Source: a virus. From it: a stretch of 28,986 nt of DNA. The position numbers were made by a program, and so were the translations under genes. Positions 1 to 28,986 of the stretch are shown here, one piece after another. The stretch lies in the IMG/VR virus record IMGVR_UViG_3300030412_000446, positions 1 through 28,986 of that record. One strand, 5' to 3'. Position 1 is the stretch's first letter; every line of letters begins with the position of its first letter. Under the pieces are notes generated by a model. It was not told the DNA's origin, did not search any database, and was given only the letters and a program-made list of their open reading frames with translations.

Positions 1-53
1 TCGTACACGTCCATCATTGCATCTGATTTGTGTCCGGGAGTACCTTTTTTATC
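1..53 (-). pseudogene. Fragment of a second integrase 3' region (window edge)
   Basis: Read on the minus strand, positions 36 to 1 are identical base for base to plus-strand 12493-12528 inside the integrase gene. That stretch encodes the GHKS...MMDVYD motif with the catalytic tyrosine. Just upstream the frame reads DKKGTPGHKS, while the complete integrase reads DKQQASGHKS. Both are 24 bases long from GAT to CAC, so this may be a diverged allele. A stop lies four codons further upstream, so no full integrase feeds into it, and the rest runs off the window. It follows directly the stop of the GpZ-like gene. It could be a recombinant remnant, the edge of another prophage, or an assembly artefact. 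Confidence 0.5.
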
Positions 54-642
54 TGGCAGTTGCTAACGCTTTGTTTAAAGACTTACGCAGAGCTGGCTCA
101 AATTGCTTTTTAACCTCAGCTATCACGATCTCCTCGAATGGAAACCGCTTCTTGTAGGTTTGACTCTGAACAAACTTGATTAACAACTGTAAGCCTTTAC
201 GCTTTGACCTTTGCCAAACCCCATTAACACCATTAATTGTTGCAAGGAATGTATCAGGTCTAGTCAGTAGAGCGGCTATCTTCTTGCCATCTCTCATGCT
301 TGGTATATTGCCAAACTTGTTTAATCTTATTGCTGCTGGCTGAGCATAGCCTTTGCTGTATGTACCACCTTCAACTTGAGGCAAAAGGTATGCAGCCTGA
401 ATATCTTTGATGAATACAGACGCTGTTAAATTACGCTTTGACGATCTCGTTATAGCTACACCGCGAATAGTGAACGGTGTCGGCCTATCAAACCTTTTAA
501 CCATTTCACGCTGCACTGCTTTCTGTCCTAGCTTCGCCGTTTCATTTAAAGCAACTGACACGGCAAAAGGAATTTGTTTTGTTTGTATATCCGTTAGCTG
601 CTTTGTTAATTGCCTAATCTGTTCTTCAAACGAAACAGTCAC
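49..642 (-). CDS. Phage minor tail protein Z-like structural protein
   Basis: This 197-residue protein is basic and has an amphipathic N-terminal region rich in Gln and Lys. A KRFDRPTPFT segment is followed by SSKRNLTASVFIKD and then a Gly-rich stretch, a pattern I associate with prophage minor tail protein Z or neck-type proteins; this is a resemblance from memory. The start is GTG at 642, overlapping the holin stop in a TAGTG arrangement, so translation is probably coupled. In lambda the space after the lysis genes leads to terminase, so the position is unusual for a tail gene. Translation ends at TAA (49-51), immediately before the integrase-like fragment. Family assignment is moderate; a specific role in virion assembly is inferred. 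Confidence 0.5.
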   Translation of the reverse strand: MTVSFEEQIRQLTKQLTDIQTKQIPFAVSVALNETAKLGQKAVQREMVKRFDRPTPFTIRGVAITRSSKRNLTASVFIKDIQAAYLLPQVEGGTYSKGYAQPAAIRLNKFGNIPSMRDGKKIAALLTRPDTFLATINGVNGVWQRSKRKGLQLLIKFVQSQTYKKRFPFEEIVIAEVKKQFEPALRKSLNKALATAR

Positions 643-905
643 TAGCCATGCGCCTCATCAGCCTGCTGCTGCCGTTCTTTCTCAGCTATGTCCAAATCTT
701 TTAGGCGGTTGTCTCTTTGCTTGCCCTTGATGACTAACACACCAATCCAAATCGACATGACAAGTGACACAGCTGGTGCAATCACTGGCACATAATCGAA
801 TATAGCCAAAATGCTTAACCCTACATTCGCACCCATCGCCGTCAGCCCTTTTTGCGTCAATGTCATTGCATTACTGGCCATGTGATAGATAGTCCCGTCA
901 CTCAT
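642..905 (-). CDS. Putative holin (small membrane protein)
   Basis: The chosen start is ATG at 905, seven bases after a GGAAG ribosome site, giving 87 residues; the open frame further upstream runs through a terminator hairpin and is not coding. A hydrophobic block at about residues 27-60 (VGLSILAIFDYVPVIAPAVS and onward) could form one long or two short membrane passes. It is followed by a highly charged tail (KGKQRDNRLKDLDIAEKERQ), typical of holins. It is the first gene after an intrinsic terminator and the gene in the Q position, where lambda-like phages put S. No endolysin follows it: the next gene is structural. Holin function is inferred from size, topology and place, not from a recognised family signature. 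Confidence 0.6.
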   Translation of the reverse strand: MSDGTIYHMASNAMTLTQKGLTAMGANVGLSILAIFDYVPVIAPAVSLVMSIWIGVLVIKGKQRDNRLKDLDIAEKERQQQADEAHG

Positions 906-925
906 CAATGCTTCCTTTCGCCCAT

Positions 926-957
926 AAAAAAACCCCGACGACTTTGCAGTCATCAGG
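926..957 (-). terminator. Intrinsic terminator before the lysis/late genes (tR'-like)
   Basis: On the minus strand an 11-bp stem with two G-U pairs (CCCTGATGACT, loop GCAA, AGTCGTCGGGG) is followed by seven T. It lies between the Q-position gene and the holin, the place where lambda-like phages put the terminator overcome by Q. It is followed by ATGGG, as are two other late terminators. Confidence 0.85.
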
Positions 958-1032
958 GCTTGTATATAATTTCTTAGTCACCAATCGGCACGTTGAGGCA
1001 TAAGCTACACCTGATTTTTAAAAATTGCAAAA

Positions 1033-1497
1033 CTATTTATTTCTGGATGCCTCAGCCCAACCCTCAATGATGGACGGCCACAAGTGCTCAGGATAGCCAA
1101 GATACGCAGCCAGCTTACCTATTGTCCTATCCAGTGCTTGATTAACCTTGTCACGAGAAATATTTTTATATTCGCGCTCAATCACACCCAAAGCGACCGA
1201 CATGTTGGCCTGAACGCGCTCGCCATTTCTCTTAGGATGCACACTTGGCTGGTAATATGCTCTAACAATCAACCGATGCTCATCTTCAATGCAATACGCA
1301 ACCAACGCCCCAACATACTCAACCAGGCTACTGCTCCACTCAACAGACACCCCGCGCGCCTTTGGCACAAAAGCAGCTTCTTTTGGGTAACCCTTTGGAC
1401 CGCCAATTGTTTTACTACGGCCCCACAAAATCAAACACTCATGAGCGAATTGATCTTCAGCAGGATGAGGACGAACATCAGGATGACCCATCATCAT
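1033..1497 (-). CDS. Unrecognised protein in the late-antiterminator (Q) position
   Basis: I choose an ATG at 1497, within ATGATGATG overlapping the stop of the upstream DUF1937 gene, giving 154 residues. The longer open frame upstream lies inside that gene. The C-terminal half looks helical (ISRDKVNQALDRTIGKLAAY) and ends in a Trp- and Glu-rich segment. I do not recognise a family. It is the last gene of the delayed-early block, followed by a 75-bp gap, a strong terminator and the holin, which is where lambda-type phages encode antiterminator Q. A Q-like role is an inference from position only. Other possibilities are a Holliday-junction resolvase or another nin-type protein. Confidence 0.55.
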   Translation of the reverse strand: MMMGHPDVRPHPAEDQFAHECLILWGRSKTIGGPKGYPKEAAFVPKARGVSVEWSSSLVEYVGALVAYCIEDEHRLIVRAYYQPSVHPKRNGERVQANMSVALGVIEREYKNISRDKVNQALDRTIGKLAAYLGYPEHLWPSIIEGWAEASRNK

Positions 1498-1838
1498 GAC
1501 CCTAACCCCCGCCACACATGATATTGATACTGAATTGGAATACCACATGACGCACAGAACTCAATCTCAGCCTGAACGCCAACAGAATCCTGCCAACCAT
1601 CCAAACAATAAACCGTCATCGCATCAGCTTTACGCAACATGCTCAAACAATGCTTACGCCAAAACGCCCAATCAACCGGCAAATCATGCAGCTCAGCAAT
1701 AGCATGTCCATGCACAATAGGTGAATACGCATCAAACCCATCCCGCATTAAGTACGCAGTAAAGCCCGCAACCTGCTCAAATCGCTGCTTCATCACTGTT
1801 GGATTATCGTGCGTGTAAGGGCTTGCGATATACATCAT
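1494..1838 (-). CDS. DUF1937 family protein
   Basis: The N-terminus MMYIASPYTHDNPTVMKQRF, the central YSPIVHGHAIA and the later DGWQDSVGVQAEIEFC match the DUF1937 pattern, a phage family related in fold to nucleoside 2-deoxyribosyltransferases and DUF4406. The DGW...S.G...E segment would line the presumed nucleotide pocket. The ATG at 1838 is chosen because it overlaps the preceding stop (TGATG) and follows a GGGGTGGGAG ribosome site; a GTG at 1847 is an alternative. The product has 114 residues. The biochemical activity of the family is not established to my knowledge. It sits among small delayed-early genes between replication and the late switch, all apparently translationally coupled. Confidence 0.8.
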   Translation of the reverse strand: MMYIASPYTHDNPTVMKQRFEQVAGFTAYLMRDGFDAYSPIVHGHAIAELHDLPVDWAFWRKHCLSMLRKADAMTVYCLDGWQDSVGVQAEIEFCASCGIPIQYQYHVWRGLGS

Positions 1839-2080
1839 CACTCCCACCCCTCACTTTCAGCACCCACCAACTCAGTCACCTCAAACTCAGAAGCAACCAC
1901 ATCGCCAGCCGCATCAGCCACCCGCCACCGCCTCACCACCAACGGCTCAGGCATAGCCAAATCCCAACACACATTGCACGCTCTCAAGCCGTAAACAATC
2001 TCACCGCCCATATCCACATCAACCAACATCACATCATCAACCGGCATCATGCCTTTGTTTTCAAAAAACTCTCCAGCCAC
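1838..2080 (-). CDS. Small acidic protein, unrecognised
   Basis: This 80-residue acidic protein has a GTG start overlapping the previous stop (TAGTG) and ends in a TGATG overlap with the DUF1937 gene. Seen in it: a CNVCWDL segment with two nearby cysteines, then MPEPLVVRRWRVADAAGD, which looks like a short beta-sheet region. There is no membrane segment or signal peptide. Tight coupling on both sides supports it being real. I do not recognise a family; by place it belongs with the nin-type genes between replication and late control. Confidence 0.6.
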   Translation of the reverse strand: MAGEFFENKGMMPVDDVMLVDVDMGGEIVYGLRACNVCWDLAMPEPLVVRRWRVADAAGDVVASEFEVTELVGAESEGWE

Positions 2081-2292
2081 TATCCTTCAACCTTCAAAAA
2101 ACCAGCACAAAGCAAATTATGCTCAAGCTTTGCCAGCGCTTGCGCTATCGTCCCGCCATAACCCACATGGCACTTATAGCGATTACATGACGCCACCCAC
2201 TGGCCACCGTCTTTACTGAATCGAATCGGGAAACCCATATTCCCCAAGCACTCAATCTTGCGTGCCGTATTGGCATAATCCTGCTCAACCAT
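2080..2292 (-). CDS. Small protein, unrecognised
   Basis: This 70-residue protein starts at ATG 2292, five bases after the stop of the P-like gene, with a GTCAGG stretch just upstream. It carries the segment FPIRFSKDGGQWVASCNRY followed by GGTIAQALAKLEHNL. This beta-sheet followed by an amphipathic helix resembles HicB-type or dsRBD-like folds, but no HicA partner is next to it, so a toxin-antitoxin role is not supported. The stop overlaps the GTG of the next gene. Real by spacing and coupling; function unknown. Confidence 0.6.
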   Translation of the reverse strand: MVEQDYANTARKIECLGNMGFPIRFSKDGGQWVASCNRYKCHVGYGGTIAQALAKLEHNLLCAGFLKVEG

Positions 2293-2297
2293 CCTGA

Positions 2298-2717
2298 CTA
2301 ACTCCCTTGATTTCTGGTTTTGTTTATTTCTACCATCGCTCTATCTCGTGCGGCTCTCGCTCTGGCTTTTGCAATCGCCTCATCCTCAGCCGTTCCCTTT
2401 CTCAACGCCAACTGAGCCTCAACAGCGCTAATGAACGCGGGCAGCTCTGGTGGCAACAGATTGCCCCTCACAGCCTTAACCGCATCAAGCACAGCCGCGT
2501 CATCAAACCGAAACACAGCGCGCCGCCACTCAGCAGCCATCACCAACACACCCTCAGGTGACTGCAAACGCCGCTTCCATTCATCCTTCCACTTGCCATC
2601 GAACGAAGCAAAGACCGTATCAATCACCCCGAAACCCTTCGGCATCTTCAAAGACTTATCGACTTTACCTTTACCCAATCCAGCCATAGCCAATGCTTGC
2701 TCATGTCCACTTGCCAT
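2298..2717 (-). CDS. Replication protein P-like (helicase loader candidate)
   Basis: It directly follows the O-like initiator, sharing a base with its stop (TGATG), with a strong GGGAGGG ribosome site. ATG 2717 is preferred over the GTG one codon upstream. In the 139 residues, the segment VFASFDGKWKDEWKRRLQSP followed by an EWRRAVFRFDD region resembles phage replication protein P, which recruits and loads the host DnaB helicase at the phage origin. The C-terminus is Ala-, Arg- and Glu-rich and helical, and lies next to the PPELPAFISA turn. It is shorter than lambda P (about 230 residues), so the assignment rests partly on gene order. Confidence 0.6.
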   Translation of the reverse strand: MASGHEQALAMAGLGKGKVDKSLKMPKGFGVIDTVFASFDGKWKDEWKRRLQSPEGVLVMAAEWRRAVFRFDDAAVLDAVKAVRGNLLPPELPAFISAVEAQLALRKGTAEDEAIAKARARAARDRAMVEINKTRNQGS

Positions 2718-3784
2718 CACTCAGCCCTCCCACGTCTCAAGTTAGCCGGCAAACAATCTTTAAACGACCTTGCCGCCTGTTTATCCGCTTGCTTTTGTGC
2801 CTCTGTCTTGGGTGCATCAGCCTTTGTCACCACAGGTGTTTTAACTTCAAGGCATAGCCCTCGAAACTCAGCCGCATCAGCAGGCCAAGCATCACGCCAT
2901 CGTGATAAACCATAATTCAACTGGTTTTCAGTTAACCCAGCCAACGCCTTATCCCAAGCAGATACCAACGCATCACGCACCGTTTCCTCGCGTAGCTTTG
3001 AAAAAAACTTATTCTCATACCGCATAAAAGCCACAAAAACACGCTTAGTTGCTGAATCAGGCAAAGACTGAATAAACTCAATCACCTCAGCATTGGATGT
3101 TTTAGCGCTGCTTGTAGTTGGCTCAGTGCCAGATTGATGTTTAATAAACCGTACTTCCTGCCGTTTGCAATAGCGAACAAACTCAGTCGGCCAGTTCAAT
3201 GCTTTCCACTCTTTCGCAACATTGCTTGTTACAAACTCAACAATGCACCATTCAGCCAAATCGTTTTGAACACCTGCTTGCTGCATCGCCACACGAACAT
3301 CGTTGTCAATAGAAAATTGAGGATCGATTAATTCAGGTTTTCGCGCGCGCTGTGTAATGTGGTTAAGTGACTGGTTAAAAGAGTGACTGGTTATGGGTGC
3401 AGAATCTGCACTAGCTAGGGGTGCAGAATCTGCACCACCTAGTGCAGAATTTTCACCAGTAAAACTACGTAATGGTGCAGAATCTGCACTAGCAACTTCG
3501 CTGACTTTTTCACCATTATTGAGTGTCAAAAAATAGACATTTGAACTATTTTTACTCGCCGTATTACGTCTGATTTTTTTAGAAATCAACCCCATTTCTT
3601 CCAAATCAGAAATATGATTAATCGCAGAACGCCGAGACATTTCACAAGCCTCAGCAATATAGTCATAACTAGGGAAACACATCCCCTCATCATTGGCATT
3701 ATCAGCCAACTTCAACAACACCAGCTTCCTAGCCGGATTGCCCACCTTGCAGCCCATTGCACGAACCATCAGCATCATGCTCAT
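2717..3784 (-). CDS. Phage replication initiator, O-like, with winged-helix domain
   Basis: The 355-residue protein has an N-terminal helix-turn-helix (about residues 20-90: KLVLLKLADNANDEG, then YIAEACEMSRRSAINHISDL and the wing), as in phage O-type initiators that bind origin iterons. Residues 98-130 are low-complexity, with three ADSAP repeats and a fourth imperfect copy. These are encoded by the iteron-like palindromes inside the gene, the same nested arrangement as in lambda O. The C-terminal part, probably the contact to the P-like protein, is alpha-helical and ends in a basic tail (LPANLRRGRAE). The ATG at 3784 overlaps the preceding stop (TAATG). Family and role are well supported by domain, repeats and order. 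Confidence 0.85.
   Translation of the reverse strand: MSMMLMVRAMGCKVGNPARKLVLLKLADNANDEGMCFPSYDYIAEACEMSRRSAINHISDLEEMGLISKKIRRNTASKNSSNVYFLTLNNGEKVSEVASADSAPLRSFTGENSALGGADSAPLASADSAPITSHSFNQSLNHITQRARKPELIDPQFSIDNDVRVAMQQAGVQNDLAEWCIVEFVTSNVAKEWKALNWPTEFVRYCKRQEVRFIKHQSGTEPTTSSAKTSNAEVIEFIQSLPDSATKRVFVAFMRYENKFFSKLREETVRDALVSAWDKALAGLTENQLNYGLSRWRDAWPADAAEFRGLCLEVKTPVVTKADAPKTEAQKQADKQAARSFKDCLPANLRRGRAE
3397..3489. repeat. Iteron-like palindromes, candidate replication origin
   Basis: Three perfect copies of the 15-bp palindrome GTGCAGAATCTGCAC lie at 3397-3411, 3421-3435 and 3475-3489, plus a degenerate copy at 3442-3456. All lie inside the O-like gene. Next to them, GTGACTGGTTA occurs twice (3367-3377, 3383-3393). 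AT-rich DNA lies on the other side, around 3500-3640. Lambda's origin has the same structure: four symmetric iterons and an AT-rich stretch within gene O. Confidence 0.75.
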
Positions 3785-3978
3785 TAATGAATTGAACCTT
3801 GGCTGACCATCAAATCACGCAACGCCTTCAGCACTTTAGCGATTTCCTCGCGCTCTTTTAGAAGGGCAAGAGTGTCTTCTTTCAATTCAAGAAACATTTC
3901 AGCCCAAAGTTTTGGGTTATTAGCCATTGACTCAGCAACATCATCAACCGACTGCTCAATTACTGGATAATCACTCAC
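3784..3978 (-). CDS. Small acidic helical protein before the initiator gene
   Basis: This 64-residue protein starts at GTG 3978, eight bases after a GGGAGG ribosome site, and ends in a TAATG overlap with the initiator gene. It is acidic in its first half and forms one long predicted helix (MFLELKEDTLALLKEREEIAKVLKALRDL) with heptad-like leucines, so it is likely a small coiled coil. I recognise no family. Coupling to the initiator suggests expression in the same early transcript. Confidence 0.65.
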   Translation of the reverse strand: MSDYPVIEQSVDDVAESMANNPKLWAEMFLELKEDTLALLKEREEIAKVLKALRDLMVSQGSIH

Positions 3979-4089
3979 TTAGGCCGCCTCCCAAACGTAA
4001 AAAAATAAACAAACAAGCACCAACACGCGTGCAAGCCATGAATCAAAGACTGTTTTGCGGCGCGACCCGACAACAACAACCAGCTTTCT

Positions 4090-4458
4090 TTATGCAACAT
4101 CCAACTTCCTCGTAACCGTGGGCCGTGAAACCCGTGCAACCCTAACCATTTGTGTGGGATCTAACGAAAACTGACTAACCAACACCATGAAAATGGCGAA
4201 AATACCCTTCCCGCCGACCTCCTTCACAGCCACCCAGCCACGCGCGATAGAAATCGCCAGCGCCTCAGTTTTATCCGGGAACCCTGTTTTCTCGATAATG
4301 TGATGAATGTGTGTTTTGGTTGTCGCTTCGCTGCGGTGCGTGTAATCGCTGATTTCTTTATAAGACCATGAGTTGATCCACTTGGGATAAACCGCCATTT
4401 CTTTCTTGCTCAACACCTTCTCAAGCGCTGAACTATCTTTCATTTCAACTTTAAACAT
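4090..4458 (-). CDS. LuxR-type HTH regulator in the cII position
   Basis: I choose ATG 4458 (122 residues) because AGGAGG at 4468-4473 sits nine bases upstream; the TTG at 4467 would overlap that site. Residues 16-68 form a GerE/LuxR-type helix-turn-helix: LSKKEMAVYPKWINSWSYKE, then ISDYTHRSEATTKTHIHHII, ending in KTGFPDKTEALAIAI-type sequence. There is no receiver or autoinducer domain. A short hydrophobic stretch follows (GIFAIFMVLVSQF), then a basic tail. It lies directly after cro and before the replication genes, where lambda has cII. A role in the lysis-lysogeny choice is inferred from this position. Confidence 0.75.
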   Translation of the reverse strand: MFKVEMKDSSALEKVLSKKEMAVYPKWINSWSYKEISDYTHRSEATTKTHIHHIIEKTGFPDKTEALAISIARGWVAVKEVGGKGIFAIFMVLVSQFSLDPTQMVRVARVSRPTVTRKLDVA

Positions 4459-4529
4459 AAAAATCAACCTCCTAGTCGATTACAAGCTTGCGATGAACGT
4501 GAATAATGGGAACCATGAAACAAACACAT

Positions 4530-4727
4530 CTAAGCCGCCGCACCAAAAACAAGAACCTCTTTTTTGAGAACGCCATTCGTGCGCGCCTCAATCACGGTTG
4601 CTTGGTCAGGCGTGATACGGTGGCGACCAGAAATCCAATGTCCGACCATTCCTTGGCTAACGCCAACCAAAACAGCGAACTGCTTTTGGGTAAGTCGATT
4701 TTTTTTAAGGTATTCATCTATAGTCAT
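4530..4727 (-). CDS. cro: Cro-like repressor
   Basis: This 65-residue protein is almost entirely a helix-turn-helix (MTIDEYLKKN, RLTQKQFAVLVGVSQGMVGH, then WISGRHRITPDQATVIEART) of the Cro/YdaS type. It is transcribed divergently from the CI-type repressor, with three operator-like sites between them. The ATG lies only six bases after a good -10 box (TACTAT, 4734-4739), so the mRNA may be leaderless; no Shine-Dalgarno sequence is seen. It would repress the repressor promoter and tune early transcription. The position and domain make this call firm. Confidence 0.88.
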   Translation of the reverse strand: MTIDEYLKKNRLTQKQFAVLVGVSQGMVGHWISGRHRITPDQATVIEARTNGVLKKEVLVFGAAA

Positions 4728-4733
4728 GGTGAA

Positions 4734-4762
4734 ATAGTAGCATTGCTGTTATTTACACGCAA
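4734..4762 (-). promoter_or_regulatory. PR promoter (cro and rightward operon)
   Basis: On the minus strand, -35 TTGCGT (4757-4762) and -10 TACTAT (4734-4739) are separated by 17 bp. Two operator-like sites overlap these boxes. The expected start point falls on or next to the cro ATG at 4727. Confidence 0.75.
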
Positions 4763-4799
4763 CAGCAATACTATTTGTCTGCTTATTAGCGATACTGTT
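4736..4799. promoter_or_regulatory. OR-like operator cluster (three sites)
   Basis: Three copies of a palindromic site related to AACAGCAATACTGTT lie between cro and the repressor: 4736-4750 (minus-strand reading), 4761-4775 (AACAGCAATACTATT) and 4785-4799 (ATTAGCGATACTGTT). Centre spacings are about 25 and 24 bp, close to those of lambda OR1-OR3. They cover PR and the likely repressor promoter (GATACT at 4791-4796, five bases before the repressor ATG). Confidence 0.82.
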
Positions 4800-4801
4800 T
4801 A

Positions 4802-5581
4802 ATGACAACCATGGCTAAAAGACGCGAATTATCTAGCTTTGAAGCCCAAGCGGCTGAAAATCTAAGGAAGATTTGGAACGTACGAAAAGGTGAGTTAAAG
4901 CTTACTCAAGAAAGTGCGGCGCATGCGCTTGGCTGGAACTCGCAAGGCGCTTTCAATCAATATCTACATGGCAAAGTGCCACTAAACATCAGCACAATCT
5001 TTAAAATGGCCGCGCTTTTAAGGTGCGAATACCATGAAATAACACCCGACATTATGGCATTTGCGCAAATAGAAGCTCCCACCCAGCCAACCCTGCCCGC
5101 AGTAATAGAATTTAATAAAAAAACCGCGTCTAACAACCTCATGGAAGTCATTCCAACTTATAATGTCACGGAAACATCAGATATAAATTATAGGGAGATA
5201 CCATTCTTGACGTGGGTGCAAGCCGGAGATTTTTGCGACAATAGCAGCGCATTTGACGAATTTAGCAGCGATAAACAGTTTTTTTGCCATAAGAAATGCA
5301 GCGAACAAACCTACGCGTTACAAGTTCAAGGCCCATCAATGGAGCCGGAATATTTAGACGGAGATTATATCTTTGTCGACCCACAAAGAGAGGCTATTCA
5401 CAATAGCGATGTCATCGTGAGGCTAGAAAATAGCCACGGCGCAACATTTAAGCGACTGCAAATTGTAGGTGATCGAAAGTATCTTATCGCCATCAACAAA
5501 AACTGGCCAGATCCAATCATCCCTGTTGACGAACAAGCCGTGATCTGTGGCGTGGTTATTTTCTCTGGTAAAGATAGATAA
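4802..5581 (+). CDS. cI: CI-type repressor with LexA/S24 self-cleavage domain
   Basis: The 259-residue protein has an N-terminal helix-turn-helix (about residues 33-58: KLTQESAAHALGWNSQGAFN) and a C-terminal peptidase S24 domain. The predicted cleavage bond is Ala141-Gly142 (in LTWVQAGDF, closely like lambda CI). The catalytic pair is Ser179 (QGPSMEP) and Lys217 (GATFKRL). This predicts RecA-dependent autocleavage and SOS induction. The N-terminus is slightly long, and ATG at 4811 (MAKRR) is an alternative start. No clear Shine-Dalgarno is present, and the start lies five bases after a GATACT box, so the maintenance transcript may be leaderless, as in lambda. It should bind the operators at 4736-4799 and 6265-6333. 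Confidence 0.93.
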   Translation: MTTMAKRRELSSFEAQAAENLRKIWNVRKGELKLTQESAAHALGWNSQGAFNQYLHGKVPLNISTIFKMAALLRCEYHEITPDIMAFAQIEAPTQPTLPAVIEFNKKTASNNLMEVIPTYNVTETSDINYREIPFLTWVQAGDFCDNSSAFDEFSSDKQFFCHKKCSEQTYALQVQGPSMEPEYLDGDYIFVDPQREAIHNSDVIVRLENSHGATFKRLQIVGDRKYLIAINKNWPDPIIPVDEQAVICGVVIFSGKDR

Positions 5582-5584
5582 CCA

Positions 5585-6208
5585 TCACGAACCCTCAACA
5601 ACCTGCACATCGACAACCTTAATATTCATCATATCAATATCACAGTTATAAGATAGCCCAAACCAAGCGCCAAACCTGTTTTGATACTCGGCCTTATCGC
5701 CTCTAAATCTAACAACCGTCGAGTCACCAACCCTGCTTGGATTGTACGGAAACTTAAACCCCAGAAAACCATCATTCCATCGCACGCCATTTAAAACAGC
5801 AGCTTCAATCATTCGAGGACAAACCGCCTCAGCCTCAACGTGCGCCCTATCAATCACGCAATCAATACTCTCTAAACATGCAGCAACATCCGCTTGCTTA
5901 TGCGCCAACTTTAACTCGGCTAAACAATCGCTTTGCGCAGTTTGGTCCTGATACGCCTGACACACTGATTTATCATACAGATCAATGTCATTAGGCTTGG
6001 TCTCGCTTTGTTGAATTGCTGGATTAGGATTATCAACAGCCTCTTTAACATGGCTAAACGCCCAAGCAATCGTCACCATCAAAAAGAAAAAGCCAACCAC
6101 AGAGCCACACCCTATCCCTTTACGTTTTAACTGCGCCCCGCAATGGGGACAAGACGGTGCTTTGCTCGATACTGATTTCCCGCATTCCCTGCAATCTTTT
6201 AGCGCCAT
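5585..6208 (-). CDS. Zinc-ribbon membrane protein between repressor and OL
   Basis: The start is ATG 6208, after a GGGAA site, giving 207 residues. An N-terminal zinc ribbon (Cys6-x2-Cys9 ... Cys20-x2-Cys23, with SCPHCGAQLKRKG) is followed by a membrane segment at about residues 31-52 (CGSVVGFFFLMVTIAWAF). A roughly 150-residue domain with several cysteines follows and probably lies outside the membrane. The gene is convergent with the repressor (three-base gap) and upstream of OL, the place where lambda keeps rex. This location and topology suggest a gene expressed in the lysogen, such as superinfection exclusion or lysogenic conversion; that is inference. The family of the C-terminal domain is not recognised. 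Confidence 0.7.
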   Translation of the reverse strand: MALKDCRECGKSVSSKAPSCPHCGAQLKRKGIGCGSVVGFFFLMVTIAWAFSHVKEAVDNPNPAIQQSETKPNDIDLYDKSVCQAYQDQTAQSDCLAELKLAHKQADVAACLESIDCVIDRAHVEAEAVCPRMIEAAVLNGVRWNDGFLGFKFPYNPSRVGDSTVVRFRGDKAEYQNRFGAWFGLSYNCDIDMMNIKVVDVQVVEGS

Positions 6209-6264
6209 TTCATAATTCCCATATAAGTCAAATAGCAGTCTAGCAAACGCCAATCACAAATAAA

Positions 6265-6333
6265 AACAGCAATACTGTTGACAGGTAAACAGCAATACTA
6301 TTATTCTATCCCTAAACAGCCAAACACTGTTTA
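6265..6333. promoter_or_regulatory. OL-like operator cluster
   Basis: A perfect palindrome AACAGCAATACTGTT lies at 6265-6279 and AACAGCAATACTATT at 6288-6302, with centres 23 bp apart. A looser element with 7-bp arms (TAAACAG, seven-base spacer, CTGTTTA) covers 6313-6333. The first two match the sites between cro and cI, so this is the second repressor-binding cluster, over PL. Confidence 0.85.
6278..6307 (+). promoter_or_regulatory. PL promoter
   Basis: A consensus -35 TTGACA (6278-6283) is followed, after 17-18 bp, by an AT-rich -10 (TTATTC at 6301 or TATTCT at 6302). The -35 overlaps the first operator and the spacer contains the second, so repressor binding would block it. It drives the plus-strand early operon ending in the integrase. 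Confidence 0.85.
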
Positions 6334-6383
6334 CCCCGCCCAGCGCTATTTCTCCTATGCGGTCAATCTGGGCAGGGTTTTTT
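6334..6383 (+). terminator. PL leader hairpin/terminator (attenuator candidate)
   Basis: CCCCGCCCAG (6334-6343) pairs with CTGGGCAGGG (6368-6377), 9 of 10 bases, around a 24-base loop and is followed by six T. It sits between PL and the first gene, so early transcription would be attenuated unless antiterminated. The long loop could also hold a regulatory site or produce a small leader RNA. Confidence 0.7.
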
Positions 6384-6403
6384 AAACAACAAGGAGTAGT
6401 GCA

Positions 6404-6565
6404 ATGAACCAACCGAATTTAACGCTAGTGGCCAACAACTTCCCAATCGGTCGAAGTGACAACGCCAAGCACATTATCAGCTTATGTAAAAAAGGCCGTA
6501 TTCGCCTAGTCGCAACCAACAACGGCGGCTACAAACGCACACCAACAACCCCCAGCGCAGCATAA
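6404..6565 (+). CDS. First PL gene, small basic protein
   Basis: This 53-residue basic protein follows AAGGAG by seven bases, an excellent ribosome site. Its sequence includes NAKHIISLCKKGRIRLVATN followed by NGGYKRT. A short helix-turn-helix or excisionase-like reading is possible, as is an N-type basic antiterminator, since it is the first gene after a terminator in the PL leader. No family is recognised. The ribosome site and position make it credible as a gene. Confidence 0.6.
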   Translation: MNQPNLTLVANNFPIGRSDNAKHIISLCKKGRIRLVATNNGGYKRTPTTPSAA

Positions 6566-6577
6566 AAGGACTTAACC

Positions 6578-6721
6578 ATGTACGTATCAGAACAACAAAT
6601 GAACACACAACACAACGAACCACACGCCGACACACCAAAACCGCTTAACAAAAAAGCATTCTGGGCTTTTGTCGTGCTGATTAACGTCATCACATTCACA
6701 CTCATTGCTGCAGGGCTCTAA
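6578..6721 (+). CDS. Small single-pass membrane protein
   Basis: This 47-residue protein starts at ATG 6578 after an AAAAGGA site. Its N-terminal half is polar (Gln, Asn, His, Thr). Residues 28-47 form a hydrophobic C-terminal segment (AFWAFVVLINVITFTLIAAG) after NKK, predicting a C-tail-anchored protein with the N-terminus in the cytoplasm. Small membrane proteins of the early PL operon often alter host functions (for example Kil- or exclusion-type), but nothing here identifies the target. Confidence 0.6.
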   Translation: MYVSEQQMNTQHNEPHADTPKPLNKKAFWAFVVLINVITFTLIAAGL

Positions 6722-6722
6722 C

Positions 6723-6896
6723 GTGTCAAATAACGAAATAACCCACAAGTACGCGAAAGTCGTCATGCACCAAGGCAAACCCATGTTGTTGTCATCACCC
6801 GACAACGACCTGAGCGACCTAATGATGATTAGCGCCGCCGACTATCCCGTTGACACCGCCATCATCATCAGAACGCCTATGACTGGGGATGAATAA
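6723..6896 (+). CDS. Small protein, unrecognised
   Basis: The likely start is GTG 6723, eight bases after AGGG and one base after the previous stop, giving 57 residues (VSNNEITHKYAKVVMHQGKP). The protein looks like a short beta-rich domain (YAKVVMHQGKPMLLSS, then AADYPVDTAIIIRTP). The stop overlaps the next ATG (TAATG). It is supported by coupling only; no family recognised. Confidence 0.55.
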   Translation: MSNNEITHKYAKVVMHQGKPMLLSSPDNDLSDLMMISAADYPVDTAIIIRTPMTGDE

Positions 6897-7183
6897 TGAA
6901 TTATCAGAATAAACAACACCTAATTCAAGACGTACTTGAAACGCGGATGAAGCTTGCAGACTTAGATCGGGCATTAGACACGGGCAGTTTCTGGGCCCTG
7001 CTTGATCTCAGTCTTTCAAGTGTGCGGGTTTGGGAGAGACTCTCTGTAAAGCCAGGGGAATTACGCTTTGATATTTCTGATGACGACTTAAATCTTAAAA
7101 AGGTTACTGGTGACCACACTAAAGTCGACGCCTACATCTACCTAAAAGAACTCGCTGAAAAACTAGGCAACACCCATGAATAA
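6896..7183 (+). CDS. Early protein, first of a paralogous pair
   Basis: This 95-residue acidic protein starts at ATG 6896 after GGGG and overlaps the previous stop. It has a helical N-terminus, then VWERLSVKPGELRFDISDDD and the C-terminal HTKVDAYIYLKELAEKL. The next gene repeats the last pattern almost exactly (HTKVDAYLFLKEL), with a similar FD...DDL.L segment before it, so the two probably arose by tandem duplication. No known family is recognised. Confidence 0.62.
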   Translation: MNYQNKQHLIQDVLETRMKLADLDRALDTGSFWALLDLSLSSVRVWERLSVKPGELRFDISDDDLNLKKVTGDHTKVDAYIYLKELAEKLGNTHE

Positions 7184-7487
7184 CCCAGAACTAAAACAAG
7201 CCGTTGCCGCCGCTACAACTGAAACATTGCGTATCGCCCTGCTCGACAGGATTGAAACCGATAGTTTCATAGCAACTGCAACCAACATCAAATATAAACA
7301 CAACACCATCATTGCATGGCGGCGTGGCTACATCAAAGGGATGATGGTTTTTGACTTTGACGGTGACGATCTAACACTAAGCAGCATCATCACACCGCCA
7401 AGCTCAATATCAAGCAGAAGCCACACCAAAGTCGATGCATATCTGTTCTTAAAAGAGCTAAACCAAAAGTGGACAGCACAACAATGA
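7176..7487 (+). CDS. Early protein, second of a paralogous pair
   Basis: This 103-residue protein starts eight bases before the end of the preceding gene. It shares the HTKVDAYLFLKEL C-terminal motif and an FDFDGDDLTL segment with its neighbour at 6896-7183. It differs by an N-terminal helix (LKQAVAAATTETLRIALLDR) and a basic stretch (IIAWRRGYIKG). The stop TGA overlaps the next ATG. Function unknown. The preserved C-terminal motif suggests a shared binding partner, which is inference. Confidence 0.62.
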   Translation: MNNPELKQAVAAATTETLRIALLDRIETDSFIATATNIKYKHNTIIAWRRGYIKGMMVFDFDGDDLTLSSIITPPSSISSRSHTKVDAYLFLKELNQKWTAQQ

Positions 7488-7597
7488 CCGCCCTCGACAT
7501 CGCCATAGCCGAACGCGAAGAAACCATTGATCTGGACGAAGCGTTAAAGCTTATCGAGCAACACATACAAACAGATAAAGAAAAGGAAGCAGCATGA
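7484..7597 (+). CDS. Very small helical protein
   Basis: This 37-residue frame begins at ATG 7484 and ends at TGA 7597, overlapping both neighbours in ATGA arrangements. It is acidic and helical (ERE, ETIDLDEALKLIEQHIQTDK). It fills exactly the gap between its neighbours, and its end carries the GGAAG ribosome site of the next gene, so it may be a true gene or a translational linker. No family recognised. Confidence 0.5.
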   Translation: MTALDIAIAEREETIDLDEALKLIEQHIQTDKEKEAA

Positions 7598-7827
7598 CAA
7601 CGGAAGCCACACAAGAACTAAACGACTGGTGGTATTGCCCCGGTTGCGACGACATCGTGACACCCACCGCAGCAGGTGCATACAGAACCTATTGCGCTAA
7701 ATGTGTGAAAGCAATACCAACCCTGCCAGACACGGGCAAGGGCTACATTTTAGAAGGTACACGCCACAACTTTAGGTGGATTGAATTTAAAGGCAAAAAG
7801 CTGCCAACAGAGCTAAAACCGAAATAA
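7594..7827 (+). CDS. Zinc-ribbon small protein
   Basis: This 77-residue protein has two CxxC knuckles: Cys17-x2-Cys20 (YCPGCDDI) and Cys36-x2-Cys39 (YCAKCVKA) in the N-terminal half, consistent with a zinc ribbon. The basic C-terminus (WIEFKGKKLPTELKPK) could bind nucleic acid. GGAAG precedes the ATG by five bases, and the start overlaps the previous stop. The role is unknown; small zinc ribbons in phage early operons often modulate host polymerase or nucleases. Confidence 0.65.
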   Translation: MTTEATQELNDWWYCPGCDDIVTPTAAGAYRTYCAKCVKAIPTLPDTGKGYILEGTRHNFRWIEFKGKKLPTELKPK

Positions 7828-7829
7828 TT

Positions 7830-8225
7830 ATGATAACCAACCCATCAAAAATTCAATACGAATACAGAGGTAAATTGTACTTCGCCATTCAACTCGTAGA
7901 ACTTGCTGGCTGGGACCTGCCAAGGGGCAAAATGGGACGATTAGCCGCGAGCTTTAGATACCACGCTAAAAACAAAACAGTTGAACAAGCGTTTGAAATT
8001 ATGAAAAACGCTGATGAGCCACAAAGTAGAAGCCAAGTCATGGCTAAAACACGTAGCAAGCGTATCAGTACAGCTCATGAGAGCCACCAGACTTCATACA
8101 AATACGACATGTCCGATGATTTCAGTAAGTGGAATAAAGATTTAGAGCTGGAACGCTCAACAGAACAAAGATTGCAAATGGGCTGGAACGAAGAAGAACT
8201 AATAATCAAAGCAAGATTGATTTAA
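7830..8225 (+). CDS. Early protein, member A of a second paralogous pair
   Basis: This 131-residue basic protein begins IQYEYRGKLYFAIQLVELAG and contains a block of the form R..A..F.....NKTVEQAFEIMKNAD, followed by a charged linker and the C-terminal GWNEEELIIKARL. The gene at 8860-9237 has the same order: YEYKG, R..A....I...GIDKAMELMAKAE, then a linker and RGYKDPEIFIKLKN. I take the two as diverged paralogues. The N-terminal part resembles short DNA-binding AT-hook-like or helical-bundle proteins, but no family is recognised. No strong ribosome site precedes it. Confidence 0.6.
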   Translation: MITNPSKIQYEYRGKLYFAIQLVELAGWDLPRGKMGRLAASFRYHAKNKTVEQAFEIMKNADEPQSRSQVMAKTRSKRISTAHESHQTSYKYDMSDDFSKWNKDLELERSTEQRLQMGWNEEELIIKARLI

Positions 8226-8237
8226 GGAGCTAACAAC

Positions 8238-8495
8238 ATGACACAAACAGAACTAACCACTTTTTGGTCACAACGCCCCGTGAAAATATGGGTTGTGAAT
8301 TTGATTGGACTAGGCAAGAAGCCCCAGTCAGACAAGTTAATTGTAAGAGCAAAAACAAAAGAAGGCGCATTGAAATGTGCAAAATTTAACAGCATTCATT
8401 TTCGCACAAAAAAGTGCTCAGGAACTGCCCGATTTGCTGACCCAGTGGCAGACCTTCACTGCGTACAACATCCGGCAAACAGGAGCGCAGCATAA
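8238..8495 (+). CDS. Small basic protein, unrecognised
   Basis: This 85-residue protein has a clear ribosome site (AAGGAG, eight bases before ATG 8238). It is basic, with a beta-like core (VKIWVVNLIGLGKKPQSDKL), then IVRAKTKEGALKCAKFNSIH, which resembles the small-domain pattern seen in many phage proteins of unknown function (a strand, then EGA...A). The stop overlaps the next ATG (TAATG). Function unknown. Confidence 0.6.
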   Translation: MTQTELTTFWSQRPVKIWVVNLIGLGKKPQSDKLIVRAKTKEGALKCAKFNSIHFRTKKCSGTARFADPVADLHCVQHPANRSAA

Positions 8496-8857
8496 TGCCT
8501 GAACTCAACACACCCTACCGAATTGGCAACACCATCAACGGCAACACCGTGAACGGCGACATGGTTGAAGTGATCGACTGTAATGGTTTTTACGTTCTTG
8601 ATTGTTTCAAAGTGGATGCGGATGAAATTATTAAGCGAGTTAATAAGGGCCACATAGAGCAGCAATTAATTGATGACATAGCAGTGTTCATAAAGGCGCA
8701 CATAAAAGGTACGCGTTATGACTGGGTGCCACAGTCACTGTTTGATTCAGTGGTTAACGAAATATCCAACCATATCAAGGCTTCTAAGCCTCAGATATTG
8801 CGCGGTTATCAACCTAAATTAGAATTTAAGCCAAGTAACCCACCAGGTGATGAATAA
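8495..8857 (+). CDS. Early protein, unrecognised
   Basis: This 120-residue protein has an N-terminal beta-rich segment (YRIGNTINGNTVNGDMVEVI) with Asn/Gly repeats, a central DADEIIKRVNKGHIEQQLID helix, and a C-terminal helix (FDSVVNEISNHIKASKPQ) with a Pro-rich tail. The start overlaps the previous stop. No family recognised; cytoplasmic by lack of hydrophobic segments. Confidence 0.58.
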   Translation: MPELNTPYRIGNTINGNTVNGDMVEVIDCNGFYVLDCFKVDADEIIKRVNKGHIEQQLIDDIAVFIKAHIKGTRYDWVPQSLFDSVVNEISNHIKASKPQILRGYQPKLEFKPSNPPGDE

Positions 8858-8859
8858 AC

Positions 8860-9237
8860 ATGGCTGCTAACCAAACAAGATACTTCTTTGAGTACAAAGG
8901 CCAGCGCATGAGCGCCCGCGATCTTATCGACAGTCTAAATCGCGGCTGGGAAGGTCGAATAGCACGTGAAATGTCATCAAGATTAATCCGATTTATCAAA
9001 AACCACGGCATCGACAAAGCCATGGAGCTGATGGCTAAAGCCGAAGCGCCAGTGACCAAAGAAGTGTATTTAAGCGCACCGCCATTACGCTTCAACGACA
9101 AAGCCAAGCTAGACAGCTTTGATAAATATTTACACCTTAAAACAACAATAAAAAGCATGAGGAAACGCGGTTACAAAGACCCCGAAATATTCATCAAACT
9201 AAAAAACAGTGCAGTGTTGGAGGCTGCTAGATTATGA
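8860..9237 (+). CDS. Early protein, member B of the second paralogous pair
   Basis: This 125-residue basic protein begins RYFFEYKGQRMSARDLIDSL and continues with SSRLIRFIKNHGIDKAMELM and AKAEAP. Shared features with 7830-8225 are the aromatic EY[RK]G opening, the A/M-rich helix (NKTVEQAFEIM against HGIDKAMELM) and the G[WY]-acidic-II-K ending. The intervening sequences differ widely. The two may be retained as partners or specificity variants. The stop TGA overlaps the next ATG. Confidence 0.6.
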   Translation: MAANQTRYFFEYKGQRMSARDLIDSLNRGWEGRIAREMSSRLIRFIKNHGIDKAMELMAKAEAPVTKEVYLSAPPLRFNDKAKLDSFDKYLHLKTTIKSMRKRGYKDPEIFIKLKNSAVLEAARL

Positions 9238-9416
9238 AGAAATCCCTACAAGAACTGTTACACACCCTTCTCACGTTTTTCGTTATGGGGGCGATGGCAA
9301 TGCTTGGTGTGAGAGCGGTTCAGCACTTAATCGACCCGCCAGAGGAGAGAATAGTTATCTGCTTTCAAATTGAATCAGGCCAATGCCAGCAAGTGACGTT
9401 TAAGGATAAGGAATAG
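9234..9416 (+). CDS. Small membrane protein
   Basis: This 60-residue protein has GGAGG ten bases before ATG 9234. A short basic N-terminus is followed by a membrane segment at about residues 8-30 (LLHTLLTFFVMGAMAMLGVR) and a C-terminal tail with two cysteines (ICFQIESGQC) that could form a disulphide outside the cytoplasm. It could be read as a signal-anchored protein. The gene ends with KDKE, shared with the following gene. Function unknown. Confidence 0.62.
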   Translation: MKKSLQELLHTLLTFFVMGAMAMLGVRAVQHLIDPPEERIVICFQIESGQCQQVTFKDKE

Positions 9417-9418
9417 AT

Positions 9419-9730
9419 ATGAGGGAAAGAGAAATTATATTCAGTGCAAATTTTAACCAGTGCGCATCAATATGCACTCTACAGCTTATTTTAGAAGACT
9501 TTAACGATAAAATCATAGTTATTATTCGAGGAGAAGAGAAGACCATTGTTGACGTTATCCGCGATCAGTGGGGCGTCTGGTTGGGCCTAGAATTGATGCC
9601 CATCATGCAAGAAGATGAAACAAAATCCTTTTTAGATGCGTATATAAAAGCACTAACAATACTTAGAAGTCGCAACGAATTTACAGAGCCAGCATTCACA
9701 ACTATAGAGCCACCAAAGGATAAGGAATAG
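9419..9730 (+). CDS. Early acidic protein, unrecognised
   Basis: This 103-residue acidic protein starts at ATG 9419 within the repeated ribosome-site cassette. It opens with ANFNQCASICTLQLILEDFN, then a beta-strand-like KIIVIIRGEEKTIVDVIRDQ and a helix ending in LDAYIKALTILRSRNE. It ends KDKE, as does the previous gene, because the repeated cassette encodes those codons. No family recognised. Confidence 0.6.
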   Translation: MREREIIFSANFNQCASICTLQLILEDFNDKIIVIIRGEEKTIVDVIRDQWGVWLGLELMPIMQEDETKSFLDAYIKALTILRSRNEFTEPAFTTIEPPKDKE

Positions 9731-9732
9731 AT

Positions 9733-9924
9733 ATGAACACAACAACTAATACAACTAATCGCGACACTATCGACTTAACGCACAAAGAAACGGGCGAGAA
9801 ATTCAGGGCCGTCCTGATTGGCATCTGGGGAGAGAGAGGCACAATCCTAAAAGATGGCGAGAAGGTCTTTATCCCCAATTTTAACGATTACGAAATGCAA
9901 GTTATTAGCATTGGTAGCAACTAG
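9733..9924 (+). CDS. Small protein, unrecognised
   Basis: This 63-residue protein starts in the second copy of the repeated cassette. After a Thr/Asn-rich N-terminus it reads IDLTHKETGEKFRAVLIGIW, then DGEKVFIPNFNDYEMQVISI, a pattern of short beta strands like a small SH3/OB-type barrel. No cysteines, no membrane segment. Function unknown. Confidence 0.58.
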   Translation: MNTTTNTTNRDTIDLTHKETGEKFRAVLIGIWGERGTILKDGEKVFIPNFNDYEMQVISIGSN

Positions 9925-9937
9925 CAAAGGAATAGAT

Positions 9938-10081
9938 ATGAAATTAATCAGGCAGGTTTTCAAGCTATACGAGCAATTTAGATGCAAGCATGAGCCAAGC
10001 GTGTTCACATCACTATGCGACAACTCTGAGTCTTGCGGCAAGTGCGGTAAAGAACTTAAAGAGCCGACAGAATTTTATTAA
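9938..10081 (+). CDS. Small zinc-binding protein (DUF1660-like)
   Basis: This 47-residue protein begins MKLIRQVFKLYEQFRCKHEP and continues to SCGKCGKELKEP. The CKH...C..CGK pattern and basic N-terminal helix resemble the small phage zinc proteins grouped as DUF1660. It starts in the third, shorter copy of the repeated ribosome-site cassette. A longer overlapping frame from 9854 is not favoured. Function unknown in the family. Confidence 0.6.
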   Translation: MKLIRQVFKLYEQFRCKHEPSVFTSLCDNSESCGKCGKELKEPTEFY

Positions 10082-10093
10082 AAGGAATAAACA

Positions 10094-10441
10094 ATGCTCA
10101 TCCTAACCAGACGAATAGGCGAAACCCTGATCATCAACGACAACATCATTGTCAATATTTTAGGCATCACTGGCGGTCAAGTTCGCATAGGTATCGACGC
10201 GCCGAAAGAAATCAGCATTCATCGTGAAGAAATAGCCGAGCGCATCAAAGCATGTGCGAAAGCGCCGCTTGACTTTGACCGGGTAACGATTGGCGAACGG
10301 GTTACAACCGACCACGGGCCCGCTGAAATAATCAAAAAACGTGAAAGCAATAAAACGGTACAAGTCAAAATGAAAAACGGCTTAAAAACATGGCTTGCTA
10401 TTCATAAAATTAAACCAGCTATGAAAAAGAAAGCGGCTTAA
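10094..10441 (+). CDS. csrA: Phage-encoded CsrA with C-terminal SH3-like extension
   Basis: Residues 1-47 are a nearly canonical CsrA/Rsm[17 protein letters not shown], then [20 protein letters not shown]. The RNA-contacting residues Leu4, Thr5, Arg6, Arg7 and Arg44 are all present. CsrA dimers bind GGA motifs in 5' leaders to control translation and stability. The usual length is about 60-65 residues; this one has 115. The extra part (about residues 60-110: [20 protein letters not shown] and [16 protein letters not shown]) looks like a small KOW/SH3 barrel with a basic tail. An AGGA site precedes the ATG. It may reprogramme host or phage translation; phage genes just upstream have GGA pairs at their starts. 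The CsrA fold is sure, the extension's role is not. Confidence 0.92.
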
Positions 10442-10463
10442 ATGGCCCAGACAAGGAGTGATC

Positions 10464-10766
10464 ATGAACGAATTGCCGACACTAAAAACAGAACTCACGT
10501 TTCACGCGAACACTGTCACACCAAGCTATGACCAGACACCGAAAAACGATTGGCAGTTTGAATGCTTAATTTATAACAGGTGTGATGGCTACCATCTTGT
10601 ATGCGCCGCGTTTGATATGCACACACATGAGTTTGACTGCTTTACAAATTGGATGGGGACAGAGACTTACGACACCGATTTTTATATTGCTTGGGCATTG
10701 TTGCCGGAAGGTTTCAGCGTCTTAGCACCTGTTTTTGATTTGAATAATGGAGAGAGTGATGAGTAA
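10464..10766 (+). CDS. Early protein, unrecognised
   Basis: ATG 10464 is chosen because AAGGAG lies five bases upstream; the GTG at 10458 overlaps that site. The 100-residue acidic protein is rich in aromatic and His residues (WQFECLIYNRCDGYHLVCAA, then HTHEFDCFTNW and DTDFYIAWALLPEGF). This gives a predicted alpha/beta domain, similar to many phage proteins of about 100 residues that contain a WALLP-type motif. No family name can be given. It overlaps the next gene by eight bases. Confidence 0.6.
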   Translation: MNELPTLKTELTFHANTVTPSYDQTPKNDWQFECLIYNRCDGYHLVCAAFDMHTHEFDCFTNWMGTETYDTDFYIAWALLPEGFSVLAPVFDLNNGESDE

Positions 10767-11211
10767 ATTTAAGCAAGAAAACCGATATGTAGTTCTGAAA
10801 ACAACGGATATAGACGGCACTTTAACAAGTTATGAAAAAAATACCCTTAAAGCCATTTGCCTACATATAGAAGCTAGAAGAAAACATGCTGGGAAGTCGG
10901 TCTTAGAGTGTGTTGTAGTTGAATCAGATTGGCCAATTTACGAACAAACATGGGATGAAGTACAGCGATTGGTGGAAGGTAGGGCAAGCAAGACAGAAGA
11001 TCAGCAGAAAGAAATAGCAGCTCTAAAAAATGACGTGGATATGTTGCCAAAAAAACGCCACCCATCATTAAAAAGTTTAGCTGGCTCTATATCTGAATAT
11101 TTAGGAAATAATACAATTGATGATGTTCATTATAAGTGCGCAGAAAAATTGATGAATGAGTTCTCTATTTGTCGGACCGAGGAATCAACGGCAGAGCTTG
11201 CGACCAAATAA
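10759..11211 (+). CDS. Early protein with coiled-coil segment
   Basis: The start is ATG 10759, following GGAGAGAG, giving 150 residues. A beta-strand-like N-terminus (KFKQENRYVVLKTTDIDGTL) and central helix (LKAICLHIEARRKHAG) lead to an acidic segment (ESDWPIYEQTWDEVQRLVEG). A short coiled coil follows (KTEDQQKEIAALKNDVDMLP), then a C-terminal helical region. No family recognised. More AT-rich than its neighbours downstream. Confidence 0.62.
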   Translation: MSKFKQENRYVVLKTTDIDGTLTSYEKNTLKAICLHIEARRKHAGKSVLECVVVESDWPIYEQTWDEVQRLVEGRASKTEDQQKEIAALKNDVDMLPKKRHPSLKSLAGSISEYLGNNTIDDVHYKCAEKLMNEFSICRTEESTAELATK

Positions 11212-11213
11212 AA

Positions 11214-11420
11214 ATGCACGCTATGAACTCAAATATCCTAACCTTTGAAGAACTGCAAAAGCTCACCCATTGCGAGAGAATGGGTGACGTGCAGCGACAC
11301 CTTGAAAAAGACGGGATCAGATACTTTCACGGAAGAAAATCAATATGGACTACAATTTCACTAGTCAACGCAGCCGGTGGTATAGTTGGCGAACAACAGG
11401 ATAACCAGAGAATCTTGTAA
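11214..11420 (+). CDS. DUF4224 family protein upstream of integrase
   Basis: Starting at ATG 11214 (or 11223), the protein has about 68 residues and reads LTFEELQKLTHCERMGDVQR, then HLEKDGIRYFHGRKS. This is the small HTH-like pattern of DUF4224, a family typically found immediately before phage tyrosine integrases. Its stop overlaps the integrase ATG (TAATG). A role as an excisionase or recombination-directionality factor is plausible by position but not demonstrated. Confidence 0.72.
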   Translation: MHAMNSNILTFEELQKLTHCERMGDVQRHLEKDGIRYFHGRKSIWTTISLVNAAGGIVGEQQDNQRIL

Positions 11421-12565
11421 TGACTGAAACCCGTGGCCGAAAACGCAAATTCAACCCCAAAATACCAGCGCACATCAATCAAAACCAACTGCCTGATAAC
11501 TGCTATTTTGACCGTGACCGCTGGGTTGCCAGATATACGGACGAAACCGGCCGTAATCGTAAAGTAAAAATAGGTACAAGCAAAGCAACATTAGCAGAGC
11601 TTCATAAAGCTATCGAACAATTTAACGGCATCAAACACAACACGTTCGACTGGCTTTCTGATGCATTCATGCAATCAACCAAATTTCGCGAACTAAGTAT
11701 CGAGACGCAAAAAGATTATGATTATTGCAGCAGAATAGTATCAGCACACCCTACCCGATTAAATCAACCCCTTGGTAGTTTCAGCATAGATAAATGGGAC
11801 TCGCCATTGTGCCAAAACCTAATCGACCAAATCGCAGACGCACGCGGTAAATCATCAGCAAATCACGCGGCAAGATACATCAAGCGACTATTCAGGTGGG
11901 GAAAAAACAAAGGCTACGCCAAGATAAACCCAGCGCTAGGCATCGAGATGCAAAAAGAAGCGCCAAAGCAACAGCTAGTGACCGATGACGTATACACCCG
12001 CGTACTCAACTACGCGCGAGAATGTGGCAATCTAAAGCCAAAAACCCAAGGCAGCGCACCAGGTTATATATGGATAGTGTTAGAAATCGCCTATCTTTGC
12101 CGGTTACGTGGTATTGAAGTCGTGACGATCACAGAAGATATGATCCAAGAAGATGGCCTGAAATGTGTCAGACGAAAAGGTAGCCGCACCAATATCACAA
12201 CATTGAATAAGCGCCTAAAAAATGCACTAGATTCAGCGATAAAGATGCGTAACAAAGCATGGAAAGACAACAAAACACCAATCCCGCACAAACCAGAGCA
12301 CCGGCCTATCATCGTCAACGGCAGTGGTGAGGCGCTGATTAAATCAACATTTGACAGCGCATGGAAGCGATTAATTACCAAAGCAATAGAGCAAGGTATA
12401 ATCACACAACAAGAACGGTTCAGCCCGCACGATCTAAAGCGCAAAGGCACAACCGACACACAAGGAACGCGAGCAGATAAGCAACAGGCAAGCGGACACA
12501 AATCAGATGCAATGATGGACGTGTACGACAAGTCCATTGCTATTGTAAAACCAAGCGGGGAATAA
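11420..12565 (+). CDS. int: Tyrosine integrase
   Basis: The 381-residue phage site-specific recombinase has an N-terminal arm-binding region (about 1-70), a core-binding SAM-like domain (about 75-170) and a catalytic domain. Catalytic residues: Arg230 (CRLRGIEV), His337 in HDLKRKG, His360 in SGHKS, and nucleophile Tyr369 in MMDVYDKS. The third motif has Lys (HDLK) in place of the usual Arg, as in several phage integrases of this type. It should act on the tRNA-Asn core about 320 bp downstream. It is last but one in the PL operon, so it is expressed with the early genes and perhaps from its own promoter in lysogens. A 36-bp part of it recurs at the left window edge. Confidence 0.95.
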   Translation: MTETRGRKRKFNPKIPAHINQNQLPDNCYFDRDRWVARYTDETGRNRKVKIGTSKATLAELHKAIEQFNGIKHNTFDWLSDAFMQSTKFRELSIETQKDYDYCSRIVSAHPTRLNQPLGSFSIDKWDSPLCQNLIDQIADARGKSSANHAARYIKRLFRWGKNKGYAKINPALGIEMQKEAPKQQLVTDDVYTRVLNYARECGNLKPKTQGSAPGYIWIVLEIAYLCRLRGIEVVTITEDMIQEDGLKCVRRKGSRTNITTLNKRLKNALDSAIKMRNKAWKDNKTPIPHKPEHRPIIVNGSGEALIKSTFDSAWKRLITKAIEQGIITQQERFSPHDLKRKGTTDTQGTRADKQQASGHKSDAMMDVYDKSIAIVKPSGE

Positions 12566-12567
12566 AG

Positions 12568-12795
12568 ATGGCCTTAAAATCATTAAGTAGTGGATGTGTC
12601 AAGGTGAGGCTGGATGGGGAGATTACTAATTTCTTATCAGTTAGCCTATCTAACCCTCACGACAGCGTTAACAATCCTCGCCCAACTTTAAGAATTAAGC
12701 TAACGTTGATGTCTGGAGAAGTTATAGAAGATGATGGAACAAGAATTAAGGTGCTAATTGACTCTCAAGCAATGCGGCCAATCAGGGGAAAATAA
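12568..12795 (+). CDS. Small protein between integrase and attachment site
   Basis: This 75-residue protein starts two bases after the integrase stop. It is basic with a beta-strand pattern (CVKVRLDGEITNFLSVSLSN, then RIKLTLMSGEVIEDDGTRIK). Its last codons (RGK) overlap the first att-flanking direct repeat (12785-12796). Its place suggests it belongs to the recombination module, but no excisionase signature is seen. Unrecognised. Confidence 0.5.
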   Translation: MALKSLSSGCVKVRLDGEITNFLSVSLSNPHDSVNNPRPTLRIKLTLMSGEVIEDDGTRIKVLIDSQAMRPIRGK

Positions 12796-12887
12796 ACTGT
12801 AAGCCATTGATTTATAAACCCCGTAAAAAACGGTTTTGGGGAAAATAAAAACACATAAGTAATTGATTTTAAAGCTAAGTACAACTA

Positions 12888-12933
12888 ACTGTTAATCATT
12901 GGGTCGCTGGTTCGAGTCCAGCTCGGGGAGCCA
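12888..12933 (+). other. Attachment core: 3' part of tRNA-Asn (attP)
   Basis: These 46 bases correspond to the 3' part of a tRNA-Asn: anticodon loop with GTT, TCATT stem strand, GGTC variable loop, GCTGG/CCAGC T-arm with TTCGAGT, acceptor strand TCGGGGA, then G and CCA. There is no 5' half, so no tRNA is made from here. On integration the fragment would restore the host tRNA gene. The neighbouring integrase and repeats support its role as the strand-exchange core. Confidence 0.85.
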
Positions 12934-12943
12934 AGAATACCAA

Positions 12944-12974
12944 GGGTTTACGATTTAATCGTAAGCCCTTTTTT
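12944..12974 (+). terminator. Intrinsic terminator after the tRNA fragment
   Basis: GGGTTTACGA (12944-12953) pairs with TCGTAAGCCC (12959-12968; one G-U pair) and six T follow. It can end PL transcription after the integrase, and on integration it would follow the restored tRNA-Asn gene. It may have been captured with the tRNA. Confidence 0.85.
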
Positions 12975-13038
12975 ATTGCTTGGGGAAAATAGCGGGGAAA
13001 ATAAAAGCAGTTATTTGCACTAACGCTGATATGGAATG

Positions 13039-13067
13039 TTAAACATTCAATTAAGTAATGGTATTAT
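13039..13067 (+). promoter_or_regulatory. Possible promoter of the SGNH hydrolase gene
   Basis: TTAAAC (13039-13044) and TATTAT (13062-13067) are separated by 17 bp in an AT-rich stretch, 38 bp before the ATG at 13106. The -35 is weak. An independent promoter fits a gene expressed from the prophage and lying beyond a terminator. Confidence 0.45.
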
Positions 13068-13105
13068 TATAGCTTAGTGATTTTTTTTGAAACGGATGTC
13101 GAAAC

Positions 13106-13807
13106 ATGATCAATAAAAGAAACATGCTTGTGCCAGTTGTAGCCATGTCATTTTTATATGGAGCCGCGTTTGCCCAATACCATATATTCCCATTTAACCA
13201 GTTAAGCATCCTTAAGGATATGGTGGCACCAAGCAAGCCCCTTCCCGCTTTCTCTGCCCACTACCTGCACAGAAAGAGCTTTTTTGAACACTTCTCAAGC
13301 AAGGTAGATATTGTGTTTTTAGGAGATAGCCTGACTAATGATGCAGAATGGGCGCAGATGCTGCCCAATATAAGCCTTGCCAATCACGGGATAAGCGGTG
13401 ATTCAACTACAGGCGGAATCAATAGGCTAAAAGCGACCATAGACACCAAGCCATCGAAAGTGTTTGTGATGTTTGGAATAAACGATTTTAGATACGGCGC
13501 AAGTGTTGATAGCGTTTTCAATAACTACCAAATAATCGTCCATGAATTGTTAAAAAACAACATATCTGTCTACATTCAATCTACGCTTATTGGTGGTGAG
13601 CAAAGGGTAAAGAGGAATATTAAAGTTAGGGAGTTGAATAAGCGGTTACAATCGTTTTCCACAGAAAACGAGTCCACCACATATATCAACTTAAATGAAA
13701 GAATGAGTGTTGATGGCGTGCTTAACCCTCTTTTCACAAGTGACGGAACGCACCTAAACGCAAAAGGGTATCAGCAGTGGAAAGATGTTATTTACGCTTA
13801 TTTATGA
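13106..13807 (+). CDS. SGNH/GDSL hydrolase (lysogenic-conversion candidate)
   Basis: The 233-residue protein has an N-terminal signal or anchor (MLVPVVAMSFLYGAAFA) and the SGNH blocks in order: GDSLT with nucleophile Ser75, Gly95 in HGISGDS, Asn126 in FGINDFR, and Asp213/His216 in DGTHLNAKGY. Such enzymes are esterases or acetyl transfer/removal enzymes acting on lipids, polysaccharides or peptidoglycan, here probably in the envelope or periplasm. It is opposite in strand to the late genes and next to attP, the standard place for a moron gene that changes the lysogen's surface. Convergent overlap with the DUF5675 gene is six bases. Substrate unknown. Confidence 0.87.
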   Translation: MINKRNMLVPVVAMSFLYGAAFAQYHIFPFNQLSILKDMVAPSKPLPAFSAHYLHRKSFFEHFSSKVDIVFLGDSLTNDAEWAQMLPNISLANHGISGDSTTGGINRLKATIDTKPSKVFVMFGINDFRYGASVDSVFNNYQIIVHELLKNNISVYIQSTLIGGEQRVKRNIKVRELNKRLQSFSTENESTTYINLNERMSVDGVLNPLFTSDGTHLNAKGYQQWKDVIYAYL

Positions 13808-14263
13808 GCCAGCACGATCACTATCAATAAACTCAATCATCAAATCATCAGACCAAGCCGCTGCAATCACTTTACTATAAAGCAATTTGTAAGCATTCAC
13901 GCTAGACTGAATCGACATATCACCTTTGCTGGTTTGACAGCCCGAACCAACCAAAAGGCAACCGGCCGTATCATCATCAGTATTGCCGATGTGAATAAGA
14001 ATATAATCAAAGCCTGGCACATTTAGAATATGTAACATGCCCTGATGGAATGCAGCGCCGAATTTATTCAGATACCGACCATGAAACCCACCGACACGAC
14101 GAACGCCGACATTATACGTTCCAGAAGGAATCCTCTTTTCACTGGCTTTCTTAAAGTCACGGTATTCATCTTCACAGCCGAAGCATTCAAACTGGCCATC
14201 AATGCTAATCATGCTAATTGTCGTGTCATTATCTGACGTGAAGCGGTTGACTGTTATTTTCAT
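13802..14263 (-). CDS. DUF5675 family protein
   Basis: The 153-residue protein carries the family pattern ...KRIPSGTYNV, LNKFGAAFHQGMLHILNVPG, then His91-Ile-Gly-Asn94 followed by TAGC with Gly101-Cys102. The HIGN...T.GC motif resembles the active-site His and Cys arrangement of L,D-transpeptidase-like proteins, so a role in cell-wall modification or lysis is possible; this is inference. It overlaps the previous gene (ATGA). As no classical endolysin is in this window, this family member is worth noting. It is the last gene of the late operon before attP. Confidence 0.82.
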   Translation of the reverse strand: MKITVNRFTSDNDTTISMISIDGQFECFGCEDEYRDFKKASEKRIPSGTYNVGVRRVGGFHGRYLNKFGAAFHQGMLHILNVPGFDYILIHIGNTDDDTAGCLLVGSGCQTSKGDMSIQSSVNAYKLLYSKVIAAAWSDDLMIEFIDSDRAGS

Positions 14264-14697
14264 TTCTCAGCCGCCTGAACAATCGCGCGTATATCTTCAA
14301 TACAATAATTAATGGTTTCTTTATCATCAAACATAGACGACAAGCTATTTAAAACCGTTGTCACGCTGCCAGAATTTAACTGATTATCCCAGCGCTGCAA
14401 GCAGCCCAGCATTTGAGCGCGACTGGTCCTATCAAATAAGCTTGGCTCTGGCTCTGGTTCTGGTTCAATCGGATCGCTCGCATCAACTTGTGCGATGATA
14501 ATTTGACCGCCCGGCTGCGCTTGCGAGACTTCAAAATCATACCGCTCAAACTCGCCAATTTCCGGCGCGCGGCCTAGTCGCTGCTGTGCGGCCTCGTAGC
14601 TTTCAATATCTTGATACGTTGCAATGATTTCAGCATTAGCTGATGTAATAAGTGCCGACAAGAAGGCGGCGAATAGTATCAATATCTGTTTTCTCAT
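14260..14697 (-). CDS. Exported protein with Pro-Glu repeat
   Basis: The 145-residue protein has a classical signal peptide (MRKQILILFAAFLSALITSA, likely cut after ...SANA), then a helical domain, a short EPEPEPEPS spacer, and a C-terminal part with two cysteines (GCLQRWDNQ and NYCIEDIRA). ATG 14697 follows AGGA by eight bases. The architecture (signal, helix, Pro-rich linker) would suit a periplasmic spanin-like or lysis accessory protein, but no partner is certain. Unrecognised by family. Confidence 0.68.
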   Translation of the reverse strand: MRKQILILFAAFLSALITSANAEIIATYQDIESYEAAQQRLGRAPEIGEFERYDFEVSQAQPGGQIIIAQVDASDPIEPEPEPEPSLFDRTSRAQMLGCLQRWDNQLNSGSVTTVLNSLSSMFDDKETINYCIEDIRAIVQAAEK

Positions 14698-14863
14698 TTC
14701 TAAATCCTATGGCATAGCCGTTTCTTGATTTAATCCGCACTCTTTCAAGCGATTCTTTTTTCCTAGCCTCAAGCCATTTATTTTGCTTGACGCGTTGCTG
14801 TTGTATTTCTTCTGCTGTTCTCTTTGCGCCAGTCCATGGTAATGGCACTGTGTCGCGATTCAT
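14636..14863 (-). CDS. Small charged helical protein
   Basis: ATG 14863 overlaps the DUF1353 stop (ATGA) and gives 75 residues; the longer open frame upstream lies inside DUF1353. The central part is strongly charged and helical (TAEEIQQQRVKQNKWLEARK, then KESLERVRIKSRN). Its last 62 bases overlap the start of the exported protein in another frame, as in nested lysis genes, so the end may be less constrained. Either a real coupled gene or a short reading frame; no family recognised. Confidence 0.5.
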   Translation of the reverse strand: MNRDTVPLPWTGAKRTAEEIQQQRVKQNKWLEARKKESLERVRIKSRNGYAIGFRNEKTDIDTIRRLLVGTYYIS

Positions 14864-15378
14864 CAGCTTTGCTCGATGTAGTGTGTGTTGCCTAGCTCGT
14901 GAGCGCGCGGGTTGAAATACCGCCAACCGCCAGTCCTGACACCCCAATAAGCTAGTTTTCGCTTGTCGTATCGCATGCCATCCTGCTCCATGACATCGTG
15001 AAAAAGCTGGTCGACATAAGAGCGAGTCAGCCAATGTCCAAGGCGCTGGATAGCGTAGAGCAAGTCATGAATAAGGGCTGCTCGCTCAATGTCTTTGTCA
15101 TCGCGTGGGATATACCACCAGACAATCCAAGGCACGCTTGCTTTGTCGTAAATAAAACCGGCTTTAATGACGTATGTTTTGCCGTCAGGTGTGCCAAAGC
15201 GAAAATCTGACAACAATAAGAAGTTGTCATCTGGTAAATGCCGCGTATCAACTAAATCTGGTAGCCACCATTTACCGATAAATTCAGGTGGTCGAATGAT
15301 TTCTTGTATAAAAACCTTGTCATTGGCTGCATTCAAAAATAATTCAGCAGCTAATGGTTTAATCTTTGCCGCGCTCAT
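14863..15378 (-). CDS. DUF1353 family protein
   Basis: The 171-residue protein contains the typical DUF1353 elements: a strand-rich N-terminus ending FGTPDGKTYVIKAGFIYDKAS, SVPWIVWWYIPR, then RAALIHDLLYAIQRL and the DQLFHDVMEQDGM-type helix. The conserved HD.LY and ASVP motifs are present. The family is common in tailed phages near tail or lysis genes; the HD pair suggests metal or hydrolase-like chemistry, but function is not established. It is coupled to genes on both sides by ATGA overlaps. Confidence 0.85.
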   Translation of the reverse strand: MSAAKIKPLAAELFLNAANDKVFIQEIIRPPEFIGKWWLPDLVDTRHLPDDNFLLLSDFRFGTPDGKTYVIKAGFIYDKASVPWIVWWYIPRDDKDIERAALIHDLLYAIQRLGHWLTRSYVDQLFHDVMEQDGMRYDKRKLAYWGVRTGGWRYFNPRAHELGNTHYIEQS

Positions 15379-15590
15379 GACTTATCGCACCCTGTAACCT
15401 TTATATCGCCGTGAAGCACTTCCCTCAGTGCCTCATCACCATCAATAAGGATATTTCCGTGCTCATCAACCTTGAAATGCTCAATAATTCCCTTTTCGGT
15501 ATCGGCATAAGTGACTCGCTTCACTTCAGAGCCATTCAAATAGAACTTTCTATCGAGCCCGCGACCATCTTCTGGCGTATGAATAGTCAT
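15375..15590 (-). CDS. Small acidic protein
   Basis: The 71-residue protein starts at ATG 15590, overlapping the preceding lipoprotein stop, and overlaps the DUF1353 start. Sequence features: RKFYLNGSEVKRVTYADTEK, then FKVDEHGNILIDGDEALREV, a beta-rich domain. The order with a lipoprotein and DUF1353 suggests a shared late module. No family recognised. Confidence 0.6.
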   Translation of the reverse strand: MTIHTPEDGRGLDRKFYLNGSEVKRVTYADTEKGIIEHFKVDEHGNILIDGDEALREVLHGDIKVTGCDKS

Positions 15591-15715
15591 AACCCAGCCG
15601 CCGTATCTGTAATAACTTCCTTGTGCGCATCAATCATCACGTCACCATCACTAGTGACATTGATAGTTGTGCAAGCTGTGAGCGAGAGCATTAATAATAG
15701 TGCTGTCTTTTTCAT
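15587..15715 (-). CDS. Very small lipoprotein (Rz1-like candidate)
   Basis: The 42-residue frame begins MKKTALLLMLSLTACTTINV. It has a lipoprotein signal peptide with lipobox Leu-Thr-Ala-Cys (Cys15), leaving a mature peptide of about 28 residues. The stop overlaps the next ATG (ATGA). It sits directly after a terminator, with a weak GGGTG ribosome site. Outer-membrane lipoproteins of this size in phages are typically o-spanins (Rz1) or exclusion proteins; no inner-membrane partner lies immediately upstream. The lipobox is clear, the function is inferred. Confidence 0.65.
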   Translation of the reverse strand: MKKTALLLMLSLTACTTINVTSDGDVMIDAHKEVITDTAAGL

Positions 15716-15728
15716 AAATGACACCCAT

Positions 15729-15752
15729 AAAAAAACCCCAATTAAGGGGTTT
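15729..15752 (-). terminator. Intrinsic terminator between tail and lipoprotein genes
   Basis: Minus strand: AAACCCC, six-base loop, GGGGTTT and a further T run, then ATGGG. It lies between the 15775-16761 gene and the lipoprotein gene, inside the late operon. Confidence 0.8.
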
Positions 15753-15774
15753 GTTGTTTGAATTTGTTTACTGC

Positions 15775-16761
15775 TTAGGCGAACAAAGCGCCATCCATAG
15801 CGGTGGATTGATAGAGCGCGGTTGCGTTATTGTTGGTTTGTGGCGTGTCAATGGTATAGAGCAATGAACCAAGAGAACCGCTCGTTGCGTCACTGCCTGT
15901 CATCGTCAATGTATGTTCATAAATCATACATTTAGGCGTGCCAGTTGACCGGCCGAATAAATACAATCTATTGCTAGTGATACCGAACGCATCGAGATTG
16001 CCACCAATGGCCGCGTTAATGGTTGATGTAGATAATGAATAGGTTGCTATCTTCGTGCCTAGATTATTGAACACTTTGAATTGGTAATTGGTGTATCCAC
16101 TATCTGGGTCACAAAAAGCAATGACATCTTTGGCCGCTGCGCTCAATCCTTGATAGCTGATATTCTCGTAGGTTTCAGATCCTAACAGCGTGCCGGTCAT
16201 ATCAGATAGCGCCATGCGATCATCTGATACCGCGTGAGAATAAGTAAAGCCTATCGCCGTGTCATTCGCTACATGCGTTTGTGCGCCCATAAATACAATT
16301 GGCAGTGCAAAGTCATCGACATACGTGCCGTCTAATAAATATCGGTAAATCTCAAATACATCATCTTGCACAATAATATGTGTGCTATTCGTCGCAACTA
16401 ATGCTTGCGACAATCCCGTTGAGATATGATTTGATGCATTCTTGAACACATCCTCACCCAGCAAATCGCCGCCGTAAATATCATCACCATGAATACCCAG
16501 AAAGCCACGACCGCCCGCCTGACCCTCAAGAACTGGTGCGCTGCCGTCAGGGCTATACTTATAAACAGGATTGCCCGTTAAGCCGCCGCCATAGTGTCTA
16601 ACATAAAGGTACTCTGTTAAATCAGTTGGTAACTCTGAGCCTATCTCGGCAACACCCGAACTACCCGGAATGGCCGCGCGTAATTTGGGTGCTTTCAATC
16701 GCTTTCTTTTATCAATGCGAATCAAGCTGTTTAGATGCCTTACAAATTCTTTATCTGCCAT
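15775..16761 (-). CDS. Tail-tip or fibre-like structural protein
   Basis: The 328-residue protein has a basic N-terminal region (RHLNSLIRIDKRKRLKAPKL) and then repeated short beta-strand segments (LATNSTHIIVQDDVFEIYRY, and later IGGNLDAFGITSNRLYLFGR) like blades of a propeller or a beta-helix. It is the last large gene of the tail region, three genes after the tape measure, where siphoviruses encode host-recognition proteins. It ends next to an intrinsic terminator. I assign it as a tail-tip structural component by position and fold; no family signature. Confidence 0.55.
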   Translation of the reverse strand: MADKEFVRHLNSLIRIDKRKRLKAPKLRAAIPGSSGVAEIGSELPTDLTEYLYVRHYGGGLTGNPVYKYSPDGSAPVLEGQAGGRGFLGIHGDDIYGGDLLGEDVFKNASNHISTGLSQALVATNSTHIIVQDDVFEIYRYLLDGTYVDDFALPIVFMGAQTHVANDTAIGFTYSHAVSDDRMALSDMTGTLLGSETYENISYQGLSAAAKDVIAFCDPDSGYTNYQFKVFNNLGTKIATYSLSTSTINAAIGGNLDAFGITSNRLYLFGRSTGTPKCMIYEHTLTMTGSDATSGSLGSLLYTIDTPQTNNNATALYQSTAMDGALFA

Positions 16762-16762
16762 T

Positions 16763-18415
16763 TTATGACACCGTTATTGTTAATGTTTCATTGGGAATAT
16801 CAAACTCATAAGCTTGCGTTTTATCTGCCTCGATATGATCGATTGCTTCTTGATCAATATCAGGCGTGACGACTTTAAAGCGTACTGGATAGATTTGATC
16901 TTCTGTTGGTGAGCCAACCGACACCGAATAATTACCTGTGAACCCTTCCCAATCTTCGTCAAAATTGGCCACCGTGTCATCATTACCTATGCGCGAAGGT
17001 AATGCGGTTGTGCTTGCGGGTGCGCTAATGGCTGGATCTGTTCCCGGTGCGGCAGGTGGCGCGATCGTATCATCGGTTACCGCCGCCTCGCCGCCGTTGA
17101 GCGAGATAGCCACTTTCACTTCTGTTGTCGCACTGCCTGAATCCAAGTCCATTAAATGCTTAAGCTTGAATACCTTGCCTGTGCCATCAATACCGCCAGA
17201 ATTTAAACGCACAGTATGAAAGCGTTCAAGCAATGGGTTTAATTCAATATCAGCCCACACATAATTGCCGCGATGTGCTGATAAAATCTCTGTTCTTGCT
17301 CTGGCTATTAATGTCTCGATGTCATTATCTGAAATCGTGCGGTCATATTTGTCTTGCACAATATCGCCAATCGCATCCGTTCTGCCTGTTGGCGTGTCGA
17401 TGCCGTCCAGCCAACCTTCTGAATCGGTTTCCGTCTCATTGCTTGCTTGCTCTTCAAAAGCTATCGTGCCAAGCCATGTCACGGATTGTGGCGCAGTCAC
17501 GGTCAATGTGTAGTTTTCTGTCACTTGCTGTGACCATCGTTTGACTGCTGAAAACTCAGCCGTCATCACCAACGTTTCTTGTTTTTCGTCGCTGATAACC
17601 CAGTTGGCTATCGTGCCACACACAGCCGCTTTTGATTTTGGCACCGCCCCAAACAGTATAGGATGAACAACCGACCACCCCGCGCTATCTGCCGCCGTTG
17701 TGATCATATCGCGTGTCGGCAAATCATGAGACTGTGCAAAATAGGGACAAAACGCAAGATTAGCCCAACTAAAATCATGACTTCGATGTTTTAACCGATC
17801 AAAGCGATAGTTGTAATTGATTGTAAATTGATTAAATAGCTGTCTACGCGGCGCAATTGAATAATTAATTGAGCCGTCAATAATGTCACTCGAATCATAG
17901 CTATAATCTGGCGTGACTTTTGCCGCCCAGTCGACCAGTGTGCCGGTCGTGCCGTCTTTGTTAAAGTCGTATGCTTGCGGGTGAGTTTTTAATAAATCCT
18001 CAAGATATAGCCAACCATCTTCGTACTCACCAAAAACCGCTTCCGACCACCGTGCATCTGTCATCACGGCATCAATAGCCGTTTGCGTCATCGCTTCAAA
18101 TTGGCCTTGCATATTATCGGTACAATCAAAGTTAACCAGGCGCGTAGTCGGGTTGTAAAACGCATCATCCACAACACCCGTAAACACTCGGTTCTGGGTT
18201 AAGGTTGAACCGGCAGAATTAAGCGTTTTAAAATCAATTGTCACAGCTTGATTAAGCCAATCGCCCGCGCTCACCGTACCACTGTCTGGTGCAATTCTAA
18301 ATGTTGCGATCCGCGCTGTGGATTCTTCCGCTTCTACAGTAATTTGCCCTGTGACTTTGTCAGATATATCAACGCTGTTTAACGTGACAACAGGTTGCCA
18401 AATTAACGCCGTCAT
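16763..18415 (-). CDS. Tail hub/baseplate-like protein
   Basis: The 550-residue protein opens with WQPVVTLNSVDISDKVTGQI, a pattern like that of tail hub proteins (gp27/gp44-like), in which a first beta-barrel begins with a short ligand-like strand. A middle portion with many aromatic residues, a linker rich in Pro, Ala, Thr and Asp (TIAPPAAPGTDPAISAPAST) and a C-terminal acidic beta domain follow. It comes directly after the distal tail-like gene and shares an ATGA overlap with it. It is probably the central hub of the tail tip. Confidence 0.6.
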   Translation of the reverse strand: MTALIWQPVVTLNSVDISDKVTGQITVEAEESTARIATFRIAPDSGTVSAGDWLNQAVTIDFKTLNSAGSTLTQNRVFTGVVDDAFYNPTTRLVNFDCTDNMQGQFEAMTQTAIDAVMTDARWSEAVFGEYEDGWLYLEDLLKTHPQAYDFNKDGTTGTLVDWAAKVTPDYSYDSSDIIDGSINYSIAPRRQLFNQFTINYNYRFDRLKHRSHDFSWANLAFCPYFAQSHDLPTRDMITTAADSAGWSVVHPILFGAVPKSKAAVCGTIANWVISDEKQETLVMTAEFSAVKRWSQQVTENYTLTVTAPQSVTWLGTIAFEEQASNETETDSEGWLDGIDTPTGRTDAIGDIVQDKYDRTISDNDIETLIARARTEILSAHRGNYVWADIELNPLLERFHTVRLNSGGIDGTGKVFKLKHLMDLDSGSATTEVKVAISLNGGEAAVTDDTIAPPAAPGTDPAISAPASTTALPSRIGNDDTVANFDEDWEGFTGNYSVSVGSPTEDQIYPVRFKVVTPDIDQEAIDHIEADKTQAYEFDIPNETLTITVS

Positions 18416-18921
18416 ACTTGCTGACCTTCAAAATCCCAAGTGTGATTAGCTTGCCTGACTTGACCCGACTCGGTAGGCGGATCACACCAACAGCTAATCT
18501 CAGGCCAGTAAATCGCTTGATACGATGTTGCGCCTACCACTGTTGTTAATGTCGCCTCATCGGTTGACATCGTGACCGCCGTTGAAACCAACTTATTACC
18601 CACAACCGCGCGCCCCTCAACACCGTAATCACTACGCCGAGCCGCAGGCACATCAATCACATTTGACGCACTAGCAATCACGCGCTCTTTGATACATTTA
18701 ATCGTAATAGGTGAATCATAATCCAAGCCCTCAAGACCTGCGGGCGATATGCCGCTAGCTCTGATTGACGTGGATAATTTGCCGCTCCATGCTGTTTGCT
18801 GGATAAGCGTACCGTCTGACATTCTCAACCGTGAGCGAGACTGAACTGGCTCATACTCTTGGCTCAATTGCTCAGCGGCGCGAATCGGTATCTCTATCCC
18901 GCCAATTACTAATGTTCTCAT
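18412..18921 (-). CDS. Distal tail-like protein
   Basis: The 169-residue protein follows the tape measure gene with an ATGA overlap, and begins with a beta-strand (MRTLVIGGIEIPIRAAEQLS) then RLRMSDGTLIQQTAWSGKLS. It ends in a segment with two close Cys (ISCWCDPPTE) and an aromatic turn. Size and position (after the tape measure and before the hub) match the distal tail protein or minor tail protein M-type adaptor. Family not recognised, so function is positional. Confidence 0.58.
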   Translation of the reverse strand: MRTLVIGGIEIPIRAAEQLSQEYEPVQSRSRLRMSDGTLIQQTAWSGKLSTSIRASGISPAGLEGLDYDSPITIKCIKERVIASASNVIDVPAARRSDYGVEGRAVVGNKLVSTAVTMSTDEATLTTVVGATSYQAIYWPEISCWCDPPTESGQVRQANHTWDFEGQQV

Positions 18922-20666
18922 TGCTTGCCCCGTTTTCGAGATTCGGCTTGTATTTCAGCAGCGAATTGGCTGGCCGTAGTATCATCGCTGTATAACGTGT
19001 GCTCCCCGCCGCTTGGCAGTTGAACTACGACAGGTCGATAGTTTTGGGTTTGCGAAACCTTCTCTGAAGCAGAATTAGGGGCCACGTTATTACCAATAGA
19101 TATTGATTGAATCAATGGGTTAGCATTGAGTATGTCCTGCATAGCCTTATTACCAGCAAGTGCCTGCGCCCTCGCACCATCAAGGTCCACATTTATTTTT
19201 GATTCAACATTGGCAATGTTCTCTTGAGATATTTGCTCTGCAACACGTCTCAAACTGTCGCCCAGACCATCAAGCACAACACTGGACTGCGACCCTGATT
19301 CTTTCATCGCATCAAGCACATCAAATGCCGCTCTCAGCTTGTCAGTCGCCCCATCAATATCGCCTGTTTTAATGGCTTGCTGAGCTTGGATCTCTAAAAA
19401 ACCAACATCTATCGTGTTGGCTTTGCCCGCGTCAAACTTGGGCGTTTTAACATTGTTTAATCGCTTGTCAAATTCTGCCGTGATGCTTGACGACCTTTTC
19501 ACGGCATCACTCATAAGCTTGTCGAGTTCTTTTAATTTAGCCTCAACATCAACGACAGACTCACCCACGATCTTACTAGCATTCACAACCGGGCTTGCTA
19601 TTTTTTCAGCCGCAGCATTTGAGCTTGACGCTATCTTTTGTGGCGTTTCAGTCCATAGCTGCTCTATTTTAGAGAACGTATTTGATACGGAATCACCTGA
19701 ATCAGAAAAGCTATCTTTAATGATTTTCCCCGCTATCGAAAAATCACCCTTTGCAGCAGAAACCGCCGCAGCTGCAACCCCAGCAAAGCCCTTAGCAACA
19801 GTCTCTAAAACGCCATAAATTATAATGCCGCCCGTTGCTATCGATTTCAGAAATGTCTTAGTTCCTTCTAAAGCATTATTAAGGCTTTCGGTATTTTTAC
19901 TCCACGCCACGATTGATTTTGTCACATCAAGAAGAATTGGAATGGCAGGCTTCAACGCTTTAAGGAACGCCCCTTGCGCAGCAGATTTTAACCGCGTCAA
20001 ATTATCATTAGTTTCTTCTGCGGCGGCTGTCAGTTTGCCATCAAGCGTAATACCAAGCTCATCCGCTTCTTGAGACATTGCAGCTAATCCAGCCTTGCCA
20101 GCATTAAGCAAGGGGATCATCTTTGTGCCAGCTTTACCAAACAGCACTTGTGCTAAAGCTGATTTTTTAGCGCCATCTTCAAGCTGTGAAAACTGGTCCG
20201 CAACATCACCCATGACAGACTCGGTACTTCTTAACGTGCCATCAGTGTTCACAATACTGACGTTCAATGCTTTAAAAGCGTCCGCTTGTGTTTTTAAACC
20301 AGCACCAGCATCAAACATCGTTCTTTGAAAACGGGTAACACCTTTCACAACGGATTCAAACTCAGACCCTGTCAACTCTGCTTGGAAGCGTAGACGAGAC
20401 AAGCTTTCAACAGATAAACCTGTTGACTGTGACAATTTGGCCGTTCTATCTGCGAGATCTAAAGTTTGACGCGTTAAAACGGCTAGACTACCACTGACAG
20501 CAGCCAAGCCAATCGCACCCACTCTGCCAAGGCTTTTTAACGTATCAGATGTTTTAGACACCGCCCGGTCAAAACCAGACAGTTTGTTTTTTGCTGCATC
20601 TAAGTTACGGTTTAATTTTGAGCTATCCGCCTCTAACGGCACGACCAGCTTTTTTAAGTTAATCAT
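18918..20666 (-). CDS. Tape measure protein
   Basis: The 582-residue protein is helical with the classical opening LVVPLEADSSKLNRNLDAAK and KLSGFDRAVSKTSDTLKSLG, a glycine- and alanine-rich hydrophobic segment (GAIGLAAVSGSLAVL), then the DLADRTAKLSQSTGLSVESL motif typical of phage tape measures. Hydrophobic patches at about 265-300 fit DNA-channel passage. Using about 0.15 nm per residue, the tail would be roughly 85-90 nm, shorter than lambda's. It follows the G/GT-like genes and overlaps the GT stop by eight bases. Confidence 0.93.
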   Translation of the reverse strand: MINLKKLVVPLEADSSKLNRNLDAAKNKLSGFDRAVSKTSDTLKSLGRVGAIGLAAVSGSLAVLTRQTLDLADRTAKLSQSTGLSVESLSRLRFQAELTGSEFESVVKGVTRFQRTMFDAGAGLKTQADAFKALNVSIVNTDGTLRSTESVMGDVADQFSQLEDGAKKSALAQVLFGKAGTKMIPLLNAGKAGLAAMSQEADELGITLDGKLTAAAEETNDNLTRLKSAAQGAFLKALKPAIPILLDVTKSIVAWSKNTESLNNALEGTKTFLKSIATGGIIIYGVLETVAKGFAGVAAAAVSAAKGDFSIAGKIIKDSFSDSGDSVSNTFSKIEQLWTETPQKIASSSNAAAEKIASPVVNASKIVGESVVDVEAKLKELDKLMSDAVKRSSSITAEFDKRLNNVKTPKFDAGKANTIDVGFLEIQAQQAIKTGDIDGATDKLRAAFDVLDAMKESGSQSSVVLDGLGDSLRRVAEQISQENIANVESKINVDLDGARAQALAGNKAMQDILNANPLIQSISIGNNVAPNSASEKVSQTQNYRPVVVQLPSGGEHTLYSDDTTASQFAAEIQAESRKRGKQ

Positions 20667-20988
20667 CTTTCACCACCGCATATCTAGATAAAACGGAATG
20701 CAAAGCCATCCTTTTGCTTTGCTTTATTTCATCCGAACTTTTAAATTTAAAGAGAAAATCTTTTGCTTGGGCAGGTTGTGTTCCTTTGGCTTTTTTAAGA
20801 TTAGCCAATGTGGAACAAATCAACCCTGCGTGCAAGTTGTCACGCTCAGCACCGAAAGGCTCTAACTGGTAATAGATCATAGCCTCGTCGAGTAAAGAGC
20901 CAGGCATGGAATCCAATAGCCATATAGGTGTCCCCCACGCAATAGATAATCGCCACATGAAAAGGCGATAAGGATTACCCGCTAAGGC
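20659..20988 (-). CDS. T-like extension of the tail assembly chaperone (frameshift part)
   Basis: This frame is open from 20988, with the ATG at 20958 (99 residues from there). It contains WLLDSMPGSLLDEAMIYYQL followed by EPFG, the DUF4035/T-type motif of tail assembly chaperones. No ribosome site is evident before the ATG. The frame relates to the upstream G-like gene by a -1 shift and is open right up to a slippery site, so the product is best read as a 217-residue G-T fusion. In lambda the GT form recruits the tail tube to the tape measure. It overlaps the tape measure start. Confidence 0.85.
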   Translation of the reverse strand, partial: ALAGNPYRLFMWRLSIAWGTPIWLLDSMPGSLLDEAMIYYQLEPFGAERDNLHAGLICSTLANLKKAKGTQPAQAKDFLFKFKSSDEIKQSKRMALHSVLSRYAVVKDD

Positions 20989-21311
20989 TTTTTTTTCTCT
21001 TCAACCACCTCTTCCGCATCATCATCGGCCAGCAAATCAGACAGCTTCAACACCGCCATCATCATGTCCTGCTTGATTGATTCAGACATGGCTGCAACGA
21101 CGTCATAATCACCATCATCAAAATCATCAAAGCCATGAAATACAATATAATTGGTCTTGTCATCCTCATCTTTATCCATCACAGCTAAGTAACCGGCGCG
21201 CACTTTGGAGCTAAGCTCTGTCATGCCGAACTTTTCGCCGCCGGGCATGGTGTAAACCTCCCTTTTTACACCATACGCACTGAGTAATTTTTTCTTCTGG
21301 GCGTTATTCAT
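20982..21311 (-). CDS. Tail assembly chaperone (G-like)
   Basis: The 109-residue protein starts at ATG 21311, overlapping the major tail protein stop. It opens with LLSAYGVKREVYTMPGGEKF, has an acidic middle and ends in a Glu/Lys-rich tail (DDAEEVVEEKKKP) encoded by the slippery run. Acidic proteins of this size, directly after the tail tube gene and before the tape measure, are G-type chaperones that coat the tape measure during tail assembly. The frameshift product at 20659-20988 is its companion. Confidence 0.85.
   Translation of the reverse strand: MNNAQKKKLLSAYGVKREVYTMPGGEKFGMTELSSKVRAGYLAVMDKDEDDKTNYIVFHGFDDFDDGDYDVVAAMSESIKQDMMMAVLKLSDLLADDDAEEVVEEKKKP
20988..20994 (-). promoter_or_regulatory. 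Programmed -1 frameshift site (A_AAA_AAG)
   Basis: In the G-like frame the codons read GAG AAA AAA AAG CCT TAG. A AAA AAG is the slippery heptamer used by E. coli dnaX. A purine-rich SD-like GAGGTGG lies about ten bases upstream. Shifting back one base continues as GCC TTA GCG into the T frame, which stays open. I see no strong downstream hairpin. Confidence 0.88.
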
Positions 21312-21742
21312 TAGCTGTATACATCCGTGATAGCCCCAGAAATTTTACCTTTAGCTCTCAAGATATGCTTATCTGTGAACGATGGGGAGTCGCTCCACCC
21401 CAGCAAAGTAATTGCAAAAGATCTAGTCAAGGTGATGCTATCATCCACCCAAACTTCCTGAAAGTTTCGTGTCACACCATTAGTCACATCGGTTCTCAAT
21501 GCTTTTTGAGCCGTATCACCTAACACTAAGTTCCATTCCAAATCAACATCTAATCCATCACCTAGTGCTGCTGGGATATAATCGTGATTATCTACAGAAT
21601 CAAAACTACTCGCATTGATAGGCTCTTTTTCAACGCCTACCGTTGGCGCAACTATTAACTCAGGGATGGCCGCAAAAGCTTCCGTTTCTGCCCCATCGCC
21701 AATTTTAAGTGTATATCCACCAGAAAATGCATCACTCGCCAT
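21311..21742 (-). CDS. Major tail tube protein
   Basis: The 143-residue protein begins MASDAFSGGYTLKIGDG and is beta-rich. It has the tube-protein pattern IPELIVAPTVGVEKEPINAS followed by SFDSVDNHDYIPAALGDGLD (type: 'sFDS...DYi...l.dG.....e'). A GGGAG site lies upstream of the ATG. It sits right after a terminator and is the highly expressed tail tube subunit by position (before G/GT). Size is in the range of small siphoviral tube proteins. Confidence 0.85.
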   Translation of the reverse strand: MASDAFSGGYTLKIGDGAETEAFAAIPELIVAPTVGVEKEPINASSFDSVDNHDYIPAALGDGLDVDLEWNLVLGDTAQKALRTDVTNGVTRNFQEVWVDDSITLTRSFAITLLGWSDSPSFTDKHILRAKGKISGAITDVYS

Positions 21743-21756
21743 TTTGTATCTCCCAT

Positions 21757-21781
21757 AAAAAAGCCCACTAAATGTGGGCTT
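21757..21781 (-). terminator. Intrinsic terminator before the tail tube gene
   Basis: Minus strand: perfect 8-bp stem AAGCCCAC / GTGGGCTT with a five-base loop and a T run, followed by ATGGGAG, which is also the ribosome site of the tail tube gene. Confidence 0.88.
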
Positions 21782-21794
21782 GTGATTAAATTAA

Positions 21795-22241
21795 TTACGC
21801 GGCCTTATCTGGCTCGGTTTCTTGTATTCGATATTGAACTAAGTATTCCATTTCCGCCAAACCGTGAGGCTTGTCACCATCCGTCGTGAACTCTATATTT
21901 GTTAATTGATGTGAAGTATCAATAGCAAGCCCGTTTAATTTCTTATCCCCAGCCATCGCAACTTCAACATCGGCGCAAATAGCATCAAGGGCATCATCAG
22001 CACCTTCATTCGCTTTAACGTACACCTCGATTTTAAGTGTTAAGTTTCGATCAGCTTTCGCGGGTGTGTCAAAACTTGAGCGACCTTCCAGCTGATCAGA
22101 TGATGACGAGATAACCAAACAAGGCAAAGACGTTTTTTCCAGTGTGTATAGCCGATTGGTAAAAACTCGGTCTTGCGTTAAAGTTAAATCAGCAACCAGC
22201 TCTGCTACCCGCTCTCTTATTTGTTGTCTGATATGAATCAT
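21795..22241 (-). CDS. Tail terminator-like protein (U-like)
   Basis: The 148-residue protein begins MIHIRQQIRERVAELVADLT, then VFTNRLYTLEKTSLPCLVIS. The N-terminal helix followed by beta-strands, and the C-terminal MEYLVQYRIQETE, match phage tail terminators, which cap the tail tube before joining to the head. ATG overlaps the previous stop (ATGA). It follows the head-tail joining protein and precedes the tail tube gene, the canonical order. Confidence 0.8.
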   Translation of the reverse strand: MIHIRQQIRERVAELVADLTLTQDRVFTNRLYTLEKTSLPCLVISSSSDQLEGRSSFDTPAKADRNLTLKIEVYVKANEGADDALDAICADVEVAMAGDKKLNGLAIDTSHQLTNIEFTTDGDKPHGLAEMEYLVQYRIQETEPDKAA

Positions 22242-22534
22242 TGCTCTTCAAGCTCCAATACTGTTATCCCTGTGCCGTCCGGCTGTACGCCGACAACGTG
22301 ATATAGAATGTCCTTCACCACCGCGTCACAACCATGATGAATAGCGATCACATCTTTAGATTTGCACGTTAATGTTGGCTTGGATGATTCAACGCCAATA
22401 CCGAACGACGATAAGCCCTCAAATCCATTGTCAAAAATAGCGTCGATAGTTTCGCCGCCGACGGTTACGGCCTCGCCCAGCGTATCAATGCAAGCATCAT
22501 TTAAACCTTCCAACAAAGCTTCATCAAAAGACAT
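22238..22534 (-). CDS. Head-tail joining protein (FII-like)
   Basis: The 98-residue protein begins MSFDEALLEGLNDACIDTLG, then VTVGGETIDAIFDNGFEGLS. Lambda FII (gpFII, phage_attach family) has the same plan: an N-terminal helix, then a strand with ...I.GVFD. The C-terminal part KDILYHVVGVQPDGTGITVLELEEQ matches the last strands. It forms part of the head-tail interface. It sits before the U-like gene, as in lambda. Confidence 0.75.
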   Translation of the reverse strand: MSFDEALLEGLNDACIDTLGEAVTVGGETIDAIFDNGFEGLSSFGIGVESSKPTLTCKSKDVIAIHHGCDAVVKDILYHVVGVQPDGTGITVLELEEQ

Positions 22535-22870
22535 TTAAACCAGCCCCGCTTTACGTACTTTAATCATCACATCATCACTCACCGTATCACCGTTGCTGTC
22601 AACGCAGGTCAGTGTTACTTCATAATTCTCATCATCAGTGCCGCCGCCAATTTTGACGCTGACCTTTGTGCCGGATACCGCTTCATCATCAGCCGTAAGC
22701 GCATCATCCTCTGTCACCAAGCCTGCCGCCGTAACAACAGGCGCAGAGACAGAAGCCAAGGTCACGCCCGATGGCAATACGTTCTTAAAATCGATGGTGT
22801 AGGTTTTATCTTCTGCTGGTCGCTTAACCGCGTAAACCAGTTGAGAATCTGTATCAACTCTTGTTACCAT
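22535..22870 (-). CDS. Ig-like or adaptor-type structural protein
   Basis: The 111-residue beta-rich acidic protein has KTYTIDFKNVLPSGVTLASV, then APVVTAAGLVTEDDA and KVSVKIGGGTDDENYEVTLT. This resembles Ig-like domains attached to phage fibres or capsids (YjdB-like), or fibre adaptors. The ATG overlaps the repeat-protein gene by seven bases. It sits between fibre-like genes and the FII-like gene, in an unusual place for a fibre protein. The function is inferred. Confidence 0.55.
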   Translation of the reverse strand: MVTRVDTDSQLVYAVKRPAEDKTYTIDFKNVLPSGVTLASVSAPVVTAAGLVTEDDALTADDEAVSGTKVSVKIGGGTDDENYEVTLTCVDSNGDTVSDDVMIKVRKAGLV

Positions 22871-23640
22871 TTGCGAGTACCCGTTAAAGTAAGGTTGGTT
22901 GTTCTTGCTATAAGCGACAAATAAGACGCTCTGCTTTGCAAGCTGATTGGCACGCCATTTTCCAAATAAATTCCTTGAGTAACCAACCTAAACGCCGTAT
23001 TCGTTTCAACCGCCTGCCCAATCTGAGCACTAATGGCTTGCAGCAATGCACTTGCGGTATCAGTCTCGACCGCTTGGCTTATAGATAGCACTTTGCTTGA
23101 GCTAACATTAAAAGCACTATCTGTCTCGGTCGCCTGCGTAATAATCCGCAGTTTCAACGCTGTCACGCCGAATGCAGAACTAGTCTCTAATGCTTGCGTT
23201 ATTGCTAATGATTTGCTGCTTGATACGGCTTGTGATGTGTTAGCCTCACTCGCCCGCCCAATTGCCGTGCCACTGCTGACTGATACCGCTTGCGCCGTAT
23301 CGCTTTCAACTGCTTGAGTAATGCTTAGTGATTTGTTGCTTGATACTGATTGTGCTGTGCCCGCCTCAGTAGCTTGACCTATTGGCGTGCTACTGCTTGC
23401 TGTTACAGCCTGAGCGGTGTCAGACTCAACAGCCTGACTTATTTCAGCGGCCTTGCTTGCCGTGACTGCAAAAGCGCTGCCAGCCTCAACCGCTTGCCCG
23501 ATGACAGCCGACTTTCTCGAAGCGACCGAGAATACCGCTTCTGATTCTGTCGCTTGATTGATTTGGGCAGATACGTCCGACTCAGCTTCAGGAATACCGC
23601 CAATGGCGCGCTTGCCAATAGCAAATAAACCAATACTCAT
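22864..23640 (-). CDS. Structural protein with ten 20-residue tandem repeats
   Basis: The 258-residue protein has an N-terminal leader (MSIGLFAIGKRAIGGIPEAE), ten contiguous 20-residue repeats (residues 26-225; consensus about I.QA.E...A..V....) and a C-terminal 33-residue domain rich in Leu, Thr and Arg (SRASYLSLIARTTNLTLTGT). The repeats contain Ala, Ser, Thr and Gln with regular hydrophobic positions and few aromatic residues, so they probably form a beta-solenoid or trimeric fibre. It lies between capsid and head-tail genes, suggesting a head-associated fibre or decoration. No strong family recognition; the repeat itself is certain. Confidence 0.72.
   Translation of the reverse strand: MSIGLFAIGKRAIGGIPEAESDVSAQINQATESEAVFSVASRKSAVIGQAVEAGSAFAVTASKAAEISQAVESDTAQAVTASSSTPIGQATEAGTAQSVSSNKSLSITQAVESDTAQAVSVSSGTAIGRASEANTSQAVSSSKSLAITQALETSSAFGVTALKLRIITQATETDSAFNVSSSKVLSISQAVETDTASALLQAISAQIGQAVETNTAFRLVTQGIYLENGVPISLQSRASYLSLIARTTNLTLTGTRKW
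22966..23565 (-). repeat. 60-bp in-frame tandem repeats, ten copies
   Basis: Codons for conserved Ile sit at residues 27, 47, 67 and so on to 207, an exact 20-codon period. Copies differ at many third positions, so they are diverged but of constant length. The periodicity is protein-level; I see no CRISPR-type spacer structure. Confidence 0.92.
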
Positions 23641-24165
23641 TTAGATATTCTCTAATTGAGCAATATATTGATCCGCTATCACCTTGCACTGCTGCCAATC
23701 TGTTTCAGCCGCTATCGCTTCATTAGCTTCATCACGCATGTTTTCAATTGTGAATAATAGAAAATTCCATTGATCAGCTATACCTATAATTTCATCAGCC
23801 GCAACTTGACCCGTCACGCCTTGTCTTGTGGCTCGCGCGTTGACGTAAATGTAATTAGATATAGCCTGCTCTGGATAACCATCCGCTTTGAACTTCTCAC
23901 AATCTGCCAGTTTTGCTTTATAGGAATCAGATTGATAAGGAATATCTGTTGCATATTTTAATCGCACTATACCAACAGCATCATTGACCGCTTTGGACGC
24001 TTCCGCTTGTGCGGCTGGCAGCGGATCATAATTATTGATAATTAACTGGATTGCAGTCTCATCATCCTGCCTGTAAATCCATGCGCCATCAACTTTGCTA
24101 AGCGCCAGACCTTGACGAATTAATTCTTCTTGAAGACCTTCGCCTTTTTCAATGTAATTAATCAT
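23641..24165 (-). CDS. Fibre-module protein, assembly-chaperone-like
   Basis: ATG 24165 is chosen after a GGGG stretch and just downstream of the previous stop, giving 174 residues. It opens with MINYIEKGEGLQEELIRQGL, then a YDPLPAAQAEASKAVNDAVG helix and a long helical C-terminal half (TDWQQCKVIADQYIAQLENI). Soluble helical proteins coupled to fibre genes often act as fibre-assembly chaperones; this is inference by position and composition, not a recognised family. Confidence 0.52.
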   Translation of the reverse strand: MINYIEKGEGLQEELIRQGLALSKVDGAWIYRQDDETAIQLIINNYDPLPAAQAEASKAVNDAVGIVRLKYATDIPYQSDSYKAKLADCEKFKADGYPEQAISNYIYVNARATRQGVTGQVAADEIIGIADQWNFLLFTIENMRDEANEAIAAETDWQQCKVIADQYIAQLENI

Positions 24166-24167
24166 GC

Positions 24168-25022
24168 TTAACCCCAGATCGGAAGTATCATTGTTCTGAC
24201 AGTACACTGGAAATACCCAGCAGTTAATGTTGATGGGAATGGGTCTCCAGCCGTTGTTGTTGAGCTCAAATAATATGCGCTACGCCTATAATGGTTCCCA
24301 GACGTTAAAACGCCACCCATTGACAGCTTACTGTTATCAATCAACGCAAACCCAATAGATGCGTTATCCGTCAATGATGCGAATGCGTACCGGCCAGCAG
24401 TTAAAATCGTTTTTGACACAGAGTTAAGGCTTGCACCTGTTGATGTAGTATCAATCAGTCCAGAGTCTAAAATCAGGGTAAACGTGCCGTCATTGTTGTC
24501 GCGATATATTGCTACTCTCGTGTTAGACGAAGCCGCCGCCGACCTAATCCCGCACCCAAAGTTTTCAATAACCTCCAAGCCGCTAATCTCAACAGTCATC
24601 CACGAGATAACATCCGCAATAGTTGATCCGCCCGCATCGCCAGAGGTGATTCCATCAAAGGTTTTAAAGCTATTTGACGTTGCCGAGTAATTGGATGGCA
24701 ATTGATTTCCCGAAGTCGAAGCAATTTGTGCGCATCGTATCGTATGCGTGCCGCCCGACAGCGTGATGTTGCTGGACGGGTTATCATCAATGACCGTGCC
24801 ATTCCAATTCCACGTATCATTACGCGTTATATCATCTGTTGCCGATACATACGCGCCTATTCCGGAGGCCTGAATTGTGCCACCGCTATCCTGGACAAAG
24901 TACGAGATTAAATCACCATCACTGAATGACTTACTGAAGGCGATATGATCTGAAATAGCGCCTGACAGCTCTAGCGTGTCACCCGTTCCTGTGCATGTTT
25001 CTGCTGTTGCGTTTGCGAACAT
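24168..25022 (-). CDS. Fibre-like or receptor-binding structural protein
   Basis: The 284-residue protein is rich in Ser, Thr, Gly, Asn and Asp and in short beta strands. The N-terminus MFANATAETCTGTGDTLELS and the block SYFVQDSGGTIQASGIGAYV resemble the N-termini of phage fibre-like proteins annotated in many temperate phages. The C-terminus (AGYFQCTVRTMILPIWG) is hydrophobic. It overlaps its upstream neighbour by one base. It is unusual in lying between capsid and FII-like genes, so it may be a head fibre or side structure. Confidence 0.6.
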   Translation of the reverse strand: MFANATAETCTGTGDTLELSGAISDHIAFSKSFSDGDLISYFVQDSGGTIQASGIGAYVSATDDITRNDTWNWNGTVIDDNPSSNITLSGGTHTIRCAQIASTSGNQLPSNYSATSNSFKTFDGITSGDAGGSTIADVISWMTVEISGLEVIENFGCGIRSAAASSNTRVAIYRDNNDGTFTLILDSGLIDTTSTGASLNSVSKTILTAGRYAFASLTDNASIGFALIDNSKLSMGGVLTSGNHYRRSAYYLSSTTTAGDPFPSTLTAGYFQCTVRTMILPIWG

Positions 25023-25459
25023 TATGACGCTCTAAAAAAGCCATCAGAGCCAATTTCCAACGTCAACGTGCTACCGTCTGTTGTTGGCGTGAAGTCATGA
25101 TGAGTTAATGGGACAAGATTGGCATCACCTGCGCTTTCGCGATAGCAAACAATTGCTTTCGTTAATGTGTTATCGGTTGATCCACCCGCTGATGTCCATG
25201 TTTGATCTGGCATGTCACAGTCAACACGGTTGTTTGTATCATCGACCGTTACCGTTCCTGTTATGCCTGTTTTGCGAGCATAGTTATCAAAGTCTGCTTC
25301 TGTGTTACTTGCTGCTAATAATGCTGCCATGTCAGCATGATCAACTAGATTTGCCTCCGTTTCATTTACTTTTAGCAATACCACTTCTAAATTGGCTGCT
25401 GAATCTGCAATTTTCTCAACGACCCGCCCTTTTGCAATATTAAATACGCCATCTGTCAT
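25022..25459 (-). CDS. Phage structural protein near capsid genes
   Basis: ATG 25459 is preferred, seven bases after GAGGG, giving 145 residues; the longer frame would begin inside a terminator hairpin. The sequence MTDGVFNIAKGRVVEKIADS, then LLKVNETEANLVDHADMAAL and the later VCYRESAGDANLVPLTHHDF, ending GFFRAS, follows a pattern common in phage structural genes of this region. It probably forms a collar, fibre base or decoration component. It is the first of five genes lying between the capsid cement and the head-tail joining gene. Confidence 0.6.
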   Translation of the reverse strand: MTDGVFNIAKGRVVEKIADSAANLEVVLLKVNETEANLVDHADMAALLAASNTEADFDNYARKTGITGTVTVDDTNNRVDCDMPDQTWTSAGGSTDNTLTKAIVCYRESAGDANLVPLTHHDFTPTTDGSTLTLEIGSDGFFRAS

Positions 25460-25493
25460 TTTCTTACCCTCGTTGTTAGTTGTTAAACAGCCA

Positions 25494-25527
25494 TAAAAAA
25501 AGCCCCTGAATGAATCCAAGGGCTTTT
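25494..25527 (-). terminator. Intrinsic terminator after the capsid cement gene
   Basis: Minus strand: stem AAAAGCCC...GGGGCTTTTTT around a partly paired loop, then T run and ATGG. It separates the cement gene from the fibre-like block. Confidence 0.82.
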
Positions 25528-25550
25528 GATTTGGTTGCTTTATTGGTTAA

Positions 25551-25928
25551 TTAAGCTAACGCACCCGCTTTGCCGGTTAATAGCACTGTGCAAGTCGTTT
25601 CACTTGCAGCGCCATCAGCTGAAGCAATCACAGAGCCGCTGACATCGCCTGTCGCTGGTGTCGCTTGATTGTCATCAAATTTACTAACAGATGAATCCCA
25701 GATTAAGGTTTCGCCTTGTTTGAACACCGCTGCGGTGACTTTAGGCACTGTAAACACGCCACAAATCGCAACCGCACCTGATTCACCATCTGCAATATCA
25801 ACTAATGCAACACCAAGCGTTGCATCACTTGTTGCCCCCATGACGACCACGCCACCAGAGACAATATCGCCGCCCGTGCCGTTGGTCCAATTAAACGTCT
25901 TACCGTCTTGTACAAATGTTTTTGCCAT
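25551..25928 (-). CDS. Capsid cement/decoration protein (DUF2190)
   Basis: The 125-residue protein reads MAKTFVQDGKTFNWTNGTGG, then VSGGVVVMGA, VALVDIADGESGAVAICGVF and LIWDSSVSKFDDNQATPATG. This is the DUF2190 pattern of small beta-barrel capsid decoration (cement) proteins, which bind and stabilise the mature capsid. It follows directly the capsid gene, and a terminator follows it, consistent with high-level expression. The short C-terminal extension ends in GKAGALA. Confidence 0.87.
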   Translation of the reverse strand: MAKTFVQDGKTFNWTNGTGGDIVSGGVVVMGATSDATLGVALVDIADGESGAVAICGVFTVPKVTAAVFKQGETLIWDSSVSKFDDNQATPATGDVSGSVIASADGAASETTCTVLLTGKAGALA

Positions 25929-25962
25929 TGTTCAACACCTCTTTATAAAGCTGAAAATAATG

Positions 25963-25986
25963 AAGGCCACCGTAATTGATGGCCTT
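25963..25986 (-). terminator. Possible weak terminator between capsid and cement genes
   Basis: AAGGCCA (25963-25969) and TGGCCTT (25980-25986) form a 7-bp stem. In the minus direction the following sequence is CATTATTTT rather than a clean T run, so it may attenuate only partly or process the mRNA. Confidence 0.5.
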
Positions 25987-26007
25987 TATTGATTAAATTT
26001 ATCTTAT

Positions 26008-27393
26008 TTATTGACCAGAGTTTTTATATGCACCTTCAAAACCGATAGCACCAACAACATAATCAAGGCGAACCTTGTATTGCACACCGTCTTGCGTGAA
26101 GCCTTCTTTCATTTCTAGGTATGGTTCTTGGTTGCCATCTAAGAAACCGACCTCAATCACAGGTGCTTCCATTGGATCTGCAAAGGTATACCAATCAGCA
26201 CCCGCGATACGTGGCGAATCAACAACATCAGAGAATAAGCCCCGAACCTTGTTCGGTTTTTGAAGCTTGCCAGTTGTATCAGGATCGTACTGTGAATCAT
26301 TGATGCTGCGTGCCTCACCACCTGTCGACATACCACCGACAAAGACGCTAGGCCGAAGGTCAAGAAAATCACTATTGCTAATGTCTTTTTGCATTGCCAT
26401 TGCAACGCGAGCCGCTTCAATCGTTGCCATTGATGGCGCTGCGCCTGAACTGGCCAAGTTGCCGTGAGAAGCATGGAATAACGCCACGCCATCAGACATG
26501 GTTGGATTAGATGCAATCAATGCATACACGTCAGCCTCGACGGTACGATTAGCCGCACGGCCCATGCTTTGCAACATGTCAGAAAAAGCACCTAAGTCAT
26601 CATTGATAATCATTTCACGGCTAAGGCCGATTAGATTACCTTTAGTGCCTAATGTGATGCTTTCTTTCACAGCATCAGACATGGTTTTGCTTTTGAACTC
26701 ATTGTTTTCAGTTTTTGAATCCAGATTACCGAAAGAGCCTGTACGATAACGACCGTGAGCACGAAAATCGCTCAAGTCGCCTGTTTTACAAAAACGTGTC
26801 CACGTATTTTGTGCTCGGGCATAAGCGGCTAACAGAATTTTATTCATCACATTTTCAAGTAGAATCGGGAAGTCACTTGTTGAGTGTGTGAATGCAGCCC
26901 CGACGACTTCACGCTTATCTAGTCCACGATGGTTAAATCCTGCTTGTTCTAGTGACGCACGCGCAATATCCATCATGCTGGCACCACGAAACTCATTAGC
27001 ACCGTCACGTTTTTCTAGTCCTGAACGCGCCATAATTGCTTGCGTTGCAGCGTGAATAAATTTTTCACCGCCTGTTTCGCCTACAACGATATGTGCATTG
27101 CCAGCGATTGGCATTGATTGCGCACCAAGATGGGTTAATAGCTGATTTTGTGCAGCCGCCACGGTGACATTATGATCATCAAGCACCTTGTCTAGCACAG
27201 CTTGGACCCCTTCTTTGGCAACGAATGGCTGGAAAGCAGCACGCACATCGGCACGGCGTTGGCTTTCACGCGCCAACACTTCGATTTCTGATGGCGCTGT
27301 TTGTACAGCTTCAACAGGTTTCGCAGCTGCTGTGACGGTTTCATCGGTTGTCGCGACAGTACCATCGGTCGCTTGCTTGTTTTTAACTGTCAT
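26008..27393 (-). CDS. Nested scaffold-capsid product from an internal start
   Basis: Within the fusion, an ATG at 27393 (residue 217, MTVKNKQATDG) is preceded by GAAGGA at seven-base spacing (27401-27406). This would produce a 461-residue protein without the protease, analogous to nested lambda Nu3 within C. It would supply scaffold-capsid subunits in excess over protease-bearing ones. The site is clear; use of it is inferred. Confidence 0.62.
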   Translation of the reverse strand: MTVKNKQATDGTVATTDETVTAAAKPVEAVQTAPSEIEVLARESQRRADVRAAFQPFVAKEGVQAVLDKVLDDHNVTVAAAQNQLLTHLGAQSMPIAGNAHIVVGETGGEKFIHAATQAIMARSGLEKRDGANEFRGASMMDIARASLEQAGFNHRGLDKREVVGAAFTHSTSDFPILLENVMNKILLAAYARAQNTWTRFCKTGDLSDFRAHGRYRTGSFGNLDSKTENNEFKSKTMSDAVKESITLGTKGNLIGLSREMIINDDLGAFSDMLQSMGRAANRTVEADVYALIASNPTMSDGVALFHASHGNLASSGAAPSMATIEAARVAMAMQKDISNSDFLDLRPSVFVGGMSTGGEARSINDSQYDPDTTGKLQKPNKVRGLFSDVVDSPRIAGADWYTFADPMEAPVIEVGFLDGNQEPYLEMKEGFTQDGVQYKVRLDYVVGAIGFEGAYKNSGQ

Positions 27394-28041
27394 ATCATTT
27401 TCCTTCTTTTGAAGTTGGTTAGCAGCGACCAACGCTGCCGGAGGGTTGAAACGGTCTAACTTAATGCCGGAGGCGGCAATATCTAAATCGGCTGTGATTT
27501 CAGTTGCAAAACCATCGGCCAACGCCTCATCAGCGGTGTAATAGTGATCTAGCCCATCTTTTAATAATTCATCGATGGTTTCGGTTGATTGCCCTGAGCG
27601 GGTATAAGACGAGTTCATAGCATCTGCATAACGATCTAACATGTCAGCACGGCGACGATGCTCAACCGCGTTGCCATAAGTACCAGCCATCGGTGCATGA
27701 ATCATTAGCATGGCGTTTTCAGCCGTATAACGATTGTCGCCAACCATATAAATCAGCGACATGGCAGAATAAGCCACACCATCGTTATAGGTGTTTATTT
27801 TGGCCGGATGTCTATCGGCTGCATTAAAAATAGCCACCGCATCAGCAACAGAGCCGCCATAACTAAACAGGCGAAAATCAATCTCTGGCACGTCTCTAGG
27901 GATCGCATCAATCTTAGCAACTAGCGTTTTGGCATCATTACTTTCTTCTGCCCAATAGTCCTCGCCTATATCGCCGTAAATATAAATGACGGGCTTGCCG
28001 TCATCCATTGCCTTGACTTCGTATCGCTTCTTATTCGCCAT
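26008..28041 (-). CDS. ClpP-type prohead protease fused to HK97-fold major capsid protein
   Basis: The 677-residue fusion has three parts. Residues 1-200 are a ClpP-like (S14) protease with Ser92 in NDGVAYSAMSL, His115 in MLMIHAP and the oxyanion strand YGGSV (61-65). A linker or scaffold-like part (about 215-330) is rich in Ala, Glu, Thr and Gln. The C-terminal part (about 345-677) is a gpT/HK97-type major capsid protein (FTHSTSDFPILLENVMNKIL, later YEGAYKNSGQ-like end). The mature capsid protein probably starts after cleavage in the linker. Such fusions are known, and allow protease, scaffold and shell subunits from one gene. A terminator lies just upstream. Confidence 0.93.
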   Translation of the reverse strand: MANKKRYEVKAMDDGKPVIYIYGDIGEDYWAEESNDAKTLVAKIDAIPRDVPEIDFRLFSYGGSVADAVAIFNAADRHPAKINTYNDGVAYSAMSLIYMVGDNRYTAENAMLMIHAPMAGTYGNAVEHRRRADMLDRYADAMNSSYTRSGQSTETIDELLKDGLDHYYTADEALADGFATEITADLDIAASGIKLDRFNPPAALVAANQLQKKENDMTVKNKQATDGTVATTDETVTAAAKPVEAVQTAPSEIEVLARESQRRADVRAAFQPFVAKEGVQAVLDKVLDDHNVTVAAAQNQLLTHLGAQSMPIAGNAHIVVGETGGEKFIHAATQAIMARSGLEKRDGANEFRGASMMDIARASLEQAGFNHRGLDKREVVGAAFTHSTSDFPILLENVMNKILLAAYARAQNTWTRFCKTGDLSDFRAHGRYRTGSFGNLDSKTENNEFKSKTMSDAVKESITLGTKGNLIGLSREMIINDDLGAFSDMLQSMGRAANRTVEADVYALIASNPTMSDGVALFHASHGNLASSGAAPSMATIEAARVAMAMQKDISNSDFLDLRPSVFVGGMSTGGEARSINDSQYDPDTTGKLQKPNKVRGLFSDVVDSPRIAGADWYTFADPMEAPVIEVGFLDGNQEPYLEMKEGFTQDGVQYKVRLDYVVGAIGFEGAYKNSGQ

Positions 28042-28066
28042 GATGCTTTGTCCTCATTTTTGATAT

Positions 28067-28102
28067 AAAAAAAGCCGCGCCTTGTTGCCAAGGTGCGGCT
28101 TT
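28067..28102 (-). terminator. Intrinsic terminator before the capsid fusion gene
   Basis: Minus strand: AAAGCCGCACCTTG pairs with CAAGGCGCGGCTTT (one A-C mismatch) around a short GCAA loop, followed by seven T. It lies upstream of the protease-capsid gene on the late strand. Confidence 0.88.
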
Positions 28103-28125
28103 GAGTGTTTATATTTGGTTGTTAG

Positions 28126-28281
28126 TTAGATGTTGATATGCACAAGCATCAAAAAGGTAAGAGCCCAAAAAAACAGAAGAAAACAACAGTAAATATCTTC
28201 CTCCCATCTCTTACTATGGCTTGCCGACCCATTCTTTTTTGCAAGCCATTCCACAAATATTCTAAGTGGCTTTATTCTCAT
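28126..28281 (-). CDS. Small membrane protein between portal and protease-capsid genes
   Basis: This 51-residue frame starts with ATG overlapping the portal stop (ATGA), after GGAGAGG. It begins MRIKPLRIFVEWLAKKNGSA and ends with a hydrophobic segment (CCFLLFFWALTFLMLVHINI) that predicts one membrane pass near the C-terminus. No family recognised. Its coupling and ribosome site are good evidence of expression. A membrane protein here is unexpected in a head operon, so either an accessory function or lysis/entry role should be kept open. Confidence 0.62.
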   Translation of the reverse strand: MRIKPLRIFVEWLAKKNGSASHSKRWEEDIYCCFLLFFWALTFLMLVHINI

Positions 28282-28986
28282 TTATCCTCTCCATCATCTT
28301 TGACTTCACCAAATATCAAATCAGGAATTGTGCTGTCATATTTTGGGTCGGTGGTAAACACCAGTTTGTCTTTATCAGCCTGATCACGCCATTCTTTGAT
28401 TTCAGACATCACCTGCTTAGGATTGCCACCCCGCTCGCGAATACTTTGTTGTGCTGACTTATGACCGGCGCGTTCTGCACGTTCTAGTGCTTTTTCTTCT
28501 TTATCGGGATCAATCCACGGCATCACAGGTCCGCGAGCATCCACATCGTATAATGTGGTTATGTCAATATTGCTAGGCAACTTTAACTGTCCGGACAATA
28601 CCGCCATCGCTAACATGCGCTCATAGACTGGAATAGTCACTTGGCTTGCAAATAGGTTTGATAGTGATTTATTACTCACATACCCTTCCACCAGTTCTTG
28701 ACGTTGGGCTGAGTAAGTGCCGTCATATTTTTTAGCAACGCCTGAAAATGTCACGGCGCGAACCGACGACACTGCCATGCGCACCATAGAATCTCTAAAC
28801 CCTTCGAGCAGTGCTGATGGCCGGTTACTATCGACCATGCCGATGGTTTCGCCGGGCCCTAGATTATCGAAGATAGTGCCGGGCTTAACTTTGAATGTGC
28901 GATCTTCTGAGCCCTCATCTGGCGCAACATATTCATCCGGCGTACCCTTTTGAATAAATGCACACATTGCTGCTGCAATCCGAGCA
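28278..28986 (-). CDS. Portal protein, C-terminal part (lambda B-like, truncated by window edge)
   Basis: The frame is open at the right window edge, so the start is not in the window; about 235 residues are visible, compared with about 530 in lambda gpB. Visible motifs: ARIAAAMCAF, then GTIFDNLGPGETIGMVDSNR and the AQRQELVEGYVSNKSL segment, with the C-terminal acidic tail (FGEVKDDGEDK). This matches the lambda-type portal (PF05136). It forms the dodecameric DNA channel at the capsid vertex. It precedes the protease-capsid fusion, as in lambda (B, C, E). Confidence 0.88.
   Translation of the reverse strand, partial: ARIAAAMCAFIQKGTPDEYVAPDEGSEDRTFKVKPGTIFDNLGPGETIGMVDSNRPSALLEGFRDSMVRMAVSSVRAVTFSGVAKKYDGTYSAQRQELVEGYVSNKSLSNLFASQVTIPVYERMLAMAVLSGQLKLPSNIDITTLYDVDARGPVMPWIDPDKEEKALERAERAGHKSAQQSIRERGGNPKQVMSEIKEWRDQADKDKLVFTTDPKYDSTIPDLIFGEVKDDGEDK

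What the first reader, a model, noticed from the sequence alone, without database searches (positions are those of the whole stretch)
1..53. 36-bp exact inverted copy of an integrase segment at the left end
Minus-strand 36-1 equals plus-strand 12493-12528, the stretch encoding the catalytic tyrosine region. The upstream codons differ (DKKGTP against DKQQAS), so it may be a remnant of a related integrase. It sits where terminase should be expected. The two copies are inverted relative to each other, so recombination between them could invert the whole regulatory half. Alternatively it is an assembly join at a shared k-mer.
Basis: partly seen in the sequence, partly recalled or inferred. Interest (0 to 1): 0.6.

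Follow-up and report, generated by a model that had tools for sequence, protein, structure and literature searches.

The report
Chimeric contig tip at phage end
The 36-base piece of integrase gene at the left end of this phage record is almost certainly a stray bit of misjoined DNA stuck onto the natural end of the phage chromosome during sample preparation or assembly, not a gene remnant or an inversion switch.

Summary
In detail: minus 36-1 equals plus 12493-12528, exactly. The record is a whole linear 28,986-bp IMG/VR contig, so base 1 is a true contig end. The sequence just inside the copy is not integrase. It is the stop codon of a minor tail gene followed by AAAAAAGGTACTCCCGG, a lambda cosQ-like element. 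An independent phage (L188) has the same 18-mer right after its own tail gene and continues into a normal cohesive-end site (GCGGGTAATTCG) and terminase. Relatives' contigs end at this place again and again: 24 of 54 ends lie 30-100 bp past the tail gene (0.4 expected), and 20 end 37-41 nt past cosQ. RcCronus, with published 13-base cohesive ends, ends at 38. The window ends 44 nt past cosQ but has the integrase copy where cosN belongs. The join is inverted, abrupt and has 3-nt microhomology (CGG), the signature of amplification chimeras. None of 234 other contig ends has such a distant inverted copy, but three other tips near cos carry junk. Best reading: a technical chimera at the virion terminus. 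Integrase-remnant and invertible-switch readings are not supported. Reads were not available, so a rare in vivo rearrangement cannot be strictly excluded.

The parts
1..36 (-). 36-nt exact inverted copy of the integrase 3' region at the contig tip; most likely chimeric, occupying the place of cosN
34..36 (-). CGG shared by the cosQ-like element and the integrase: likely microhomology at the join
   Evidence: native CCCGG is shown by L188; integrase reads AAGCGGACAC
34..44 (-). cosQ-like element GGTACTCCCGG
   Evidence: identical 18-mer TAAAAAAGGTACTCCCGG after the tail gene of L188; family alignment
49..642 (-). minor tail protein gene, the last gene before cos in relatives
   Evidence: phrog_1924 E=1e-44; 38% identical to RcCronus minor tail, whose record ends 66 bp after its stop
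12493..12528 (+). source of the copy: integrase codons GHKSDAMMDVYD, including the catalytic Tyr
11420..12565 (+). intact tyrosine integrase, 381 aa
   Evidence: phrog_1 E=4e-32, PF00589 E=6e-6
12909..12933 (+). candidate attP core (tRNA 3' end, resembles tRNA-Asn), single copy with phage genes on both sides
28278..28986 (-). portal gene, truncated by the right contig end; cosN, terS, terL and the portal N-terminus are missing from the record
   Evidence: PF05136, phrog_537; gene order in L003 and L014

Best explanation
The window is a nearly complete genome of a temperate siphovirus-like phage with lambda-type cohesive-end packaging, assembled from free phage DNA. Its left end is the right-hand terminus of virion DNA (tail gene, cosQ, then cosN). 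In sample amplification, library preparation or assembly, the 3' end running off this terminus was joined, through a CGG microhomology just before cosN, to the opposite-strand integrase gene 12.5 kb away and extended. The assembler kept the first 36 bases of that chimera as the contig tip. Shown: the exact copy, the cosQ context, relatives' contig ends clustering at cos, and absence of the copy elsewhere. Inferred: that the join is technical, and by which step (an MDA-type template switch is the best fit).
For: Position 1 is a true contig end. The 18-mer TAAAAAAGGTACTCCCGG also follows the tail gene in L188, where it runs on into GCCTTGCTCGTTTGCGGGTAATTCG and then terS and terL. L016 has TAAAAAAGGTACTTTCTGG then ACACGGGTAATG. 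In relatives 24 of 54 downstream contig ends lie 30-100 bp past this gene against 0.38 expected; 20 end 37-41 nt past cosQ. RcCronus, RcRhea and RcSaxon have published 13-base 5' overhangs (PMC4882933, PMC8601537) and the RcCronus and RcSaxon records end right there. Contigs also start at cosN on the terminase side, e.g. L095 against intact L094. The join is inverted and intramolecular with CGG microhomology; in MDA 85% of chimeras are inverted and about 77% have microhomology of at least 2 nt (PMC1855051). Other tips near cos carry junk: Illumina adapter in L055, CT-rich tails in L155 (native sister L184) and L153.
Against: No reads or library metadata were available, so the technical origin is inferred. 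None of 234 other contig ends shows a distal inverted copy, so this kind of tip is rare. The contig ends 44 nt past cosQ, close to the 37-41 nt of genuine virion ends, which a random chimera would match only by luck. The two joined places are 12.5 kb apart, while most inverted MDA chimeras join places under 10 kb apart.
Confidence: 0.87

Rival explanations
1. A real but minor rearranged phage molecule: in infected cells, template switching at a DNA end produced an inverted join, and this form was sequenced.
For: The join has the form (inverted, microhomology) that template switching in cells also gives (general knowledge; for the junction).
Against: It would lack cosN and could not be packaged as a normal genome; no relative shows it; the contig stops after 36 nt.
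Confidence: 0.06
2. Pure assembly misjoin at a pre-existing shared k-mer, without any chimeric molecule.
For: The copy sits exactly at a contig end, where assemblers stop at shared k-mers.
Against: Native DNA (cosQ, as in L188) and integrase share only CGG at the join as far as can be inferred, far below any k; a shared k-mer would itself need explaining.
Confidence: 0.03
3. The copy is genuine: this phage's cohesive-end region really contains a 36-bp copy of its integrase gene.
For: The contig ends 44 nt past cosQ, near the 37-41 nt of true virion ends.
Against: No cosN consensus (GGGTNATTCGC type) in the copy, while it is present in the well-aligned relatives; exact identity would need a very recent duplication.
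Confidence: 0.02
4. Remnant of a related integrase gene left of the tail gene.
For: Open frame of a few codons (DKKGTPGHKSDAMMDVY) resembling the integrase.
Against: A TAG four codons upstream; the upstream bases are the tail-gene stop plus cosQ shared with L016 and L188; the copy is 100% identical at synonymous sites while the adjacent 13 bases match at chance level.
Confidence: 0.01

Closest known systems
Multiple-displacement-amplification chimeras (Lasken and Stockwell 2007, PMC1855051)
   Same: inverted join of two places on one molecule, short microhomology, deletion between them
   Different: not known that this sample was amplified; the two places are 12.5 kb apart while most inverted MDA chimeras span under 10 kb; only 36 nt of the second part is kept
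Lambda-type cos sites (cosQ-cosN-cosB); Cronusvirus RcCronus with 13-base 5' overhangs
   Same: minor tail gene last, then a cosQ-like element about 25 nt before cosN, then small and large terminase and portal
   Different: the window breaks off after cosQ; its cosN and terminase genes are not in the record
Library-tail artefacts at contig ends (Illumina adapter; low-complexity tail of single-strand library kits, PMC6612421)
   Same: non-phage sequence attached at the fixed virion end in L055, L155 and L153
   Different: here the attached piece is the phage's own integrase sequence

Membership tests
Amplification or library chimera | two places joined that are not adjacent in the genome | tested here: met
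   relatives continue from cosQ into cosN, never integrase
Amplification or library chimera | inverted orientation with short microhomology at the join | tested here: met
   inverted; CGG shared
Amplification or library chimera | join supported by few or duplicate reads only | not testable with these tools
   no reads available
Lambda-type cos phage terminus | cosQ-like element after the last late gene | tested here: met
   GGTACTCCCGG after the minor tail gene; identical 18-mer in L188
Lambda-type cos phage terminus | cosN about 23-26 nt after cosQ | tested here: not met
   replaced by the integrase copy in this record
Lambda-type cos phage terminus | small and large terminase downstream | not testable with these tools
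   the contig ends before them; present in L003, L014, L016 and L188
Integrase gene remnant | homology extends in frame beyond the identical 36 bp | tested here: not met
   4 of 13 adjacent bases match; in-frame TAG upstream
Invertible segment between inverted repeats | both repeats present inside the genome, with the inversion or repeat seen in relatives | tested here: not met
   the repeat exists only at the contig tip; no match of 26 or more of 35 bases found in any other fetched locus and no exact match in IMG/VR

The most novel reading that the evidence does not exclude
The copy is real and the phage's own packaging end has been rebuilt from a piece of its integrase gene, so that terminase might recognise a second, cos-like place inside the integrase gene.
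Probability: 0.02. Interest if true: 0.5.

Novelty: not a real feature. Interest (0 to 1): 0.1.

Why it matters
It warns that the tips of viral metagenome contigs, which for cos phages often coincide with the physical ends of virion DNA, can carry chimeric or adapter-like bases. A short terminal inverted repeat with an internal gene should not be read as a gene remnant or inversion switch without reads. The same clustering of contig ends just past cosQ gives a simple way to read cohesive-end sequences directly from metagenome contigs.

Tried and rejected
Exact search of IMG/VR for 35 of the 36 bases: no hits. Integrase relatives in IMG/VR: one distant locus, and one 55% relative in the L003 record; neither was seen to have a copy at cos. 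Near-identical phages in the phage collection: none except the att/tRNA stretch. First genome-contig scan with the single tail protein: no relatives; a second scan with an alignment gave 80, several with an intact cosQ-cosN after the tail gene. Literature on contig-end chimeras in viromes: nothing direct. The possibility that ACGTG in the tip copies RcCronus's nick context was considered and dropped: it lies 40 nt instead of about 26 nt from cosQ, and a 5-base match is unremarkable.

Full report
Check of the observation. The minus strand of 36-1 is identical to plus 12493-12528; for one fixed contig tip about 1e-17 such matches are expected by chance. The plus copy lies in a 381-aa tyrosine integrase (PF00589, phrog_1) and encodes GHKSDAMMDVYD. 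The window is the entire virus record, classed linear, so base 1 is a contig end.

What lies next to the copy. They are not: the frame has a TAG four codons upstream, and the bases are the TAA stop of the gene 49-642 (minor tail protein, phrog_1924, E=1e-44) followed by AAAAAGGTACTCCCGG. In the Cronusvirus phages this minor tail gene is the last gene of the chromosome: RcCronus and RcSaxon records stop 66 bp after its stop codon, and papers report 13-base 5' cohesive ends for this group (PMC4882933; PMC8601537). The stretch after the gene in relatives has a lambda cosQ-like GGGTCCTTCC or GGTACT element, then a cosN of the type CACGGGTNATTCGC about 25 nt later, then terS, terL and portal. cosQ, cosN and cosB as subsites of lambda cos: PMC4669245.

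The direct comparison. A scan for TAAAAAAGGTACTCCCGG in IMG/VR found L188, a different phage in which the same 18-mer directly follows its own minor tail gene and runs on into GCCTTGCTCGTTTGCGGGTAATTCGAAGC, then terS and terL. L016, another relative, has TAAAAAAGGTACTTTCTGGCGGTTTGTGTACACGGGTAATG. So the window's sequence is native phage cosQ through CCCGG and then switches abruptly to integrase; CGG is common to both sides. Several chromosomal relatives likewise go from cosQ into cosN.

Contig ends at virion ends. Of 54 true contig ends downstream of this gene in IMG/VR relatives, 24 lie 30-100 bp past it, against 0.38 expected if spread over 10 kb (the records are related, so not all independent). 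Twenty tips end 37-41 nt after cosQ, on the overhang sequence itself (for example ...CGTGGGTTATTCGCGAC), RcCronus at 38. On the terminase side contigs begin at the overhang too (L095 against intact L094, L046 against L036). The window ends 44 nt after cosQ but has no cosN. A single candidate att core at 12909, flanked by phage genes on both sides, fits an unintegrated template.

Artefact control. Among 234 other true contig ends, none has a distal inverted self-copy anchored at its end within the stretch held; L013 has a local 22-nt hairpin and four ends lie in direct repeats. But three tips at or near cos carry foreign bases: L055 begins with Illumina adapter AGACGTGTGCTCTTCCGATCT, L155 departs from its sister L184 at the cosN nick into TCTTTCTTCTCTCTCACCC, and L153 ends in CTCTCCTTTCCT. 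The CT-rich tails may be the low-complexity tail of single-strand library kits (kit tail mentioned in PMC6612421; the assignment is my inference). So fixed virion ends are places where preparation artefacts enter contigs. Inverted joins with 2-21 nt microhomology are the typical product of multiple displacement amplification (PMC1855051).

Mechanism, with status. Shown: exact copy; native cosQ next to it; cosN replaced; contig ends cluster here in relatives; no fetched relative has the copy. Inferred: a 3' end at the virion terminus, perhaps trimmed by about 15 nt, paired through CGG with the opposite strand of the integrase gene and was extended; the assembler kept 36 nt. Not determined: whether the step was amplification, PCR or end repair.

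Verdict. An ordinary technical artefact at a biologically meaningful place. Points that do not fit smoothly: the tip ends at nearly the length of a real virion end (44 against 37-41 nt), and such tips are rare. The read mapping named in the next steps would settle it.

Noticed in passing
3397-3489: Three perfect and one imperfect copy of the palindrome GTGCAGAATCTGCAC inside the replication-initiation (O-like) gene 2717-3784; 0.08 expected by chance. Looks like lambda-style origin iterons inside the O gene.
   Followed up: partly
10094-10441: Phage-encoded CsrA (PF02599, E=2e-22) with a C-terminal extension of about 60 aa that has no CsrA match.
   Followed up: partly
22864-23640: 258-aa structural-region protein made of about ten imperfect repeats (SITQAVESDTAQAVTASS type); no Pfam match.
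   Followed up: no
7830-8225 and 8860-9237: Two nearby ORFs that look like paralogues (EYRGKLYFAIQLVELAGWD... and EYKGQRMSARDLIDSLNRGWE...), judged by eye.
   Followed up: no
12898-12934: Candidate attP core equal to a tRNA 3' end (tRNA-Asn-like by comparison with E. coli), in one copy, about 330 bp after the integrase gene.
   Followed up: partly
L055 start; L155 end; L153 end: Public virus contigs whose tips at or near cos carry an Illumina adapter (L055) or CT-rich junk (L155, L153).
   Followed up: yes
L121, L128, L130, L135, L167, L174, L184 and others, contig ends: Many IMG/VR contigs end on the cohesive-end sequence itself (e.g. GGGTTATTCGCGAC), so virion ends of uncultured cos phages can be read from contig ends.
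   Followed up: yes

Follow-up and report, generated by a model that had tools for sequence, protein, structure and literature searches.

A probable collar-anchored neck-fibre cassette among the head genes of a temperate long-tailed phage

What are five genes, one of them for a fibre-like protein, doing between the capsid cement gene and the head-tail joining genes of a phage, and where in the virion would their products sit? The locus lies in the virus record IMGVR_UViG_3300030412_000446, analysed over positions 1 to 28,986 (28,986 bases, hereafter the window). The window carries integrase-like and S24 repressor genes, and on its minus strand the order is portal, ClpP-capsid fusion, cement, the five-gene block, FII-like closure, U-like terminator (phrog_4204, E 1.6e-23), tube, tape measure and presumed tail-tip genes, so that by its gene content it looks like a temperate lambdoid-like siphophage. 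A GDSL lipase/esterase gene near the integrase gene (13106-13807, plus strand) is a possible lysogenic-conversion gene. The reading that we favour, with a probability of about 0.6, is that the block encodes a collar-anchored neck-fibre cassette at the head-tail junction.

As shown in Table 1, all five ORFs that the sequence-only reading had placed between the cement and joining genes are found there, and the first of them does begin with the ATG at 25459. The gene that follows the fibre had been given as a 188-aa ORF at 23641-24207; this ORF exists, but its start is probably the ATG at 24165, because its relatives align from there. Terminator-like hairpins flank the genes from cement through U, and the block may therefore be transcribed as a unit of its own, without the capsid and tube genes; the consensus scan that detected them found 14 such sites in the region, against 7.8 expected. 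An annotated terminator lies at the matching place after the capsid gene of mEp043. The GC content gave no sign of a recent import of the block.

Table 1. Features of the block and its surroundings in the window (aa, amino acids).
Feature	Position	Strand	Basis
Block as a whole	22535-25459	-	five co-oriented, nearly contiguous ORFs
DGVF, 145-aa bead-like structural protein	25022..25459	-	phrog_26662 (E 2.1e-24) / phrog_644
fib284, 284-aa fibre, probable receptor-binding protein	24168..25022	-	sequence relatives
g188, gene of 174 aa following that of the fibre, probable helper in fibre folding (putative function)	23641..24165	-	phrog_8983, relatives
Rope, 258-aa protein, mostly 20-aa tandem repeats	22864..23640	-	autocorrelation, phrog_14065 (E 5.5e-12)
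gp77-like 111-aa fibre-tail adaptor	22535..22870	-	PF23148 (54.7 bits, cut-off 27, E 1.5e-14)
Cement protein (DUF2190), upstream border of block	25551..25928	-	PF09956 (68.1 bits, cut-off 24); phrog_122
FII-like head closure protein, downstream border	22238..22534	-	PF05354 (48.9 bits, cut-off 26); phrog_82
Tape measure gene	18918-20666		
Presumed tail-tip genes	15775-18921		
Terminator-like hairpin between capsid and cement genes	25963..25986	-	consensus scan only
Terminator-like hairpin between U-like and tube genes	21761..21781	-	consensus scan only

The gene order of this slot was read in nine annotated phages with a related capsid gene. Cement leads to the joining genes without an insert in five of them (F10, MD8, mEp043, RcSwan and Pmp14), the genes after cement are unnamed in Va_90-11-286_p16, Dulem virus 34 and P8625, and in MinM1 the DUF2190 and PF05354 genes are separated by seven annotated genes (L052 4817-8049), one of 535 aa, with no match to the block at E 0.01. 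The gap was then counted in 82 records, namely the best 80 of at least 591 confirmed loci of IMG/VR relatives together with L048 and the window; 50 of these could be used, as the other 32 did not show both cement and FII in the order expected. The gap did not exceed 200 nt in 45 of the 50, which agrees with the lambda-like order that had been taken as the norm, and the larger gaps were those of L090 (548 nt), L094 (1167), L102 (1743), the window (3019) and L080 (3421). In L094 and L102 the slot holds genes unrelated to the block, in such a way that this slot is mostly empty and is sometimes filled with different things. That unrelated genes can fill it is what one would expect if the block were a set of inserted, unrelated genes with no part in the virion, a reading that we regard as highly improbable in view of the order conserved in L080 (see below) and of the family matches to virion proteins. 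On a separate point, a prepilin-like gene occupies the slot of L094 (4690-5226), and genes of the prepilin type come after tube in F10 and MD8 (L002 8679-9311; L003 8663-9184); pilin-like genes thus recur in this capsid family.

L080, the closest relative among the best 80 of these at least 591 loci, has a capsid protein 78% identical and a cement protein 73% identical to those of the window. Its slot contains, in order, two genes of 90 and 119 aa, a 302-aa fibre (30% over 242 aa with fib284), a 173-aa relative of g188 (48.5% over 169 aa), a 320-aa repeat protein (period 22, z 24.1), an adaptor (47.7% with that of the window) and FII; DGVF is absent, and the two small genes stand in its place. 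Since the block is repeated in the same order and slot, a chance run of ORFs or a mis-annotation was ruled out. Between the two genomes the block has diverged more than the capsid, but this fast divergence is not special to it, because the tape measure proteins are at 47% and tblastn found no match at all between the window and L080 for the FII, U and tube proteins. In three further capsid relatives (L083, L097 and L131) the adaptor lies at the terminase/portal end. The same order is probable for Mae-JY22, which has capsid and tape measure proteins related to those of the window; its terminase and portal genes, named by size and order only, are at the opposite end of its linear record. All six adaptor genes found with this capsid type (there are at least six) sit in the head gene cluster, and the block was thus not encountered in the tail region of close relatives, a finding that would have spoken for a tail-tip location.

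The adaptor is the member of the block with the clearest family, PF23148, which is the fiber-tail adaptor family of podophage GP4. It also matches chain 8jou_D (E 1.5e-4) of the PDB entry entitled 'Fiber I and fiber-tail-adaptor of phage GP4', and a fragment of 8jou_D, used as a query, found relatives in 72 phage records, among them the podophages BcepIL02 and BcepMigl, cluster L mycobacteriophages and Microcystis phages. Direct IMG/VR searches with the adaptor, the fibre and the g188 protein of the window confirmed no relatives. No paper on a fiber-tail adaptor gp77 was found in the searched literature, which leaves out most subscription journals. In BcepIL02 and BcepMigl the adaptor genes adjoin fibre genes. 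In the 13 adaptor loci collected from IMG/VR and GTDB, Pfam detected a head-tail connector near downstream of the adaptor in seven (six with PF20557, one with PF05135) and, in a single locus, a tube protein; a capsid gene lies upstream in all five loci tested for it. These neighbours also bear on whether the block might encode capsid fibres, set on cement or on capsid vertices as in phage 7-7-1, for which vertex fibres are described (PMC12796354). The position directly after the cement gene would fit this, as would Hiyaa, with its DGVF relative between capsid and adaptor genes; but the only protein of clear family is named for a fibre-tail adaptor and not for a capsid binder, and in the tested loci the adaptor mostly adjoins connector genes, which makes capsid fibres quite unlikely.

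A place on the tail finds more to build on. In cluster L mycobacteriophages the adaptor relatives lie inside the tail cluster, among minor tail genes and with a bead-like protein: in GuuelaD the adaptor (99.3 bits) follows the tape measure gene, and its neighbour encodes a protein that was used as a seed of the bead family. In R9Y2 a weak adaptor match (15.6 bits, under the cut-off) and a repeat protein both come after the tail genes. The block could accordingly encode tail-tip or side tail fibres merely housed in the head operon, with the adaptor ring on the tail end. However, the window has presumed tail-tip genes of its own downstream of the tape measure gene, of which tip169 and tip550 are related to F10, and the block does not lie with them but between cement and FII; the six adaptor genes in head clusters and the occurrence of parts of the block in short-tailed phages (see below) also weigh against tail fibres, which we consider unlikely. 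Because relatives of the adaptor (cluster L) and of DGVF (Pam4) are also at home in tail clusters, gene position by itself is a weak argument for the neck.

The neck-fibre reading also draws on the pairing of the adaptor with the repeat protein. The autocorrelation of the window rope reaches 1.16 at lag 20 and 1.33 at lag 40, against at most 0.11 in 200 shuffles, and its gene overlaps that of the adaptor; AF2 modelled it with low confidence (pLDDT 48). Upstream of the adaptor, all 13 IMG/VR and GTDB loci, a biased sample, as it came from queries with related adaptors, carry a repeat ORF with a period of 18-26 aa (z 6.4 to 23.6). Repeat ORF and adaptor are within 47 nt of each other in 12 of the 13 (595 nt in L063), and PF23148 is over the cut-off in 12 of the records, L067 being the exception. 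The window carries the same pair. A repeat ORF also stands by the adaptor in Mae-JY22, Mwe-JY26 and BcepIL02, and weakly in BcepMigl (z 3.1); the adaptor locus of GuuelaD showed no repeat protein. In Mae-JY22, a Mu-like Microcystis phage (L058/L059), the repeat protein, the adaptor and a beta-helix protein lie beside head genes. Short repeats at a spacing of nine residues form the end of many ropes. A pattern for this C-terminal motif, written after inspection of the sequences, had two or more copies, mostly nine residues apart, in 12 of the 13 adaptor loci, with a count above the maximum of 500 shuffles in only four, and no copies in the window, L067, BcepMigl, R9Y2 or MW202475. A search of the PDB by sequence found no relatives of the GP4 rope.

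DGVF yielded a confident AF2 model (pLDDT 89.8, pTM 0.86). When this was compared by Foldseek with 350,542 PDB chains, the top match was 8jou_a, the fiber I of GP4 (prob 0.96, TM 0.45, E 0.016, not significant), and the other 49 among the matches listed had a prob of at most 0.10. In VIA the best match was the Bxb1 tail tip (Z 8.7), which favours tail fibres, followed by the Bas63 connector (Z 6.8), 8jou_a (Z 6.6, rank 3), and then by 7-7-1 tail fibres and phi812 baseplate arms. The predicted fold is thus matched to phage adhesion or connector parts and not to one location. A sequence link between DGVF and the GP4 bead did not emerge: profile comparison with 8jou_a gave a prob of 7.9% and the iterated bead HMM did not reach DGVF. 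8jou_a itself is close to a BcepMigl protein that adjoins the presumed repeat gene of that phage (E 2.5e-59). Among 39 IMG/VR relatives of DGVF, a repeat ORF lies within 3 kb in 14 loci (14 of the 184 ORFs nearby and 1 of the 226 far away, counts that are not independent, as the same DGVF gene recurs in several loci). In L043 the genes for repeat protein, adaptor and DGVF are neighbours and immediately precede genes that look terminase- and portal-like by eye, and DGVF and adaptor also occur together in L067 and L072. PF23148 was matched in only two of the 39 DGVF records, one of them over the cut-off, which shows that DGVF is no fixed partner of this adaptor; in Pam4 its relative is at the tail end, a further point for tail fibres. 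The contig L013 has two DGVF genes close together (1720-2211 and 3016-3465).

The other two genes lead to the P22-like MW202475, whose record is titled Myoviridae. fib284 resembles its 'tail fiber' (24% over 229 aa, E 1e-6), and between its fibre and repeat genes lies an unannotated ORF (L007 12855-13322) that matches g188 at 28.9 bits, the best of 1000 shuffles being 23.1. MW202475 therefore has fibre, g188 relative and repeat protein, three of the five block genes, in the window's order, but with short-tailed gene content and no PF23148 match. Since parts of the block are found in the short-tailed MW202475, BcepIL02 and BcepMigl, they do not need a long tail. Two candidates were discarded: the tail-end gene at 14863-15378 of the window, which has no similarity to g188 and is DUF1353 by Pfam, and the MW202475 gene at 11531-11989, which looked like a bead by eye and had no such match in the PDB search.

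GP4, a short-tailed Ralstonia phage, provides the model for these parts. Its study reportedly describes a rope protein that links fibre and adaptor, and a 15-fold adaptor ring with five fibres. The window adaptor belongs to the same Pfam family, DGVF may resemble the GP4 bead-like protein in its predicted fold, and the repeat protein is a natural candidate for the linking rope; unlike GP4, the window has its cassette on a long-tailed lambdoid-like phage, and DGVF has no sequence match to 8jou_a. From the observed genes and their order, the adaptor family, the repeats, the fold predicted for DGVF and the recurrence of the cassette, we propose the following arrangement. The PF23148 protein would form a ring around the connector, as in GP4, and the repeat protein an extended rope, with its C terminus docked on that ring. 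DGVF would be a bead or base domain along the rope or at its end, and fib284 the receptor-binding fibre, which g188 may help to fold. The cassette would probably serve for an initial and reversible contact with the host surface, apart from that made by the tail tip.

Neck rings that carry fibres have been described elsewhere. In the Anabaena myophage A-1(L) a 15-mer ring of gp5 holds five neck fibres (gp80-gp82) (PMC10966104), and 15-fold neck rings carrying, or able to carry, fibres are also the collars of Milano and of 7-7-1 (for the latter, PMC12796354). A-1(L) would share with our proposal the fibres on a 15-fold ring and the bead-chain build; it differs in its contractile tail and in fibre genes numbered far from the neck genes. 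The nearest published siphovirus parallel is the 'extra structural module' gp34-gp36 of the Alishewanella siphophage LSH1, described as an adhesin/depolymerase, a protein matching 8JOU_g and an Ig-fold protein, for which the authors proposed a chain from Ig protein to fibril to payload (PMC13243795). That module lies downstream of the lysis module and not in the head operon, and its payload is another one; the window is set apart by its slot in the head operon, by the pairing of rope and adaptor, and by a fibre/g188 pair that it has in common with a P22-like phage. A published description of the window's arrangement was not found in the titles and abstract openings searched, a literature that leaves out most subscription journals.

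Against the neck stand the tail-cluster homes of relatives in Pam4, cluster L and R9Y2 and the tail-tip fold match of DGVF. Further points against it are that MW202475 gave no PF23148 match, that L080 has no DGVF, that the window rope lacks the C-terminal motif by the pattern applied, and that DGVF mostly occurs apart from this adaptor. In its favour are the adaptor's role in GP4, the adjoining connector genes, the parts found in short-tailed phages and the published 15-fold neck rings, in such a way that the neck is favoured by homology more than by position. The sequence-only reading had proposed head fibres or a neck collar; its neck half has gained from the PF23148 adaptor, the bead-like fold, the rope beside the adaptor and the recurrence in short-tailed phages, and its capsid-display half has gained no support.

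These data suggest that genes for host attachment may lie, and be swapped, elsewhere than among the tail genes. More tentatively, a portable neck-fibre cassette, PF23148 protein plus rope, might move between short-tailed, long-tailed and Mu-like phages and a few fixed head-operon slots, with its bead and tip genes swapped and with the C-terminal strands of the rope, spaced every nine residues in many loci, docking on neighbouring adaptor subunits of the neck ring. The rope-adaptor pair offers a simple genomic mark for finding such cassettes and a testable binding interface. If a portable cassette of this kind exists, the host recognition of many long-tailed phages would lie partly outside the tail genes, where annotation would miss it. 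If the neck-fibre reading is right, receptor binding or surface search in such phages would be partly on a swappable collar fibre encoded among the head genes, and host-range prediction from tail genes alone would miss that fibre.
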